From Solirubrobacter pauli (GTDB lineage Bacteria; Actinomycetota; Thermoleophilia; Solirubrobacterales; Solirubrobacteraceae): 64,000 nucleotides of DNA. A model generated the notes under the pieces. It ran no database searches and had not been told where the DNA came from. It saw nothing but the letters and a program-made list of their open reading frames with translations. This document shows positions 1 to 64,000 of the stretch, piece after piece; within the stretch, counting starts at the first letter, position 1, and every line of letters begins with the position of its first letter. The stretch lies in contig NZ_RBIL01000001.1 of assembly GCF_003633755.1 (NCBI RefSeq), forward strand, positions 1,969,426 through 2,033,425. The letters are read 5' to 3'. Both the position numbers and the translations under genes were made by a program.

Positions 1-1232
1 AGGTCGCGATCCTGCAGGACCTACCGGGGCCCAAGCTCCGCATCGGCAAGTTGCGTGACGGCGTCGTCGAGTTCAAGCCGGGTGACAAGACGACCTTCGT
101 CTGCGGTCCGGACGTCGGCGAGGGCGACGCGTCGAAGCTGTTCATCACCTACGCCGGCCTCGCCTCGACGGTCGACGCGGACGAGATCATGTACCTCGCC
201 GACGGCTCCGTACGGCTACGGGTGACCGCGGTGCGCGCCGACGCCGGCGAGATCGACGCGACCGTCGAGGTCGGCGGCGCCGTCGCCTCCCGCCAGGGCC
301 TGAACATCCCGGGCGAGACCGCGGCGCTCCCGTCCGTGCCCGAGGAGGACCTCGAGCACGTGCGCACCGGCGAGCGGATCGGCGTGGACATCGTCGCGCT
401 GTCCTTCGTGCGCCGCGCCGAGGACGTCACCGAGCTGCGCAAGCACACCCGCCTGCCGCTCGTGGCCAAGATCGAGAAGCCGCAGGCCGTCACCCGGCTG
501 GAGGAGATCGTCCGCGCCACCGACTGCGTGATGGTCGCCCGCGGCGACCTCGGCATCGAGATGGACATCCAGGACGTCCCGATCGTCCAGAAGCAGATCA
601 TCGGCCTGTCCGGCGCGCTCGCCCGCCCGGTGATCACGGCGACCCAGATGCTCGACTCGATGGTCGCCTCCTCGCGCCCCACGCGCGCGGAGGTCACCGA
701 CGTCGCCAACGCCATCCTCGACGGCACCGACGCCGTGATGCTCTCCCAGGAGAGCGCGGTCGGCCAGTTCCCGGTCGAGTCCGTGGCCATGCTCGCCTCG
801 GTCGCCCGGCGCACGGAGTCGACGGCGCCCTACCGCGAGTGGAACGAGCGCCGCGTCCGCCGTGACCGGCGCGACCCCGCGTACACGCTTGCGTACACCG
901 CGACCCGCGCCGCGCAGGAGCTGGGCCTGAAGGCGCTGGTGTGCCCGACCCTGTCCGGCCGCAGCGCCCGCTTGATCTCCGCCCACCGGCCGACCGTGCC
1001 GATCTACGCGCTCTCCCCGGGCCGCGAGACCGTCCGCCGCTGCGGGCTCATGTGGGGCGTCCAGGCCGCCTCGATGCGGCGCCTGGAAGTCACCGAGGAG
1101 CTGATCGCCGCCGCCGCGAAGCGCGTCGTCGAGCTCGGCTGGTGCCAGCCGGGCGACCGCGTCGGCATCACCGCCGGCCTGCCCTCCGGCAAGCCGGGCA
1201 CGACCTCGCTCCTGCAGATCCAAGAGGTCTGA
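1..1232 (+). CDS. pyk: Pyruvate kinase, 5' end outside window
   Basis: Catalyses phosphoenolpyruvate + ADP to pyruvate + ATP, the last glycolytic step, in the cytosol. The reading frame is already open at base 3 and begins with the family motif DLPGPKLRIG, so roughly the first 70-80 residues lie upstream of the window; the TTG at 51 is internal. Visible landmarks are IEKPQAV (catalytic Lys), MVARGDLGIEM (metal-binding Glu/Asp), ITATQMLDSM, and a C-terminal allosteric-type domain. The visible 409 residues match the remaining length of a ~480-residue enzyme. The next gene starts 5 bp after the stop, so the two are probably cotranscribed. Confidence 0.97.
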   Translation, partial: VAILQDLPGPKLRIGKLRDGVVEFKPGDKTTFVCGPDVGEGDASKLFITYAGLASTVDADEIMYLADGSVRLRVTAVRADAGEIDATVEVGGAVASRQGLNIPGETAALPSVPEEDLEHVRTGERIGVDIVALSFVRRAEDVTELRKHTRLPLVAKIEKPQAVTRLEEIVRATDCVMVARGDLGIEMDIQDVPIVQKQIIGLSGALARPVITATQMLDSMVASSRPTRAEVTDVANAILDGTDAVMLSQESAVGQFPVESVAMLASVARRTESTAPYREWNERRVRRDRRDPAYTLAYTATRAAQELGLKALVCPTLSGRSARLISAHRPTVPIYALSPGRETVRRCGLMWGVQAASMRRLEVTEELIAAAAKRVVELGWCQPGDRVGITAGLPSGKPGTTSLLQIQEV

Positions 1233-1237
1233 GAGAC

Positions 1238-1774
1238 GTGCTGTTCCGGCCGCAGGATCTCGACGGGATCGCGGCCGGAACCATCACCCTCGCCTTCCGC
1301 CGATGGGACAAGCCGCGCGTGAAGGTCGGCTCGACGCAGAAGACCCGCGTCGGCGTAGTCGAGTTCACGTCGTGCGAGCCGGTGGCGTCGATCACGGAGG
1401 ACGACGCCCGCGCGGCGGGGTTCGCGTCGCCCGAGGACGTCGAGGCGCGGATGCGCAAGACGGGCCGCGTCTACCGCGTGGGGGTGCGGCTCGCCGGCCC
1501 CGATCCGCGCGTGGCGCTGCGGGAGACCCCGCCGGACGAGGCGGTGTTCGCGGCGCTCGAGCGCTACCCCTGGGCGCGCGACTACCTCCAGGCCATCGCC
1601 GACCGCCCGGCCGTACGCGCGCCTGACCTGGCCGAGTCGTTCGGGCGCGAGACGGCACCGTTCAAGCGCGACATCCGCAAGCTCAAGGAGCTCGGGCTCA
1701 CGATCTCGTTGGACGTGGGCTATCGGTTGTCGCCGCGGGGCGAGGCGGTCTTACGTGCCCTCACACCACGCTGA
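1238..1774 (+). CDS. ASCH-domain protein with C-terminal winged-helix-like region
   Basis: A 178-residue protein starting at GTG 1238, 5 bp after pyk. The N-terminal ~95 residues look like an ASCH (PUA-like, RNA-binding) domain: the short fold, VGSTQKTRVGVVEF and the following acidic helix fit the family. The last ~70 residues (ERYPWARDYL to the end) look like a winged helix, including GYRLSPRGEAVLRAL. Its target is unknown; ASCH proteins are usually linked to RNA or nucleotide metabolism. It overlaps the convergent phosphatase gene by 14 bp. The domain call is from pattern only; function is not inferred further. Confidence 0.75.
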   Translation: MLFRPQDLDGIAAGTITLAFRRWDKPRVKVGSTQKTRVGVVEFTSCEPVASITEDDARAAGFASPEDVEARMRKTGRVYRVGVRLAGPDPRVALRETPPDEAVFAALERYPWARDYLQAIADRPAVRAPDLAESFGRETAPFKRDIRKLKELGLTISLDVGYRLSPRGEAVLRALTPR

Positions 1775-3236
1775 GCTCGCGGTCGAACGCGCGCTTGAAC
1801 AGGTCACCCTGCCGCTGGGCCGCCCAGCGCGCGATCCGCGTGTCCCCTGACGCCCGCAGCCGCAGCTCGGCCGTCCCGTCCAACACGACCACCTCGCACG
1901 CGTGGACGGTCTGGTCGCGGGAGCGCTCGAGCTGCTCGGCCAGGCGCACGCACGCGGCCAAGCGGTTCAGGAGCGCCGCGTCGCCCCTGCGCATCTCCGG
2001 CTCGAACTCGCCCAGCGACGGCGTGCCCTTGCGGTGATACCGGGCGGCCTGGCCGATCAGGGCCGTCTCGCGCGGGGAGAAGCCCGGCAGGCCGGCGTTG
2101 AGGATCAGGTAGCGGGAGTGCTTGTGGTGGTCGTCGTAGTCGACGGCGACGCCGATGTCGTGGAGCATCGCGGCGGCCCAGACGAGCTCGCGCTCGGCGT
2201 CGTCGCCGGCGTGCAGGCCCTGGGCGCGGAGGGCGTCCCAGATCTCCAGGGACAGGCGGGCGACGTGCTCGGAGTGGGCGAAGTCCGCGTCGTACTGGGA
2301 GGCGAGGTTGCGGACGGCGTCGCGGCGGACGTCGCTGGACAGGGCTCCCGGGTACAGCCGCTCGAAGAAGACGCCCTCGCGCAGGCCGGCCTCCGTGGCC
2401 TCGAAGGCGTCGAAGCCGCCCGCCTCCAGCACTCCGTCGATGACGATCGCGCCGGCGAGGATGAGGTCGCCGCGCGCGTACTTGATCCCCGGGACGTCGG
2501 CGGGCGGGCCGGAGGAGAAGCGGTCGATCAGATCGCCCAGCGCGTCGCGGCTGACGCGGTAGCCCTGGATGCCGTAGGACGGCATGCCGGCGGCGAGCTG
2601 CGCGGCGGCGGCGAGGTTGCGGACGGTACCGCCGACCGCGACGAGCCGCCCGTCCTCGCCCAGCCACGGGGCGCTCGCCAGCTCGGTCGCGATGTGCTGG
2701 CGCAGGGCCTCCGTGCGCTTCCGCTTGCCCGGGTTGAAGCGCTCGGTCATGCGCACCGCGCCCAGCGGCCATGACCGGGCGTCGACGGCCGCGCGGTCCG
2801 CGACGCGCGTGAGCTGCATCGAGCCGCCGCCCAGGTCGAGCACGACGCCGTCGGACAGCGTCGTGGTGTTCACCGCGGCCAGATAGCCGTAGCGCGCCTC
2901 GGCCGGGCCGGGCAGGACCTCGACCGACAGCCCGGACCGCTCACGCGCCGCGGCGAGGAACTCCGCCTGGTTGGACGCGTCGCGGATCGCGGACGTGGCG
3001 ACGGGGCGGATCTCGTCGATCCCGGTCGCCGAGCAGAAGTGCGCGTACAGCTCGAGCGTCTCGAGCGCCCGCTCCATCGGCGCGGGCTGGAGGGCGCCGG
3101 ACGCCTCCAGCCCTTCGCCGACGCGGACGGCCTCGTGGATCTCGTCGGTGCGCTTCCACCAGGTGTCCGTGTAGGTGAAGACGACGAGCCGAAAGGAGTT
3201 GGACCCGCAGTCGATGACGGCGAGCCGTCGCTCCAT
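1761..3236 (-). CDS. Ppx/GppA phosphatase with C-terminal HD domain
   Basis: Exopolyphosphatase / guanosine-pentaphosphate phosphohydrolase family, 491 residues. The N-terminal actin-like ATPase half shows VIDCGSNSFRLVVF and the phosphate loop LDLGGGSMQLT. The C-terminal third is an HD phosphohydrolase-like domain with LHDIGVAVDYDDHHKHSRY. This Ppx plus HD layout is that of long GppA/Ppx enzymes that hydrolyse polyphosphate and/or pppGpp; substrate preference cannot be read from sequence. Its ATG overlaps the TGA of the upstream glyoxalase gene (ATGA), so the pair is translationally coupled. Confidence 0.9.
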   Translation of the reverse strand: MERRLAVIDCGSNSFRLVVFTYTDTWWKRTDEIHEAVRVGEGLEASGALQPAPMERALETLELYAHFCSATGIDEIRPVATSAIRDASNQAEFLAAARERSGLSVEVLPGPAEARYGYLAAVNTTTLSDGVVLDLGGGSMQLTRVADRAAVDARSWPLGAVRMTERFNPGKRKRTEALRQHIATELASAPWLGEDGRLVAVGGTVRNLAAAAQLAAGMPSYGIQGYRVSRDALGDLIDRFSSGPPADVPGIKYARGDLILAGAIVIDGVLEAGGFDAFEATEAGLREGVFFERLYPGALSSDVRRDAVRNLASQYDADFAHSEHVARLSLEIWDALRAQGLHAGDDAERELVWAAAMLHDIGVAVDYDDHHKHSRYLILNAGLPGFSPRETALIGQAARYHRKGTPSLGEFEPEMRRGDAALLNRLAACVRLAEQLERSRDQTVHACEVVVLDGTAELRLRASGDTRIARWAAQRQGDLFKRAFDRELSVV

Positions 3237-3613
3237 CAGCCCTTGTTCTTCTCGATCAGCTCGATGCGGTACCCGTCGGGGTCGCGCACGAACGCGATCA
3301 GCGAGCCGCCCTCGCGCACGCGGTACGGGGGCTTCTCGGGATCGATGCCCTGCTGGCCGAGCCGCTCGAGCGTGCCGTTGATGTCGTCCACGGTCAGCGC
3401 GATGTGGTTGTACCCCGTGCCGAGCTCGTACGAGTCGACGCCGTGGTTGTACGTCAGCTCGAGGCGGTCGCCGTCACCCGGCAGACCCATGAAGACGTTG
3501 ATGGCCTCGTCGCGGATCGGCATGCGACGCCGCTCCTCGAAACCCAGAGCCTCGTAGAAGGCGACGGACCGATCGATGTCGCCGATGCGGTAGCAAGTGT
3601 GGATCAGTTCCAT
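3236..3613 (-). CDS. gloA: Lactoylglutathione lyase-like VOC protein (glyoxalase I)
   Basis: A 125-residue vicinal-oxygen-chelate protein. The four expected glyoxalase I metal ligands are present: His5 in ELIHTCYR, Glu in LELTYN, His in YNHIALTV and Glu in GYRIELIEK. It would isomerise a methylglyoxal-thiol hemithioacetal; because actinobacteria generally use mycothiol rather than glutathione, the true thiol is uncertain. The start is ATG 3613, supported by a GGGAG Shine-Dalgarno 6 bp upstream; longer upstream frames are antisense artefacts. The stop overlaps the start of the Ppx gene. A glyoxalase II-like MBL gene is divergent to it. Confidence 0.9.
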   Translation of the reverse strand: MELIHTCYRIGDIDRSVAFYEALGFEERRRMPIRDEAINVFMGLPGDGDRLELTYNHGVDSYELGTGYNHIALTVDDINGTLERLGQQGIDPEKPPYRVREGGSLIAFVRDPDGYRIELIEKNKG

Positions 3614-3668
3614 GTTCACTCCCTCACTCTGGGGGTTAGACCGCTGAGCACCAGCGAAGATCGGGCGT

Positions 3669-3687
3669 AAGGGGGCGAAGCCCCCTT
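3669..3687. other. Short perfect hairpin in divergent intergenic region
   Basis: AAGGGGGC (3669-3676) and GCCCCCTT (3680-3687) form an 8-bp perfect stem closed by a GAA triloop, between the divergent glyoxalase and MBL genes. It has no T tract on either side, so it is not an obvious terminator. It could lie in the leader of the minus-strand gene. Confidence 0.6.
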
Positions 3688-3714
3688 GGGATGAGTTCCA
3701 TGACGCCGCGAGAG

Positions 3715-3720
3715 TACCGT
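3715..3720 (+). promoter_or_regulatory. Candidate -10 box for leaderless MBL gene
   Basis: TACCGT fits TANNNT and ends 7 bp before ATG 3728, the spacing expected if transcription starts at that ATG. This favours ATG 3728 over ATG 3722. No convincing -35 is seen. The same arrangement recurs at many gene starts in this window. Confidence 0.45.
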
Positions 3721-3727
3721 CATGGCC

Positions 3728-4462
3728 ATGATCGTCGAGCGCTCCATGAGTGATGGCTGGCTGACCAACACCTACCTCGTCGCGGCGGGGCCGAACACCG
3801 ACGCGTTCCTGGTCGACGCCGGCGGCCCGATGGCGCCGCTGTTCGCGAAGGCCGAAGAGCACGGGCTGAACGTCACCCACGTCCTCCTCACGCATCATCA
3901 CGGCGACCACGTCGTGGACCTGGGCGAGACGCTCGAGCGCTACCCGGACGCCACCGTGCTCGCCCACCCGGACGAGCGCGTTCCCGGCACCACGGGCGAC
4001 CTCAACCCCGGCGACGAGCTCGAGATCGGCGGCCTGAAGGTCAAGGCGCTGCACACCCCGGGCCACACGTCGGGCATGCTCAACCTCCTCGTCGACGACA
4101 AGGAGCTGTTCACGGGCGACACCCTCTTCAAGGGCTCCGTCGGCGGCGTCCGCGCGCCCGGCAGCACCTCCTTCGAGGACATCAAGCACTCGATCATGGA
4201 GGTCATCCTCACGCTGCCGCCGGAGACGGTCATCCGCCCCGGCCACACCGACCCGACGACCGTCGGCGACGAGCTCGAGCACAACCCGTTCGTGCGCGTC
4301 TGGCGCGGGCTGGACCCCGAGGGCAGCGACCAGTGCACCGCGCTCGGCGACCCCGCCACGCTGGTCCTCTGGGGCCCCGACTACGACGGCGGCCACAAGG
4401 CCTGGGTGCGCTGGCCCGACGGCCGCGACGACATCGTCCCCGGCTCGAAGGTGGAGCGCTAA
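3728..4462 (+). CDS. MBL-fold hydrolase (glyoxalase II-like)
   Basis: A 244-residue metallo-beta-lactamase-fold hydrolase. It has the dinuclear metal set: THHHGDH (near residue 58), the HTPGHTSG histidine, Asp in FTGDTLF and a final His in RPGHTDP. This subgroup resembles hydroxyacylglutathione hydrolases, fitting the divergent glyoxalase I gene next door, so a joint role in methylglyoxal or thioester clearance is plausible (inference). The C-terminal ~45 residues (LWGPDYDGGHKAWVRWPDG) extend beyond the core. The start was chosen at ATG 3728 because a TANNNT box ends 7 bp upstream; ATG 3722 is the alternative. Confidence 0.88.
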   Translation: MIVERSMSDGWLTNTYLVAAGPNTDAFLVDAGGPMAPLFAKAEEHGLNVTHVLLTHHHGDHVVDLGETLERYPDATVLAHPDERVPGTTGDLNPGDELEIGGLKVKALHTPGHTSGMLNLLVDDKELFTGDTLFKGSVGGVRAPGSTSFEDIKHSIMEVILTLPPETVIRPGHTDPTTVGDELEHNPFVRVWRGLDPEGSDQCTALGDPATLVLWGPDYDGGHKAWVRWPDGRDDIVPGSKVER

Positions 4463-4485
4463 CCCGGCTCGCTAGTGTCGATGGG

Positions 4486-5217
4486 GTGAGCTCAGAGCCC
4501 AAGGAGACCAAGGGCGGCCTTCAGCTCTCGACACTGCTGATCTCGAGCCTGTCCGCCGTCGCGGCGGCGATCATCGTCCCGTACTTCTGGGAACGAGGCT
4601 CGTTGATCGCGACGGCCGTCACCCCGATCATCGTCGCCCTCGTCACCGAGGCGCTGAACCGCCCGACCAAGGTCATCACCAAGGCGGCGCCGCGCGTCGC
4701 GCGGCGCACCGGGACCGGCGCCGCCGTGCGCAGCCGCCAGCCGACCGGCGTCGGCGCGCGCGGTGAAGGGCCGGAACGGGTAGGCCGGTGGGGCGATGAG
4801 GACGACCCCTTCGGCCTCCGGACCCCGGAGCGCACGCGCAAGCGCCGCCGCTTCCCGTGGAAGCTCGGGATCATCACCGGCCTGGTGGCCGCGGTGATCG
4901 GCGCCGCCGTCGTCACGGCCTCCGAGCTGGCGATCTTCGGCCGCTCGGTCGGCCACTCGGACCGCTCGACGAGCGTCTTCGGCGGCAGCAAGTCGTCCAA
5001 GGACGACGAGCGGGCCACGCCGACGCCGACCGCGACGGAGACGCCCGGCGAGGAGCCGTCGCAGACCGCCACGCCCGAGGCGACCGAGACGCCCTCGGCG
5101 ACGCCGACCGCCACCGCGAGCCCGACGGCGACCGCCACGGCGACACCGCCCGCCGGCGCGACGCCCGACCCGCAGATCGCCCCCACCACCACCGCCACGC
5201 CCGTCCCGACGCCCTAG
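4486..5217 (+). CDS. Membrane protein with Thr/Pro-rich tail, function unknown
   Basis: A 243-residue protein starting at GTG 4486, with TAGTGT (4473-4478) ending 7 bp upstream. Two hydrophobic segments lie near residues 14-58, a basic cytosolic stretch follows (RTRKRRRFPWK), and a third segment lies near 127-148. The last ~80 residues are low-complexity Thr/Pro/Ala with TPTATxT-like repeats, typical of an extracytoplasmic flexible stalk. I do not recognise a family. It ends 3 bp before the ABC1 kinase gene, so the two are probably an operon. Confidence 0.75.
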   Translation: MSSEPKETKGGLQLSTLLISSLSAVAAAIIVPYFWERGSLIATAVTPIIVALVTEALNRPTKVITKAAPRVARRTGTGAAVRSRQPTGVGARGEGPERVGRWGDEDDPFGLRTPERTRKRRRFPWKLGIITGLVAAVIGAAVVTASELAIFGRSVGHSDRSTSVFGGSKSSKDDERATPTPTATETPGEEPSQTATPEATETPSATPTATASPTATATATPPAGATPDPQIAPTTTATPVPTP

Positions 5218-5220
5218 CGG

Positions 5221-6591
5221 ATGGCCAAGGACAAGATCCCCACCTCGCGGATCGCCCGCACCGCGAAGGTGTCCAGCCTTGCGGCCGGGCAGGCCGCGAG
5301 GCACCTCGGCACGCGCGCGACGAACATCGCGCGCTCGGACGAGGGACGCAGCGCCGCGCTCGAGAAGCGCCACGTCGAGGCCGCCGAGCAGATCGTCACC
5401 GCGCTCGGGACGATGAAGGGCGCGGCGATGAAGCTCGGGCAGGTGATGAGCTTCCTCGACGTCGGGCTCGTGCCCGAGGAGCACCGCGAGGAGTTCCAGC
5501 GCAAGCTCGGCGCGCTGCGCGACGCCGCGCCGAACGTGTCGTTCGCCGGCATGCGCAAGGTGATCGAGCAGGAGCTGGGCGGCAACCTCAAGGACCACTT
5601 CCGCGAGTTCGACTCGGACGCGATCGCCGCCGCCTCGATCGGCCAGGTCTACCGCGCGCAGCTGCACGACGGGCGCGACGTGGCGGTCAAGGTCCAGTAC
5701 CCCGGCGTCGCGGCCGCCGTCCGGGCGGACATGCAGAACCTCGGGATCATCCTGCGGCTGATGAAGCGGATCGCGCCCGGCCTGGACGTCAAGAACACGG
5801 CCGAGGAGATCCGCTCACGGATCTACGACGAGCTCGACTACGAGCTCGAGGCGCAGAACCAGCGCTCGCTCGCGCGGATCTTCAAGGGCCATCCGTTCAT
5901 CGTCGTGCCCGCGGTGGTCGGCGAGCTGAGCGCCGAGCGCGTGCTCGTGACGGAGTTCGTCGAGGGTGACGGCTTCGACTCGGTCAAGGAGGCAGACCAG
6001 GCCACGCGCGACCGGATCGGGGAGATCGTCTTCCGCTTCTACTTCGGCTGCATGTACCGGCACCGCCAGTTCTCCGGCGACCCGCACCCCGGCAACTTCC
6101 TGCAGATGCGCGACGGCCGCGTCGCCTTCCTCGACTTCGGCCTGTTCAAGGTGATGCCGAAGCACCTGATCGAGCTCGAGCTCGAGACGCAGCGCGCCGG
6201 CCACGAGGGCGACGCCGAGCGCCTGTGGGAGATCTGGGCCGAAGGCGGGCTGCTGAAGCACCCGGACAAGTTCCGCCCCGACAAGCTCCTGTCCCAGTTC
6301 CTGGACGCCACCTGGTGGTACCTCACCGACGAGGAGCTCGAGCTGACGCCGGAGATCGCCACCCAGGTGATGATCGACATGGCCGACCCGCGCTCGACCC
6401 ACTTCGGCCAGATGCGCCACGAGACGCTCCCGGCCGACCACATCTTCGGCCGCCGCGTGGAGACCCTCACGCTCGCCGTGCTCGGCCAGCTCTCGGCGCG
6501 CGCGAACTGGCACCGGATCGCGCGCGAGTGGATCTACGGCGACCCGCCCGTGACCGAGCTGGGCCGCCAGGAAGCCGCGTTCTACGGGTGA
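5221..6591 (+). CDS. ABC1/UbiB family protein kinase-like protein
   Basis: A 456-residue atypical kinase of the AarF/UbiB/ADCK family. Signature elements are the KxGQ motif (K71-LGQ) in the N-terminal lid, the alanine-rich nucleotide loop AAASIGQVYRA, the catalytic-loop FSGDPHPGNF and metal-binding LDFGLF. Members support isoprenoid quinone or lipid metabolism through ATPase activity. No ubiquinone genes are near and actinobacteria use menaquinone, so the substrate is unknown. It overlaps the convergent amine oxidase gene by 10 bp. Confidence 0.93.
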   Translation: MAKDKIPTSRIARTAKVSSLAAGQAARHLGTRATNIARSDEGRSAALEKRHVEAAEQIVTALGTMKGAAMKLGQVMSFLDVGLVPEEHREEFQRKLGALRDAAPNVSFAGMRKVIEQELGGNLKDHFREFDSDAIAAASIGQVYRAQLHDGRDVAVKVQYPGVAAAVRADMQNLGIILRLMKRIAPGLDVKNTAEEIRSRIYDELDYELEAQNQRSLARIFKGHPFIVVPAVVGELSAERVLVTEFVEGDGFDSVKEADQATRDRIGEIVFRFYFGCMYRHRQFSGDPHPGNFLQMRDGRVAFLDFGLFKVMPKHLIELELETQRAGHEGDAERLWEIWAEGGLLKHPDKFRPDKLLSQFLDATWWYLTDEELELTPEIATQVMIDMADPRSTHFGQMRHETLPADHIFGRRVETLTLAVLGQLSARANWHRIAREWIYGDPPVTELGRQEAAFYG

Positions 6592-8516
6592 TGGTGGTGG
6601 CAGTGGCCGGCCGCTTCTGAGGGCGGCATGTCCAGCGCCGGGTTGCCGGCGAAGAAGCCGGCGGGCTTGAGCTTGAAGCCGACGTGCGTGACCGGCATCA
6701 CCGGCCAGTCCTCGGGGCGCACGATGTGGTGGGCGCCGAACGTGTACCAGAGCACCACGTCCGTGGCCTCGGTGGCGCGCCCTGCGCCCGCGTAGCGCGG
6801 CACGCCGTCGCCGCCTCCGTGCTGGGCGGGGTAGTCGCCGGCCGCGAACCGCTCGTCCGGGTCGTACGCGGTCACCCACACGTGCTCGGCGGTGAAGCCC
6901 GCGCGCTGGGCGAAGCGCGAGTCGGGCTGGAACATCGGCGCCACGTTCTCGCCCGGCACGAGCTTGTACGCCACCGGGTCGCCGAGCACGCTGCGCTTCT
7001 CCGGGTTCTCGATCCGCCAGAAGCGGCCGCGCAGCGGGTCGACCCGGCCGCGGGCCGACTCGTCCGCGTAGACGGTCCGCTTGGTCACCCAGGCCGTGCC
7101 GGTCGGGTTCTCCGGCCCGTATGGGAGCGGCTCGGAGTCCACCTGCACGACGGTGTTGGTGTTGCCGTCGACGGCCATGTCGAGCCGCACGCAGAAGAAG
7201 TGCTGGTGGTGCGGGCCGTAGAGGCCGGGGGCGACGAGCGTGCCGTGCCGTGGGCGCGCGCCGGGCTCGACGGCGCCGGTGGAGATCACGCCGGTGAGCT
7301 TGACCTCGTACTCGATCGTGCCGTCGGTGTAGAGGTACCAGAAGTACCCGTACTCGTAGTTGCCGACCGTGGCGATCGACGAGATGACCAGCCGCCGCAG
7401 CCGGCGGACCTCGACGTCCTCGGTCCGGAAGTCCGTGTGCTTCCAGCCGATGCCGAAGTCCTCCTCGTGCATGCAGATGGCGTTCTCGATCGTCGCCGGC
7501 TGACCGTCCTGGTCGTTGACCACGCCGTCGAAGTAGAAGATCTCGCCGACGCAGTCACAGCCCAGGGTCAGCGAGTTCGCCAGCCACCCGACGCCGTACT
7601 CGCCCTGGTCGAAGACGTTCTTGTAGCGGTGCGTCGGCGCGGGATCGCCGTAGGGCACGAACATCTCCGCGAGCGAGGCGCGGTAGATGATCGGCCGCCC
7701 GTCGTACCCCAGGTCGTGCAGGACGAGCCCCTCGCGAGGGGTGAAGCCGACCCGCACCGACCACTTCTGCCACGCCACGTGATGGCCCTGGACCGTGAAC
7801 GACGCGCCCTCGGGCTGCGTGATCGAGATCGGCTTCAGGTCCGCGCGCGGCGCCGTGAATGACGGCACGTTGTCCGGTGCGGCCATCCGCTGGAGGTCGT
7901 AGTTGCCGGGCGCCGGCGGCAGCGGCACCACGCCGTGGTCATCGACCCTGATCACCTCCATCAGGTCGAGGTCCACGGTCACGACGAGCCCTTCGACCGG
8001 CCGCGCGTAGCCGTGTTCTCCGGGCTCGGACCGGACCCAGGTGAGCGGGCGCGCGATCCGCCGCACCGACGGCTCGTCCTCGGGGCCGGTGTAGCCCGCG
8101 GCCCACGGGTCGATCATCGCCAGCGAGAAGTCCTCGACGCCGCGGAGGCGCATGGCGGCCTGCCACTCCGGGTCCTGCTGCACGACCTCCTCGCAGGCCA
8201 TGAACTCCTCGGCCATCATCGGGGGCTGAACGTCCGGGATGTGCTCGAAGGCCACCACGGCCTCGTCGGTGAGCGAGACCACCGCCTCGTAGGTCTTGCG
8301 CTCGGCCTTCTCGTAGAGCACGACGAACGCCTCGCGGGGAACCACCTCCCCGGCCTGGACGGCGGCCTTCGGCGGCTCGTGGAGGCTGATGAACACGAAG
8401 CGGGCGGTGGGCGCCAGTGACTGCTCGGCCTTCAGGATCGCGCTCGCGGCGCGTACCTCGGCCGCCGTCAGCGGCTCGAGCGGGTGCAGCACGGGCGGTG
8501 CGTCGAGGGTGCTCAT
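6582..8516 (-). CDS. Copper-containing primary amine oxidase
   Basis: A 644-residue copper/topaquinone amine oxidase that deaminates primary amines to aldehydes with release of H2O2 and NH3. The cofactor site is N386-Y387-E388-Y389, where Tyr387 is the predicted topaquinone precursor. Copper ligands are His437 and His439 (HQH), with a third His in PVTHVGF near the C-terminus. No signal peptide is visible, so it is probably cytosolic. The chain ends in a histidine run, GHCHHHHP, beyond the usual end. Its ATG overlaps the stop of the upstream APC permease gene (ATGA), which implies uptake coupled to oxidation of the same amine. Confidence 0.95.
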   Translation of the reverse strand: MSTLDAPPVLHPLEPLTAAEVRAASAILKAEQSLAPTARFVFISLHEPPKAAVQAGEVVPREAFVVLYEKAERKTYEAVVSLTDEAVVAFEHIPDVQPPMMAEEFMACEEVVQQDPEWQAAMRLRGVEDFSLAMIDPWAAGYTGPEDEPSVRRIARPLTWVRSEPGEHGYARPVEGLVVTVDLDLMEVIRVDDHGVVPLPPAPGNYDLQRMAAPDNVPSFTAPRADLKPISITQPEGASFTVQGHHVAWQKWSVRVGFTPREGLVLHDLGYDGRPIIYRASLAEMFVPYGDPAPTHRYKNVFDQGEYGVGWLANSLTLGCDCVGEIFYFDGVVNDQDGQPATIENAICMHEEDFGIGWKHTDFRTEDVEVRRLRRLVISSIATVGNYEYGYFWYLYTDGTIEYEVKLTGVISTGAVEPGARPRHGTLVAPGLYGPHHQHFFCVRLDMAVDGNTNTVVQVDSEPLPYGPENPTGTAWVTKRTVYADESARGRVDPLRGRFWRIENPEKRSVLGDPVAYKLVPGENVAPMFQPDSRFAQRAGFTAEHVWVTAYDPDERFAAGDYPAQHGGGDGVPRYAGAGRATEATDVVLWYTFGAHHIVRPEDWPVMPVTHVGFKLKPAGFFAGNPALDMPPSEAAGHCHHHHP

Positions 8517-10036
8517 GCGGGGATCTCCTCACGGCTGAAGCGGCCGACTCTCGCGTACGTCTCCCGGTCACGTGAGCGCAGGTAGACGCCGAGCGCCATG
8601 CCGGCGACGAACACGGCTCCCACGACGAAGGGGATCAGCTTGATGAACAGCGAGTCCCCCGCCCCGGAGAGCACGCCGCGGTTGGCGATCAGCAGGTAGC
8701 ACGCGCCGGCCATCGCGCAGGCGCCGAGGATCGGGGCGATCAGGGTCTTGACCGGGTGGAAGCCGTCGCGCGCCTCGGTCAGGAAGAAGCGGATGATCGC
8801 GACCGAGCACAAGCCCTGCACGGCGAGGATGCCCAGCACGCCGAGCAACGGCGTCCAGGTGCCGAGCTTGAGCAGCGCCGCCTCGGTGCTCGAGTCCATT
8901 AGGACGAACCCGAGCATGTAGAGGCCGACGATCGCGGTCACGACCGTGGAGGCCACGACCGGCCCCTTGCGGGTGGGGTGCGTCGTGCCGAGCGCGCGCG
9001 GCAGCACGCCTTCGCGGGCGAGCGCGAACAGGTACCGCGCGCCGGTGTTGTAGAACGCCATCGCGCACGCGAACGAGCTCGTCACGATCAGCAGCTCCAG
9101 GATCGTCGTCAGCCCACCACCCACGTACTTGTCGGTCAGGGGGTAGAACGCCGACGCGTACGCGCCCTCGAACTGGTCGGCGACAGCCTGCGCGGAGCCG
9201 GTGAGGCCCCAGCCGCTGACGAACATGTAGGACACGAAGATGTAGAACAGGCCGAGGCCGATCACGCTGCCGTACGTCGCGGCCTTGGCGATCTTGTGCG
9301 GCTCGCGCGACTCCTCGGCGTAGTTGGGCGCCATCTCGAAGCCGACCCAGCTCCAGAACGCGCCGAAGATCGCGACGCCCGCCGCGGCCGCCCCGAACAC
9401 GCTCAGCGCGGCGTCATTGTCGAAGATGTTCGCCGGGTTCAGCGGCGCGGCGCTGTACCCCTCGGGCGGGCCGGTGACGATGATCCCGACGCACATCGCC
9501 AGCAGCGCGAGCACCTCGGCCACCAGCGCGACGCCGAGCACCTTCGCGGTCAGCTCGATGTGGAACCAGGCGAAGCTCGTCATCAGCGCGAGCGCGCCGA
9601 ACATGTACACGTAGGCGGGCAGGCTCACGCCGAACCACGCGTCGAAGGTGGTCGACGCGAAGTACCCGAGCACGCCGGTCACGGCGGCGGCGAAGATCAC
9701 GTAGCAGAGCGCGATCAGGATGCCCGAGCCGAGGCCGAGCACGTTGCCGAGCCCACGGGAGATGAACGTGTAGAAGCCGCCGGTCGACGTCACCCGCCGC
9801 GCCATCTCGATGTAGCCGGTGGAGAAGATCGTCAGCGCGATCGTCGCGACCAGGAACGCTGCCGGGACCGCGTACCCGCCGCCGGATACGGCGACCGGCA
9901 CGTTGAACATCATCGCCGCGAGCGGCGCGGCGCCCGTGACGATGCAGAAGAGCACGGCGGGGAGGCCCAATGCGTCACGGGCCAGCTCATGGGTGGGGGC
10001 CGCGGCGGGGGCGGCCGGAGTGACGACCACTGACAT
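8513..10036 (-). CDS. APC-superfamily amino acid/amine permease
   Basis: A 507-residue, about 12-TM permease of the amino acid-polyamine-organocation superfamily. TM1 has the GAAPLAAMMFNVP stretch typical of the substrate/sodium site, and the rest alternates hydrophobic helices with short loops. Translational coupling to the amine oxidase suggests import of a primary amine. I chose ATG 10036; GTG 10048 is in frame and possible, and neither has a convincing Shine-Dalgarno. A strong hairpin lies in the leader just upstream. Confidence 0.88.
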   Translation of the reverse strand: MSVVVTPAAPAAAPTHELARDALGLPAVLFCIVTGAAPLAAMMFNVPVAVSGGGYAVPAAFLVATIALTIFSTGYIEMARRVTSTGGFYTFISRGLGNVLGLGSGILIALCYVIFAAAVTGVLGYFASTTFDAWFGVSLPAYVYMFGALALMTSFAWFHIELTAKVLGVALVAEVLALLAMCVGIIVTGPPEGYSAAPLNPANIFDNDAALSVFGAAAAGVAIFGAFWSWVGFEMAPNYAEESREPHKIAKAATYGSVIGLGLFYIFVSYMFVSGWGLTGSAQAVADQFEGAYASAFYPLTDKYVGGGLTTILELLIVTSSFACAMAFYNTGARYLFALAREGVLPRALGTTHPTRKGPVVASTVVTAIVGLYMLGFVLMDSSTEAALLKLGTWTPLLGVLGILAVQGLCSVAIIRFFLTEARDGFHPVKTLIAPILGACAMAGACYLLIANRGVLSGAGDSLFIKLIPFVVGAVFVAGMALGVYLRSRDRETYARVGRFSREEIPA

Positions 10037-10058
10037 GCGGGGCAGCACATCGCGTGGC

Positions 10059-10086
10059 GGACCGCGGCGGCAGTGCTCCGCGGTCC
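10059..10086 (-). promoter_or_regulatory. Leader hairpin upstream of permease-amine oxidase operon
   Basis: GGACCGCGG (10059-10067) and CCGCGGTCC (10078-10086) form a perfect 9-bp stem with a 10-nt loop, ending 23 bp before the permease ATG on the minus strand. There is no T tract. It may be a leader structure, an operator, or the terminator of the upstream minus-strand gene. Confidence 0.5.
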
Positions 10087-10118
10087 AGTCTTGCGTTACC
10101 TAAAGTGGACCTTAAGGC

Positions 10119-10460
10119 CTAACAGCAGCGCCAGTTCGAGCTGCCATAGCCCGGACCGACCGGCTGCAGCTCGCGCGTGGAGACCGCGTCGACGACCTCC
10201 TCGACCTCTTCCTCTTCTTTGCGGCCGCCGCCGTCGGGCTCGGCGTCGCACGTGACGCGCAGGCGCCCGGAGGTGACCGTGCCGTCCGCGACTACGACGA
10301 GGCCGCAGATCACGTCGCCCTCTTCCCAGCCGAGGCGCTCGATGTCGAAGAAGGCCATGTGGACCTCGGTGGCCTTGCCCTTCCAGCGGCAGGTCTTGTC
10401 GTGATGCTCCTTCGCATCGCACACGACCTTCATGTTCTTGCCGGAAGCCTCAACGCTCAC
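10119..10460 (-). CDS. Small acidic cysteine-containing protein, unknown function
   Basis: A 113-residue protein starting at GTG 10460; on the minus strand TAGTCT ends 7 bp upstream, supporting this start over the TTG further out. The N-terminal ~75 residues form a compact domain with VVCDAKEHHDKTCRWKG, possibly a Cys/His metal site, and a DUF-like beta core. A glutamate-rich stretch (KEEEEVEEVV) follows and the chain ends in WRCC. No family is recognised. It is divergent to the NUDIX gene across 27 bp. Confidence 0.7.
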   Translation of the reverse strand: MSVEASGKNMKVVCDAKEHHDKTCRWKGKATEVHMAFFDIERLGWEEGDVICGLVVVADGTVTSGRLRVTCDAEPDGGGRKEEEEVEEVVDAVSTRELQPVGPGYGSSNWRCC

Positions 10461-10467
10461 GGCAAAG

Positions 10468-10477
10468 AGACTACCCT
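10468..10477. promoter_or_regulatory. Overlapping divergent -10 boxes
   Basis: Bases 10468-10473 read TAGTCT on the minus strand, 7 bp before GTG 10460. Bases 10472-10477 read TACCCT on the plus strand, 10 bp before TTG 10488. The two boxes share the central TA, so one short AT-containing patch could serve both directions, as known for symmetric bidirectional bacterial promoters. Assignment is by pattern only. Confidence 0.4.
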
Positions 10478-10487
10478 GCAAAGCGAC

Positions 10488-11147
10488 TTGTCCTACTCAC
10501 CCGGCATCCTCGCGCGCGGCCCTTGGCCGCTGGACCGGGTGTCCTCGCGGTGGACCGGCGCGACCTACCAGCCGTCACCCGAGAAGGACGCCGCGGCCGA
10601 CCGCGTGATCGCCGAGCTGCGCGACCGCGGCTCACCCGCCCACGACGGCGTCGCCGCGCGGCTCACGCAGTTCAGCGTGCGCGACGGCGAGCTGGCGCTC
10701 GAGCTCGAGGAGATGCGCTGGGCGCTGCGGTTGATCGGCGATGCCTCGGGCGCGCTCAGCGTGCTGTGCGTCGTGCGCGACCACGAGGGTCGCTGGCTCG
10801 CCGGCCGGCGCGCGCAGTGGGTCGCGAGCTGGGCGGGCGTCTGGGCGCTCGGCGCCGGCGGCGCGGTCGACGTGGGGGAGGACGCCGCCCTCGCTCTGAC
10901 ACGGGAGTTGCAGGAGGAGTGGTCGGTCGAGCCCGAGCGGATCCAGGTCGAGGCCCTGCTGGCGACCCCCTCGGACATGACGATGCTGATCGGCCAGGCG
11001 TGGCTCGCGCCCGGCGCGGAGGTCACGCGCGACCACGAGCACGACGCGCACGCGTGGTGGCCTTCTGACCCTGGCGACTGGCCGGATGACGCACATCCGC
11101 AACTTCAGCGCATGGCCACGTTGCTTTCTACCGACACCCCCGTATGA
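10488..11147 (+). CDS. NUDIX hydrolase
   Basis: About 219 residues. The NUDIX box is present as GAVDVGE-x7-RELQEEWSV, matching Gx5Ex7REUxEExGU except that the usual Gly near the end is Ser. These metal-dependent enzymes cleave nucleoside diphosphate-linked compounds; the substrate is not predictable here. An N-terminal ~100-residue extension precedes the fold. The start is uncertain: TTG 10488 keeps LSYSPGILARGPW, while GTG 10539 is a shorter option. The TGA overlaps the ATG of the DUF3817 gene (ATGA), so the pair is coupled. Confidence 0.85.
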   Translation: MSYSPGILARGPWPLDRVSSRWTGATYQPSPEKDAAADRVIAELRDRGSPAHDGVAARLTQFSVRDGELALELEEMRWALRLIGDASGALSVLCVVRDHEGRWLAGRRAQWVASWAGVWALGAGGAVDVGEDAALALTRELQEEWSVEPERIQVEALLATPSDMTMLIGQAWLAPGAEVTRDHEHDAHAWWPSDPGDWPDDAHPQLQRMATLLSTDTPV

Positions 11148-11452
11148 GCTTCCGCACGCTCAAGTACCTCAGCTTCGTCCACTCGGCCATCTACACGGCC
11201 CTGCTCGTGATCGCGATTGCAGGAGTGTTAGACGATGTGAAGTACGTGTTGGGCTGGGCGCACGGCATCGGCTGGATCGTCATGTCGCTGCTATGCGTGG
11301 ACGCAGTTAGACGGCGCGTGATCCCGCTCTGGCTCGGGGTGATGGTCGCGGTCGTCGGTGGCGTCGGGCCCTTTGCGGGCACCATCGGTTTTGTGTATGC
11401 AGAGCGGCGTCCAAGAGCGGCGTCGCGAATCCCTCAACGCGATATGGTCTAG
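11144..11452 (+). CDS. DUF3817 small membrane protein
   Basis: A 102-residue integral membrane protein with three hydrophobic segments and the DUF3817 pattern (N-terminal FRTLKYLSFVHSAIYTALL, then GWAHGIGWIVMSLL). Function is unknown. It is translationally coupled to the NUDIX gene and ends 9 bp before kgd, so all three may be cotranscribed. A second DUF3817 gene lies at 60937-61233. Confidence 0.85.
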   Translation: MSFRTLKYLSFVHSAIYTALLVIAIAGVLDDVKYVLGWAHGIGWIVMSLLCVDAVRRRVIPLWLGVMVAVVGGVGPFAGTIGFVYAERRPRAASRIPQRDMV

Positions 11453-11461
11453 GACCTTGAT

Positions 11462-14400
11462 ATGGCGGTAAACACCACGGTCGAAGTGGTCATGCCCCCA
11501 ATGGGCGACTCGGTCTCCGAGGGCTCCATCCTGGAGTGGCATAAGCAGGAAGGCGACCAGGTCTCCGAGGACGAGACACTCGTCGAGATCTCCACCGACA
11601 AGGTGGACGCTGAAGTCCCCGCTCCAGTCTCCGGCACCGTGGTGAAGATCCACGCGGCCGAAGGCGACACCGTCGGTGTCGGCAGCGTGCTCGCCGAGAT
11701 CGCACCGGGTGAGAACGGCTCCGGGCCGGCGCTCTCGGGCGATGCCGACGAGGACGAGGGCGACGCACCGCCCGGCGGCGACGGTGGCGAGGGCACCGTC
11801 GTCGAGATCGAGATGCCCGCGATGGGCGAGTCGGTCTCCGAGGGCACGATCCTCGAGTGGTCGAAGGCCGTCGGCGACAGCATCGCCGAGGACGAGACGC
11901 TCGTCGAGATCTCGACCGACAAGGTGGACGCGGAGGTCCCCGCGCCCGCTTCGGGCACGATCACCGAGCTGCTCGCCGAGGCCGGCGACACCGTCACGGT
12001 CGGCCAGGTCATCGCGCGCATGAGCTCCGGCAACGGCGCCGCGCCGGCGAAGGCCGCCCCCGTCCCGGAGGTCACCGACTCGCGCCCCGGCACCGACGCC
12101 GACCAGGAGACCGTCGAGACCCCCGAAGGCCTGAAGGTCACCCCGGTCGCGCAGCGCGTCGCCGCCGCGCAGGGCGTGGACCTGTCGAAGGTCACGGGCA
12201 CGGGCCCGAACGGCCGCATCGGCAAGGCCGACGTGCTCGCGTTCGAGAAGAACGGCGCCGCGCCCGCGAAGGCGGCCGCCCCGGCTCCGACCGAGGGCAA
12301 GCAGACCCTGCTCAAGGGCGCGAGCGCGATGCTCGCCCGCTACATGGACGAGTCGCGCGCGATCCCGACCGCGACGTCCTTCCGCACGCTCACCGTCACC
12401 ACGCTCGACGGCTACCGCAAGCAGCTCAAGGCGGCCGGCCACAAGGTCTCCTTCACGCACCTGATCGCCTACGCGATCGCGCGCGCGGCGACCGAGCAGA
12501 TGCCGGTGATGGCGACGCACTTCGCGGAGATCGACGGCAAGCCGCACGTGATCGACGACGGCGCGGTGAACCTCGGCATCGCCGTGGACGTCGAGAAGAA
12601 GGGCGGCGGCCGCACCCTGATGGTGCCGGTCATCAAGGACGCCGGGCGCCTCACGTTCCCGCAGTTCCTGGACGCCTTCGGCGTGCTGATCACCAAGGCC
12701 CGCGAGAACAAGCTGACCGCGGACGACCTCCAGGGCGCCAACGTCTCGCTCACCAACCCCGGCGGCATCGGCACCATCGCGTCCGTGCCGCGCCTGATGA
12801 ACGGGCAGGGCACGATCGTCGCCACCGGCTCGATCGGCTACCCGCCCGGCCTCGGGGCCATCGGCGCCACGATCGGCGCCGAGAAGGTGATGACGATGAC
12901 GTCGACCTACGACCATCGCATCATCCAGGGCGCCGAGTCCGGCCAGTTCCTGCAGGTGGTCGAGCAGTACCTCCAGGGCGAGCACGGCTTCTACGAGCAG
13001 GTCTTCTCCGACCTGGGCGCGGACCTCGGCCCCGCCCCGACGGCCCCGACGCCGCAGGCCATCGCCGCCGCGACGCCTCAGACGTTGACCGAGCCGGCGC
13101 CGGCCACCTCGGCCGAGCCGAACCTCGAGCTGCTGCAGGCCGTCCAAGCCGCGATGTCGCTGATCAAGGCGCACCGCACGCACGGCCACCTGGCCGCGCG
13201 GCTGGACCCGCTCGGCTCCGAGCCCGAGGGCGATCCCGCGCTCGACCCGGAGCCGCTCGGCCTCACGCCGGAGCTGATGGCGAAGATCCCGGCCTCGATC
13301 CTGCGCGTCGGCGTGCCGGGCGAGACCCTCGCGGACGTCATCCCGCGCCTGCGCGAGACCTATTGCGGCACGATCGCCTACGAGATCGAGCACATCGCCT
13401 CGCACCGCCAGCGCGTCTGGCTGCGCGAGAAGATCGAGACCGGCGCGTTCCGCAAGCCGCTCTCGGCCGAGGAGAAGCACGCGCTGCTCCGCCGCCTGAC
13501 GCAGGTCGACTCGCTCGAGCGCTTCATGCACAAGGCCTACCTGGGCCAGAAGCAGTTCTCGGTCGAAGGCCTCGACATGACCGTGCCGATGCTCGACGAG
13601 ATGATCCAGCTCGCCGCCGCCGACGGCGCGCGCGAGGTGGTCATCGGCATGGCCCACCGCGGCCGCCTGAACGTGCTCGCCCACAACCTGGGCCGGCCGT
13701 ACGAGACGATCTTCCGCGAGTTCGAGGGCGCGTCCTCGATCGAGGCCGTCACCACGATCCCGCAGGGCGGCACGGGCGACGTCAAGTACCACCACGGCGC
13801 CCAGGGCACCTACCAGTGCGGGGACACCGAGAGCGTGCTCGTGCGGCTCGAGTCCAACCCGTCGCACCTCGAGTACGTGGCCCCCGTCGTCACCGGCGCC
13901 ACCCGTGCGATCCAGACGACCCGCCAGGGCACGCACGCGCAGCTGGACACGCGCGCCGCGGTGCCGATCGTCCTGCACGGCGACGCGGCCTTCCCGGGCC
14001 AGGGCGTCGTCTCGGAGACGTTCAACTTGCAGGCGCTGGACGGCTACACGGTCGGCGGCACGCTGCACCTGATCCAGAACAACCAGGTCGGCTTCACGAC
14101 GGACCCCGACGACTCGCGCTCCACGCGCTGGGCGTCGGACCTCGCGAAGGGCTTCGACGTGCCGATCTTCCACGTCAACGCCGACGACGTGGCCGCGTGC
14201 GTGAGCGCCGTGCGGCTCGCGTTCGCGTTCCGCCAGGAGTTCGGCCACGACGTGCTGATCGACCTGATCGGCTACCGCCGCTACGGCCACAACGAGGCCG
14301 ACGAGCCCGCGTACACGCAGCCGGAGATGACGGCCAAGATCAAGGCCAAGAAGCCGGTGCGGGAGCTGTTCGCGGCGTCGCTCGTGAGCGACGGGACGCT

Positions 14401-15754
14401 GACGCAGGACGAGGCCGACGGGGTCGCCGCCGAGATCTGGGACGACCTCGCCAAGCGCCACCGCGAGCTCAAGGAGGCGCTGGCGAGCGCCGGTGACGAG
14501 CAGCCCACGGGCGGCTACGAGTTGGACCGCTCCGCCTCGCCCGAGGTCAAGACGCAGGTCTCCAAGGACCGGCTGGAGACGCTCAACGACGAGCTGCTGC
14601 GGATCCCGGAGGGCTTCACCGTCCACCCGAAGCTCGTCAAGCAGCTGGACCGGCGCCGCCAGGCCGTCGGCCCGGACGGCGGCATCGACTGGGCGCAGGC
14701 CGAGTCGCTGGCCTACGCGTCGCTGCTGACCGAGGGCACCCCGGTGCGCCTCACGGGCCAGGACGCGGAGCGCGGCACGTTCTCGCAGCGCCACCTCGTC
14801 CTGCACGACCCGAAGACGGGCCAGCGGATCTCGCCGATCCAGAACCTGCCGGGCGCGCTCGCGCCGATGGAGCTGCACAACTCGCCGCTCAGCGAGATCG
14901 CGTGCCTCGGCTTCGAGTACGGCTACTCGATGGAGGCGCCGGAGTCGCTGGTCCTCTGGGAGGCCCAGTTCGGCGACTTCGTGAACTCGGCGCAGGTCAT
15001 CATCGACCAGTTCATCGTCTCCGCGCTGTCCAAGTGGGGCCAGACGACGCGCCTGACGCTGCTGCTGCCGCACGGCTACGAGGGCTCGGGCCCGGAGCAC
15101 TCCTCCGGCCGCCTGGAGCGCTTCCTGTCGCTGGCGGCGGAGGGCAACATCCGCGTCGCGAACCTCACGACGCCGTCGCAGTACTTCCACCTCCTGCGCC
15201 GCCAGGCGCGGGTGGCGAAGCAGCGTCCGCTGGTGATCATGACCCCGAAGTCGCTCCTGCGCCTGCCGCAGGCGACGTCGCGGATCGAGCACCTCGCCGA
15301 GGGCCGGTTCTTCCCGGTGCTCGCCGAGCCGCGGATCGACGAGGAGAAGGTCACCCGCCTGGTGCTCTGCACCGGCAAGCTCTACTACGACCTCAAGGGT
15401 CACGCCACGCGCGAGAACAACGAGTCCGTCGCGATCACCCGCGTCGAGCTGCTGTACCCGTTCCCGCAGGGCCAGATCCTCGAAGAGGTGCAGCGGTACC
15501 CGAACCTCAAGGAGGTCCTCTGGGTGCAGGAGGAGCCGCGCAACATGGGCGCCCGCGCGCACATGTCCCCGCGCCTGCTCCAGATCCTGCCCGCGGAGAT
15601 CGACTTCGGATACGTCGGCCGGCCGGAGCGCGCTTCGCCGGGCGAGGGCTACCCGGCCGCGCACACCGTCGAGCAGACGCGGATCATCCGCACCGCGCTC
15701 GACACCACCGTGCCGGTGTCGGTGAACCCGGACAAGCTGCCGGGCGAGCGCTGA
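11462..15754 (+). CDS. kgd: Single-chain 2-oxoglutarate dehydrogenase E2-E1 with two lipoyl domains
   Basis: A 1430-residue fusion acting in the TCA cycle on 2-oxoglutarate. Domains in order: lipoyl 1 (about 5-82, lipoyl Lys47), lipoyl 2 (about 112-190, Lys154), peripheral-subunit/E3-binding domain (about 226-262), E2 succinyltransferase core (about 283-520, catalytic YDHRIIQG with His485), and a complete thiamine-dependent E1 (about 554-1430) with MAHRGRLNVLAHN and GDAAFPGQG...NNQVG for thiamine diphosphate. Mycobacterial and corynebacterial Kgd/OdhA lack lipoyl and binding domains and borrow them from another E2; this chain carries its own. AGGA precedes ATG 11462. A rho-independent terminator follows. 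Confidence 0.95.
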   Translation: MAVNTTVEVVMPPMGDSVSEGSILEWHKQEGDQVSEDETLVEISTDKVDAEVPAPVSGTVVKIHAAEGDTVGVGSVLAEIAPGENGSGPALSGDADEDEGDAPPGGDGGEGTVVEIEMPAMGESVSEGTILEWSKAVGDSIAEDETLVEISTDKVDAEVPAPASGTITELLAEAGDTVTVGQVIARMSSGNGAAPAKAAPVPEVTDSRPGTDADQETVETPEGLKVTPVAQRVAAAQGVDLSKVTGTGPNGRIGKADVLAFEKNGAAPAKAAAPAPTEGKQTLLKGASAMLARYMDESRAIPTATSFRTLTVTTLDGYRKQLKAAGHKVSFTHLIAYAIARAATEQMPVMATHFAEIDGKPHVIDDGAVNLGIAVDVEKKGGGRTLMVPVIKDAGRLTFPQFLDAFGVLITKARENKLTADDLQGANVSLTNPGGIGTIASVPRLMNGQGTIVATGSIGYPPGLGAIGATIGAEKVMTMTSTYDHRIIQGAESGQFLQVVEQYLQGEHGFYEQVFSDLGADLGPAPTAPTPQAIAAATPQTLTEPAPATSAEPNLELLQAVQAAMSLIKAHRTHGHLAARLDPLGSEPEGDPALDPEPLGLTPELMAKIPASILRVGVPGETLADVIPRLRETYCGTIAYEIEHIASHRQRVWLREKIETGAFRKPLSAEEKHALLRRLTQVDSLERFMHKAYLGQKQFSVEGLDMTVPMLDEMIQLAAADGAREVVIGMAHRGRLNVLAHNLGRPYETIFREFEGASSIEAVTTIPQGGTGDVKYHHGAQGTYQCGDTESVLVRLESNPSHLEYVAPVVTGATRAIQTTRQGTHAQLDTRAAVPIVLHGDAAFPGQGVVSETFNLQALDGYTVGGTLHLIQNNQVGFTTDPDDSRSTRWASDLAKGFDVPIFHVNADDVAACVSAVRLAFAFRQEFGHDVLIDLIGYRRYGHNEADEPAYTQPEMTAKIKAKKPVRELFAASLVSDGTLTQDEADGVAAEIWDDLAKRHRELKEALASAGDEQPTGGYELDRSASPEVKTQVSKDRLETLNDELLRIPEGFTVHPKLVKQLDRRRQAVGPDGGIDWAQAESLAYASLLTEGTPVRLTGQDAERGTFSQRHLVLHDPKTGQRISPIQNLPGALAPMELHNSPLSEIACLGFEYGYSMEAPESLVLWEAQFGDFVNSAQVIIDQFIVSALSKWGQTTRLTLLLPHGYEGSGPEHSSGRLERFLSLAAEGNIRVANLTTPSQYFHLLRRQARVAKQRPLVIMTPKSLLRLPQATSRIEHLAEGRFFPVLAEPRIDEEKVTRLVLCTGKLYYDLKGHATRENNESVAITRVELLYPFPQGQILEEVQRYPNLKEVLWVQEEPRNMGARAHMSPRLLQILPAEIDFGYVGRPERASPGEGYPAAHTVEQTRIIRTALDTTVPVSVNPDKLPGER

Positions 15755-15770
15755 ATCACGCTGAACGGAA

Positions 15771-15801
15771 CCGCCCCGCGTTTGTTGCGCGGGGCGGTTT
15801 C
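15771..15801 (+). terminator. Rho-independent terminator of kgd
   Basis: CCGCCCCGCG (15771-15780) and CGCGGGGCGG (15788-15797) form a perfect 10-bp stem around TTTGTTG, followed by a short T tract. It starts 16 bp after the kgd stop. Confidence 0.9.
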
Positions 15802-15882
15802 ACTTCGTAACGTCCCGGACGAAGCGCTTGGGCGAACCGTTGCACCCCGCAACTCGAGCGGACCCCAGGTGTCCCAGGGTGC

Positions 15883-16647
15883 ATGAAGAGAATCCGGTTC
15901 TCCGGCCGCGCGGCCATCGTGTGCTCCCTCATCCTCGCTCTCGGCATCCCGTCCGTTGCGGTGGGCTTCGGTGAAGGTCGCAACCTCCTCCTCGGCAAGC
16001 GCAACCCGTCCAACAACCCGGGTCTCGCGCTGAACACCGAGACGGAGATCATCGCCGACACCAACACGTACGGCACCCGTCAGTCCAACAAGAAGGACGG
16101 CGACGGCGGCGGCGCGATCTACGGCTGCCGCTCGAACCCGGGCAACGAGCCCTGCATCCGCTCCAACAACCTCAAGGGCGGTCGCGCCTTCGAGTTCGTG
16201 ACGATCGGCAAGGAAGCGGGCCGCATCGAGGTCGGCGGCGACAAGACCGGCGCCCCGTTCACGACCAACGCCACGGGCGTCGCCACCGGCCTGAACGCCG
16301 ACAAGATCGACGGCAAGGAAGCGGCGGACTTCGCTCCCGCCACCTCGCTCACGTTCGCCGCCGTCAGCGACGACACCACGGGCACCCCGACCGCCACCGG
16401 CCCGACGACGCCGACGGTCACGCTGTCCACCACCGGCGACAACGCCGTCTACACCGTCGACCTCAAGCGCGACGTCAGCAAGTGCTCGTTCACGGCCTCC
16501 CCGGTCGGCTCGGCCAGCCCCGTCGCCGCCGGCGTCTCGGTCGTGCCGAACCAGCCCAGCCAGGTCGCCGTCAACTGGGGCGGTTCCGAGATCACCCCGA
16601 CGCCGGCCGCCCGTCGCGGCTCGTTCCACCTGCAGGTGATCTGCTAA
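15883..16647 (+). CDS. Secreted protein, function unknown
   Basis: A 254-residue protein with a clear Sec signal peptide: basic MKRIRFSGRAA, a hydrophobic core, then processing near SVAVGFG. The mature part has RNLLLGKRNPSNN and a central GLNADKIDGKEAADF, a short motif that I associate with fibre or tail-like surface proteins in Solirubrobacterales, then a Thr-rich C-terminal beta domain with one Cys pair. AGGG lies just before the ATG. It overlaps the convergent DUF1028 gene by 4 bp. No enzymatic motif is visible. Confidence 0.8.
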   Translation: MKRIRFSGRAAIVCSLILALGIPSVAVGFGEGRNLLLGKRNPSNNPGLALNTETEIIADTNTYGTRQSNKKDGDGGGAIYGCRSNPGNEPCIRSNNLKGGRAFEFVTIGKEAGRIEVGGDKTGAPFTTNATGVATGLNADKIDGKEAADFAPATSLTFAAVSDDTTGTPTATGPTTPTVTLSTTGDNAVYTVDLKRDVSKCSFTASPVGSASPVAAGVSVVPNQPSQVAVNWGGSEITPTPAARRGSFHLQVIC

Positions 16648-17537
16648 GCGCGACCCAGCGCCTCGCGCACGGCCGCTCCGGCCGGCGCGAACTCCGGCGA
16701 GAGCCGGTCGAGGAGAACCAGCCAATCCGGGTTCTCCTCGGCCGCGCGCCGGACGGCGGCCACGCCGCCTTCGAGATCGCCCGCCTGGGCGGTCGCCAGC
16801 CCGGCCCAGAACCGCAGCTCGTCCGCCTCGGGCGCGAGCCGCGCGGCCTGCTGGTAGAGCCCTCCCGCCTCGTCGGTGCGACCGGCGGCGAGCAGCTCGT
16901 CTCCCGCGCCGGCCATGTCGTAGGCGCGTTGGAGCGTCAGAAGCCGTCCGAGCTCGGCGATCGGATCGGACGCGTCCTCGACCCGCAGGTCGACCGTGCG
17001 GCGCCACGGCTCACCGTCCGGCGGCACGACGATCATCGCCGCCGACTGGCGGCCGCGGATGTCGCCACCCTCGGCCTCGGCCGCCTGAAGGGCGGCCAGC
17101 AGCCGGTCCTGCAAGAGGCCTGCGCTGCCCGTGAACGCCGCCGACATGGCGGCCGGCACCGTCTCGCGGGCCATCATGTTCGCCTGGCAGCTGTGATCGT
17201 CACCGGTGACGTGGCTCGCGTGCGCGATGCAGTCGGCGCCCGTGTGAGCGGAGATCGTGCCGCGAGCGTCGATCACCGCCACCTGGCGGACCGCCGCCAG
17301 CGGGTCCGCCGCGAGCAGCTCGCCGAGCGCTTGCGCGGCGGGGATCCCGTCCGCGAGCCGGTCGAGCGCGTTCGGCCCGTAGGCGGGCTCGACCACGGAC
17401 TGGGTGGCGACGGCGCCGATCCCGGCGCGCGCCCACGCGCACAGCGGGCCGACGCTGAACCAGTGCGACTGCACCGCCACGCCGAGCTCGCCGGTCTCCG
17501 GATCGACGGCCACGATTGAATACGTCCCATGGCGCAT
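16644..17537 (-). CDS. DUF1028 protein with C-terminal TPR-like region
   Basis: 297 residues. The N-terminal ~205 residues match the DUF1028 pattern (TYSIVAVDPETGELGVAVQS, GAVATQS, HTGADC, ANMMA), thought to have an Ntn-hydrolase-like fold. The C-terminal ~90 residues are helical repeats (TLQRAYDMAGAGDELLAAGR, EADELRFWAGLATAQ). Enzyme activity is unproven for the family. Start ATG 17537 is supported by TATCGT on the minus strand ending 7 bp upstream; it is head-to-head with the alkyltransferase-like gene. Confidence 0.85.
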   Translation of the reverse strand: MRHGTYSIVAVDPETGELGVAVQSHWFSVGPLCAWARAGIGAVATQSVVEPAYGPNALDRLADGIPAAQALGELLAADPLAAVRQVAVIDARGTISAHTGADCIAHASHVTGDDHSCQANMMARETVPAAMSAAFTGSAGLLQDRLLAALQAAEAEGGDIRGRQSAAMIVVPPDGEPWRRTVDLRVEDASDPIAELGRLLTLQRAYDMAGAGDELLAAGRTDEAGGLYQQAARLAPEADELRFWAGLATAQAGDLEGGVAAVRRAAEENPDWLVLLDRLSPEFAPAGAAVREALGRA

Positions 17538-17804
17538 GGCTCGGACGATAGGGCGGCCGACGTGCTGCGGCGTATCCGCGAGGTCCCCGAGGGCTTCGTG
17601 CGTTCGTATGGAGACGTCTCGCCGGGTGCGCCACGGTTCGCGGGCACCGTGCTGTCGTCGACGCCCGAGGACGTCCCGTGGTGGCGGATCGTCCGCGCCG
17701 ACGGCTCCCTGGCCAAGGGCGCCCGCCAGCGCGCGCTGCTGGAGGCCGAGGGCGTCCCCTTCCGCGGCGAGCGCGTGGACATGCACGCCGCGCGGATACC
17801 GTAA
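17529..17804 (+). CDS. Alkyltransferase-like (ATL) DNA-binding protein
   Basis: A 91-residue protein equal to the C-terminal DNA-binding domain of O6-alkylguanine-DNA alkyltransferase: VPEGFVRSYGDVSP and GARQRALLEAEGVPF. The acceptor-Cys motif PCHR is replaced by PWWR, so it cannot accept an alkyl group. ATL proteins bind O6-alkylguanine and flag it for nucleotide excision repair. ATG 17529 overlaps the divergent DUF1028 start by 9 bp; GTG 17562 would remove the overlap and still keep the domain. Confidence 0.82.
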   Translation: MAHGSDDRAADVLRRIREVPEGFVRSYGDVSPGAPRFAGTVLSSTPEDVPWWRIVRADGSLAKGARQRALLEAEGVPFRGERVDMHAARIP

Positions 17805-17809
17805 GCGGC

Positions 17810-18229
17810 ATGTGGGTCCAGCGGGAGGTCACCCTACGGCCGCGGCCGCGCGGCTTTCACCTGATCACGCGTGACGTGCTCGAGGCCTTGCCCGAGCTCC
17901 AACGTCTGCGGGTCGGGCTGCTGCACGTCTTCATCCGCCACACGAGCGCGTCCCTGACGCTGAACGAGAACGCGTCGCCAGACGTGCGCGACGACTTCGA
18001 GAGCTGGTTCGACGACGCCGTCCCCGAGGACGCCCGCTACTGGACGCACACGATCGAGGGCCCGGACGACATGCCCGCGCACATCAAGGCGTCGCTGCTG
18101 GGCCCGTCGCTCACGCTCCCGGTGTCCGGCGGGCGGCTCGCGGTCGGCACGTGGCAGGGCATCTACCTGTGCGAGCACCGCGACCACGGCGGGCCGCGGT
18201 CGTTGGTCCTCACGCTGAACGGCGAATAA
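17810..18229 (+). CDS. YjbQ/UPF0047 family protein
   Basis: A 139-residue protein of the YjbQ family, with FIRHTSASLTLNENASPDVR, GPDDMPAHIK and VGTWQGIYLCEHRDHGG. Family members show weak thiamine-phosphate synthase activity; the physiological role is unsettled. TACCGT (17797-17802) ends 7 bp before ATG 17810, so it may have its own leaderless promoter within the tail of the ATL gene. Its stop directly abuts the convergent nucS stop. Confidence 0.9.
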   Translation: MWVQREVTLRPRPRGFHLITRDVLEALPELQRLRVGLLHVFIRHTSASLTLNENASPDVRDDFESWFDDAVPEDARYWTHTIEGPDDMPAHIKASLLGPSLTLPVSGGRLAVGTWQGIYLCEHRDHGGPRSLVLTLNGE

Positions 18230-18898
18230 TCAGGCGAACAGCGTGAGCGCGGGCTCGCGCTCACCGCGCAGCACGGCCAGGTCGACCTCGACCCAGGCGA
18301 GGCCGCGTGACTCGGCCAGGACGCGGGCCTGCGGCTTGACGATCGTCGCCGCCAGCACGCCCCGGCAGTCGGCCTTCGCCGGGTCCTGCCGGATGCGCTC
18401 GAGGTAGCGCGAGAGCTGCTCGACCGCCTCGATCGTGCCGATGCGCTTGATCTCCACCGCGATCCACGCGTCGTCCTCGTCGCGGCACATCAGGTCCACG
18501 GGGCCGATGTCCGTCGGCCACTCGCGCCGGACCAGGCGGAAGCCCTCGCCGCACCAGTGCGGCGCATCGGCGAGCGCGACCTGCAGGTCGGCCTCCACGC
18601 CGTCCTTGCTCAGCCGCGCGGCGTCGAAGTCCATCGTGTGCGTGACGTCGCTGAGCACCTCGTGCAGGGTGATCTCGAGCTGGTCGTCGCCCTTGACCTT
18701 GCGCACGACGATCGTCTCGCCCTCCTCGATGACGGCCGTCGGCGGCGTCATCCAGTTCAGGGGCTTGTAGCCGCCGGCGTCGGCGTGCACGAGGACGCTG
18801 CCGTCCGCCTTGAGCATGATCAGCCGGAGCGCCTCGGGCAGGTGAGCGGTGAGGCGGCCGGTGTAGTCGACGGAGCAGCGGGCGACGATCAAGCGCAT
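18230..18898 (-). CDS. nucS: Endonuclease NucS (EndoMS), non-canonical mismatch repair
   Basis: A 222-residue mismatch-specific endonuclease. In actinobacteria lacking MutS/MutL, NucS cuts both strands at mismatches with the sliding clamp. The N-terminal DNA-binding beta domain begins MRLIVARCSVDYTGRL; the C-terminal RecB-like nuclease shows Asp135 (IGPVDLM), Glu149 and Lys151 (AVEIKR). The last residues, PALTLFA, resemble a clamp-interacting tail. TACGCT lies 9 bp upstream of ATG 18898 on the minus strand. Confidence 0.95.
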   Translation of the reverse strand: MRLIVARCSVDYTGRLTAHLPEALRLIMLKADGSVLVHADAGGYKPLNWMTPPTAVIEEGETIVVRKVKGDDQLEITLHEVLSDVTHTMDFDAARLSKDGVEADLQVALADAPHWCGEGFRLVRREWPTDIGPVDLMCRDEDDAWIAVEIKRIGTIEAVEQLSRYLERIRQDPAKADCRGVLAATIVKPQARVLAESRGLAWVEVDLAVLRGEREPALTLFA

Positions 18899-18953
18899 GG
18901 GCAGTCGAGCGTAGATGAGTGATCGGACGCCGCGGACCTAACGTAGGGGTTCG

Positions 18954-20399
18954 ATGGCCACCGAAACACGCTCGCAGCGACAAGTTCTCGTCGCGTTCGC
19001 CGCGATCATGCTCGCCACGCTGCTGGCCGCGCTCGATCAGACGATCGTCGCGACGGCGCTCCCGCAGATCGCGGCCGACCTGCAGGGCTTCGAGCACCTG
19101 AGCTGGGTGGTGACCGCGTACCTGCTCGCGAGCACGGTGACGGTGCCGCTGTACGGGAAGCTCAGCGACCTCTACGGACGGCGGCAGTTGTTCGTCGTCT
19201 CGATCAGCGTCTTCCTCGTCGGCTCGCTGCTGTGCGGGGTCGCGCAGGACATGACGCAGCTGATCGCGTTCCGCGCGCTGCAAGGCCTCGGCGCCGGCGG
19301 GCTGCTACCGCTCAGCCAGGCGGCCATCGCCGACCTGTTCTCGCCCCGCGAGCGCGGGCGCTACCAGGGCTACATCGGCTCGGTGTGGGCGACCGCCGCG
19401 GTCGTCGGGCCGTTGCTGGGCGGCACGCTCACCGACACGGTCAGCTGGCGCTGGATCTTCTGGATCAACCTGCCGCTCGCCGCGTTCGCGCTGGTGGTCG
19501 TCATGCGGACGATGCACGCGGGCGGGCGCACGCGTGAGCATCGGATCGACTGGGCGGGCGCGGCGCTGCTGTCGGTCGGCGTCGCCGCGATCCTGCTCGC
19601 CTGCGCCTGGGCGGGCACGGACTACGCGTGGACGTCCCCGCAGGTGCTCGCGGCGTTCGTCGTCGGCGCCGTCGCGATCCTGGCCTTCGGGTTCGTCGAG
19701 CGCCGCGCGGGCGAGCCGTTGCTGCCGCTGACGCTGTTCCGCAAACGCACCTTCGCCGTGTCCACGCTCGCCGCGCTCGGGATCGGCGCCGTCCTGTTCG
19801 GGATCACGATCTACGTCCCGGTCTACATGCAGGGCGTGCTCGGGGCGTCGGCGACCAGCTCCGGCGTCGTGCTGATCCCGCTCACGCTCGGCTGGGTGGT
19901 CGCGAGCTTCACGAGCGGGCAGCTGATCAGCCGGACGGGGCGCTACCGGATCTACCCGCTGATCGGCTCGACCACGGTGCTCGCGGGCACGCTGCTGCTG
20001 ACGACGCTCGACGTCGACACCTCCCGCACGCTCGCCAGCGCCTACCTCGTCGTGATCGGCGTCGGCATGGGCCTGATGTTCCAGACGTTCGTGATCGCCA
20101 CCCAGAACCGGGTCGACGTCGCCGACCTCGGCGTCGCCACCGCGGCGATCCAGTTCTTCCGCTCGATGGGCGGCAGCCTCGCGGTCGCAGTGCTCGGCGC
20201 GCTGCTGATCGCCCGCCTACCCGCGGGGATCGACCCGAACCGCCTCACGTCGGGCGGCACGCAGGTCCCCGAGGCGGCCCGCGAGGCGCTCAACGCCGGC
20301 ACGCACGCGGTGTTCGTGGCGGTCGTGCCGCTCGCGGCGATCGTGCTCGTGCTGGCGTTCCTGCTGCCCGAGCACCCGCTGCGGACGAAGCGCCCCTAG
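18954..20399 (+). CDS. MFS drug exporter, DHA2 (14-TM) family
   Basis: A 481-residue proton-driven multidrug exporter of the EmrB/QacA type. It has motif A between TM2 and TM3 (GKLSDLYGRRQLF), motif D1-like LDQTIVATALPQI in TM1, and motif C GSVWATAAVVGPLLGG in TM5, with about 14 hydrophobic segments. Its substrate is unknown and no regulator gene is adjacent. The ATG is preceded by AGGGG (Shine-Dalgarno-like) and by TAACGT 9 bp upstream. Confidence 0.93.
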   Translation: MATETRSQRQVLVAFAAIMLATLLAALDQTIVATALPQIAADLQGFEHLSWVVTAYLLASTVTVPLYGKLSDLYGRRQLFVVSISVFLVGSLLCGVAQDMTQLIAFRALQGLGAGGLLPLSQAAIADLFSPRERGRYQGYIGSVWATAAVVGPLLGGTLTDTVSWRWIFWINLPLAAFALVVVMRTMHAGGRTREHRIDWAGAALLSVGVAAILLACAWAGTDYAWTSPQVLAAFVVGAVAILAFGFVERRAGEPLLPLTLFRKRTFAVSTLAALGIGAVLFGITIYVPVYMQGVLGASATSSGVVLIPLTLGWVVASFTSGQLISRTGRYRIYPLIGSTTVLAGTLLLTTLDVDTSRTLASAYLVVIGVGMGLMFQTFVIATQNRVDVADLGVATAAIQFFRSMGGSLAVAVLGALLIARLPAGIDPNRLTSGGTQVPEAAREALNAGTHAVFVAVVPLAAIVLVLAFLLPEHPLRTKRP

Positions 20400-20401
20400 G
20401 C

Positions 20402-20450
20402 GAACGTGCACGTTCTGGTGCCCGATAATCGGTGAGCAGTTGCGTAGTCT
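20402..20450 (+). promoter_or_regulatory. Two palindromes and promoter region of the toxin gene
   Basis: GAACGTGCACGTTC (20402-20415) is a perfect 14-bp palindrome. CCGAT-A-ATCGG (20422-20432) is a second dyad containing GATAAT, a good -10 candidate. A further TANNNT box, TAGTCT (20445-20450), ends 6 bp before GTG 20457. The layout fits operators overlapping a promoter. The GAAC...GTTC spacing is 6 rather than the 4 of LexA boxes. Confidence 0.5.
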
Positions 20451-20456
20451 GGGCGA

Positions 20457-23400
20457 GTGCCCGTCCGGACGGAGGAGGAGGCCAGCGCTCCTGCTGAGCG
20501 CGTCACCGCGCCGCAGGCCGGCGAGGCCGCTCTGCAGGCCGTGCCCGCGGCGAGCGGGAGCATGGGCGTCGGCGAGGTCCTCTCGATGCAGCAGGGCGCC
20601 GGCAACGCCGCGGTCTCCGCGCTCTTGGCGAACGGCGGCCGCCCGCGGCCTGCGCAGGCTGCGAACGGCGCTCCGGGCCGCGCCGACGGTTCGATCGCCG
20701 CGGGCATGCGCCGCGCCGCCGCCACGCGCAACGCGCCGGTTCCGCGCGTGCCGGCCGCCGTCGCCGCGCCGGCTCCGGCGGCCGTGCCGACGGCAGCGCC
20801 CGCCGTCGCGCCGGAGCAGCCGGCCGCGCCGGAGAGCGAGGTCGCCGAGCCCGAGGGCCTCGTCGAGGCCAAGCCCCCGGAGGCCACGCCCGACACGGGG
20901 GACGCGCCCAAGCCGCCGGTCGCCGGCGACAGCGCCGACCCCCGCGGCGAAGCGGAGGCCGTCTTCACGCAGGTGACCGCCGGCGAGACCGCCGAAGAAG
21001 CCACCGAAGCGGGCCCGGAGATCGACGCGCCCGACGCCACGGCCGAGCCGGACGAGGAGGAGCCGCTCGGCGCCCCGGCCGTCGCCTCCAAGGGCGCGGC
21101 GGCCGCCAAGGACGAGTCGGCCGACAAGCCGGACGCCGCCCCGGCGGGTCCGACCGGCGCAGAGACCGCCGCCGCCCAGACGGTGCCGTCGAGCCCGACC
21201 GGCGCCGAGAAGGCCGCCCCGAAGGCCCCCGTCGCCCCACCGGCCCCGGCACCCCCACCGAGCCCTGAGGCGGTCGCCGCCGCACCGGCCCCGGCGCCCG
21301 AGGCCGAGCCCACCGCGGATGCCGCCCCCGCCGGCCAGAGCGAGGCCGACACGGCCGCCGCAGCCGTCCCGGCCACCGCCGCGAACGAAGCCGACACGCC
21401 CGCCGCAGCCGCCCCGGCCACCGCCGCGAACGAGGCCGACACGGCCGCCGCAGCCGCCCCGGCCACCCCCGCGAACGAGGCCGAAGCGACCGCCGCGCCC
21501 ACCCCGGCCGCCGCCGAGAGCGCCGCGCCGAGTGTCGCCGCGTCCACTCCTGCCACCAGCTCCGCGGCCGGCGCACCCGCCGCCGACAACGCCGGCCCGG
21601 ACGTTGCCGCTCCCGTGCAGTCCGGTCCCGCGGGGCCGGCCGCGCCCGAGGTCGCCGCGGGCGCTGGTCCGCTCGGCGGTGACACCGCGACGTCGGACGC
21701 CGCCGCGCCCACCGGCGCCGACAACGCTCCGAGCGCCGACGCCGCCGCGCTCGACGTCGCCTCGGCCGACCCGTCCGCGGCCCCCGGGCCCGCGCAGGAG
21801 GACGCCGCTCCCGCGCCGGAGCACGGACCCGCCGAGGCGGACGCTCCGGCGGCGGAGCCGGCTGCGGCCGTGGGCGAGGTCGCGGGAGCCAAGGACGAGG
21901 TCGCCGAGGACCAGGCGGCCGAGGGTGAGAAGGACGACGCCGGCGCGGAGGCCGAGCACGAGGCGGACGCCGACGAGGCCGAGGCTGTCGGTGGCGAGTC
22001 CGAGGAGGAAGCGGGTCGCGGGGAGTTCGCCGAGGAGATCGGCGCCGGGCCCGCCTCGGAGGACGCCGAGGAGCTCGAGGACGCCGCCGACGAGTCCGAG
22101 GATGTCCGCGAGGCGGCCGAGGACGCGTCGCCCCAGGCGGACGTCGAGCACGACGACGAAGGCGATCTCTCGACCGCGGCGGCCGCGGGCGGGGCGGCGG
22201 CGACCGCCGAGGCCGTTCGCCGGCAACGCGCCGACGACCGTGCCCTGCGAGGCGAGCACCGCGCCTCCAAGGCCGAGCTGCGCGCCGCCCGGCGCGACCG
22301 GCGGCGCTCCATCAAGGAGGGCCGCAAGCTCGTCGCGCAGGCCGTGCAGGAAGCGGTCACGGCCGAGACCGCGCGCCTGAGGGCCGCGGCCCAGCGCACG
22401 TCGGCGGCGATCACCACCGCCGTCGCGAAGCAGACGCAGGACGTCACGGCGGCCGGGACGGCGGCGCAGGGCACGATGCGCGGCGCGTTCGGGCAGGCCA
22501 AGGGCAAGGTCACCGGCGCGGTCGGCGCCTCCAAGGGCAAGCTGACCGCGGCGGGCGCGTCCGCGAAGACCTCCGTCACCTCGTGGCAGGGCACCGCCAA
22601 GGGCAAGGTCCGCACCACGGCCACCGAGGCCGCGAGCGAGGCGACGCAGACCGGCTCGACGTTCGCCGCCCAGGGCCGTGCGGCCGCCAACGCGACCAGC
22701 TCGAAGGTGCGCGGCACCATAGACGGCGCCGCGAGCAGCACGGCAGGCCAGTCCGGGTCGGGCGGCGGTGTGAACGAGGCCGCGGCCGAGGGCAACGCGA
22801 AGGTCGCGTCGAAGGTCTCGGGCGAGACGGCGGACAAGGTCCGCTCGGAGGGCGCGCCGGTCGTCTCGGGCGTCACGTCCGAGGGCGCGAAGGTCGGCCA
22901 GGCGTTCCAGGAGAAGGGCCGCGAGGCGGCGACGGCGATCAAGTCCACGATGCCGGAGGCGCTCAGCAACGTCCAGCAGATCGGGAAGCTGGCGACGTCC
23001 GCGGTGCAGAAGGGCGTCGCGGGCGGCCAGAAGGGCCTCGCGCAGGTCCAGGCCAAGGCCAACTCCGCGCTCGCGGAACAGCAGGGCGTCGCGTCCAAGC
23101 AGCTCGCCGGCACCGTGGCGACCGCGAAGAGTGGGCTCAAGCAGGGCGGACAGGCCGGACAGAAGGCCGCCAAGGCGCAGCTCGCCGCCGCCACCAAGGC
23201 GCTCAAGGTCAACGCCGCCGCGCTCAAACGGCGCCTGCACGGCGCCCCGATCCTGCGCGACGACGCCGCCGAGGCCGCCGCCGGCCTCAAGACCGGCCTC
23301 AAATCGCTCAGCTCACACGGCATCGTCTCCGCGGGCCAGACCGCCAAGAAGGTCACCGAGGCCACCGGCAGCGGGGCCAAGAGCGCCAAGACGGGCCTCA

Positions 23401-24761
23401 GCGGGCAGGCTGGAGCCGCGGCCAAGGGCGCCGGATCGACCGCGGCCCACGCCTCGTCCGGCGCGATCAGCCTCGAAGGCAACGTCAGCGGGCAGGTCAA
23501 GAGCACCGCGACGTCGGCGACGCAGACCGGCAACAAGTCGGTGACGAGCTACTCGGGCAAGGTCAAGGCCGCGACCGGCAAGGTCAAGGCCAAGTTCCAG
23601 TCCGGGATGTCCTCCACCAAGGGCGAGATGGACGCCCACGCGGCCGAGGTGCAGGGCGGAACGCAGAAGATCCCCGGCGACGCCGCGTCGAAGATCTCGC
23701 AGGGGCAGGCCAAGGTCAACGCGGAGGCGTCCAAGGAGCCCGAGAAGGACGACAGCCTCTGGGGCAAGGTCAAGAGCGCGGCGAAGTGGGTCGCGGAGAA
23801 GCTCAAGGCCGCGTTCGAGTTCGTGGGCAAGCTGCTGACCGACCCGGGGTTCTGGGTCAGCCTCATCGTGGCCGTCGCGCTCGCCGCGTTCGTCATCGCC
23901 ACCTTCGGCAGCGGCCTGGCGGTGATCCTCGTCGGCGGGGCGATCATCGGCGCCATCAGCGCCGGCGCCGGCACGATCACCTCCAACCTCGTGGCCGGTC
24001 GCAAGTGGAACGAGGGCCTGGGCACCTCGATGTTGATCGGCGGCCTGCTCGGCCCGCTCGGCATGACCGGCATCGGCGGCGTCTTCTCCTCCGCCGGCTC
24101 CGCGTTCGCCCGCACCGCGGCCGGCAAGGCGATCGTCGGCGTCGGTCAGAAGATCGCCTCCAACACGGCCGTGAAGGCCGTGACGAACGTCGCGAGCCGC
24201 GTCGGCACGCGCGCCCTGCAGGGCCTGCGCGGATTCGGCAGCAAGGCCGGCCAGGTGCTCACCGCGCCGTTCCGCAAGGCCAAGGACGTCTTCCTCCGCG
24301 CCAAGGACGCGATCCGCCGTCGCCTGATCCGCACCAAGCCGAGCGGCAAGCCCGACCCGAACGCCACGCCCCGCGGCACCCGGACGAAGATCCCGAAGAA
24401 GGAATCGCCCGAGAACAAGCGCAACTACGAGCTCGAGAACGAGTCCGCGGACCGGCTCTCCCAGCACGGCTATGACGTCGAGCAGAACCCGAAGGTCCCG
24501 GGCGCCAAGAACCCCGACTACGCCGTCGAGGGCAACATCTTCGACAACTTCTCCGCCAAGGCGAACACGAGCGTGCGCAACCTGTGGTCGACGGCCAAGG
24601 GCAAGGTCGAGTCGGGCCAGACGCGGCGCGTCACCATCAACCTGACGGACTGGAAGGGCGACCTGAACGCGCTCAAGGCCCAGTTCCGGGAGTGGCGCAT
24701 CCCTGACCTCGACGAGGCGCTGGCCATCCTCCCGGACGGCAGCATCGTCCGTCTGCTCTGA
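20457..24761 (+). CDS. Polymorphic toxin with CdiA_C-like nuclease C-terminus
   Basis: 1434 residues, GTG start. Regions: an N-terminal signature GVGEVLSMQQGAGNAAVSAL (about 38-57), resembling the GNxAV motif of proteins linked to extracellular contractile injection systems; an Ala/Pro/Glu-rich disordered stretch (about 60-570, with 15-residue repeats at 296-340 and a very acidic part near 470-570); a long Ala/Lys/Ser helical region rich in KGK (about 580-1100); a hydrophobic Gly-rich segment (about 1130-1240), probably for translocation; and the toxin tip (1318-1434) with NESAD (Glu1329), NPDY (Asp1354), FDNFSAK (Lys1368) and NLTDW, resembling CdiA_C tRNA nucleases. No Sec signal peptide. 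The next gene, 2 bp on, encodes the likely immunity protein. Confidence 0.72.
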   Translation: MPVRTEEEASAPAERVTAPQAGEAALQAVPAASGSMGVGEVLSMQQGAGNAAVSALLANGGRPRPAQAANGAPGRADGSIAAGMRRAAATRNAPVPRVPAAVAAPAPAAVPTAAPAVAPEQPAAPESEVAEPEGLVEAKPPEATPDTGDAPKPPVAGDSADPRGEAEAVFTQVTAGETAEEATEAGPEIDAPDATAEPDEEEPLGAPAVASKGAAAAKDESADKPDAAPAGPTGAETAAAQTVPSSPTGAEKAAPKAPVAPPAPAPPPSPEAVAAAPAPAPEAEPTADAAPAGQSEADTAAAAVPATAANEADTPAAAAPATAANEADTAAAAAPATPANEAEATAAPTPAAAESAAPSVAASTPATSSAAGAPAADNAGPDVAAPVQSGPAGPAAPEVAAGAGPLGGDTATSDAAAPTGADNAPSADAAALDVASADPSAAPGPAQEDAAPAPEHGPAEADAPAAEPAAAVGEVAGAKDEVAEDQAAEGEKDDAGAEAEHEADADEAEAVGGESEEEAGRGEFAEEIGAGPASEDAEELEDAADESEDVREAAEDASPQADVEHDDEGDLSTAAAAGGAAATAEAVRRQRADDRALRGEHRASKAELRAARRDRRRSIKEGRKLVAQAVQEAVTAETARLRAAAQRTSAAITTAVAKQTQDVTAAGTAAQGTMRGAFGQAKGKVTGAVGASKGKLTAAGASAKTSVTSWQGTAKGKVRTTATEAASEATQTGSTFAAQGRAAANATSSKVRGTIDGAASSTAGQSGSGGGVNEAAAEGNAKVASKVSGETADKVRSEGAPVVSGVTSEGAKVGQAFQEKGREAATAIKSTMPEALSNVQQIGKLATSAVQKGVAGGQKGLAQVQAKANSALAEQQGVASKQLAGTVATAKSGLKQGGQAGQKAAKAQLAAATKALKVNAAALKRRLHGAPILRDDAAEAAAGLKTGLKSLSSHGIVSAGQTAKKVTEATGSGAKSAKTGLSGQAGAAAKGAGSTAAHASSGAISLEGNVSGQVKSTATSATQTGNKSVTSYSGKVKAATGKVKAKFQSGMSSTKGEMDAHAAEVQGGTQKIPGDAASKISQGQAKVNAEASKEPEKDDSLWGKVKSAAKWVAEKLKAAFEFVGKLLTDPGFWVSLIVAVALAAFVIATFGSGLAVILVGGAIIGAISAGAGTITSNLVAGRKWNEGLGTSMLIGGLLGPLGMTGIGGVFSSAGSAFARTAAGKAIVGVGQKIASNTAVKAVTNVASRVGTRALQGLRGFGSKAGQVLTAPFRKAKDVFLRAKDAIRRRLIRTKPSGKPDPNATPRGTRTKIPKKESPENKRNYELENESADRLSQHGYDVEQNPKVPGAKNPDYAVEGNIFDNFSAKANTSVRNLWSTAKGKVESGQTRRVTINLTDWKGDLNALKAQFREWRIPDLDEALAILPDGSIVRLL
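21342..21476 (+). repeat. Three tandem 45-bp repeats inside toxin gene
   Basis: Three in-frame 45-bp units (starting 21342, 21387 and 21432) encode EADT-x-AAA-x-PAT-x-AN, 15 residues each, with a degenerate fourth unit from 21477. They lie in the disordered linker and are candidates for copy-number variation. Confidence 0.85.
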
Positions 24762-24763
24762 CC

Positions 24764-25159
24764 ATGGCCGTCTTCTACAACCTGATCATCATCGGCGACA
24801 CGACCGCGGACGACTTCATCGCCCGCGTCTACGACGACGCGCTCCCCGCGCCGGCGTTCACCCCGTCCAACAAGGCCGTCGCCGCCGACGAGACCGCGCG
24901 CCTCGGCTTCACGCTCACGCTGCTCGAGACCACCGACGGGTACTTCCAGGACGATGACTGGGAGATCGAGCCGCCGCGTTACCTCGACGTCGGCTTCCGC
25001 GTCGACAAGGACGCCGACCCCGAGCAGGTGCGGGCCAACGTGGACCGCTTCGTCGACCGCGCGCTCGCGACGGGCGACGAGGACATGGCGCTCATCAACA
25101 ACGGCAACACCCTGCTGCTGGAGCGCACGGACGGCGAAGTCCGGCGCCGGGCGGCCTAG
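24764..25159 (+). CDS. SitI3-like immunity protein
   Basis: A 131-residue cytosolic protein starting 2 bp after the toxin stop. Its pattern (VFYNLIIIGDTTADDF, YLDVGFRVDKDADPEQV, MALINNGNTLLLERTDG) resembles the SitI3 immunity family described with the Myxococcus SitA3 toxin. By position and family it should bind and neutralise the C-terminal nuclease of the upstream protein. The assignment is from remembered family features, not a search. It overlaps the convergent J-domain gene by 4 bp. Confidence 0.62.
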   Translation: MAVFYNLIIIGDTTADDFIARVYDDALPAPAFTPSNKAVAADETARLGFTLTLLETTDGYFQDDDWEIEPPRYLDVGFRVDKDADPEQVRANVDRFVDRALATGDEDMALINNGNTLLLERTDGEVRRRAA

Positions 25160-26400
25160 GCGGCCTTGAGCTCCCGCGGGACCATGCGGGCCACCTGGTC
25201 GCGCAGGTCCCGCACCTCGGGGTCGTTCTCGAGCTTGAGCGCGCGCTCGCACGCCTCCAGGCACTCGGTGACGCGATCGGTGCGGGCCAGCGCGTGCGCG
25301 TAGCGGGCCCACGCGGCGGCGCTCTTCGGGAAGAGCGTGGTCGCCTGCTCGCAGGCGCTGACCTCGGCACCGACGTCGCCCATCAGGTTCGCGACCAGGG
25401 CGAGGTCGAGCAGGCCCTCCTCGGACGGCCCGGCGGCGCGGGCGTGCTCGAGCGCCTCGCGCGCGCCCGCGCGATCGAACGTGCGCATCCGCAGCCGGCC
25501 GAGGCGCTCCCAGGCGGACGCGTCGGTGGGGTCGGCGGCCACCTCGCGCTGCGCGGCGTCAACCGCTTGCGACAGCGCACCCATCGACTCGTAGATGCGT
25601 GCGGCGTAGCGATACGGCGCCGGACGGTCCTTCTCGGCGCGGATCCAGTCGCGCACCGAGCGGCCCGCGGCGCTGTAGTCGCCGGCCTGCCAGAACGCGA
25701 GCGTCATCAGGCGCAGGACCTGCGTGTTGTCGGGCTCGGCGTCGCGCGCGAAGACGAGCCGGCGCGCGGCCAGCTTGAAGTCGCCTTCGGCGAGCGCGTG
25801 CTTGGCGGCCGTCATGAAGCGCATCACGCGGTCGGCGCCCGGGTCCGGCTTCGAGAAGTCGACGAACTGGAGCGAACCGGCAGGAACGGTTCTGATGCCC
25901 GGCTGGAAGGAGACTCGCGCCCACTGCTGAACGTCGTCGCCGTGACCCGTGAAGTAGATGCCGTTGACGCTGCCCACGCCCCACTCGGGGTACGAGAGGC
26001 AGCGCGCGTAGCGGTGCACGACCGAGTGGTCGGGCACCCGTGAGCCGAACGGGTCGTGCTTCTCGCGCTCGCCGTCCTCGGCGCGCTGACGCTGCTCCTC
26101 CGCGTACGCGCGGGCGCCTTCCTCGGCGCGACGCTTGCGTGCGGCCGCGGCGGACACCTTGACGGCGTTCTTGGAGACCTTGCCGCCGCGCGACTGCTCG
26201 GCGAGCTGCTCGAGCTGGTCGGCGGCCTGGTTGATCGCCTTCAGGTGGCGCTCGTGCTCGAGCTGCCGACCGGGAGGTGCGATGTCAGGGTGCCAGACCT
26301 TCGCGAGCTTGCGGCGCGCCTTCTGGATGTCCCGCTTGTCGAAGGGCGGCTCGATCTCGAGCAGCAGGACGGACTGTTCGATGTCGAGCACCTGCGGCAT
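25156..26400 (-). CDS. J-domain protein with TPR repeats
   Basis: 414 residues. The N-terminal J-like domain has the HPD tripeptide at 37-39 (KVWHPDI), needed to stimulate an Hsp70 ATPase. A charged Ala/Arg/Glu coiled region (about 80-115) and a middle beta domain (YPEWGVGSVNGIYF) follow, then tetratricopeptide-like repeats from about 190 to the end. It may be a specialised DnaK cochaperone; partner unknown. On the minus strand TACCGT lies 9 bp upstream of the ATG; the long structured region beyond may hold a second promoter. Confidence 0.85.
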   Translation of the reverse strand: MPQVLDIEQSVLLLEIEPPFDKRDIQKARRKLAKVWHPDIAPPGRQLEHERHLKAINQAADQLEQLAEQSRGGKVSKNAVKVSAAAARKRRAEEGARAYAEEQRQRAEDGEREKHDPFGSRVPDHSVVHRYARCLSYPEWGVGSVNGIYFTGHGDDVQQWARVSFQPGIRTVPAGSLQFVDFSKPDPGADRVMRFMTAAKHALAEGDFKLAARRLVFARDAEPDNTQVLRLMTLAFWQAGDYSAAGRSVRDWIRAEKDRPAPYRYAARIYESMGALSQAVDAAQREVAADPTDASAWERLGRLRMRTFDRAGAREALEHARAAGPSEEGLLDLALVANLMGDVGAEVSACEQATTLFPKSAAAWARYAHALARTDRVTECLEACERALKLENDPEVRDLRDQVARMVPRELKAA

Positions 26401-26446
26401 GACCCGTACACGGTACCGACCTCGGCCACACCGATTTTCGGGCGCT

Positions 26447-26483
26447 GCCGGCGCGGCGACCCCTACAGCCTCGCCGCGCCGGC
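26447..26483. promoter_or_regulatory. Strong GC hairpin upstream of J-domain gene
   Basis: GCCGGCGCGGCGA (26447-26459) pairs perfectly with TCGCCGCGCCGGC (26471-26483) around an 11-nt loop. A further GCGC/GCGC pairing across a one-base bulge extends it outward. No T tract follows on either strand. Confidence 0.7.
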
Positions 26484-26492
26484 GCGCACGCT

Positions 26493-26504
26493 GGAACTAG
26501 TTCC
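26493..26504. promoter_or_regulatory. Perfect 12-bp palindrome, operator candidate
   Basis: GGAACTAGTTCC is fully palindromic and lies about 95 bp upstream of the J-domain start. GAAC and GTTC are only 2 bp apart, which excludes a LexA box. The regulator is unknown. Confidence 0.45.
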
Positions 26505-26571
26505 GCCAACCCATGATGACCCCCCTGACGGTCGCTGGATCTGGAACCGGCGGGCTGACCCCCGCCGTCGC

Positions 26572-26589
26572 GGAATATACCCCTCCGTT
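26572..26589 (-). promoter_or_regulatory. GGGGTAT motif, possible stress-sigma promoter
   Basis: Minus-strand AACGGAGGGGTATATTCC. It matches 15 of 18 positions of the motif at 30647-30664. GTGT lies 15 bp before GGGTAT, resembling the actinobacterial SigB/SigF consensus GTTT-N14-17-GGGTAY. It would drive the J-domain gene with a ~165-nt structured leader. Confidence 0.35.
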
Positions 26590-26606
26590 TGACCGTTACA
26601 CCAGAG

Positions 26607-26637
26607 CCAAAAAAGTGTTCATCGGAAGACTTTTTGG
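26607..26637. other. AT-rich imperfect inverted repeat
   Basis: CCAAAAAAGT (26607-26616) pairs with ACTTTTTGG (26629-26637) with a single bulged A and a 12-nt loop. It stands out in this GC-rich sequence. It could be a protein site or upstream promoter element. Confidence 0.4.
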
Positions 26638-26728
26638 TTGCAGAACAATCAACCGGTCGGCGAGCCCCCCAAACTTCAGGCCTCGGCCTGATTGCGCTTG
26701 AACGGGGGTACGCACTAACTTGCTCTCC

Positions 26729-28231
26729 GTGGTCGTCTGGCTCGCACTGATCGTCTGGCTCGGCCTGGTCATCTGGGCGCTCTCCGTCGTGCGAGCGGCG
26801 GCGGTGGCCGATGCCCCGCCACCCGCCCCTGATCGCCCCGCGATCGGTCGCGTCCCGTTCGCCGGGCGCCGCCGCGCGACGGCCATCACGCAGGGCGTGC
26901 TGCTGGCCGGCGTGCTCGGTGCCACCGCGTACCTGTCGACGCCCAGCCAGTGGGAGCCGCTGCCGCTCGTCGGCCTGATCGCGCTCCTGGTCCTCGGCTC
27001 GGACATCCTCGTCCTGGACGCGAAGCGCTTCCGCATCGGCGGCTCGTTCACGGGCCTCGTGCTCGCCATGGCGCTGCTCGGCCCGGCGCCCGCGGCGCTG
27101 CTCGGCCTGGCGTCCGCCCTCGTGGACGCCCTGCGGCGCAAGGTCCGCGGCACCTACCTGCTCAACAACCTCCTCACGTACACCACCTTCCCGCTGGTCG
27201 GCGGGATCGTGCTCGACGCGCTGCACCGCGGGAACACCGAGGAGGGCGGCTACGCGGTCGCGGTCTTCCTGGTCTTCCTGGCGACCAACCTCGTGAACTT
27301 CTTGATGATCGCGGGGCACACGCGCATCCTGCGCGGCGGCTCGCTGCCGGAGATGTTCAAGGGCGTCTTCGTGCCGGTCCTGCCGTGGGAGATCGCCAGC
27401 GCCGTGATGACCGCGATGGCGGTCTACGGCTTCGAGGTCTGGGGCGCGGGGATCATCGGCCTGTTCGCGCTCGCCCTCGGCGTCTATCAGTTGCTCCTGC
27501 GCGCCCTGCTCGAGGGTCAGGCGCACTCCGAGGAGATCGAGCGCCGCACGAACCAGCTCGACGTCCGCCACGAGGGCATGCTGGGCCTGCTGCTGGAGAC
27601 GCTCGCGCTGCGCGACCCGAGCGCGGCACGCCACGCGGCCGCGGTCGCCCACTACGCGCACCAGCTCGCGCGCGCCGCGGGTCTCTCGGAGCGCGAGCAG
27701 GCGATCGTCCACACCGCCGGCTTGCTGCACGACCTCGGCAAGGAGGCGCTGCCGGACCACATCCTGATCGGGCGCAGCGAGCTGCACCCCGCCGAGATCC
27801 GCCTGATCAAGCGCCACCCGGCCGACGGCGCACGGCTGCTGCTGCGCGTGGAGGGCATGGGCGAGGTGGCCGCGGCCGTGCTCGCGCACCACGAGCGCAT
27901 CGACGGCAAGGGCTACCCGGACGGCCTCGCGGGCGACAGCATCCCGATGACCGCGCGCATCCTCGCCGTCGCCGAGGTCTACGACGTGCTCACGTCACCG
28001 GACTCCTACCGCATCCAGATGCCGGCGCACGAAGCCGAGGACGAGCTGCGCAACGTCGCCGGCTCGCAGCTCGATGGCCGGCTCGTGTGGCTGTTCGCCA
28101 CGCAGGTGCTGCGTGGCCGCCACAGCGACCACCTGGAGCACATCGCGGACCTCGAGGCCGAGCTGCAGGTCCAGCGCGCCGTCCGTGGCGCCCTGGACGG
28201 GCCGTTCGTGCTCGGTCCGCCTATGCGATGA
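26729..28231 (+). CDS. Membrane-bound HD-GYP domain protein
   Basis: About 500 residues. The N-terminal ~260 residues contain about eight hydrophobic segments of a membrane sensor-like module. The C-terminal HD-GYP domain has HDLGKEALPDHIL and HHERIDGKGYPDGLAG, including the GYP triplet, so it probably hydrolyses cyclic di-GMP or a related cyclic dinucleotide. GTG 26729 was chosen because TAACTT (26716-26721) ends 7 bp upstream; TTG 26720 is an alternative three codons earlier. It overlaps the convergent ABC permease gene by 11 bp. Confidence 0.88.
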   Translation: MVVWLALIVWLGLVIWALSVVRAAAVADAPPPAPDRPAIGRVPFAGRRRATAITQGVLLAGVLGATAYLSTPSQWEPLPLVGLIALLVLGSDILVLDAKRFRIGGSFTGLVLAMALLGPAPAALLGLASALVDALRRKVRGTYLLNNLLTYTTFPLVGGIVLDALHRGNTEEGGYAVAVFLVFLATNLVNFLMIAGHTRILRGGSLPEMFKGVFVPVLPWEIASAVMTAMAVYGFEVWGAGIIGLFALALGVYQLLLRALLEGQAHSEEIERRTNQLDVRHEGMLGLLLETLALRDPSAARHAAAVAHYAHQLARAAGLSEREQAIVHTAGLLHDLGKEALPDHILIGRSELHPAEIRLIKRHPADGARLLLRVEGMGEVAAAVLAHHERIDGKGYPDGLAGDSIPMTARILAVAEVYDVLTSPDSYRIQMPAHEAEDELRNVAGSQLDGRLVWLFATQVLRGRHSDHLEHIADLEAELQVQRAVRGALDGPFVLGPPMR

Positions 28232-29006
28232 GCTTCTTCTCCATCGCGCGGATGGCGAGCCGCCACATCAGCAGCGCGAAGATCACCAGCACCGCCAGGT
28301 GAATCGCGTCCGCGCCGGGCTCGAAGCCGAACACGGCGTGGCGGACGAGCTCGACGAGGTGGTAGAGCGGGTTGATCTGCGCGAGCACCCGCGCCCATTC
28401 CGGCAGGCCGTCGATCGGGAAGAACGTGCCCGCCACCAGGAACAGCGGCGTGAGCACCGCGCTGGTGACGTAGTTGAAGTTGTCGATCGAGTTGAGCTTC
28501 GCCGCGACCGTGGTGCCGAAGCACGCCCAGCCGAAGCCGGCGAGCATCGCGATGAACGGGACGAGCAGCATGCCCCAGCTCGGGTCGAGCCCGAAGAGCA
28601 TCGCCACGAGCATCGGGGCGCAGCCGTACGTCCCCGCGCGCACGCTCAGCCACAGCACCTCGGCGGTGACGAGCTCCTCCGTATCCACGGGCGCGGCCAG
28701 GATCGCGTCGTAGGTGTGTTGGAACTTGTACTTGACGAACGTCCCGAACATCGCCGGGAACGCGCTGCCGAAGAGCACGGCGGTGGCGACCGTGCCGGTG
28801 CCGACGTACTCGACGTAGTCGTAGCCGCCGACGCTGGACACCAGCGAGCCGAAGCCGAACCCGAACGCGAGCAGGTAGACCGTCGGCTCGACCGTGGCGG
28901 AGAACGTACTGGCCCGCCAGAAGCTCGCGAAATTGATGATCTCGCGGACCAGGACGCCCATCAGCGCGGGGCGCTCGAGCCGGCCGAGCCGCTTGGGCGC
29001 GCTCAC
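28221..29006 (-). CDS. ABC-2 type exporter permease
   Basis: A 261-residue membrane subunit with six hydrophobic segments, resembling NodJ/DrrB-type ABC-2 permeases (FKYKFQHTYDAILAAPV-like coupling helix and INPLYHLVELVRHAVFG near the end). It starts at GTG 29006, overlapping the TGA of the ATPase gene (GTGA), so the two subunits are made together. The substrate is unknown; NodIJ/DrrAB relatives export lipids, oligosaccharides or drugs. Confidence 0.9.
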   Translation of the reverse strand: MSAPKRLGRLERPALMGVLVREIINFASFWRASTFSATVEPTVYLLAFGFGFGSLVSSVGGYDYVEYVGTGTVATAVLFGSAFPAMFGTFVKYKFQHTYDAILAAPVDTEELVTAEVLWLSVRAGTYGCAPMLVAMLFGLDPSWGMLLVPFIAMLAGFGWACFGTTVAAKLNSIDNFNYVTSAVLTPLFLVAGTFFPIDGLPEWARVLAQINPLYHLVELVRHAVFGFEPGADAIHLAVLVIFALLMWRLAIRAMEKKLIA

Positions 29007-29878
29007 GCGATCTCCTCGCCGGTGAGCAGGACGAAGACGTCTTCGAGGTTCGTGGGGCGACGCTCGCCCTCGTAGCCGTTGGCGTTCAGGACGCTGATGC
29101 TGGTGCCGGTGCGGCGGGTGGAGTAGCCGGCGGCCTGCGCCTCGCGCTCGACCTCCTGCAGCCGCGCCGGCGGCCCGTAGACCTCGACGGCCTCCGCGCC
29201 CGCGTGCTCGCTGATCAGGGCCCGCGGCGTGCCGGTCGCGACCGCCTTGCCGTGGGACATGATCGTCACGGTGTCGGCGAGGCGCTCGGCCTCCTCGATG
29301 TAGTGCGTGGACATCAGGATCGAGACGCCCTCGCTGCGCAGCCGGTCGACGAGCGCCCACAGCTCCTGGCGGACCTGCGGGTCCAGCCCGACGGTCGGCT
29401 CGTCGAGCAGGATCAGCTGCGGCTGGTGCACGAGCCCGCGCGCGATCAGCAGGCGCCGGCGCATGCCGCCGGACAGGTTGTCGACCCTGGTATCCCGGCG
29501 GTCGCTGAGGTTCGCGATCGCCAGCGCGCGCTCGATCGCGGCCTTGCGCTCGTTGCGCGGCACGCGGTACAGGTACGCGAACACGCGCAGGTTCTGCTCG
29601 ACCGTGAGGGTGACGTCCAGGTTGTCGAGCTGGGGCACGACGCCGCACAGGGCGCGGGCCTCCTTGCTCCGCGCGGGCACCGGCAGCCCGAGGATCTCGA
29701 TCTCGCCCTCGTCGGGGATCGCCTGCGCCGTCAGCAGGCGCATGGTGGTCGACTTGCCGGCGCCGTTGGGCCCGAGCAGGCCGACGCAGGTTCCCTCGGG
29801 GACCTCGAGGTCCAGGTGATCTACAGCCGTCAGGTTGCCGAAACGCTTGACGACGCCACGGAGGCGAAGGGCGGGCAC
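29003..29878 (-). CDS. ABC exporter ATPase (NodI/DrrA-like)
   Basis: A 291-residue nucleotide-binding subunit: Walker A GPNGAGKST, Q-loop VVPQLDNLD, signature NLSGGMRRR, Walker B LILLDEPTVGLD and the H-loop STHYIEEAERL. A ~70-residue C-terminal extension follows, as in the DrrA family. It starts at GTG 29878, 13 bp after the amidotransferase gene, and is coupled to the permease downstream. Confidence 0.95.
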   Translation of the reverse strand: MPALRLRGVVKRFGNLTAVDHLDLEVPEGTCVGLLGPNGAGKSTTMRLLTAQAIPDEGEIEILGLPVPARSKEARALCGVVPQLDNLDVTLTVEQNLRVFAYLYRVPRNERKAAIERALAIANLSDRRDTRVDNLSGGMRRRLLIARGLVHQPQLILLDEPTVGLDPQVRQELWALVDRLRSEGVSILMSTHYIEEAERLADTVTIMSHGKAVATGTPRALISEHAGAEAVEVYGPPARLQEVEREAQAAGYSTRRTGTSISVLNANGYEGERRPTNLEDVFVLLTGEEIA

Positions 29879-29891
29879 CCCGCCCAGGTTG

Positions 29892-30620
29892 TCATGCGGC
29901 TATGCGCAGCTCGGTACGGGCAGCCACCCGAACCAGCGCCTCGAACAGCGGCAGGTGGGCGTACAGCGTCTCCGCGTGCCACTGCACGCCGAGCGTGAAC
30001 GTGCCCGGCCCCTCGATCGCCTCGATCGTGCCGTCCTCGGCGCGCGCGATCACCCGCAGGCCCTCGCCGACCCGCTCCACCGCCTGGTGGTGGAAGGAGT
30101 TCACCGACAGCGTGCGCTGGCGCAGGATGCGGTGCAGGCGCGAGCCCGTCTCGACCTCGACCGTGTGCGTCGGCTCGGTCGCCGTCGCGGTCTGGCGGTG
30201 GCCGTCGATGTGCTGGTGCAACGTTCCGCCGCAGGCGACGTTGAGCGCCTGCGAGCCCCGGCAGATCGCGAGCACCGGGAGATTGCGGGTGAGCGCCTCG
30301 CGGGCGAGGCTGAGCTCGAAGGCGTCGAGGCTCGGCTCGGTCGGGCCGAGCTGCACGTGGCGGTCGGTGGCGCCGTAGGCCGCGGGGTCCAGGTCCGGAC
30401 CACCGCTCAGGCAGATGCCGTCGAGGCGGTCGAGCAGCCCGGGCAGGTGGTCGGTGCCCGTGGGAGGCAGCACGACCGGGATCGCGCCCGCCGCGTCCAG
30501 GGTGCGCAGGTACGTCATCCCGAGCGCCATCTCGGGGTGCGCCGGCTCACCATGGCGGCGCGTCGTCGCCAGGTTGCTGGGACGCATCTCTGAGGTCGTG
30601 ACGCCGATGAGCGGCCGCAT
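29892..30620 (-). CDS. Class-I glutamine amidotransferase-like hydrolase (peptidase C26)
   Basis: A 242-residue stand-alone amidotransferase-fold protein of the gamma-glutamyl-gamma-aminobutyrate hydrolase (PuuD) type. The nucleophile is Cys120 in [10 protein letters not shown] and the catalytic His is in GVQWHAE. PuuD frees GABA from gamma-Glu-GABA in putrescine degradation, but no other puu genes lie beside it. The copper amine oxidase is about 20 kb away, so a pathway link is only speculative. It heads a probable operon with the ABC exporter. Start ATG 30620; upstream frame extension is not supported. Confidence 0.9.
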
Positions 30621-30646
30621 TGGGAAATCATCGGGCGCGCGGGTGG

Positions 30647-30664
30647 GGTACACACCCCTCCGTT
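30647..30664 (-). promoter_or_regulatory. Second copy of the GGGGTRTRT motif
   Basis: Minus-strand AACGGAGGGGTGTGTACC, 27 bp upstream of the amidotransferase ATG. It differs at 3 of 18 positions from the copy at 26572-26589. It also forms a partial inverted repeat, GGGGT-N4-ACCCC, at 30645-30658. No GTTT-like -35 is seen here. Confidence 0.35.
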
Positions 30665-30735
30665 GGTCCAAGTTTTCAGCTTGTGAATTCGCCCAACGGT
30701 CGGGCATGGCGTGCCTTCTAAAGTCAGAAGGCGCG

Positions 30736-32391
<1,656 letters not shown>

Positions 32392-32395
32392 CGCC

Positions 32396-33958
32396 TCACG
32401 GCCTGACGACGACTTCCACCTCCGGCGACGTCCCGCCGGCGTAGGGGAAGTCGTCGTCGCCGTGCAGCACCGCCCGGAACCGGTACCGCGTCGTCGCGTA
32501 CGTCGACCGGAACCGATAGCTCGCGCCGAACCGCCCGTTCCTGAGCCCGGCGGTCGCGAACGGCACCCAGCGCCCCGCCCACGCCTGCAGCTCCACCCGC
32601 GTGCGCGCTCCACCCGTGCCGGGCACGGTCCCCGAGAACCTGACGCTGCGCCCGTTGCGCGTGGCCTTGCGGTTGGCTGTGAACCGCACCGGCGCGGCGA
32701 CGATGAGCTTCACGGTCTGCGCCGAGTCGCCGTAGGCGACGCGCACCTCGCGTGACGGCCCACGAGGGAGCGTGACCGCGAACCGTCCGCCCGCATCGGC
32801 GGTGACGAACGTGGGAGCGCTCCACGCCCCGCCGCGTAGCGGGCGGGTCGTGACCTCGACTCGAGCTCGGGCGATCGCGCCGCCGGCCGACGACCGCACG
32901 GAGCCGGCGAGCTTCTGTTCCACGAACCTGACGCGCCGCCTCGGCTTGCCGGCGAGCGCGAGTGTCCCGGGCGGCTGCACGGCCGCCGGAGCCGGCGAGC
33001 TCGGCGGGCTCGGGGCGACGACGGGTCCGCCGCTCGGCGCCGGCGGCGGCGTCCGCACCGAGATGGCGTACGGACCGGCGACGCCACGGTTGCCGGCCAC
33101 GTCGGACATGACGAGCTCGACGGTGTGCGCGCCATCGCTGAGCTGGGAGGCATCGAGGGTCAGCGTCGCGCTACCCGCCGCGGCGCACGGCACACGAACC
33201 ACATACGGCGGTGCGCACGATGCACCGCCGACGTGTTGGACGCCACGAGCCGTCCCGTCGACCCGCAACTCGACGGTGGCGACCCCGCCTCCGACGTCGC
33301 GGAACCCGAGACGGCCGTCGACCAGCCCGTCGATCGACAGGCCGCTGAACAGCCGTCCAGAGGGCGACCCGACGGCTTCCGGCGAGACCTCGTCGCGCAG
33401 CGTCACCGCCGCACGCGTGACGCCGAGCTGGATCGCGTCGCCGGCGCACGAGTAGTCACCTTCCTCGCAGCCGATCTGCACGCCCACCCGCTGCGCGTCG
33501 AGGACCGGCGCGGAGACGAGCGCTCCGGCGAAGACGCCGCCGATCTCCCACGTCGGGAGATCTGGGCTCTCCTCGAGCACCCGCTCGTCCGCGAACAGCC
33601 GATAGCGGGCAGGTTGCTCTGGCGCGTAGACCGCCGCATAGCGCCACACATCCAGTCGGGCGATCGACGTTCCAGCGGGCGCCTCGAACAGCCACTGGGC
33701 GGCCGTGACCTGCTGCTGGATCAGCGGCCCGATCTCGAAGCGAACGTGACCATCGCTCGCGCACCCGTCTGTGAACAGTGGGCTTGTCGGCTTCGCAGCG
33801 GCCGGAACCGGACGGGCGACCCACGACTGCGCGCCGGCCGCGCCGTTCGCGGTCCGGCAGGACTCGACGACGTACGTGCCCGCAGCTGCGTCCGCCGCGG
33901 TGGCCGGCCCGAGGAGCAGGATCGTGACCGCGGCCGTGACGCGTCGGAGCGTGTCCAT
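32396..33958 (-). CDS. Secreted multidomain beta-sandwich protein
   Basis: A 520-residue exported protein with a Sec signal peptide (MDTLRRVTAAVTILLLGPA..ADAAA). A ~170-residue N-terminal beta domain is followed by an Ig/bacterial big-like segment (DGAHTVELVMSDVAGNRG), a Pro/Ser linker (PPPAPSGGPVVAPSPPSSPA), and two C-terminal beta domains resembling carboxypeptidase-regulatory or Ig-like folds (ADAGGRFAVTLPRG; VRFSGTVPGTGG). No catalytic motif is visible. It probably acts at the cell surface; function unknown. Confidence 0.8.
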   Translation of the reverse strand: MDTLRRVTAAVTILLLGPATAADAAAGTYVVESCRTANGAAGAQSWVARPVPAAAKPTSPLFTDGCASDGHVRFEIGPLIQQQVTAAQWLFEAPAGTSIARLDVWRYAAVYAPEQPARYRLFADERVLEESPDLPTWEIGGVFAGALVSAPVLDAQRVGVQIGCEEGDYSCAGDAIQLGVTRAAVTLRDEVSPEAVGSPSGRLFSGLSIDGLVDGRLGFRDVGGGVATVELRVDGTARGVQHVGGASCAPPYVVRVPCAAAGSATLTLDASQLSDGAHTVELVMSDVAGNRGVAGPYAISVRTPPPAPSGGPVVAPSPPSSPAPAAVQPPGTLALAGKPRRRVRFVEQKLAGSVRSSAGGAIARARVEVTTRPLRGGAWSAPTFVTADAGGRFAVTLPRGPSREVRVAYGDSAQTVKLIVAAPVRFTANRKATRNGRSVRFSGTVPGTGGARTRVELQAWAGRWVPFATAGLRNGRFGASYRFRSTYATTRYRFRAVLHGDDDFPYAGGTSPEVEVVVRP

Positions 33959-34073
33959 ACCGGTCTTAGTCGCAGCCACCCAGAACTCTCCCCCCTGATT
34001 TAGTGCTTCAAGTCTCACCACTGCAGCACTCCGATTGCAAGCCCGGAGCGCGGGAATCTCACTCCCAGGGGTG

Positions 34074-36125
34074 ATGGACAAGGCCCTCGGGCGGCGATTA
34101 GCTCGCGTCATGTCCGCCGCCCGCGCCGCGCTCCTGCTTCTCGTCATCGCTGCCACCGGCGCCTGGGGCGCCGACGCCCAGGCGGCCGGCTGGCTGTCGC
34201 CGGTCGCCGTTTCGACGCCGCAGACCAGCGGCCCCGCCACCTGCGGGTTCCTCTCCGGTCAGCCGGGGATCGCGAGCGTCGACGTAGCGGTGACGCCCGC
34301 GGGTGAAACGGTCGCGACCTGGACGCGGGCGAACGGCGGCACGCAGGAGGTGCAGGCGGCGGTTCGCCCGCCCGGTGGTGCCTTCGGCCCGGCGCAGACG
34401 CTGGGGACGACCCAGCCGTGCTACTTCATCGGCATCCTCGGCGCACAGCCGAGGGTCGCCGTGGACCCCAAGGGGAACGCGGTCGTGGTCTGGGCCCACC
34501 CGCTCGCCACGACATCGGTGATCCAAGCCTCCGTGCGCCCCGCGGGCGGCAGCTTCAGCCCGCCGGCGGATCTCTCCGACGCCAGTCGCAACGCGCAGAG
34601 CGATCCGGACGTCACGATCAGCGCCGACGGGACGATCGTCGCGGTCTGGACGTGGAACAACGGCTCGAAGAACGTCATCCAGACCTCGACGCGGGCGCCG
34701 GGCGGAGCGTTCCCGCCCGCGGGTACCGCGACGACGCTGTCCAATGTCACGCAGGACGCCGCCGCTGCGCGCGTGGCGAGCAACGACCGCGGTGACGTCG
34801 CGGTCGTGTGGCGACGCACGAACGGCACCAATCAGATCGCGCAGGCCCGCGTCCGGCCGGCGGGCGGGGCGTTCGCGCCCGTCGTCGACCTCTCCGGCAC
34901 CGGCGCGGACGCCGACGCTCCGGCCGTGGCGATCGATCCTGTCGGCCGTGCCACTGCCGTGTGGACGCGCTCGAGCCTGGTCGAGTCGCGGTTCTTGACC
35001 GCGGCCGGCGCGCTCGACGGCGGCATCGACAACGTCTCGGACACGGCGGAGACGGTCAACTACCCGACGGTCGCCCTGGACGCGAGCAACAACGCCGTCG
35101 CCGTCTGGGTCGGCGGGTCGAATCAGACGAAGGCCGCCTCGCGGGCGTCGCGCGCCAGCTTCGGGACGCCGCAGACCATCTCGGGGCCCGGCAGCTCGAG
35201 CTTGCTCCCGGCGGTGGCCATGGACCCGTCGGGGACCGCCGTCGCCGTGTGGACGCAGAGCCAGAGCACGACGACGATCCAGGCCGCGACCCGCCCGCCG
35301 GGCGGAAGCTTCGGCGGCGTCGAGGACATCTCGCAGGGCTCGGGCGCGTACCTCGCCAGCCTGGCGATCGACGGCGAGGCCAACGCGATCGTGGGCTGGA
35401 CGTTCTCCCCCAGTGGCAGCCCCCAGGTGGCCCAGGTGACCGCGTACGACGCCGCGCCGCCGACGATCTCAGCCGCCTCGGTGCCGGGCACCGGCACGAC
35501 CGGCGCCCCGGTCGGGATGAGCGCTGCGGCGAGCGACCGCTGGAGCGGCGCGAACCTGAGCTGGAGCTTCGGCGACGGCAGCTCGGCCACCGGTCCCTCC
35601 GTCTCCCACGCCTACGGGGCACCCGGGGTCTACACGGTGACCATCACGGCGACGGACGGCGCCGGTAACGGGACGAGCATCCAGCGCACGATCCAGGTCG
35701 CCAACCCGGTCCCCGCCGTGCCCGCGCCGCCCGTGCAGAACGCCACGACGCCGACGCCCGCCATCAACGTCACGCTGTCGTTCAAGTACAGCGCCAGCAA
35801 CAGCTCCACCAAGCTGACCAGCTTCAGCGCCAAGGGCGTTCCGACCGGCGCGACGGTGACGGTCGGCTGCACGCCGCCCAAGCGCAAGGGCAAGACGCCG
35901 CGCTGCCCTGCACGCGACTTCAAGAAGAGCAACGCCCGCGGCACGGTGAAGCTGACGACCTTCGTGAGCAAGCGCTTCAAGCGCGGCACCGTGATCGAGG
36001 TCCGTGTGACGAAGCCCGGGATGATCGGAGCGGTCAAGCGACTGACAATCCGCGGTCGCAGCGGGCCGACGACCACGACGAGCTGCCTCGCCCCCGGCGC
36101 GAAGACGCCCTCCCGCTGCTCCTGA
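34074..36125 (+). CDS. Secreted beta-propeller-like protein with PKD domain
   Basis: About 683 residues with a signal peptide (AALLLLVIAATGAWGADAQA). Residues about 50-450 contain roughly eight repeats with the core AVWT and a following RPxGGxF-x-LS, consistent with a beta-propeller. A PKD domain follows (WSFGDGSSATG, VSHAYGAPGVYTVTITATD). The basic C-terminal module (CTPPKRKGK, KRFKRGTVIEVRVT) resembles the end of the neighbouring gene at 36279. Start choice: ATG 34074, with ATG 34110 equally plausible since it gives a shorter signal peptide. Function unknown; probable surface attachment. Confidence 0.8.
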   Translation: MDKALGRRLARVMSAARAALLLLVIAATGAWGADAQAAGWLSPVAVSTPQTSGPATCGFLSGQPGIASVDVAVTPAGETVATWTRANGGTQEVQAAVRPPGGAFGPAQTLGTTQPCYFIGILGAQPRVAVDPKGNAVVVWAHPLATTSVIQASVRPAGGSFSPPADLSDASRNAQSDPDVTISADGTIVAVWTWNNGSKNVIQTSTRAPGGAFPPAGTATTLSNVTQDAAAARVASNDRGDVAVVWRRTNGTNQIAQARVRPAGGAFAPVVDLSGTGADADAPAVAIDPVGRATAVWTRSSLVESRFLTAAGALDGGIDNVSDTAETVNYPTVALDASNNAVAVWVGGSNQTKAASRASRASFGTPQTISGPGSSSLLPAVAMDPSGTAVAVWTQSQSTTTIQAATRPPGGSFGGVEDISQGSGAYLASLAIDGEANAIVGWTFSPSGSPQVAQVTAYDAAPPTISAASVPGTGTTGAPVGMSAAASDRWSGANLSWSFGDGSSATGPSVSHAYGAPGVYTVTITATDGAGNGTSIQRTIQVANPVPAVPAPPVQNATTPTPAINVTLSFKYSASNSSTKLTSFSAKGVPTGATVTVGCTPPKRKGKTPRCPARDFKKSNARGTVKLTTFVSKRFKRGTVIEVRVTKPGMIGAVKRLTIRGRSGPTTTTSCLAPGAKTPSRCS

Positions 36126-36149
36126 GGCCGATTCACCCGCTACGCACGC

Positions 36150-36183
36150 TGCCTTTGGGCCCTCGAACGATGGTCCAAAGGCA
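36150..36183. other. Long hairpin between secreted-protein genes
   Basis: TGCCTTTGGGCC (36150-36161) pairs with GGTCCAAAGGCA (36172-36183), 12 bp with one G-U wobble, loop 10 nt. It lies 25 bp after the stop of the upstream gene and 22 bp before the -35 of the next. No T tract follows; it may still end the upstream transcript or act as an operator. Confidence 0.55.
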
Positions 36184-36204
36184 CCGCAACCTGACCTTCT
36201 TGGG

Positions 36205-36234
36205 TTGACGGTTTCAAGCCCGCAGGGTTAGCTT
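36205..36234 (+). promoter_or_regulatory. Housekeeping-type promoter for the propeller/MopE gene
   Basis: TTGACG (36205-36210) and TAGCTT (36229-36234) are separated by 18 bp, a good sigma-A-like arrangement. Predicted transcription starts near 36241, giving a ~38-nt leader that includes the Shine-Dalgarno. Confidence 0.6.
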
Positions 36235-36278
36235 CCGCCGTCCCAGGGATGCAGAACGGAAGGGTCAGGGAGGCGCCG

Positions 36279-38444
36279 ATGCGGGGCTTGATGAGGACGC
36301 GACGCGCATGGATCGCGGCGATTGCCGCTGCGGTGTGCGTGCTGGCGGGGGCGAGCACGGCCTCGGCGGTCGTGCCGGGCGGGATCTACGGAACCACGTG
36401 CGTTGGCAACTCGACTGGTTGCGCCACCAACCTGAGCGCCACCGTCTTCAATGGCAACCCCGTGGACGTGGCGGTGTCCCCCGACGGTGCCAACGTCTAC
36501 GTGACGACCGCCGGTAACGGCCTGCTCGTGTTCGCGCGGGATGGAAATGGCCAGCTTGCCCTGGCGCAGTGCGTGCGTGACGTCGCCGGATGCACGCGCC
36601 TCACGGGCGCACTCGCGCTCAGCGGGCCGAACGCGGTCGTGGTCGCGCCCGACGGGGGCAGCGTCTACGTCGCCAACGGAACTGGGAATCGCGTGCTGGC
36701 GTTCGATCGAGGCGCGGGCGGGGTTCTGTCGCTCAAGGCCAGCGGAGGGTGCGTCTCGAACACGGGCGGCCCGGGCCTGCCGTGCACGTTCGCGCGGTCC
36801 ATGGTGACTCCGCAGGACCTCGCCGTCGCTGGCAACACCCTCTACGTCGCGTCGTCGGGCAGCAACAGCGTTACCGCCCTGCGCATCGGCGCGGGCGGCG
36901 GAATCATCGAAGCCGATGATGCAGGCAGCCTCGCCGCGTGCATGAACGTCGCACGGGTGAGTGGCTGCGCGCCCGCCCCCGGACTAACGGGGGCGCATTC
37001 GCTCGCCGTGACCGGGGACCGCGTTTACGTCGGCGGCATTCGCTCCATCGTCACCCTCGGTCGCGAAGGAAGCTCGGGGCTCATGGCCGCGGCCACGTGC
37101 GTCGGTTCGAACGTCACGAGTTGCACCGCGGTCGCCGACCTCGCCGGCGGGATCACGGACATCGCCGTGGCCCCCAACGGCCAGGTGTTGGGCGCGATGC
37201 CGCACATCACCACAACCGTGGACGGCCAGACCGTGGTGTCGGCCGTCGGCCGCGTCGTGGCCTTCGACCCTACGGTCAACGGCCTCGCCCGCCGCCTGGG
37301 AGTCACGGGCTGTGTGAGCCAGTCCGCGGTCGCCGGGCAGTGCACGGCAGGGCGAGGCCTCGGTTCCGCCGCCCCGGCACTGGCGACAACGACCGACGAC
37401 GAAGACGTCTATGTCGCCGGAAGCAGCGCCGTCGAGCTCAACCGCGGGGCCGGGGCCATCGCGCCGCGCACGGACGAACGCGGCTGCGTGCAGACGTCCC
37501 GGGTTGCTGGCTCCTGCTCGGGGTTCGCCGGCTTCGGGACGCCGACTGCTGTGGCGGTCGCTCGCGACGGTCGGCACGTCTACGCGCTCACGGCGGGCAA
37601 GGTCGTGACGCTGCGGCGCGACTCGAGCGGCCCGGTGTGCGACAACGTCGCCACCACGGTGCAACACGGCTCGGTGCAGACCCTTGGCATTCCGTGCTCG
37701 GACCCGGATGGGGATCCGCTCACGTTCGCTCCGGTCAACCCGCCGACGCTCGGGGCGATCGGGGGCTTCGACCATGACCTCCGGACGGTCAACTACGCGG
37801 CGCCGCTCGGCCAGAACGGCTCGACGACGATGAGCTTCCGCGCCGCCTATCGGGACGTCACGTACGGCACGTTCCAGGCCGACGGGTCGATCCAGGTGCA
37901 CGTCGTCGGCGCGCCGGTGGTGGTGCCCGCGGGCATCGACGCCGACGGCGACGGCTTCACGGCCGGCCAGGACTGCAACGACAACAACCGGAACATCCGG
38001 CCGGGCGCGGCGGAGATCAAGGGCAACAACATCGACGAGAACTGCGACGGCGTGGCCGAGCCGTTCCCGACGCTCGCCTCGGGCGTGCTGCACAACTGGT
38101 CCTACACGAAGCGCGGGACCACGTTCACGCTGCGGACGCTGAAGATCACGCAGCAGTTCCCGAAGGGCTGGAAGGTCACGATCAAGTGCTCCGGCAAGAA
38201 GTGCCCGTTCCGGTCCAAGACGCTGAAGGCGAGCAAGGTCAAGAAGGCGGCGTCGAGCGTGATCGCGTCGCTGACGAAGAAGCAGCGCCGGTTCCGGGTC
38301 GGGCAGACGGTCGAGATCTGGGTGAGCGCGCCGAGCTTCAACACGAAGGTGGCGCGGATCACGCTCAAGCGGGGCAAGCAGCCGGCGATCGTGCCGTACT
38401 GCGTCCTCCCGGGCTCGACGAAGGTGCAGAAGACCTGCACCTGA
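36279..38444 (+). CDS. Secreted beta-propeller protein with MopE-like metal motif
   Basis: 721 residues. ATG 36279 follows GGGAGG by 5 bp, giving signal peptide MRGLMRTRRAWIAAIAAA..ASTASA. The first ~420 residues are lactonase/YncE-like propeller blades (VDVAVSPDGANVYVTTAGN, VVAPDGGSVYVANGTGN, AVARDGRHVYALTAG) with one Cys pair recurring per blade. A beta domain follows, then the acidic motif DADGDGFTAGQDC...NNIDENCDG, which matches the calcium/copper-type MopE repeat. A basic C-terminal module (KKCPFRSKTLKASKVKKAA) ends the chain. Likely surface-exposed and metal-binding; function unknown. Confidence 0.82.
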   Translation: MRGLMRTRRAWIAAIAAAVCVLAGASTASAVVPGGIYGTTCVGNSTGCATNLSATVFNGNPVDVAVSPDGANVYVTTAGNGLLVFARDGNGQLALAQCVRDVAGCTRLTGALALSGPNAVVVAPDGGSVYVANGTGNRVLAFDRGAGGVLSLKASGGCVSNTGGPGLPCTFARSMVTPQDLAVAGNTLYVASSGSNSVTALRIGAGGGIIEADDAGSLAACMNVARVSGCAPAPGLTGAHSLAVTGDRVYVGGIRSIVTLGREGSSGLMAAATCVGSNVTSCTAVADLAGGITDIAVAPNGQVLGAMPHITTTVDGQTVVSAVGRVVAFDPTVNGLARRLGVTGCVSQSAVAGQCTAGRGLGSAAPALATTTDDEDVYVAGSSAVELNRGAGAIAPRTDERGCVQTSRVAGSCSGFAGFGTPTAVAVARDGRHVYALTAGKVVTLRRDSSGPVCDNVATTVQHGSVQTLGIPCSDPDGDPLTFAPVNPPTLGAIGGFDHDLRTVNYAAPLGQNGSTTMSFRAAYRDVTYGTFQADGSIQVHVVGAPVVVPAGIDADGDGFTAGQDCNDNNRNIRPGAAEIKGNNIDENCDGVAEPFPTLASGVLHNWSYTKRGTTFTLRTLKITQQFPKGWKVTIKCSGKKCPFRSKTLKASKVKKAASSVIASLTKKQRRFRVGQTVEIWVSAPSFNTKVARITLKRGKQPAIVPYCVLPGSTKVQKTCT

Positions 38445-38450
38445 ACGTTT

Positions 38451-38491
38451 CCTGAGAGCGGCCCCGGGCTGACCGGGGTCGACTTCTCAGG
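38451..38491 (+). terminator. Two-tier hairpin, probable terminator
   Basis: CCTGAGA (38451-38457) pairs with TCTCAGG (38485-38491), and inside it CCCCGG (38462-38467) pairs with CCGGGG (38473-38478). It sits 6 bp after the propeller/MopE stop. The T tract is weak, so termination efficiency is uncertain. Confidence 0.6.
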
Positions 38492-38517
38492 GATTCCTGT
38501 TACCTTCGCGGCCGTCA

Positions 38518-39396
38518 ATGGTGTCTGTCGTGGTCTGCCTCGTCCTGGGCCTCGTGTTGGTCGCTGCCGCGGGACTGAAAGCGGCTGGTGGCCCGTCCGC
38601 GCGGGCCGCGCTCGGCACCTACGGCGTGCGTGACCCGCGCCTCGCGACCGCCGTCTGGGGCGGCCTGATCGCGGTCGAGCTGGCGCTCGGCGTGCTCGTC
38701 GGCGCCGGGCTCGAGTGGGCGCTGCGGGCCGCGGCGATCTTCCTGGCCGCGTTGACCGCGGCGCAGATCGCGGCGCTCGCCGCGGGGCGCGGCGGCTCGC
38801 CGTGCGCGTGCTACGGCGCCAAGGGCACGCTGTCCACGACCTCGGCCGGGCGGACGGCCGCGCTCGCCGCGGCGCTCGCGCTCGCGCCGCTGCTGCCTCG
38901 CACCGAGCCGAGCACGGAGACCTGGCTCGCCATCGGCCTCGCCATGGCGCTGCTCGGCCTGGTCGCGCTCGGCGTCGTCGTGCTCGCGCTCGCGCGGGAG
39001 GTCGGGATGCTGCGGCTGTCGGTCGCGCCGCAGGGTGCGCTCGAGGTCGACCACGAAGGCCCCGAGATCGGCGCGTTCATCGCGCTGGCCCACGACTTCG
39101 CGCTCGAGCCCGGCACGCTCGGCCTGGCCGTGTTCACCTCGGACGGCTGCGGCGTGTGCCGCGCGCTCAAGCCGACGATCGAGCGCTTCGGCCAACACCC
39201 GGCGGTCGAGCTGAAGACCTTCGACGAGGTCTTGGACAAGAACGCGTGGACGGCCGCCGACGTGCCCGGGAGCCCGTTCGCGGTCGCGCTGGACACCGAC
39301 GGCACCGTGCTTGCCAAGGGCACGTTCAACACGGGCGCGCAGCTGGAGACCGTCCTCGCGACGGCCGAGCGGCGGCGGGGAGCGGTGCGCGCGTGA
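38518..39396 (+). CDS. MauE-like membrane protein fused to a thioredoxin-like domain
   Basis: 292 residues. The N-terminal ~165 residues have four to five hydrophobic segments of the MauE/DoxX redox family, with SPCACYG (Cys96, Cys98) matching the CxC of MauE. The rest is a thioredoxin fold facing the outside, with CGVC at 211-214 and the cis-Pro region VPGSPFAVAL. In methylamine dehydrogenase operons MauE and MauD (thioredoxin-like) together form disulfides in the light chain; here both activities seem joined in one chain. Its TGA overlaps the GTG of the next gene (GTGA), pointing to a dedicated substrate. Confidence 0.85.
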   Translation: MVSVVVCLVLGLVLVAAAGLKAAGGPSARAALGTYGVRDPRLATAVWGGLIAVELALGVLVGAGLEWALRAAAIFLAALTAAQIAALAAGRGGSPCACYGAKGTLSTTSAGRTAALAAALALAPLLPRTEPSTETWLAIGLAMALLGLVALGVVVLALAREVGMLRLSVAPQGALEVDHEGPEIGAFIALAHDFALEPGTLGLAVFTSDGCGVCRALKPTIERFGQHPAVELKTFDEVLDKNAWTAADVPGSPFAVALDTDGTVLAKGTFNTGAQLETVLATAERRRGAVRA

Positions 39397-39962
39397 ACGG
39401 CGGCAAGTTCGCGGACGACGTCGCCGCCTCCAGCTCCCGCCGTGGCTTCCTCGCCCGTGTGGGCGCGGTCGTGATGGGCGTGACCGGCGCGAAGACCGTC
39501 GGGAGCCTCGTCGCGCCCGGCGAGGCGGAGGCGTACCACTTCTGCGGGCACATCTACACGACCGACTCGTGCCCGCACCCGACCGGCCTGCCGCGGATCG
39601 ACAGCAAGGGGTTGCCGATCCGCGCCAAGAACGGCCGGCCGGTCGACGACCTCGGCCGCTACGTCGACCGCGACGGCCTCCCGGTCGACGACGACGGCGA
39701 CCCGCTCACGGACGCGGACGGCGCGCTCCTGCCGGCCGCCACGCGCACCGCCGTGTGCGCGGCGACCGCCGACGTGTACGGCTTCAAGCCCCACGTCGAC
39801 GGCGCCTGGTACCGCTGCTGCGGCGGCCACGTGCGCAAGCTCGTCGACTGCTGCGGCTCCGTCCGGAACCGCATCAACGGCGACAAGGCGCTCACGGGCT
39901 ACTGCTACAAGGGCCGCAAGGTCTTCTGCGTCATGTACTACGACACCAAGGTCAAGTGCTAG
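39393..39962 (+). CDS. Tat-exported cysteine-rich MauA-like protein
   Basis: 189 residues, GTG start inside the stop of the MauE-Trx gene. The leader SSRRGFLARVGAVVMGV (13-30) is a twin-arginine signal, very like that of the methylamine dehydrogenase light chain. The mature part has ten Cys (51, 60, 122, 142, 143, 153, 154, 171, 179, 189), including CCGG and CCGS, again recalling MauA. Only one Trp (139) is present, so a tryptophan tryptophylquinone cannot form. Asp-rich VDRDGLPVDDDGDPLTDADG may bind metal. Likely a heavily disulfide-bonded extracytoplasmic protein matured by the preceding gene product; its activity is unknown. Confidence 0.72.
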   Translation: MNGGKFADDVAASSSRRGFLARVGAVVMGVTGAKTVGSLVAPGEAEAYHFCGHIYTTDSCPHPTGLPRIDSKGLPIRAKNGRPVDDLGRYVDRDGLPVDDDGDPLTDADGALLPAATRTAVCAATADVYGFKPHVDGAWYRCCGGHVRKLVDCCGSVRNRINGDKALTGYCYKGRKVFCVMYYDTKVKC

Positions 39963-41938
39963 GGCGTGGTCGTGGACAAGGTCAACGTCACCGCGCCTGA
40001 GTAGGTCCCGGAGCGCAACGGCTCCTCGGCGCCGATCGCTTGGCGGAACCCGACCGTCACCTCGTCGTTGGACGCGGGCGCAGTCCACGCCGCCTTCGAC
40101 AGCGTCACCGCGAGCGGTCGGGCGAGCGAGAACGCACCGTTGCGGAGCGTGACCGGGCCGGACGCGGTGAGCGTCGCGTCGCCCGCCGTGGAGATCACCG
40201 TCGCGGTCGTGGACGTGTCGTAGGTGGCGTCGCGGCCCGGGACGAACGTGCCGAACGTCGCCGGAGCGCCGAGCGCGAGGGACAACGTCGCCGGCACCGT
40301 GCCGCCGGCGGTGCCGTCCTCGACCACCGCACGGTCGAGCACGAGCGCGGCGAGCTTCCACTCCGCGCCGGCGTCGCCGCTGAGCGTGAGGTCGACCGGT
40401 CGACCGCCCGCGCCGCCGTCGAGCACGAAGCGCTCCCACGCGAACTCGCGCGCCTTCAGCGCGGCGCCCGGGCCGACGAGGGTCCGCCCGTCGCTGCGCA
40501 CGATCAACGACCCGGTCGCGGCGGTGACGTCGCCGCGCAGGAGCGCGACGCGGTGCTTGCCGGGCGGGACCGACACGCGCAGCGTCCGCTCGGCGGAGGC
40601 GTACACGTGGTCGCGCCGCAGCGCGTCCGAGCCGGCGCCGCGGTCACGGCCGGTCGGCGTCGCACCGACCCAGCCCGCGGTGAGGCCGGCGTTCCAGACG
40701 TCGGCCGGCGAGACGCGCGTCCAGCCGCCGATGATCACCACGGACGACGGCGTGCCGAAGTCCCGCGCCTGCTCGAACACCGGGGCGTCAGGCTTGACCC
40801 ACACCGTCGCGGTCGGCGCGCCCTCGACCTGGCCGCCGCCGACGGGCGCGGCACGCCCCGTGAGCGTCACCTCGGGCTGCACGCCCGGCTCCGGGAACGG
40901 CATCGCGGGCGGCGTCACGGGCACGCTGACGGGGAGCGTCCGGCCGGGCGCGATCGTGACCCGCACGGGCTTGACGGTCCAGCCCGCGGGCGCGTCCACC
41001 GACACGTCGACCTCGAGCGGGTCGTTCGTCCAGTTGCCCGCGGTGACGGTCGCGTTGACCGGCTGGCCGGCGAACAGGTCGTTCGGCACGGCGATCGCCG
41101 AGGCGCTCGCCGCGGGCACGTCGACCGGCACGCCGATCGGGATGAGCTCCGCGGCCGCGGCGAAGTTGTTGCGCCCGCCGGTGATCGTCAGCCGGATCTT
41201 GCGGACGCCACGCGCCGGGGTGGTGAGCTTGGCCGTCTTCATCAGCTCCGACGCGCCCCACGTGCTGGTCCGGACGTCGGTGAAGGTCGTGCCGTTCGTG
41301 CTGACGGCCATCGTGTACGCGTTGATGTGGCCGTTCAGGAGGCCGTCGAAGCGCGGCTGGTAGCGCAGCTCGGTGATGTCGTAGACCCCGCCGAGGTCCA
41401 ACGTGATCGACTGAGGCAGGCTGCCCGCGGCCGAGCGCCAGATCGTGGCGGGGTCGCCGTCGACCGCCTTGGAGGCGTCGTCGCTGCCCTGCAGGCTCGT
41501 GGCCGTCGCCGTCATGCGCCCGTACGGCACGCACTGTGCCGCGGGGTCCGAGACGACCTTCACGGGCGTGGAGGCCTGCACCTTGTCCCCCAGCTGGTAG
41601 CCGAGCTCGTAGTCGCCGACGCGGGCGTCGGGCGCGACCCGCACCTGGATCGGCGTGGCGACGTCGGCTCCGACCGGCGTGTAGCTCGACCATTGCCGTC
41701 GCGATGGCTGCAAGGGCCCGGTCGGCTTGAGGAACAGGTCGCCGTACTGATGGTCGGCGGTGGTGTTGCGGAGGCTCACGCGGAGCTGCTCGAAGCCGAT
41801 GCAGCGCAGGATCTCGAGCCGGTCGACGCTCGGCGCGAGCTGGACGCGGTCGTCCTCGCCGCCGGGCAAGCCGACGGCCGTGCCGTGCAGCGCGGCAACG
41901 GCGAGCGAGAGCGCCGTGAAGCCGATGACGCGCCTCAT
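39959..41938 (-). CDS. Secreted protein with F5/8 type C (discoidin) domain
   Basis: 659 residues. A signal peptide (MRRVIGFTALSLAVAALHGTA) is followed by a beta domain, a discoidin-like carbohydrate-binding domain (about 140-280: DDASKAVDGDPATIWRS, QSITLDLGGVYDITELRYQP, RKIRLTITGG), an alpha-galactosidase NEW3-like segment (DAPAGWTVKPVRVTIAPG), and a C-terminal module GTVPATLSLALGAP to SGAVTLTLSTTTP that recurs at 63539. It is coupled to the PhoD gene (ATGA), so both probably act together outside the cell on a polysaccharide or glycoconjugate. The long in-frame upstream extension is antisense to phoD and rejected. Confidence 0.85.
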   Translation of the reverse strand: MRRVIGFTALSLAVAALHGTAVGLPGGEDDRVQLAPSVDRLEILRCIGFEQLRVSLRNTTADHQYGDLFLKPTGPLQPSRRQWSSYTPVGADVATPIQVRVAPDARVGDYELGYQLGDKVQASTPVKVVSDPAAQCVPYGRMTATATSLQGSDDASKAVDGDPATIWRSAAGSLPQSITLDLGGVYDITELRYQPRFDGLLNGHINAYTMAVSTNGTTFTDVRTSTWGASELMKTAKLTTPARGVRKIRLTITGGRNNFAAAAELIPIGVPVDVPAASASAIAVPNDLFAGQPVNATVTAGNWTNDPLEVDVSVDAPAGWTVKPVRVTIAPGRTLPVSVPVTPPAMPFPEPGVQPEVTLTGRAAPVGGGQVEGAPTATVWVKPDAPVFEQARDFGTPSSVVIIGGWTRVSPADVWNAGLTAGWVGATPTGRDRGAGSDALRRDHVYASAERTLRVSVPPGKHRVALLRGDVTAATGSLIVRSDGRTLVGPGAALKAREFAWERFVLDGGAGGRPVDLTLSGDAGAEWKLAALVLDRAVVEDGTAGGTVPATLSLALGAPATFGTFVPGRDATYDTSTTATVISTAGDATLTASGPVTLRNGAFSLARPLAVTLSKAAWTAPASNDEVTVGFRQAIGAEEPLRSGTYSGAVTLTLSTTTP

Positions 41939-43521
41939 GCCGCCTCCAGCTCCGGGTTGCCGCTCTCGACGACGTAGCTCGCGCGGGTCGCGACCGGCGC
42001 GTCCGCGCGGGTGATGTACGGCACGACCCGGTAGTCCGTGCGCCACTCGTCCGGAGTGACGGTGCACGTGACGTAGCCGCGTTGGCTCGTGGTCATCCGC
42101 AGGTGCGGGTTGGCCGCGTACAGGTTGGCGGCGTTCGACGTCTCCTCGGTGCCGTCGCCGGCGCTGGAGATCGACGAGCAGGTGAACTCGGGCGCGACGA
42201 TCTTCGCGTCCGCCTTCCGGTAGTCGCCCTTGACGTGGCTCGCCTGGTGGCGGTGGACGTCGCCGCAGAGCACGACCGGGTTGGCGACCTTGCGCTGCTC
42301 GATCGCGTCGACGAGCCGGATGCGGTTGGCCGCGTAGCCGTCCCAGGAGTCGTTGCCGACGGTGACCGCCGAGCCCGGGTCGGAGTCGAGCTGGCCCATC
42401 AGCACCTGCTGGGCGAGCACGTTCCAGCGCGCCGGTGAGGCGCTCAGCCCGTCCAGCAGCCACTGCTCCTGCGTGGCGCCCATGATGGTGCGGGCCTCGT
42501 CGAAGCGCGCGTTGCCGGTGACCTGCGCGCTGCGGTATTGGCGCGTGTCGAGCACGTTGAACTCGACAAGGTCGCCGTAGCGGAAGCGGCGGTAGAGCTG
42601 CAGGTCCTTGCCCTTGGGCTGCTGCAGCGGCCGCAGCGGCATGTGCTCCCAGTACGCGCGGTAGGCGTTCGCGCGCCGGACCAGGAAGGCGGCCTCGGCG
42701 TCGCCGGCCGGCGTCGTCATGTCGGCGTAGTTGTTGACGACCTCGTGGTCGTCCCAGGTGACGACGAACGGCGCGACGGCGTGCGCGGCCTGCAGGTCCG
42801 GGTCGGTCTTGTAGAGCGCGTACCGCTGCCGGTACTGGTCCAGGCTCTCGGTCGGGACCTGCGCGGAAGCCGGGATCGGCGTGTTGCGGGGGCCGCCGAC
42901 GGGATCGGTCGCGAACTCGTAGATGTAGTCGCCGAGGTGCAGGACGACGTCCGGGTGCTCGTTCGCCAGGTGCCGATAGGCGGTGTAGAAGCCCGCGTGC
43001 CAGCTCTGGCAGGACACGAACGCGAGCTTGAGGCTGCGGTTGCCGGCCGCGGGCGCGGTCAGCGTGCGGCCGACCGGGCTGCGCTCGCCGTCGGCGACGA
43101 AGCGGTAGAAGTACTCGCGGCCCGGCTCGAGGCCCTTGAGGTCCACGTGCACGCTGTGCGCGAACTCGGGTCGTGCCACCGCGGTGCCGGTCTGCACGAC
43201 CTTCGTGAACGCCTCGTCGTGCGCGAGCTCCCACCGCACGTCCACCGGCGTGTACGGCATCCCGCCGAACGGGTCGAGCGCGTCGGGCGCGAGCCGCGTC
43301 CACAGCACGACCGAGTCCGGCAGTGGATCGCCCGAGGCGACGCCCAGCGTGAACGGGTAGCCGCCGAGCGTGCTCGCCTTCGAGTACGCGGTGCCCGTCC
43401 CCGGCAGCCGCGAGCTGAAGGCGAGGACCGCCGCGGCGCCCGCCAGTGTGAGAAACCGTCGCCTGGTGCCCAGGAGGGCCTCAGGCCTGGCGTCCGCCAG
43501 CTCATCCGTGAACCGCTGCAT
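41935..43521 (-). CDS. PhoD-like alkaline phosphatase/phosphodiesterase
   Basis: 528 residues. The Tat signal TRRRFLTLAGAAAVLAF (near residues 19-35) targets it outside. The PhoD N-terminal domain (FTLGVASGDPLPDSVVLWTRL) is followed by the metallophosphatase core with CQSWHAGFYTAY, HLGDYIYE, VTWDDHEVVNNYA and LCGDVHRHQ. PhoD enzymes use Ca2+ and Fe3+ to release phosphate from phosphodiesters such as teichoic acids, suggesting phosphate scavenging. No clear PHO box was identified. It is the first gene of a two-gene operon with the discoidin protein. Confidence 0.93.
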   Translation of the reverse strand: MQRFTDELADARPEALLGTRRRFLTLAGAAAVLAFSSRLPGTGTAYSKASTLGGYPFTLGVASGDPLPDSVVLWTRLAPDALDPFGGMPYTPVDVRWELAHDEAFTKVVQTGTAVARPEFAHSVHVDLKGLEPGREYFYRFVADGERSPVGRTLTAPAAGNRSLKLAFVSCQSWHAGFYTAYRHLANEHPDVVLHLGDYIYEFATDPVGGPRNTPIPASAQVPTESLDQYRQRYALYKTDPDLQAAHAVAPFVVTWDDHEVVNNYADMTTPAGDAEAAFLVRRANAYRAYWEHMPLRPLQQPKGKDLQLYRRFRYGDLVEFNVLDTRQYRSAQVTGNARFDEARTIMGATQEQWLLDGLSASPARWNVLAQQVLMGQLDSDPGSAVTVGNDSWDGYAANRIRLVDAIEQRKVANPVVLCGDVHRHQASHVKGDYRKADAKIVAPEFTCSSISSAGDGTEETSNAANLYAANPHLRMTTSQRGYVTCTVTPDEWRTDYRVVPYITRADAPVATRASYVVESGNPELEAA

Positions 43522-43624
43522 GCAACCCCGCTTCGTGATCGACCGACGCGGGAGTCTGCGAGTGGGCGCGTGCGCCGTGGTTACGCGGCCGTGAACGGGG
43601 GAGCGCTCCGTAAGCTGGTCGACA

Positions 43625-45064
43625 ATGGTCGAAGTGACGTTGATCGCGCTGGCGCTGGTCGCCGGCGTCACCGGCGCGTGGTCGCCGTGCGGGTTCTCGA
43701 TGGTCGAGACCCTGGCGCCGTCGGGCTACGCCGGGCGGATGCGGGTGACCGTCGTGGCGTGCACGACATTCGCGGCCGGCGCGCTCGTGGGCGGCGTGAT
43801 CACGTTCGGCGGGCTCGCGCTCGTGGGCTCGTGGCTCGGCGCCGCGGCGCCCGCGGCCGCCGCGCTGATCGCGCTGGCCGCCGCCGTCGGTGAGGCGCGC
43901 GGGGCGCGGATCATGCCGCAGGTCCGCCGCCAGGTGCCCGAGTCGTGGCGGCGCGTGCTGGCCGTGCCGCTGGCCGCCGGGCTGTACGGCGTGCTGCTCG
44001 GCCTCGGCTTCACGACCTTCATCCTCACGTTCGCCGTGTGGGCGCTCGCGGGCGTGTCCGTCGCGCTCGGCGACCCGGCGCTGGGACTGGCCGTCGGCGT
44101 CGCGTTCGGCGTCGGGCGAACGTTGCCGGTGGTCGTGCTCGCGCCGTTCGGCGGCGGCGCGGCCCACGCCGCGATGGCCGAGGAGCCCCGGATCCTGCGT
44201 TCGCTCAGGCTCGCCGACGCGGCCGCGCTGGCCGTAGTGGCCGTCAGCCTGTTCGCCGCTCCCGCCCAGGCGCAGTCGGTGAGCGCGACCGCGATCGGCT
44301 TCGCCGACCCGAGCGTGGACGGCCAGACGCTCGCCCTCCACCGCCCCGGCGGCTTCGGCGAGCTCCGCGGCCCGGGCGGGGTGCAGCCGGTCGCCGGCAA
44401 CCACCCGGCGGTCGGCGGCGGGCGCCAGGCCTGGATCGAGAACGGCCACGTCGTCGTCTTCGGCGTGCAAGCCTTCTCCGCCCCGGAGGCCGACAGCGTC
44501 GCCGTGTCCAACACCTTCGTCGTCTGGCGCCAGGGTGCCGAGCTGTGGGCCGCGTCGCTGACGGACCTCACGCCGCGCCAGGTCGTGGTCGGCGCGGTCG
44601 GCCGCCCGGCGCTGAGCGGCAACCTCCTCGTGTACGACGTGGACGGCCGCATCGAGTCGGTCGACCTCGCGACCGGCGTCCGCACGATGCTCCGCCGCGA
44701 AGCCCGCGCCCAGCTCCGCGGCCCGTCGATCGTCGGCCTGGAGCTGACCTACGTCCGCGCCACCTACTCGCGCCAGCAGGTCCGCATCGGCCGGCTGCGG
44801 CTTCAGCGGGTCGCCAGCGACCAGGCGATCTACGGCACGTACCCCACCGCCCGCCGCGACGCCGGCCACGAGCCGAACCGCTTCCCGGCCAAGGGGCACA
44901 TCAACAAGCCGCTGTGGGAGCGGCCGCCGGCGGGCGTGCAGGACACGTTGACCACGACGGCGGCGAACTCGTCGGCCGTGTGGGTGACGCGCGTGCGCAA
45001 GCGCCCGGGGCAGGTCCCGTTCGCGACGGTGCTGGTCGTGCCGCGGGTCGCCGCGAACGGCTGA
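43625..45064 (+). CDS. CcdA-like membrane domain fused to extracytoplasmic propeller domain
   Basis: 479 residues. Six hydrophobic segments fill residues 1-213, starting with GAWSPCGFSMVE (SPCG 20-23), which resembles CcdA/DsbD-type thiol carriers; the second Cys is at 46, not in TM4 as in CcdA. The last segment ends SLFAAPAQAQ (207-217), which looks like a signal peptide with cleavage after 216. Residues ~218-479 form a TolB-like beta-propeller domain (VAVSNTFVVWRQGAELWAAS). TAAGCT... does not fit, but TAAGCT's true form TAAGCT (43611-43616) lies 8 bp before the ATG as a candidate -10. It is divergent to phoD. Function unknown; a thiol-relay or MauF-like role is inference. Confidence 0.72.
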   Translation: MVEVTLIALALVAGVTGAWSPCGFSMVETLAPSGYAGRMRVTVVACTTFAAGALVGGVITFGGLALVGSWLGAAAPAAAALIALAAAVGEARGARIMPQVRRQVPESWRRVLAVPLAAGLYGVLLGLGFTTFILTFAVWALAGVSVALGDPALGLAVGVAFGVGRTLPVVVLAPFGGGAAHAAMAEEPRILRSLRLADAAALAVVAVSLFAAPAQAQSVSATAIGFADPSVDGQTLALHRPGGFGELRGPGGVQPVAGNHPAVGGGRQAWIENGHVVVFGVQAFSAPEADSVAVSNTFVVWRQGAELWAASLTDLTPRQVVVGAVGRPALSGNLLVYDVDGRIESVDLATGVRTMLRREARAQLRGPSIVGLELTYVRATYSRQQVRIGRLRLQRVASDQAIYGTYPTARRDAGHEPNRFPAKGHINKPLWERPPAGVQDTLTTTAANSSAVWVTRVRKRPGQVPFATVLVVPRVAANG

Positions 45065-45085
45065 TCGAGCGCCCGCTGGACCGAA

Positions 45086-45754
45086 CTAGACCCAGTCCTG
45101 CAAGACGGGGAGCAGGGCGCGCGCGTCGTCGGCCACCGCGTCGGCCTCGGCCAGCGCAGAGACCGGGTACGGCCCGGTGGCCACCGCCGCCACGCGCACC
45201 TCGTCGACCCGGGCGCACGCGATGTCGCGCGGTGTGTCGCCGATCACGACGGTGCGATCCCGCGACCACGCCGGAGACGACGCACGCTCGCGCGCGATCC
45301 GCGGCAGCTCGCCGCGCTGCTCGTGGTCGGAGCCGAAGCCGCCCTGGCCGGGCTCGAAGTAGTGGCCGATGCCCGCCGCGGTGAGCTTCCGCCGGGCCAC
45401 GGCCTCCAGGTTCCCGGTGACCAGAGACAGGCGGAACGCGTCAGGGCGCGCCGCCAGGGCCTCGAGCAGCTCGACCATCCCCGGCGCGACCTTGGCCGAC
45501 AGGTCCGGCGGGCACAGGCGCTCGTACTCGCGCACGGTCTCGTCCACCCAGGCCTCGTCCAGGTCGTCCACGCCCACGGCGGCGAGCAGGTCACGCGCGA
45601 TCGCGCGGTCCGTGCGCCCCGCGTACTCGACCGCGTCCACCGAGGTCAGGTCGACGCCGTGCACGCGGCCGGCCGCGGAGCGCAGCGCGGCCGCGTGCTC
45701 GACCGAGGCACGCTGGAGCAGCGTGCCGTCGATGTCGAACAGCAACAGGAGCAA
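45086..45754 (-). CDS. HAD-superfamily phosphatase (phosphoglycolate phosphatase-like)
   Basis: 222 residues. HAD motifs: I LFDIDGTLL (nucleophile Asp7, acid Asp9), II LVTGN, III Lys in VARRKL and IV VVIGDTPRDIACA. An alpha-helical cap is inserted after motif I, typical of the Gph/PGMB subfamily. The substrate is unknown. It starts at TTG 45754, directly abutting the M42 peptidase stop, so it is the last gene of the acnA-M42-HAD operon; the exact start could be a few codons later. Confidence 0.88.
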   Translation of the reverse strand: MLLLLFDIDGTLLQRASVEHAAALRSAAGRVHGVDLTSVDAVEYAGRTDRAIARDLLAAVGVDDLDEAWVDETVREYERLCPPDLSAKVAPGMVELLEALAARPDAFRLSLVTGNLEAVARRKLTAAGIGHYFEPGQGGFGSDHEQRGELPRIARERASSPAWSRDRTVVIGDTPRDIACARVDEVRVAAVATGPYPVSALAEADAVADDARALLPVLQDWV

Positions 45755-46813
45755 CTAGCGCCTGAAGTCGATGTCCGCCGGCAGGCGCTGGGCGAACGCG
45801 GCGAGCAGCTTCGCGGCCGCCTCGACGTCGCTCAGCTGGACCATCTCGACGGGGGAGTGCATGTAGCGCAGCGGGACGCTGACGACCGACGACGGGATGC
45901 CGGCACGCGAGATGTGGATCGCGTCGGCGTCCGTGCCCGTGCCGCGCGCCGAGGCGTCGACGGTGAACGGGATGCCCTCGGCCTCGGCGGTCTCGTACAG
46001 CAGCTCGAACACGGTCGGGTCCAGGGTCGACCCGCGCGTGATGACGGCGCCGCTGCCGAACCGGTGCTTGCCGAGCTCCTGCTCGGAGATGCCCGGCTGG
46101 TCGGTGGCGAAGGTCACGTCCACCGCGATGGCGACGTCCGGCCGGAGCGAGTACGCCGTCGTCCGTGAGCCGCCGAAGGTGATCTCCTCCTGGGCGACCG
46201 CGACCGCGTAGACGTCACCGGGCGCACCGCCGGCCTCGGCCACGAGCCGCGCCGTCTCCAGCGCGACGAAGCAGCCGAGGCGGTTGTCCATCGAGCGCGA
46301 GACGAACCGGCCGCCGGGCAGCTCGATCGGCTCGCCCGCGATCACCGCGACGTCGCCGATCCGCACCAACCCGCGCGCCTCTTCACCGGATGCGGCGCCG
46401 ATGTCGATGTGCAGGTGCTTGAGCTCGGGGACCTTCTTGCGGTCCTCGTCCTTCATCAGGTGGATCGGCTTCTTGCCGACCACGCCGGAGACCGCGCCGT
46501 CACGCGTCGCGATCTCCACACGCTGGCCGACGAGCACGACCGGGTCCCACCCGCCGACGCCGGTGAACCACAGGAACCCGTCGTCGTCGATGTGGTGGAC
46601 GATCAGGCCGATCTCGTCGATGTGGCCGACGATCGCCACCGACTTGCCACCGCCGGTGCCGGGCACGCGCGCGACCGTGGAGCCCACGGTGTCGTAGGTC
46701 ACCTCGGCGCCGAACGCCGCCGCCGCGTCGCGGAACACCGCGGCCGGCGCCTGCTCGTACCCGGACGGGCCGGCTGCGGTCAGCAGCCGGCGCAGGGTCT
46801 CCGGAAGCGCCAT
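45755..46813 (-). CDS. M42 family metallo-aminopeptidase
   Basis: 352 residues. Di-zinc aminopeptidase of the glutamyl aminopeptidase/FrvX type: His64 and Asp66 in GHIDEIG, the bridging Asp in SRSMDNRLGC, Glu-Glu in VAQEEITFGG, Asp in AIAVDVTF and the last His in RYMHSPVE. Members form large tetrahedral cytosolic assemblies that trim peptides. The ATG lies directly after the aconitase stop, so it is cotranscribed with acnA. Confidence 0.93.
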   Translation of the reverse strand: MALPETLRRLLTAAGPSGYEQAPAAVFRDAAAAFGAEVTYDTVGSTVARVPGTGGGKSVAIVGHIDEIGLIVHHIDDDGFLWFTGVGGWDPVVLVGQRVEIATRDGAVSGVVGKKPIHLMKDEDRKKVPELKHLHIDIGAASGEEARGLVRIGDVAVIAGEPIELPGGRFVSRSMDNRLGCFVALETARLVAEAGGAPGDVYAVAVAQEEITFGGSRTTAYSLRPDVAIAVDVTFATDQPGISEQELGKHRFGSGAVITRGSTLDPTVFELLYETAEAEGIPFTVDASARGTGTDADAIHISRAGIPSSVVSVPLRYMHSPVEMVQLSDVEAAAKLLAAFAQRLPADIDFRR

Positions 46814-49615
<2,802 letters not shown>

Positions 49616-49773
49616 GGTTTCAAAGCTCCCGTAGGAGTGGATTTTCGTGCCAATGAGCCTACCCCCGACGCGGGTTTCAGGCTCCTTCCGTTCGCGGACT
49701 CGGCGGTCCACCCCCACCGAAGGTTCGGTTTTCCCGCTGGCAGGCGGTTCCGGGCGACCCGTACGATCGCCGC

Positions 49774-50391
49774 GTGCTCGTGAGAACAACGATCGGGATG
49801 GGCGGTGCGGCCGGTGGGCTGACGCTCCTGACCTACGGGATCGCGCAGGCGATCGAGAACGGCAGCTGCGGAACCGACGAGTACGGCAACGTCCTCGGCG
49901 CGCCCTGCCCGGACGGGTTCGGCCCGATGATCCTGCTGATGATCCTCGGCGCGTTCGCGGCGCTCGCGGGCGCCGCCCTCGCGAGCTCGCTCGTGCGGTT
50001 CATCCTCCCGGCGATCATCGCCGTGTGCGCGGGCGTGCTGCTCGGCTTCCTCGACGTCAACGAGACCGACACGCGTCCCGGCTTCGAGGTCATCGCCGTG
50101 GTCGCCGCGCCGATCGCGGCGTTCTGCGTCCCGTTCCTCGGCCGCCGCCGGTCGCACGGGCACGCGGCGCCGTGGCGCGAGGCCACCCCGGACTCGCCGC
50201 CGCCGATGGCCGCGACGTTCGCGAGCGCCCCGCCGAAGTGGCAGCCGGCCGCCCCGGCGGCCCCGGCCGCGACCAAGGACGCCGAGGACATCGCCGCGCG
50301 CCTGCGCCAGCTCGACCAGCTCAAGGCCTCCGGCCTGCTGGACGACGCCGCGTACGACGAGCAGCGCAAGCGAATCCTCTCGGAGCTCTAG
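49774..50391 (+). CDS. SHOCT-domain membrane protein
   Basis: 205 residues, GTG start with TACGAT (49762-49767) ending 6 bp upstream. Four hydrophobic segments occupy residues about 5-125, with an exterior Cys-containing loop. A Pro/Ala linker leads to a C-terminal SHOCT motif ([21 protein letters not shown]), a short domain thought to mediate oligomerisation. Function unknown. The following gene starts 3 bp downstream and is probably cotranscribed. Confidence 0.82.
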
Positions 50392-50394
50392 GCC

Positions 50395-51378
50395 ATGCGC
50401 GCACTTGCCGTCTTCTTCGGGCTGATCGCCACGCTCGCCGGCGCCTACGGTGGCTTCGCGCTGATGCGCGAGGTCGGCCCCGCGGACCTCACCGGCCAGT
50501 ACGGGCGCGGCGACGCCGCGATCACCGGCAACCTCATGCAGAGCGAGAACTTCGCGCGCGTGAAGGAGGCTCTGGAGCGCGAGCTGGGGCCCGACGGCCG
50601 GATCTCGTACCTGAACGTCGAGCTGCTGGAGGCCTCCGCGACCGCCGTCGAGGGCGGCCGCCAGGTCAACGTCCGGATCGACGCCGCCGGCCGCTCCGAG
50701 CGCAACGAGTCCGGCGAGGCCACGCCCACCGGCACGATGCCCGTGAGCAAGCTCGACGCGGACGCGCTCGACGTGATCCGCGAAGCCGCCCGCGAGGAGA
50801 CCGGCGAGCCGGTCAAGAACGTCACGCTCCAGGGCGGCAGCCGCCAGTGGACGGTGTACATGCTGCGCGGCGAGCCCGACTCGTTCGTCGCCAACCTCGA
50901 CGGCAAGGGCCTGCGGCTCTCCGGCGAGCCCAACCCCGAGCCGGTCGGCGGCGCGCCCGACTCGCTGCTGCGCGCGAAGAACCTCCAGAAGGTGCTGGAC
51001 GCGGTGGCCAAGGAAGGCGACCGCGTGCTCGACCTGACCGTGTGGCCCGAGCGGGCATCCGTGCAGGTCGAGTCCAAGGGCCGCGGCGTGAGCCTCAGCT
51101 ACGGCTACGACGCTGAGCTGACCGGCCGCGACGTGCGCTCGCTGAACGGGAGCTACGAGTCGATCCCGCTCGAGCGCGTGGACGCGCGGGCGCTCGAGCG
51201 GATGGCCAAGAGCAAGTACGTGAAGGGCCTCAAGCGCGCGCAGTACGCGATCCTGCGCCCGCAGCCGATCGAGAACACGCCGCAGTGGCTGCTCTACCTG
51301 CCCGAGGGCAACGACCCGCCGTACGTGACCGCGAACCTCAAGGGCCGCGGCCTGTCGTGGCCGGGCCGCGGCTTCTAG
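50395..51378 (+). CDS. Membrane-anchored protein of unknown function
   Basis: 327 residues. An N-terminal anchor or signal (VFFGLIATLAGAYGGFALM) precedes an outside region with two similar halves, each ending in LxPxG/LRGxP...VxANLxGKGLxxxG (about 150-180 and 300-325), so it looks like an internal duplication of a PepSY-like alpha/beta unit. It is encoded right after the SHOCT protein and may be its partner. It overlaps the convergent phosphoesterase gene by 4 bp. No family is confidently recognised. Confidence 0.72.
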   Translation: MRALAVFFGLIATLAGAYGGFALMREVGPADLTGQYGRGDAAITGNLMQSENFARVKEALERELGPDGRISYLNVELLEASATAVEGGRQVNVRIDAAGRSERNESGEATPTGTMPVSKLDADALDVIREAAREETGEPVKNVTLQGGSRQWTVYMLRGEPDSFVANLDGKGLRLSGEPNPEPVGGAPDSLLRAKNLQKVLDAVAKEGDRVLDLTVWPERASVQVESKGRGVSLSYGYDAELTGRDVRSLNGSYESIPLERVDARALERMAKSKYVKGLKRAQYAILRPQPIENTPQWLLYLPEGNDPPYVTANLKGRGLSWPGRGF

Positions 51379-52184
51379 TGGACCTCTGACGGGACTCGCC
51401 GGCGCTCGCCGGCGAGCTCGAACACCCAGAAGTCCTCGCCCAGCACGGGCACGCTGACGTTGTAGACCGGCACCTGCCCGAGCCGGCCCTCGAACGTCCC
51501 CGCGTGCGCGTGGCCGTGCAGGACCAGGTCGGGGTTGTGCTCGAGGATCGGCGGGGCGAGCCGGTCGGTGCCGAGGAACGTCCAGATCGCCTCGCGCTCG
51601 CCGACGAGCGTCTCCGTCGTCGGCGCGTAGTGCATCAGCACGATCCGGAACGGGCACATCTGGATCGCGCGCAGGCCTTCGTCCAGCGCCTCGGCCTCCT
51701 CCACGCTCTCGCGGTAGACGCCGCGCAGCGACGGCTCGCCGAAGTCGGGCAGGTGCGTGCCCGGGAAGCCGCCCATGAAGCCCTTCACGCCCGCGATCCC
51801 GACCTGGGTCTCGCACAGGTCCAGCGTCTCGTGCGAGTGCTCCTTGTCGAGCACGATCACGCCCGCCTCCTGCAGGACGGCCTTCAGCTCGTCCGCGCGG
51901 TCGACGTGCCAGTCGTGGTTGCCGAGCACGGTCAGCACGGGAACGCCGACGTCACGCACGGCGTCCGCGACGATCTGCGCCTGGTGCGGCTCGCCGTGGG
52001 TGGTCAGGTCGCCGGCGAGCAGGATCACGTCGACCCGGTCCTCGAGCGCGGCGAACGTGGCGCGGGCGCGCTCGCGGTCGTCGTCACGCTCGCCGTAGTG
52101 GATGTCACCGGCGGCGGCGATCCGGATCCGGCACTCCTCCCGGCGCTCGGCGGGCCGACCGTCCGTCGCGATTGTCGAGCTCAT
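51375..52184 (-). CDS. Calcineurin-like metallophosphoesterase
   Basis: 269 residues. All signature motifs of the dimetal phosphoesterase fold are present: AAGDIHYG, LAGDLTTHG, GNHDWH and LHGHAHAG, plus a His in VLMHYAP. The substrate is unknown (nucleotides, phosphodiesters or proteins are all possible). ATG 52184 was chosen; the longer upstream frame is antisense to the neighbouring gene. Confidence 0.92.
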   Translation of the reverse strand: MSSTIATDGRPAERREECRIRIAAAGDIHYGERDDDRERARATFAALEDRVDVILLAGDLTTHGEPHQAQIVADAVRDVGVPVLTVLGNHDWHVDRADELKAVLQEAGVIVLDKEHSHETLDLCETQVGIAGVKGFMGGFPGTHLPDFGEPSLRGVYRESVEEAEALDEGLRAIQMCPFRIVLMHYAPTTETLVGEREAIWTFLGTDRLAPPILEHNPDLVLHGHAHAGTFEGRLGQVPVYNVSVPVLGEDFWVFELAGERRRVPSEVH

Positions 52185-52229
52185 ATCCAAAACGGCTACC
52201 CGATCGAAGGCGACGGGTAGCCCTTGAAC

Positions 52230-52871
52230 ATGGCCACGGATGAGCAGAGCCCCTTCTCGGACCTCGAGAGCTCGTTGAAGCGGTCCGCCGCCGCGCTGCG
52301 CGAAGCCGACATCCCGTTCCTGCTGGGCGGAAGCCTGGCGAGCTGGGCCCGCGGAGGCCCGGAGACCCGCCATGACCTCGACCTGATGCTCAAGCCCGAG
52401 GACATCGAGCGGGCCGTCGCCGCGCTGGGCGACGCCGGGATGCGGTTCGAGGACCCGCCCGAAGAGTGGTTGGTGAAGGTCTGGGACGGTGACACGCTCG
52501 TCGATCTGATCCACCATCCCAAGGGCACGCCGGTCGATGACGCCCTGATCGAGCGTGGCGAGGTAATGTCAGTGCTTGGCATGGAGATGCGCGTGATGGC
52601 GCTCGAGGACGTGCTCGTGACGAAGCTCATGGCTCTGGATGAGCACGCGCTGCGCTACGAGTCGCTGCTGGCCATCGCCCGCGCGCTGCGCGAGCGCATC
52701 GACTGGGACGACGTCCGCTCTCGCACCACCCAGTCCGTCTGGGCGAGAGCGTTCTTCGTGATGCTGGAAGGCCTCGGGGTCGTCCCCGAGGCGAGTCCGA
52801 CGACCGGCGGGCATGAGACCCGGGTGCGGGTGTTGACGCCCCGGAGTTCAGCCGCCGCAAACGTGGGGTAG
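52230..52871 (+). CDS. Nucleotidyltransferase-fold protein
   Basis: About 213 residues. FLLGGSLASWARGG followed by HDLDLML gives the GGS...DxD signature of the nucleotidyltransferase superfamily, similar to the MNT/AbiEii side of toxin-antitoxin families. A helical C-terminal part follows (EDVLVTKLMALDEHALRYE). No HEPN or AbiEi partner is adjacent, so a toxin-antitoxin role is not supported. ATG 52230 is preferred to TTG 52224. The last residues overlap the promoter region of the next gene. Confidence 0.78.
   Translation: MATDEQSPFSDLESSLKRSAAALREADIPFLLGGSLASWARGGPETRHDLDLMLKPEDIERAVAALGDAGMRFEDPPEEWLVKVWDGDTLVDLIHHPKGTPVDDALIERGEVMSVLGMEMRVMALEDVLVTKLMALDEHALRYESLLAIARALRERIDWDDVRSRTTQSVWARAFFVMLEGLGVVPEASPTTGGHETRVRVLTPRSSAAANVG
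52846..52871 (+). promoter_or_regulatory. SigB/SigF-like stress promoter candidate
   Basis: GTTC (52846-52849), a 16-bp spacer and GGGTAG (52866-52871) approximate the actinobacterial stress-sigma consensus GTTT-N14-17-GGGTAY. Transcription would start near 52878, about 6 nt before ATG 52884. Confidence 0.4.
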
Positions 52872-52883
52872 GCGCGACAACAT

Positions 52884-54008
52884 ATGGCCGAACCGATCAC
52901 GCAGGCCCGCCTTCGGGCACTCTCCGCCGTGCACCCTGAGCAGGGGCGCGTGCTGTCCGTGTTCCTGAACCTCGACCCGACGCAGTTCGCCACGGCGAAC
53001 GCGCGATCATCCGCCATCACCTCCGTGATGACGGCGGCCGCGCACAAGGTCGACGAGGCGGATGGGCTCTCGCATGAGGAGCGCATGGGGTTGCGCGACG
53101 ACGTCGAGCGGGTGCGCGAAGTGCTCGAGAATGGCGAGATCGCCCAGAACGGGACGCGTGCCGTCGCGGTCTACGCGTGCGGCGCCGAGGACCTGCTCGA
53201 GGTCATCAAGCTGCGGCGGCCCGTCGAGAACAAGGTGTGCCTGGAGCGCACGCCGTTCGTCGAGCCGCTGGTGCTGCAGGGCACGGACGAGCGCTGGATG
53301 GTGCTTCTGGTCAACCGCCGCGCGGCGCGCCTGTTCTTCGGGCCGGGCGACGCGCTCGAGGAGACCGACCGCCTCGTCGACGACGTCCACCAGCAGCACA
53401 AGGTGGGTGGCTGGTCGCAGCTCAACTACCAGCGCTCGGTCGAGAAGGAGGTCTCCGACCACCTCCAGAACGCGGCCGACCTCGCCTTCGACCTCTACAA
53501 GAAGCAGGGCGCCGACCGCGTCCTCGTCGGCGTGCCCGCCGAGCTGATCAGCGAGTTGAAGGGCAAGCTGCACCCGTACCTGCTCGAGCGCGTCGCGGGC
53601 AAGATCCAGGTCGACGTCGAGAACGCGTCGCTGGACGACGTCATCGCCGCCGCCGGCCCCGAGATCACCGCGCACGTCATGCGCTGCGAGCGCGAGGCGC
53701 TGGACCGGCTGCAGGCCGGCGTGGGCAGCGGCGGCCGTGGCGCGGCCGGCATCGAGGAGGTGCTCGACGCCCTCAACCAGGCGCGGGTGGAGACGCTGCT
53801 GATCGCCGAGAACTTCCACGCGAGCGGCCGCGTGGACTTCCAGGCCGGGTTGCTGCTGCCCGAGACCGCCGACGGCGGTGAGCCGGTGACGGACATCGTC
53901 GAGCCGGCGATCGAGAAGGCGATCGAGCAGTCGGCGAACGCGATGGTCGTGCGCCATCACACCGACCTCGAGCCGCTGGGTGGCATCGGCGCGGTGCTGC
54001 GCTTCTAG
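52884..54008 (+). CDS. Bacterial eRF1/Vms1-like (baeRF) protein
   Basis: 374 residues. The fold order resembles archaeal/eukaryal release factor 1: an N-terminal domain, a central RNase H-like domain with a GGWSQLNYQRSVEKEV loop, and a C-terminal L7Ae-like domain. The GGxSQ glutamine matches the catalytic loop of Vms1/ANKZF1, which cleaves peptidyl-tRNA in ribosome quality control. A role in rescuing stalled ribosomes or tRNA is inferred. The possible stress promoter upstream and EttA elsewhere in the window fit a translation-stress theme, but no experiment supports it here. Confidence 0.72.
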   Translation: MAEPITQARLRALSAVHPEQGRVLSVFLNLDPTQFATANARSSAITSVMTAAAHKVDEADGLSHEERMGLRDDVERVREVLENGEIAQNGTRAVAVYACGAEDLLEVIKLRRPVENKVCLERTPFVEPLVLQGTDERWMVLLVNRRAARLFFGPGDALEETDRLVDDVHQQHKVGGWSQLNYQRSVEKEVSDHLQNAADLAFDLYKKQGADRVLVGVPAELISELKGKLHPYLLERVAGKIQVDVENASLDDVIAAAGPEITAHVMRCEREALDRLQAGVGSGGRGAAGIEEVLDALNQARVETLLIAENFHASGRVDFQAGLLLPETADGGEPVTDIVEPAIEKAIEQSANAMVVRHHTDLEPLGGIGAVLRF

Positions 54009-54010
54009 CC

Positions 54011-54820
54011 ATGCGCATCGCGGTCCTGGGCACGGGCATCATGGGCGCGCCGATGGCGCGCAACCTCGCGGCCGCGGGGCATGAGGTCCGTGCCTGGAAC
54101 CGCACCGCGTCCAAGGCCGAAGGGCTCGGCGCCACCGTCTGCGCGGAGCCGTCCGACGCCGCCGACGGCGCCGAGGTCGTGATCACGATGCTCGCCGACG
54201 GCCCGACGGTCGCTTCGGTGATGGACGGCGTGACGCTGTCCGACGGCGCGGTGTGGTGGCAGGCCAGCACGGTCGGCGTCGAGTGGGCCGCGAAGCTCGG
54301 CGACGCCTACGTCGACGGGCCCGTGATGGGCACGCGCAAGCCCGCCGAGGACGGCAAGCTCACCGTGCTCGCGTCCGGCCCGGGCCGCGAGCGGCTCGGC
54401 GACGTGTTCGCGCCGGTCGCCGGCAAGGTGGTCGACCTCGGGGACGCGGTCGGCGCCGGGCAGCGGATGAAGCTCGTTGGCAACTCGTGGGTGCTGTCGC
54501 TCGTCGAAGGGCTGGCCGAGACGATCGCGCTCGCCGAGCGCCTCGACGTCGACCCGCGCGACTTCCTGAAGATGATCGAGGGCGGGCTGATGGACACGCC
54601 CTACGCGCGGCTCAAGGGTGAGCCGATGATCGCCCGCGAGTTCCCGCCCAGCTTCCCGCTCGCGCTGGCGGCCAAGGACGCCGGGCTGATCGCCGAGGCG
54701 GCACCCGACCTACCGCTCCCCAAGCTGATCCGCGACCAGATGCTGCGCGCCACCGACGCCGGGCACGGCGAGGAGGACGTGGCCGCTACGTTCATGGCTG
54801 TATGGCGCGAGCACTCGTAA
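54011..54820 (+). CDS. Beta-hydroxyacid dehydrogenase family oxidoreductase
   Basis: 269 residues. The NAD(P)-binding Rossmann motif VLGTGIMGAPMARNL starts at residue 4. It has the substrate-loop region DGPVMGTRKPAEDGKL and the catalytic Lys in RMKLVGNSWVLSLVEG. This is the 3-hydroxyisobutyrate / glyoxylate-succinic semialdehyde reductase family; NADP vs NAD and substrate are unresolved. Its ATG is 2 bp after the baeRF stop, and it overlaps pncA by 19 bp. Confidence 0.9.
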   Translation: MRIAVLGTGIMGAPMARNLAAAGHEVRAWNRTASKAEGLGATVCAEPSDAADGAEVVITMLADGPTVASVMDGVTLSDGAVWWQASTVGVEWAAKLGDAYVDGPVMGTRKPAEDGKLTVLASGPGRERLGDVFAPVAGKVVDLGDAVGAGQRMKLVGNSWVLSLVEGLAETIALAERLDVDPRDFLKMIEGGLMDTPYARLKGEPMIAREFPPSFPLALAAKDAGLIAEAAPDLPLPKLIRDQMLRATDAGHGEEDVAATFMAVWREHS

Positions 54821-55341
54821 TCGTCGACTTCCAGAACGACTTCACCCCGGGCGGCGCGTTGGCCGTCCCGCACGGCGACGAGATCGCCGAGCGGATCAAC
54901 GCGCTCGCCGCGTCCGGCGACTACGACCTGATCGTCGCGACGCGCGACTGGCATCCCGCCGACCACGGCTCGTTCGCCGAGCAGGGCGGGCCGTGGCCCG
55001 TCCACTGCGTCGCCGGCACGCAGGGCGCGCAGCTGCACCCCGCGCTCGACCAGACGCGGATCGACTTCACCGTCGACAAGGGCCAGGCCGTCGACACCGA
55101 CGGCTACTCCGGCTTCGAGAGCACCGACCTCGAGGCGATCCTGCGCGAGCGTGGCATCACGCAGGTGACCGTCGTCGGGCTGGCCACGGACTACTGCGTC
55201 AAGAACACCGCGCTGGACGCGCTCCGCGCGGGCTTCCAGGTGACCGTCGACTCCACCGCCGTGCGAGGCGTGGAGGTGGAGGAGGGGGACTCCGAGCGCG
55301 CACTCGCCGAAGTGCGCGCCGCGGGTGGCGTAATGGCGTGA
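54802..55341 (+). CDS. pncA: Nicotinamidase
   Basis: 179 residues. Hydrolyses nicotinamide to nicotinate plus ammonia. The catalytic triad is Asp9 (VIVDFQNDF), Lys93 and Cys132 (ATDYCVKNTA); metal ligands are in TRDWHPADHGSF (Asp49, His51). Together with the convergent nicotinate phosphoribosyltransferase it completes NAD salvage from nicotinamide. It overlaps the preceding gene by 19 bp and its stop overlaps the GTG of the PCMT gene. Confidence 0.95.
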   Translation: MARALVIVDFQNDFTPGGALAVPHGDEIAERINALAASGDYDLIVATRDWHPADHGSFAEQGGPWPVHCVAGTQGAQLHPALDQTRIDFTVDKGQAVDTDGYSGFESTDLEAILRERGITQVTVVGLATDYCVKNTALDALRAGFQVTVDSTAVRGVEVEEGDSERALAEVRAAGGVMA

Positions 55342-55943
55342 GACGGGGGCGCGAGCGGCTGCTGGCCCAGCTGCGCCCGCACGTCGCGGACGAGCACGTG
55401 CTGGCGGCGGTCCACGCCGTGCCGCGCGACCGCTTCGTCCCGCCCCGGCTGGTCCGTGAGGCGTGGGACAACGTCCCGCTGCCGATCGGCAGCGGCCAGA
55501 CGATCTCGCAGCCGCTGGTGGTCGCCCGCATGTGCGAGCTGCTGCGGCTGCGCGGGGACGAGCGGGTGTTGGACGTCGGCACCGGGTCGGGCTACCACGC
55601 CGCGATCCTCGCGCAGCTGGCCGCGCACGTGTGGAGCGTCGAGCGGCACGCCGCGTTGTCGGCTCAGGCGGCCGAGAACCTGGCGGCGGCGGAGGTTCGC
55701 AACGTCACGCTGCTCGTCGGCGACGGCGCGCGCGGCCTGCCCGAGACCGCGCCGTTCGGCGGGATCAACATCGCCGCCGCGGCCGCCGCGATTCCGCCGG
55801 CGCTGCAGGAGCAGCTCGCGCGCGGCGGGCGCCTGGTCGCCCCCGTCGAGGAGGGCGAGCAGCGCCTGGTCGTGATCGAGCACACCGCGCGCGGCTTCGA
55901 GCGCACCACGCTGGAACGGGTGCGCTTCGTCCCGCTTATTTGA
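55338..55943 (+). CDS. pcm: Protein-L-isoaspartate O-methyltransferase
   Basis: 201 residues. S-adenosylmethionine-dependent repair of isoaspartyl residues in aged proteins. It has the substrate loop IGSGQTISQP and SAM motif LDVGTGSGYHAAIL, and VAPVEEG near the end. The GTG start overlaps the pncA stop (GTGA), so it is coupled to pncA. It overlaps the convergent pncB gene by 8 bp. Confidence 0.94.
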   Translation: MRRGRERLLAQLRPHVADEHVLAAVHAVPRDRFVPPRLVREAWDNVPLPIGSGQTISQPLVVARMCELLRLRGDERVLDVGTGSGYHAAILAQLAAHVWSVERHAALSAQAAENLAAAEVRNVTLLVGDGARGLPETAPFGGINIAAAAAAIPPALQEQLARGGRLVAPVEEGEQRLVVIEHTARGFERTTLERVRFVPLI

Positions 55944-57027
55944 CGAGGTCCAGGCGCGGGTTCGGATGGTACTCGCGACCGACCTTGGCGGCCGGCTTGC
56001 CTTCGTTGAGCACGACGTCGGCGGTGAAGTCGTTGGAGCCGCGGATCAGGCTGGAGCCGACGCCGTAGGAGTCCACGGGGATGTCGGCGGCCTCGAACGC
56101 GCGGATCCGGTCGGCGTTGAAGCCGCCCGAGACGACGATCTTCACGTCCGGGTAGCCGGCCTTGTCGAGCTCGGCGCGCGTGAGCTCCACCAGCTCGGCC
56201 GCGACGCCCTTGGGCGCGTCGTCGCCGCGCAGGCGGCGCAGCGACTCGTCCGCGAGCGTGTTCGACGTGTCCAGGCGCACGCCCCACAGGTCCTCGCCGA
56301 GCGCGTCCGCGACCTCGATCGCGGTCTTCACCGAGTCGTTCTTGAAGTCCACGAGCACGGTGACGTTCATGTCCCGGCTGAACCGGTCCGCGAACTTGCG
56401 CGCGGCGAGCGCCGTGTCCCCGTTGTAGGCCGCGATCAACGCGTGCGGGACCGTGCCGATGCCGCGACCGCCCCACCAGGACGCCTGCGCGTCGGTGGAG
56501 ACGCCGATCGAGCCACCGATGTGGGCGGACCAGCCGTCGCCCGTCTGCACCAGCCAGTGGTCGTGGCGGGCGGGGAAGTACAGGATCGGCTTGCCGTTGG
56601 CGGCCTCGACGACCTCGCGCACGTTGCGCATGATCAGCGTGCGGCGGGCCATCACGCCCAGGTAGACCGTCTCCAGGTGGGCGAACTCCGCGTAGTCGCC
56701 CTCGATCGTCATCACGGTCTCCCACGGCTCGATCTCGTCGCCCTCGTGGAGCGCCTTGACCTCGAGCTGGTCGAACGTGTTGACCCACTCGTCGCCGTCG
56801 TAGTGCCCGGTGCCCTGCTTGAGCACGGCGATCGCCTCGTCGACGCCGCCGAGGATCGAGTCCTTGCGCTGGAACACCTGCATCAGCACGCGCGGGTGGT
56901 GGCCGTCGGCCTCCAGCAGCTGCTTGGTCAGGTTGAAGTAGGTGTCGGAGTAGTAGCCGTCGCGGATCTTCTCGACCGGCAGGCGGAAGACGGAGGGCGG
57001 AAGACGGACACGCTCACGGGTCGCCAT
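55936..57027 (-). CDS. pncB: Nicotinate phosphoribosyltransferase
   Basis: 363 residues. Converts nicotinate plus PRPP to nicotinate mononucleotide (type II phosphoribosyltransferase fold). It has RDGYYSDTYF near residue 22, HDHWLVQTGDGWSAHIGG, STDAQASWWGGRGIGTVPHA, VDFKNDS and VSGGFNADRI. The family is the short bacterial form. The ATG at 57027 has TAGCCT on the minus strand ending 8 bp upstream, so it is probably leaderless. It is divergent to the aldehyde dehydrogenase operon and convergent with pncA-pcm. Confidence 0.93.
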   Translation of the reverse strand: MATRERVRLPPSVFRLPVEKIRDGYYSDTYFNLTKQLLEADGHHPRVLMQVFQRKDSILGGVDEAIAVLKQGTGHYDGDEWVNTFDQLEVKALHEGDEIEPWETVMTIEGDYAEFAHLETVYLGVMARRTLIMRNVREVVEAANGKPILYFPARHDHWLVQTGDGWSAHIGGSIGVSTDAQASWWGGRGIGTVPHALIAAYNGDTALAARKFADRFSRDMNVTVLVDFKNDSVKTAIEVADALGEDLWGVRLDTSNTLADESLRRLRGDDAPKGVAAELVELTRAELDKAGYPDVKIVVSGGFNADRIRAFEAADIPVDSYGVGSSLIRGSNDFTADVVLNEGKPAAKVGREYHPNPRLDLVK

Positions 57028-57103
57028 GACCCAAAAGGCTACGACACCGCTTTGCGACATCCGTCGGAAGGGTCGTCCGGCCGGGAGTACTAGCGTGCCC
57101 GAC

Positions 57104-58492
57104 ATGAGCACGCAGACGATCGAGAGCCGGTCACCGCAGGATCAGTCCGATCTGGTGGTGTCCGCGCCGGCCGCGGATCGCGAGGCGGTCGCGGCGGCGT
57201 TCACGCGCGCCCGTGAGGCCCAGAAGGAGTGGCGGCGCAACGCGGTGGCCCGGGCCGATGCGCTCGCGGCGGCGGCCGCCGCGGTCGACGCGGCCAAGGA
57301 CCAGATCGTGGACCTGATGGTGCGTGAGGTCGGCAAGCCGCTGACCGAGTCGGTCATGGAGCACGGTCGTGCGGTGCGCATCCTGCGCTACCAGGCGCAG
57401 GCCGCGCTCGATCCCGACGGGGACACGCTGCCCGCCGCGCCGCCGGCCGACCCGCGCACGCTGCTGCTCGCCCGTCGCCGCCCGCGCGGCGTCGCCGGCC
57501 TGATCACGCCCTGGAACTTCCCGTTCGCGATCCCGCTGTGGAAGGCCGCGCCCGCGCTCGCGTACGGCAACGCCGTCGTGCTCAAGCCCTCCAGCGACGC
57601 GCTCGCGTCCGCGCTGCTGCTCGAGGAGATCCTCGGCGCGCACCTGCCCGAGGGCATCTTCAACGTCGTCGCCGGCGGGGGCGAGACCGGCCAGGCCGTG
57701 ATCGAGCAGGCCGACGTCATCTCCTTCACGGGCTCGACCAACGTCGGCCTCCAGGTCGCGCAGGCCGCGACCGCGCGCGGCATCCCCGCGCAGGCCGAGA
57801 TGGGTGGCCTGAACGCGTCGATCGTGCTGCCCGACGCGAACGTCGAGACCGCCGCGAAGATCATCGCCGGCGCCGCGATGGGCTACGCCGGCCAGAAGTG
57901 CACCGCGACCGGCCGCGTGATCGTCCTCGGCGACCCGGCCGAGTTCACCGACGCGCTCGCGGCCGCCGTCGACGCGCTCCCGCTCGGGGATCCGAAGGAG
58001 GCCGGCACCGTCGTCGGCCCGGTGATCAACCCGCCCGCGCGCGAGGCGCTCGTCGGCGCCGCCGTCGCCGCGCCCGGCGACGGCGGCCGCGTCGTCACCG
58101 GCGGCCAGGCGCTCGACGGCCCCGGCCTGTTCTTCTCCCCCACCGTCGTCGACGGCCAGGAGCCGACCGCCAAGCTCGCGCAGGAGGAGGTGTTCGGCCC
58201 GATCGTGACCGTGCTGCGGGCGGCCAGCGCCGATCAGGCGGTCGAGATCTCCAACAGCGTCGCCTACGGCCTCGTCACCTCCGTCTTCACGAGCGACCTC
58301 GACAACGCGTTGACGGTTGTGGAAGGGCTCGAGACGGGCATGATCCGGGTCAACATGCCGACCTCAGGTGTCGACTTCCACGCGCCCTTCGGGGGCGAGA
58401 AGCAGTCGTCGTTCGGTCCGCGCGAGCAGGGCAAGGCCGCGCGCGACCACTACACGACGACCCACACCATCACCATCGGCCCGGCCGGCTGA
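57104..58492 (+). CDS. Aldehyde dehydrogenase (probable 2-oxoglutarate semialdehyde dehydrogenase)
   Basis: 462 residues. NAD(P)-dependent ALDH: LITPWNFPFAIP, Glu in QAEMGGLNASIV, the nucleophile Cys in AGQKCTATGRV, and PTVVDGQ...EEVFGPIVTV. Neighbouring FAH-family and enolase-family genes suggest it oxidises 2-oxoglutarate semialdehyde to 2-oxoglutarate, the last step of a Weimberg-type pathway (inference). TAGCGT (57091-57096) ends 7 bp before ATG 57104, pointing to a leaderless operon head. The stop overlaps the next start by one base. Confidence 0.92.
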   Translation: MSTQTIESRSPQDQSDLVVSAPAADREAVAAAFTRAREAQKEWRRNAVARADALAAAAAAVDAAKDQIVDLMVREVGKPLTESVMEHGRAVRILRYQAQAALDPDGDTLPAAPPADPRTLLLARRRPRGVAGLITPWNFPFAIPLWKAAPALAYGNAVVLKPSSDALASALLLEEILGAHLPEGIFNVVAGGGETGQAVIEQADVISFTGSTNVGLQVAQAATARGIPAQAEMGGLNASIVLPDANVETAAKIIAGAAMGYAGQKCTATGRVIVLGDPAEFTDALAAAVDALPLGDPKEAGTVVGPVINPPAREALVGAAVAAPGDGGRVVTGGQALDGPGLFFSPTVVDGQEPTAKLAQEEVFGPIVTVLRAASADQAVEISNSVAYGLVTSVFTSDLDNALTVVEGLETGMIRVNMPTSGVDFHAPFGGEKQSSFGPREQGKAARDHYTTTHTITIGPAG

Positions 58493-59313
58493 TGGCGCTC
58501 TGGCGGGTCCAGACCGCGGGCGGGGAGCGCCTTGCCCGCGGGCCGGTGGAGGCGGGACCGGTGGAGCTGCTCGACGGCACGCTCGACCAGCTGCTGGCCG
58601 CCGGCACCCTCGACGCGCCGGCCGCCGGGCCGGTGCCCGCCGGCTCCGTGATCCTCGCGCCGGTCGCCGGCCAGGAGGTGTGGGCCGCGGGCGTGACCTA
58701 CCAGGCGTCCCGCGCCGCCCGCAACGACGAGTCCAAGGGCGCGCACGACTTCTACGACAAGGTCTACGACGCCGAGCGCCCCGAGCTGTTCTTCAAGGCC
58801 GCGCCCGGTCGGGTGCGCGGCCCCGGCAACGCGATCGGCGTCCGCGAGGACTCGGGCTGGGACGTCCCGGAGCCCGAGCTGGCGCTGGTCGTCAGCGCGC
58901 AGGGCGAGATCCTCGGCTACACGATCGGCAACGACGTCTCGTCGCGCTCGATCGAGGGCGAGAACCCGCTCTACCTGCCCCAGGCCAAGGTCTACAAGGG
59001 CAGCTGCGCGCTCGGCCCGTGCATCGTGCCGGTCGCCGAGGCGCCCGCCGCCGAGGAGCTGGAGATCACGCTCACCATCTCCCGAGCCGGCGATCAGGTG
59101 TTCACCGGCTCCACGCAGACCGCGCTGCTCAAGCGCAGCCTCCCCGAGCTCGTGTCATGGCTCTACCGCGCACAGGATTTCCCGGTGGGCGCGGTGCTGT
59201 TGACGGGTACGTCGGTGATCCCGGCGGTCGAGTTCACGCTGCGCGGCGGCGACGAGGTGCGGATCGCGATCACGGGGCTGGGTGAGCTGGTCAACACCGT
59301 CGAGGTGATTTGA
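58492..59313 (+). CDS. Fumarylacetoacetate hydrolase-family (2-keto-3-deoxyaldonate dehydratase-like)
   Basis: 273 residues. It has the FAH fold metal site DVPEPELALV, then GYTIGNDVSSRSIEGENPL and the C-terminal TGTSVIP. The variant that follows an ALDH in such clusters is usually the 2-keto-3-deoxy-aldonate dehydratase that yields 2-oxoglutarate semialdehyde, fitting the flanking gene. FAH-type hydrolases of aromatic degradation are the alternative. TGATG overlap with the ALDH gene indicates coupling. Confidence 0.88.
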   Translation: MALWRVQTAGGERLARGPVEAGPVELLDGTLDQLLAAGTLDAPAAGPVPAGSVILAPVAGQEVWAAGVTYQASRAARNDESKGAHDFYDKVYDAERPELFFKAAPGRVRGPGNAIGVREDSGWDVPEPELALVVSAQGEILGYTIGNDVSSRSIEGENPLYLPQAKVYKGSCALGPCIVPVAEAPAAEELEITLTISRAGDQVFTGSTQTALLKRSLPELVSWLYRAQDFPVGAVLLTGTSVIPAVEFTLRGGDEVRIAITGLGELVNTVEVI

Positions 59314-60297
59314 GTGAGAGCCATCGTCTGGCAGGGCCCGAACGAGATGACCGTCGAGGAGCAGCCGAACCCGCCCGACCCCGGGCCGGGCGAGCTGATC
59401 CTCCAGCCCGAGGCGGTCGGCATCTGCGGCTCAGAGGTCGAGGGCTACCTCGGCCACATGGGCAACCGCACGCCGCCGCTGGTCATGGGCCACGAGTTCG
59501 CCGGGACGGTGATCGCCACCGGCGAGGGCGCGCAGGACCTGCAGGGCGCGCGCGTCGCCGTGAACCCGCTGTCGGGCTGCGGGGAGTGCCGGCTCTGCCT
59601 GGCCGGCGACACGAACCTGTGCCGTGACCGGATCCTCGTCGGCGTCCACGTTCCCGGCGCCTTCGCGGACTTCGTCAAGGTACGCGCGGCTGACGCCCGC
59701 CGGCTCCCCGACGACGTCTCGATGCGCGTCGGCGCGCTGATGGAGCCGCTCGCGAACGGCGTCCACGCCGTGCGACTGGCGCCGAAGGGCGCCGAGCGGA
59801 CCGTCGTGATCGGCGCCGGGACGATCGGGCTCGTCACGCTTCAGGCGGCGCTCCTGGAAGGCCTCCCGCACGTGGCGGTCGTCGAGCGTGACGAGACGCG
59901 GCGCGCCCGTGCGGTCAAGCTCGGCGCCCACGCGGACGGCGCGGAGCCGGGCGAAGCCGACCTCGTGATCGACGCGGTCGGCGCGGAGGCCACCCGCCGG
60001 CTCGGCCTGGAGCTCCTCCGCCCCGGCGGGACGCTCGTGTGCATCGGCCTCGCGAGCGACGACACGACGCTCGGCTTCCACGACGTCATCCGCAGCCAGC
60101 ACCGGATCCAAGGTTCCTACGCGTACACGATGCCCGACTTCGACCAGGCCCACGAGTGGCTCACCACCGGCGCCGCCGACCTCGGTGACGACCTCGAGCC
60201 GGTCCGGCCGCTCGAGGAGGGCCCGGCGCAGTTCGCGCGGCTCGCGGGCGGCCCGCCTCCCCCCGAGTTCAAGGTCTTCCTCGCGGGCACGGCATGA
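59314..60297 (+). CDS. Zinc-dependent medium-chain alcohol/sugar dehydrogenase
   Basis: 327 residues. Catalytic-zinc motif GICGSEVEGYLG and MGHEFAGTV; structural zinc cysteines in CGECRLCLAGDTNLC; Rossmann VVIGAGTIGLVTLQ. It is similar to sorbitol/threonine dehydrogenases, and in this operon it would oxidise a sugar or polyol at the head of the pathway (inference). GTG 59314 follows directly after the FAH stop. Its TGA overlaps the SDR start (ATGA). Confidence 0.92.
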   Translation: MRAIVWQGPNEMTVEEQPNPPDPGPGELILQPEAVGICGSEVEGYLGHMGNRTPPLVMGHEFAGTVIATGEGAQDLQGARVAVNPLSGCGECRLCLAGDTNLCRDRILVGVHVPGAFADFVKVRAADARRLPDDVSMRVGALMEPLANGVHAVRLAPKGAERTVVIGAGTIGLVTLQAALLEGLPHVAVVERDETRRARAVKLGAHADGAEPGEADLVIDAVGAEATRRLGLELLRPGGTLVCIGLASDDTTLGFHDVIRSQHRIQGSYAYTMPDFDQAHEWLTTGAADLGDDLEPVRPLEEGPAQFARLAGGPPPPEFKVFLAGTA

Positions 60298-60971
60298 GCC
60301 GCACGGTCGTCGTGATCGGCGCCTCGAGCGGGATCGGCCTGGCGACGGCGCGCGCGTTCCTGGACCAGGGCGACGTCGTCCACGCCGCCGCGCGCCGCCC
60401 GATCGACCTCGACGGGGCGGCCACGCACAGCCTCGACTTCACCGACCGCGACGCCGTCGACGCCTTCGCCGCGCAGTTCGAGCACGTCGACGCGCTGGTC
60501 GTCGCCGCGGGCACGAACATCAAGGACCGCCGCCTGCACGAGCTCACCTACGAGCGCTGGGACCACGTCATCGACGCGAACCTGACCGGGCCGTTCAACG
60601 CGCTCCACGCGTTCCTGCCCAGGCTCGGGGGCGGCACCGTCGTGATCATCGGCAGCGTCTCGGGGTCCTGGACCGACCGCTCAGGCCCCGCCTACCAGGC
60701 GAGCAAGGCCGCGGTCCTGGCGCTCACGCGCGGCGCCGGCTTCGAGCTCGACGGGGCGGTCCGCTGCACGGCGATCCTCCCGGGCGTCGTGGACACCGAG
60801 ATCCTCGACAACCGCCCGGAGCCGCCGGACGCGGAGACCCGCGCCCGGATGCTGCGCCCCGAGGACGTCGCCGCGGCGTGCGTGTTCGCGGTGAACCTGC
60901 CGCCGCGCGCGTTCGTTCCGGAGCTGACGATCCTGCCTACGGCGTTGCAGTCGATCGGGAAGACGACGTGA
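60294..60971 (+). CDS. Short-chain dehydrogenase/reductase
   Basis: 225 residues. NAD(P) motif GASSGIG (8-14), VAAGTN in place of NNAG, catalytic Ser in IIGSVSGSW and YQASK catalytic pair. It is shorter than typical SDRs. Probably a sugar dehydrogenase or lactone-forming step within the same operon, but the substrate is unknown. It overlaps the convergent DUF3817 gene by 35 bp. Confidence 0.9.
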   Translation: MSRTVVVIGASSGIGLATARAFLDQGDVVHAAARRPIDLDGAATHSLDFTDRDAVDAFAAQFEHVDALVVAAGTNIKDRRLHELTYERWDHVIDANLTGPFNALHAFLPRLGGGTVVIIGSVSGSWTDRSGPAYQASKAAVLALTRGAGFELDGAVRCTAILPGVVDTEILDNRPEPPDAETRARMLRPEDVAAACVFAVNLPPRAFVPELTILPTALQSIGKTT

Positions 60972-61233
60972 GCCAGCGGTCCACGACGTAGCCGCCGAAC
61001 GGCACGACCGCGCCGAGCAGGATGAGCGCGGTGGTCTTCGTGTCCCACCCCTGCTCCGGGCGCAGGTAGATGGCCATCGCCACATAAGCCACGAACAGCA
61101 GGCCGTGCAGCGGGCCGAGGATCGGCACCAGGTCGACGTCGGTGGTGCGCTTGAGGACCGACGCCACGAGCAGGATCAGGAAGCTCGTGGCCTCGGTGAG
61201 CGCGACGATGCGGAAGTTCTTGAGCGTGATCAC
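60937..61233 (-). CDS. DUF3817 small membrane protein (second copy)
   Basis: 98 residues, GTG start. It has three hydrophobic segments with LKNFRIVALTEATSFLILL, GPLHGLLFVAYVAMAIYL and LGAVVPFGGYVVDRWL, the canonical DUF3817 features. It is paralogous to the protein at 11144-11452 but clearly divergent in sequence. It overlaps the SDR gene tail by 35 bp and lies 14 bp after the quinone oxidoreductase gene, with which it may be cotranscribed. Confidence 0.85.
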   Translation of the reverse strand: MITLKNFRIVALTEATSFLILLVASVLKRTTDVDLVPILGPLHGLLFVAYVAMAIYLRPEQGWDTKTTALILLGAVVPFGGYVVDRWLTSSSRSTATP

Positions 61234-61247
61234 GCGTACAGGGTGAC

Positions 61248-62195
61248 TCAAGCGGCGTCGATGACGACCTTGCCGACGGCGCCGTTCTCGACGGCGTCGT
61301 GCGCGGCGGCCGTCTCGGCGAGCGGGAAGCGGTGCAGCGGCTGCGGCGTGAGCGCACCCACGTTGACCGCCTTCGACACGCCGCCGATCGCGTCGTGCAG
61401 CGCGGGCTCGGGGATCGTGTACAGCAGCATGAACTTGAAGGCCAGGTTCGCGGTCATCGCCGCGCGCAGCGGCAGCTCGGCCGTCGGCTGGTCGGCGGCG
61501 TAGCTGATGATCGCGGCGCCCGGGTTGGTGACCGCGAGGTCCAGCTCGACGTTGGGGCCGAGCGCGACCTCGATCACGCGGTCGACCTTGCCGATCTTGT
61601 CCGCCGCGCCGTCTTCCTTGTAGTTGACGATCACGTCCGCGGCGCTCGCGAGCTCGGCCTTCTCGGGCGACGAGACCGTCGTGACGACCTCCGCACCGCC
61701 CCACTTGGCGAGCTCGATCGCGAAGTGGCCGACCGCGCCCGCGCCGCCCGCGACGAGCACGCGCTTGCCCTCGACCGGGCCGTCGGAGAACAGGCAGTGG
61801 TAGGCCGTCAACGCGGGGACCCCGAGCGACGCGCCGAGCTCGAACGAGGCGTCGCCGAGCGGCACGGCCTTCTCGACCGGGACGATCGTGTACTCGGCCG
61901 CCGTGCCGTACGGGCTCTGCCAGGCGGCCAGGTACACCCACACCCGCTCGCCCTTCCACGCCTTCGCCACGCCCTCGCCGACGGCGTCGATCACGCCCGC
62001 CCCGTCCTGCCCCGGCACCTGGAACGGGAAGCCCAGCGAGCCGGTCGCGCCGGCCCGCGCCTTCCAGTCGGTCGGGTTCACGCCCGCGACGGCGAGCTTG
62101 ACGCGCACCTCGCCCGGGCCGGGCTGTGGGGTCTCGATCTCACCGACGGTCAGGACGTCGGAGGCACCGGTCTGGGAGTAGCTGGCAGCGATCAT
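61248..62195 (-). CDS. Quinone oxidoreductase-like MDR protein
   Basis: 315 residues. Zinc-independent medium-chain reductase of the NADPH:quinone reductase type: GVNPTDWKARAG, FPFQVPGQDGAGVI, AAYGTAAEY-like entrance and nucleotide motif VAGGAGAVGHFAIELAK. No zinc ligands. It could detoxify quinones or reactive carbonyls. ATG 62195 overlaps the enolase-family stop (ATGA), so the two are coupled. Confidence 0.92.
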   Translation of the reverse strand: MIAASYSQTGASDVLTVGEIETPQPGPGEVRVKLAVAGVNPTDWKARAGATGSLGFPFQVPGQDGAGVIDAVGEGVAKAWKGERVWVYLAAWQSPYGTAAEYTIVPVEKAVPLGDASFELGASLGVPALTAYHCLFSDGPVEGKRVLVAGGAGAVGHFAIELAKWGGAEVVTTVSSPEKAELASAADVIVNYKEDGAADKIGKVDRVIEVALGPNVELDLAVTNPGAAIISYAADQPTAELPLRAAMTANLAFKFMLLYTIPEPALHDAIGGVSKAVNVGALTPQPLHRFPLAETAAAHDAVENGAVGKVVIDAA

Positions 62196-63484
62196 TCGTC
62201 GAAGAAGGGCTCGTCGGGACGCGCGTACTGGCGCGCGAGGTCGAGGTTCAGGGTGACACCCAGGCCGGGCTTCTCCGGCACGGTGATGCGCCCACCGTCG
62301 ATCACCGAACCGCCGCCCTCCCAACCGGCCGCGAGGTCGTTCCAGAACGGGACGCTCATCCCGTGCCACTCGAGCGCGAGGAAGTTCGGGATCGCCGCGC
62401 AGATGTGCACGTTGGCGATCGTCCCGATCGGCGACGCGATGCAGTGCGGCGCCATCGAGATGTAGTGCGTGTCCGCGTAGTCGGCGATCCGGCGCGTCTC
62501 GAGCAGGCCGCCCGTCTTCTGCGGGTCGGGCGCGGCCACGTCGATCGCCCCGCTCTCGAACGCCTCGCGGAAGCCGTGGCGCATGTAGCCGTTCTCGCCC
62601 GTCGCGATCGTCGTCGTCGTCGACTTGGTCACGCGTGCGAGCGCCGGCACGTTCTCCGGCGGCACCGGATCCTCCAGCCACATCAACCCGAGCGGCTCGA
62701 GCTCGTGCGCGAGGCGCTGGGCGTCGGCGACCTGGTAGCGCCAGTGGCAGTCGAAGGCCACGTCGACCTCGTCGCCGACGGCGTCGATCACCGCCGCCGC
62801 CAGGCCGACCATGTACTTGATCTCCGCGCGCGAGAGCGTGCCGGAGGCGGTGTCCTGCATGTACGGCGTGGGCACGTCGAGGTCGAACTTCAGGGCGCTG
62901 AACCCGAGCTCGGCGACCACCTGCTTGGCCCGCTCGGCGTACAGCTCCGGCGTGAAGACCTCGTCGGGCGCGCCCTTGGCGTACGCGCGCCCGTGCTCGG
63001 GATTGCGGATCGCGCCCACGGCGGTCGCGTCCGGGCCCTCCTGCCCCCAGCGCGCCGGGCGCTCGACCATCAGCGCGTTCATCGAGTGCAGCGCCTCACC
63101 CGCGTGGCAGTCGGCGTACATGCGCACCGAGTCGCGGAACTTGCCGCCGCCGAGCAGGCGGTAGATCGGCACGCCGTAGTGCTGGCCGACCAGGTCCCAG
63201 AGCGCCGCCTCGATGCCCGAGATGGCGTTGTAGGCGATGCCCGCGACCGAGCCGGCGCCCGAGCACCCCCAGCGCAGCTTGTTCCACAGGCGGTCGACGT
63301 CGCGGGCGTCCTCACCGATCAGCAGCGGCGCGAGGTCGCGGATGATCGCGGTCAGCCCGGGCGCGCCGAAGCACTCGCCGAGGCCGCTCAGGCCTTCGCC
63401 CTCGGCATCGACGCGCACGTAGGTCCAGTCGTAGTTCGCCTCGACGACGGCGGTGTGCACCCCGGTGATCCTCATCCCGAGCAT
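62192..63484 (-). CDS. Enolase-superfamily sugar-acid dehydratase (mandelate racemase/galactonate dehydratase type)
   Basis: About 430 residues. Capping domain plus (beta/alpha) barrel. Catalytic Lys region ALKFDLD; metal ligands Asp in VAFDCHWRY, Glu in WLEDPVPPEN and Glu in IATGENGYM; the Asp of VAAPDPQKTGG and His of MAPHCIASPIG form the His-Asp dyad. This pattern fits aldonate dehydratases, and the opposite-strand ALDH/FAH genes support a non-phosphorylative sugar-acid route. The start is ATG 63484; ATG 63475 (MRITGV) is equally plausible. It is coupled to the quinone reductase. Confidence 0.9.
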   Translation of the reverse strand: MLGMRITGVHTAVVEANYDWTYVRVDAEGEGLSGLGECFGAPGLTAIIRDLAPLLIGEDARDVDRLWNKLRWGCSGAGSVAGIAYNAISGIEAALWDLVGQHYGVPIYRLLGGGKFRDSVRMYADCHAGEALHSMNALMVERPARWGQEGPDATAVGAIRNPEHGRAYAKGAPDEVFTPELYAERAKQVVAELGFSALKFDLDVPTPYMQDTASGTLSRAEIKYMVGLAAAVIDAVGDEVDVAFDCHWRYQVADAQRLAHELEPLGLMWLEDPVPPENVPALARVTKSTTTTIATGENGYMRHGFREAFESGAIDVAAPDPQKTGGLLETRRIADYADTHYISMAPHCIASPIGTIANVHICAAIPNFLALEWHGMSVPFWNDLAAGWEGGGSVIDGGRITVPEKPGLGVTLNLDLARQYARPDEPFFDE

Positions 63485-63538
63485 CGTGTCAAACCGCGTC
63501 GCCGCGGGCGCCTTCGAGCGCCCGCGGCGACCTGCGGC

Positions 63539-64000
63539 TTACGGGTTGGTCGTGCTCAGCGTGAACGTCAGCGTCTTGCTATACGTCCCGGTGCGGAGCG
63601 GATCGGTGCGGCCGATCGCCTGCTTGAAGCCGAGCGTGACGACGTCACCGGAGACCGGCCCGGTGTACGTGAACAGCGTCAGCGGCGACGCGCCGAGCGC
63701 CGTGAAGGCGCCGGTCTTGGCCTGCATCTGCAGCGGCTGCGCGAGCGAGAACGTGCCGTTGACGAGGTGACCCGGGGTCGGGCCCGCGTCGGACACGGTC
63801 AGCGTCGCGTCGCCGGCCGTCGAGGTGACGGTCGCGTCGGACGACGTGACGTACTCCTTCTCCACGCCCGGCAGGAACGGCCCGAGGACCGCCGGCGCGC
63901 CCAGCGAAAGCGACAGCGTGGCCGGGACGGTGCCACCGACCGTGGCGCCGTCGCAGGAGCCGTAGTAGCGGACCGCCGTGCGCAGCATCGGCAGCACCGA
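63539..64000 (-). CDS. C-terminal part of a secreted surface protein, 5' end outside window
   Basis: Only the last ~150 residues are in the window; the frame is open to the edge, so the ATG-like position at 63997 is not a supported start. The sequence GTVPATLSLSLGAP, STAGDATLTVSD, FSLAQPLQMQAK, VTLGFKQAIG and TLTFTLSTTNP is clearly homologous to the C-terminus of the discoidin protein at 39959-41938. It is a recurrent C-terminal beta-rich module, perhaps for cell-surface attachment (inference). Confidence 0.8.
   Translation of the reverse strand, partial: SVLPMLRTAVRYYGSCDGATVGGTVPATLSLSLGAPAVLGPFLPGVEKEYVTSSDATVTSTAGDATLTVSDAGPTPGHLVNGTFSLAQPLQMQAKTGAFTALGASPLTLFTYTGPVSGDVVTLGFKQAIGRTDPLRTGTYSKTLTFTLSTTNP

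What the first reader, a model, noticed from the sequence alone, without database searches (positions are those of the whole stretch)
38518..39962. MauE-MauD-like fusion coupled to a MauA-like protein that cannot form TTQ
Seen: CxC and CGVC in one membrane chain; GTGA overlap with a Tat-exported protein of ten Cys and one Trp. Known: MauE and MauD form the six disulfides of methylamine dehydrogenase light chain, whose cofactor needs two Trp. Inferred: a related oxidative-folding module serving a new, cofactor-less or differently modified Cys-rich protein. The leader strongly recalls that of MauA.
Basis: partly seen in the sequence, partly recalled or inferred. Interest (0 to 1): 0.65.

Follow-up and report, generated by a model that had tools for sequence, protein, structure and literature searches.

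The report
Mau-like module with selenoprotein MauF relatives
A soil actinobacterium carries a stripped-down relative of the bacterial amine-oxidising (mau) gene set, in which the small subunit keeps one tryptophan and a tyrosine where the usual two-tryptophan cofactor would form, and one of its folding helpers is predicted to contain selenium in many related bacteria.

Summary
38518-39396 encodes a MauE-MauD fusion (CAC, CGVC) and overlaps by GTGA a Tat-leader protein (39393-39962) with ten Cys and one Trp. The pair is conserved: gene 1 precedes gene 2 in 54 of 55 loci where it could be seen. Its membrane domain is MauF (hhalign E 1e-22 to Paracoccus MauF), its C-terminus a six-bladed propeller. 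So this is a compact mau-type set: mauED, mauA-like, mauF-propeller.

In 38 of those 53 loci the MauF Cys codon of SPCG is TGA (never TAA or TAG), followed by a covarying bacterial SECIS hairpin that the 15 Cys forms, window included, lack. MauF is predicted to be a selenoprotein family, absent from the catalogue I read.

The mature protein resembles TTQ light chains moderately in fold (Z 4.6). Through Thermomicrobium relatives its invariant W139 and D152 align with TTQ Trp57 and Asp76; invariant Y170 falls at Trp108. TTQ cannot form. A Trp-Tyr cofactor, or none, is open.

The parts
38518..39396 (+). mauE-mauD fusion: MauE domain with CAC, one further helix, TlpA/thioredoxin-like MauD domain with CGVC
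   Evidence: PF07291 E 4.6e-10, TIGR02661 E 3.7e-11; homologue before gene 2 in 54 of 55 loci where it could be seen
39393..39962 (+). MauA-like Cys-rich protein, GTG start overlapping the upstream stop; twin-arginine leader (about residues 1-47), mature part 39534-39959
   Evidence: AF2 model pLDDT 91.7; VIA-align top nine entries are TTQ light chains, Z 3.7-4.6
39807..39809 (+). codon of Trp139, invariant, aligned with TTQ Trp57
   Evidence: 56 of 56; hhalign register
39846..39848 (+). codon of Asp152, invariant, aligned with Asp76 of MADH (a catalytic residue, recalled)
   Evidence: 56 of 56
39900..39902 (+). codon of Tyr170, invariant, placed at TTQ Trp108
   Evidence: 56 of 56; hhalign realignment and Cys spacing, weaker than the Trp139 match
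39963..43624 (.). stretch that separates the third gene from the pair here; carries a PhoD-type phosphatase gene (41935-43671, minus) and another minus-strand frame; absent in Solirubrobacter soli and Ca. S. pratensis, where the third gene follows directly
   Evidence: PhoD PF09423 E 2.3e-113; in L117 and L118 the SPCG codon lies 113 nt after the GYC motif of gene 2, in L114-L116 about 3.75 kb
43625..45064 (+). MauF (about residues 1-215) fused to a six-bladed beta-propeller (about 216-475)
   Evidence: same-strand homologue downstream of gene 2 in other loci; hhalign of the family to MauF E 1.2e-22; AF2 pLDDT 88.6; Pizza6 propeller 6ren_A Z 20.8, 215 aligned, rmsd 3.2
43688..43690 (+). TGC codon of the SPCG cysteine of MauF; TGA (selenocysteine) at this site in 38 of 53 loci read

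Best explanation
The finding is two thirds of a compact mau-type set: MauE-MauD, a MauA-like light chain, and MauF carrying a beta-propeller. Shown by sequence: the gene set, its conservation, the identity of MauE, MauD (family level) and MauF, and the Sec-or-Cys site of MauF. Inferred: the MauA-like chain leaves by Tat and MauD, MauE and MauF act as a membrane thiol (or selenol) relay that makes its five disulfides. Inferred: the folded chain docks on the propeller of MauF as MauA docks on MauB, giving a membrane-tethered two-part unit. The site keeps the TTQ Trp57 and Asp76 equivalents but has Tyr for Trp108, so it is either a redox centre of a Trp-Tyr kind or a structural relic. In 38 of the 53 loci read MauF uses selenocysteine by prediction; the window has the Cys form.
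For: MauE and MauD domains. Gene 1 upstream in 54 of 55 loci where it could be seen. MauF domain: hhalign probability 99.5, E 1.2e-22 over 208 columns, same SPCG. Propeller. Domain shuffling within the same set: MauE at the C-terminus of MauF in the two f19 proteins scanned (PF07291 E 2.4e-24 and 6.5e-19), with a CxC[FYW]G motif downstream in 6 of 7 f19 loci; MauE-MauD-MauA-like is one frame in three genomes of one genus. Ten Cys, W139, D152, Y170 invariant in 56 of 56. Sec site: 38 TGA, 15 Cys, 0 TAA or TAG of 53; hairpin 91.4% paired with compensatory changes in 5 of 7 pairs against 34.3% in Cys forms; codons before the TGA differ most at third positions. Same MauF-TGA beside MauA-like proteins with both Trp in Thermomicrobium roseum and genome G580. 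PMC7794033 (passages) says MauE and MauD are involved in maturation of MADH and that MauE has been speculated to form light-chain disulfides.
Against: The mature protein does not match PF02975; profile comparison with canonical MauA alone is at the null level (59 of 100 permutations as high) and the link runs through three intermediates. Z 4.6 is low, and 1cjx_A, unrelated, reaches 3.7. The window propeller has six blades by its best matches and no Pfam hit; no docking was modelled. No fused propeller in f13/f19 genomes, and no MauE was located in f13 loci. In L108 gene 1 lies in pieces over three frames and no MauF follows; in L090 some 0.4 kb before gene 2 shows no MauD. Tat export with an outside MauD does not fit the simple topology of the three-part fusion. 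No substrate and no amine-oxidation context seen.
Confidence: 0.72

Rival explanations
1. The MauA-like protein is a live redox enzyme or electron carrier whose cofactor is made from Trp139 and Tyr170, a Trp-Tyr counterpart of TTQ, with Asp152 as the catalytic base.
For: W139 and Y170 are the only Trp or Tyr invariant in 56 of 56, Y182 is 55 of 56. W139 and D152 align with Trp57 and Asp76 and Y170 with Trp108. Own genome has one MauG-type di-haem gene, PF03150 E 3.7e-44, unlinked.
Against: The Tyr170-Trp108 match rests on low-confidence realignment and Cys spacing; no atomic distance could be read from the model. No MauG gene was recognised beside the module, though I did not search neighbours with its profile. 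Invariance also suits a structural core.
Confidence: 0.25
2. The MauA-like protein lost its cofactor and serves as a disulfide-rich binding, sensor or structural protein held by the propeller.
For: Only one Trp; the middle region with Asp/Gly repeats (about residues 63-120) varies and is short in f13/f19; two genomes drop the MauF part but keep the propeller.
Against: Strict invariance of Trp139, Tyr170 and Asp152 and upkeep of the MauEDF set in nearly all loci.
Confidence: 0.4
3. A Cys-rich secreted peptide system that borrowed mauE and mauD, as proposed for Streptomyces RiPP candidates with at least 8 Cys.
For: PMC7794033 passages describe MauE homologues in three candidate families, one with MauD, beside Cys-rich precursors.
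Against: Here MauF and a propeller are present too, the protein is a 142-residue folded chain conserved end to end, and the leader and core link to light chains.
Confidence: 0.05
4. The TGA in MauF is a true stop, and the gene starts at the ATG four codons later.
For: T. roseum annotation starts there, and its plasmid record holds no SelB or tRNA-Sec over cut-off (the chromosome was not searched). 3 of 38 TGA genomes show neither tRNA-Sec nor SelB by my reading; strict machinery counts 30 of 38 against 9 of 15 do not differ significantly (p 0.18). A second frame is also free of stops in the 54 nt upstream in 38 of 38, so openness alone says little.
Against: Only TGA, never TAA or TAG; third-position pattern upstream; covarying hairpin in TGA forms and not in Cys forms; Cys at the site in the other 15 and in MauF.
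Confidence: 0.05

Closest known systems
mau gene cluster of Paracoccus denitrificans (mauFBEDA and others)
   Same: MauF, MauE, MauD and a Tat-leader Cys-rich small subunit with a propeller partner; MauD next to MauA
   Different: Fusions MauE-MauD and MauF-propeller; no MauB match in the propeller; amicyanin, MauJ, MauG, MauM and MauN not recognised beside it (neighbours not searched by their profiles); light chain has 10 Cys and no second Trp
MauA / AauA light chains (PF02975, TIGR02659)
   Same: Leader; moderate fold match; Trp57 and Asp76 equivalents by alignment through intermediates
   Different: Below family recognition, Trp108 replaced by Tyr, extra variable middle region, fewer Cys in the N-terminal part by my alignment
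Thermomicrobium roseum plasmid and G580 mau-like clusters
   Same: MauA-like beside MauD, MauE, propellers and a MauF with TGA at the same codon
   Different: Their light chains keep both Trp positions; G580 has a recognisable MADH heavy chain (PF06433 E 2.9e-7)
TsoB rhodanese/DsbD fusion-like selenoprotein (NF045694)
   Same: Nearest listed DsbD-type selenoprotein in Table 1 of PMC13188914
   Different: Motif UxxxxU against a single U in SPUG; no NCBIfam Tso match for the six third proteins scanned

Membership tests
TTQ light chain (MauA, PF02975) | Match to PF02975 or TIGR02659 above the curated cut-off | tested here: not met
   No PF02975 hit for the protein at E 10 or in the genome; TIGR02659 11.1 bits against 196.85, leader only
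TTQ light chain (MauA, PF02975) | Two Trp that form TTQ (57 and 108) | tested here: not met
   One Trp in the window protein; Trp139 aligns with Trp57, Tyr170 stands at Trp108
TTQ light chain (MauA, PF02975) | Light-chain fold | tested here: inconclusive
   Best VIA-align Z 4.6, 73 aligned, rmsd 2.6 (AADH 2agz_H); 1mda_L Z 4.0, 72 aligned, rmsd 3.3; nine TTQ entries lead the 16 listed
TTQ light chain (MauA, PF02975) | Twelve Cys, six disulfides (recalled) | tested here: not met
   Ten invariant Cys
TTQ light chain (MauA, PF02975) | Mau-type leader and adjacency to mauED | tested here: met
MauE | PF07291 above cut-off, CxC motif | tested here: met
   40.3 bits against 27; SPCACYG
MauD | TIGR02661 above the equivalog cut-off | tested here: not met
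   42.8 bits against 188.6, E 3.7e-11: related, not an equivalog
MauF | Homology along the membrane domain with the SPCG site | tested here: met
   hhalign E 1.2e-22 over 208 columns
MADH heavy chain MauB (PF06433) | PF06433 match | tested here: not met
   No Pfam hit at E <= 1 for the window protein; best structural matches are six-bladed Pizza6 propellers
Selenoprotein (MauF of relatives) | In-frame UGA at a position that is Cys in homologues | tested here: met
   38 TGA, 15 Cys of 53 (the pattern looked for Cys or stop at the site); the window itself has Cys
Selenoprotein (MauF of relatives) | Bacterial SECIS hairpin: loop 3-9 nt, G in first two places, 16-37 nt after UGA (PMC13188914, section 5) | tested here: met
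   7 bp, 5-nt loop, 32 nt after UGA; 91.4% of cells paired, 0 of 500 shuffles as high; all seven pairs in 26 of 38, poorly in L060, L061, L065; G in the first two loop places in 37 of 38
Selenoprotein (MauF of relatives) | tRNA-Sec and SelB in the same genome | tested here: inconclusive
   tRNA-Sec of 58 bits or more (my threshold; Rfam's is 47) or SelB over cut-off in 30 of 38 TGA genomes, 35 of 38 counting SelB fragments by my reading; 9 of 15 Cys genomes; tRNA-Sec base rate 127 of 299
Selenoprotein (MauF of relatives) | Selenium incorporated in the protein | not testable with these tools
   Needs labelling or mass spectrometry

The most novel reading that the evidence does not exclude
A selenium-dependent MauF-MauE-MauD relay matures a light chain whose cofactor is a new protein-derived quinone built from one Trp (Trp57 equivalent) and one Tyr (in place of Trp108), tethered to the membrane by a MauF-borne propeller: a third kind of tryptophan-derived quinone after TTQ and CTQ.
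Probability: 0.22. Interest if true: 0.92.

Novelty: new variant of a known kind. Interest (0 to 1): 0.74.

Why it matters
MauF would join the list of selenoprotein families and put selenium into the maturation of quinone enzymes, a link I found in no paper that I could search. The Sec-to-Cys exchange at one codon of MauF also points to that residue as its working site, which makes the so far vague role of MauF testable. The light-chain family offers a natural experiment on TTQ: one Trp kept, the other replaced by an invariant Tyr.

Tried and rejected
Sequence searches of the PDB with the protein and with the family profile gave only chance hits or none. Foldseek alone gave no match at E <= 0.001 and listed no light chain among the 50 rows shown. 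Profile comparison of the mature family with five canonical light chains failed and was at null level; only the T. roseum and G580 relatives gave a signal. A RNAalifold consensus of the TGA set predicted only four of the seven pairs. Synonymous-codon shuffles gave a modest mean z of -1.14 for TGA sites and -0.72 for Cys sites, so energy alone does not separate them; base pairing does. Neighbours outside the set in the two f13/f19 loci scanned look unrelated (Cpn60, phosphodiesterase, DUF3566, acetyltransferase, one with only sub-cut-off hits, two without a hit). P0002 has no match on plasmids. Zinc-finger hits (PF20173) are weak and rejected: 4 of 30 members, best E 0.00093. A Pfam scan of the MauG-type stretch on the wrong strand gave nothing; on the right strand it gave CCP_MauG E 1.6e-44.

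Literature: searches listed no paper that I recognised as treating a MauF selenoprotein or this light-chain family; I opened four papers only, and most subscription journals are not held. Read: PMC13188914 (abstract, sections 5 and 9, parts 1-2 of 3 of section 7 with its whole Table 1), and passages of PMC7794033, PMC6405878 and PMC2474590; the rest only as search listings. The MADH disulfide pairs, residue roles and CTQ are recalled.

Full report
WHAT IS THERE. The pair is as described. Gene 1 (38518-39396) is MauE plus a MauD-like thioredoxin domain (PF07291 E 4.6e-10; TIGR02661 E 3.7e-11, below cut-off). Gene 2 (39393-39962) is a 189-residue Tat-leader protein with ten Cys and one Trp. The window lies in a 7.1-Mb genome (G000); the closest named relatives of gene 2 are in Solirubrobacter species.

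HOW WIDE. P0002 finds matches at E <= 0.01 in 43 of 299 class genomes: 37 long ones, one (G296) split in two pieces, and five weak local ones. In the phylum sample 27 of 396 match at E <= 0.001. I took 55 extended loci plus the window, 56 in all; left out were G287, G363 and G509 and the five weak matches. Gene 1 was found in 54. In L110 the contig ends inside the start of gene 2; in L090 about 0.4 kb before gene 2 shows no MauD; in L108 gene 1 lies in pieces over three frames. So 54 of 55 where it could be seen, one of them broken. All ten Cys, Trp139, Tyr170, Asp152, His53, Arg141, Arg148, Arg160 and NGD 162-164 are invariant in 56 of 56.

THE THIRD GENE. All-against-all comparison showed a same-strand gene after gene 2 in nearly all loci. 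In the window it is 43625-45064, 3.7 kb away, behind a PhoD-type insertion; in S. soli and Ca. S. pratensis it is adjacent. A profile of its membrane domain matches P. denitrificans MauF (hhalign probability 99.5, E 1.2e-22, 208 columns; hmmsearch 118 bits), including SPCG. Pfam only hints at DsbD, except for the G580 relative (DsbD_2 E 1.1e-10). The C-terminal half is a six-bladed propeller (AF2 pLDDT 88.6; Pizza6 Z 20.8, 215 aligned, rmsd 3.2). In the two f19 proteins scanned MauF carries a C-terminal MauE domain instead, and 6 of 7 f19 loci have the motif CxC[FYW]G downstream; in f13 MauF stands alone and I did not locate MauE. In L087 and L089 the MauF part is gone and the propeller remains, and L108 has neither nearby.

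SELENOCYSTEINE. In 53 of 56 loci the SPCG site can be read: 38 TGA, 13 TGC, 2 TGT, no TAA or TAG (the pattern looked for Cys or stop). An overlapping, not independent, set of public contigs gives 32 TGA, 20 TGC, 2 TGT of 54 read among 62 loci. The hairpin at +29 to +47 is 91.4% paired in the 38 TGA forms (covariation 0.319 against 0.177 shuffled, 0 of 500; slid controls 41-66%) and 34.3% in the 15 Cys forms, equal to shuffles. All seven pairs stand in 26 of 38; L060, L061 and L065 do not form it in this register. It fits the bacterial SECIS model quoted in PMC13188914; 37 of 38 have G in the first two loop places. The 54 nt before the TGA differ most at third positions (0.396, 0.327, 0.541) and are open in 38 of 38, but so is one other frame. 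tRNA-Sec (58 bits or more, my threshold; hits of 47-54 bits discounted) or SelB over cut-off occurs in 30 of 38 TGA genomes, 35 counting SelB fragments at contig ends or split frames, against 9 of 15 Cys genomes; the strict difference is not significant (p 0.18), the looser is p 0.011. tRNA-Sec occurs in 127 of 299 class genomes anyway. In G131 and G155 selB lies 1.4 kb before gene 2; in G201, a Cys genome, tRNA-Sec lies 3.7 kb away. G000 itself has tRNA-Sec (58.1 bits) and SelB (317.9 bits) but a Cys MauF.

LINK TO TTQ ENZYMES. A tblastn with MauA led to T. roseum: its plasmid holds MauA-like proteins with both Trp, propeller-like frames, a frame with MauE at its C-terminus, MauD and a MauF whose annotated start lies after an in-frame TGA. 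A profile of seven light chains matched 5 of 396 phylum genomes, one strongly (G580, E 7.9e-14): MauD, MauA-like with both Trp, MauF with TGA, MADH heavy chain (PF06433 E 2.9e-7), MauE, with SelB and tRNA-Sec side by side. The window family's core matches the T. roseum pair with E 1.1e-4, score 28.0 against a column-permuted maximum of 18.3 (0 of 100), and the three intermediates with score 26.4 against 20.6 (0 of 200). The register puts Trp139 on Trp57, Asp152-Cys153-Cys154 on Asp76-Cys77-Cys78 and, with low confidence, Tyr170-Cys171 on Trp108-Cys109. The AF2 model (pLDDT 91.7) gives TTQ light chains as its nine best VIA-align entries (Z 3.7-4.6; 1cjx_A 3.7 tied with the last).

HOW IT MOST LIKELY WORKS. 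Shown: the set and its conservation. From print (PMC7794033, passages): MauE and MauD serve MADH maturation, MauE perhaps by making light-chain disulfides. Inferred: MauD, MauE and MauF pass electrons from nascent disulfides of the exported protein into the membrane, with Sec or Cys of MauF as one relay point; the product sits on the propeller. The remaining invariant Trp, Tyr and Asp at TTQ positions suggest either a changed cofactor or a frozen core; I hold the second somewhat likelier.

VERDICT. It works like a mau set and three of its parts (MauE, MauF, and MauD at family level) belong there; the small protein is a light-chain relative, not a MauA. New variant of a known kind, with a predicted new selenoprotein family.

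Noticed in passing
L175:7744-7746 (Thermomicrobium roseum NC_011961.1): MauF reading frame holds TGA at the SPCG site; the public annotation (TRD_RS11410) starts after it, so a selenoprotein is probably truncated in the record.
   Followed up: partly
L175 about 2780-3200: A further MauA-like gene of T. roseum appears split between two frames, beside several propeller-like hypothetical proteins and a long frame that ends in MauE.
   Followed up: no
L063, L064, L067: MauE-MauD-MauA-like is a single open frame (L067 is cut by its contig start) without a near start codon before the RR motif; simple topology cannot export both the thioredoxin and the light-chain part.
   Followed up: partly
L082, L083 (G155, G131) and L062 (G201): selB (G155, G131) or tRNA-Sec (G131, G201) lies on the same contig within 1.4-8 kb of gene 2; G201 has the Cys form.
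   Followed up: partly
L087, L089: MauF membrane domain lost while the propeller stays as a separate secreted-looking protein.
   Followed up: no
L108 (G403): Gene 1 in pieces over three frames and no MauF downstream: a decaying module or assembly errors.
   Followed up: partly
window 36249-38441: Secreted-looking 731-aa protein just upstream with lactonase/NHL-type propeller repeats and a MopE copper-binding motif (PF11617 E 7.3e-10); not seen as part of the conserved set.
   Followed up: partly
G000:C1:203258-203725 (L190): The genome's only CCP_MauG match at E <= 0.01 (E 3.7e-44), 1.8 Mb from the module; a possible modifying enzyme.
   Followed up: partly
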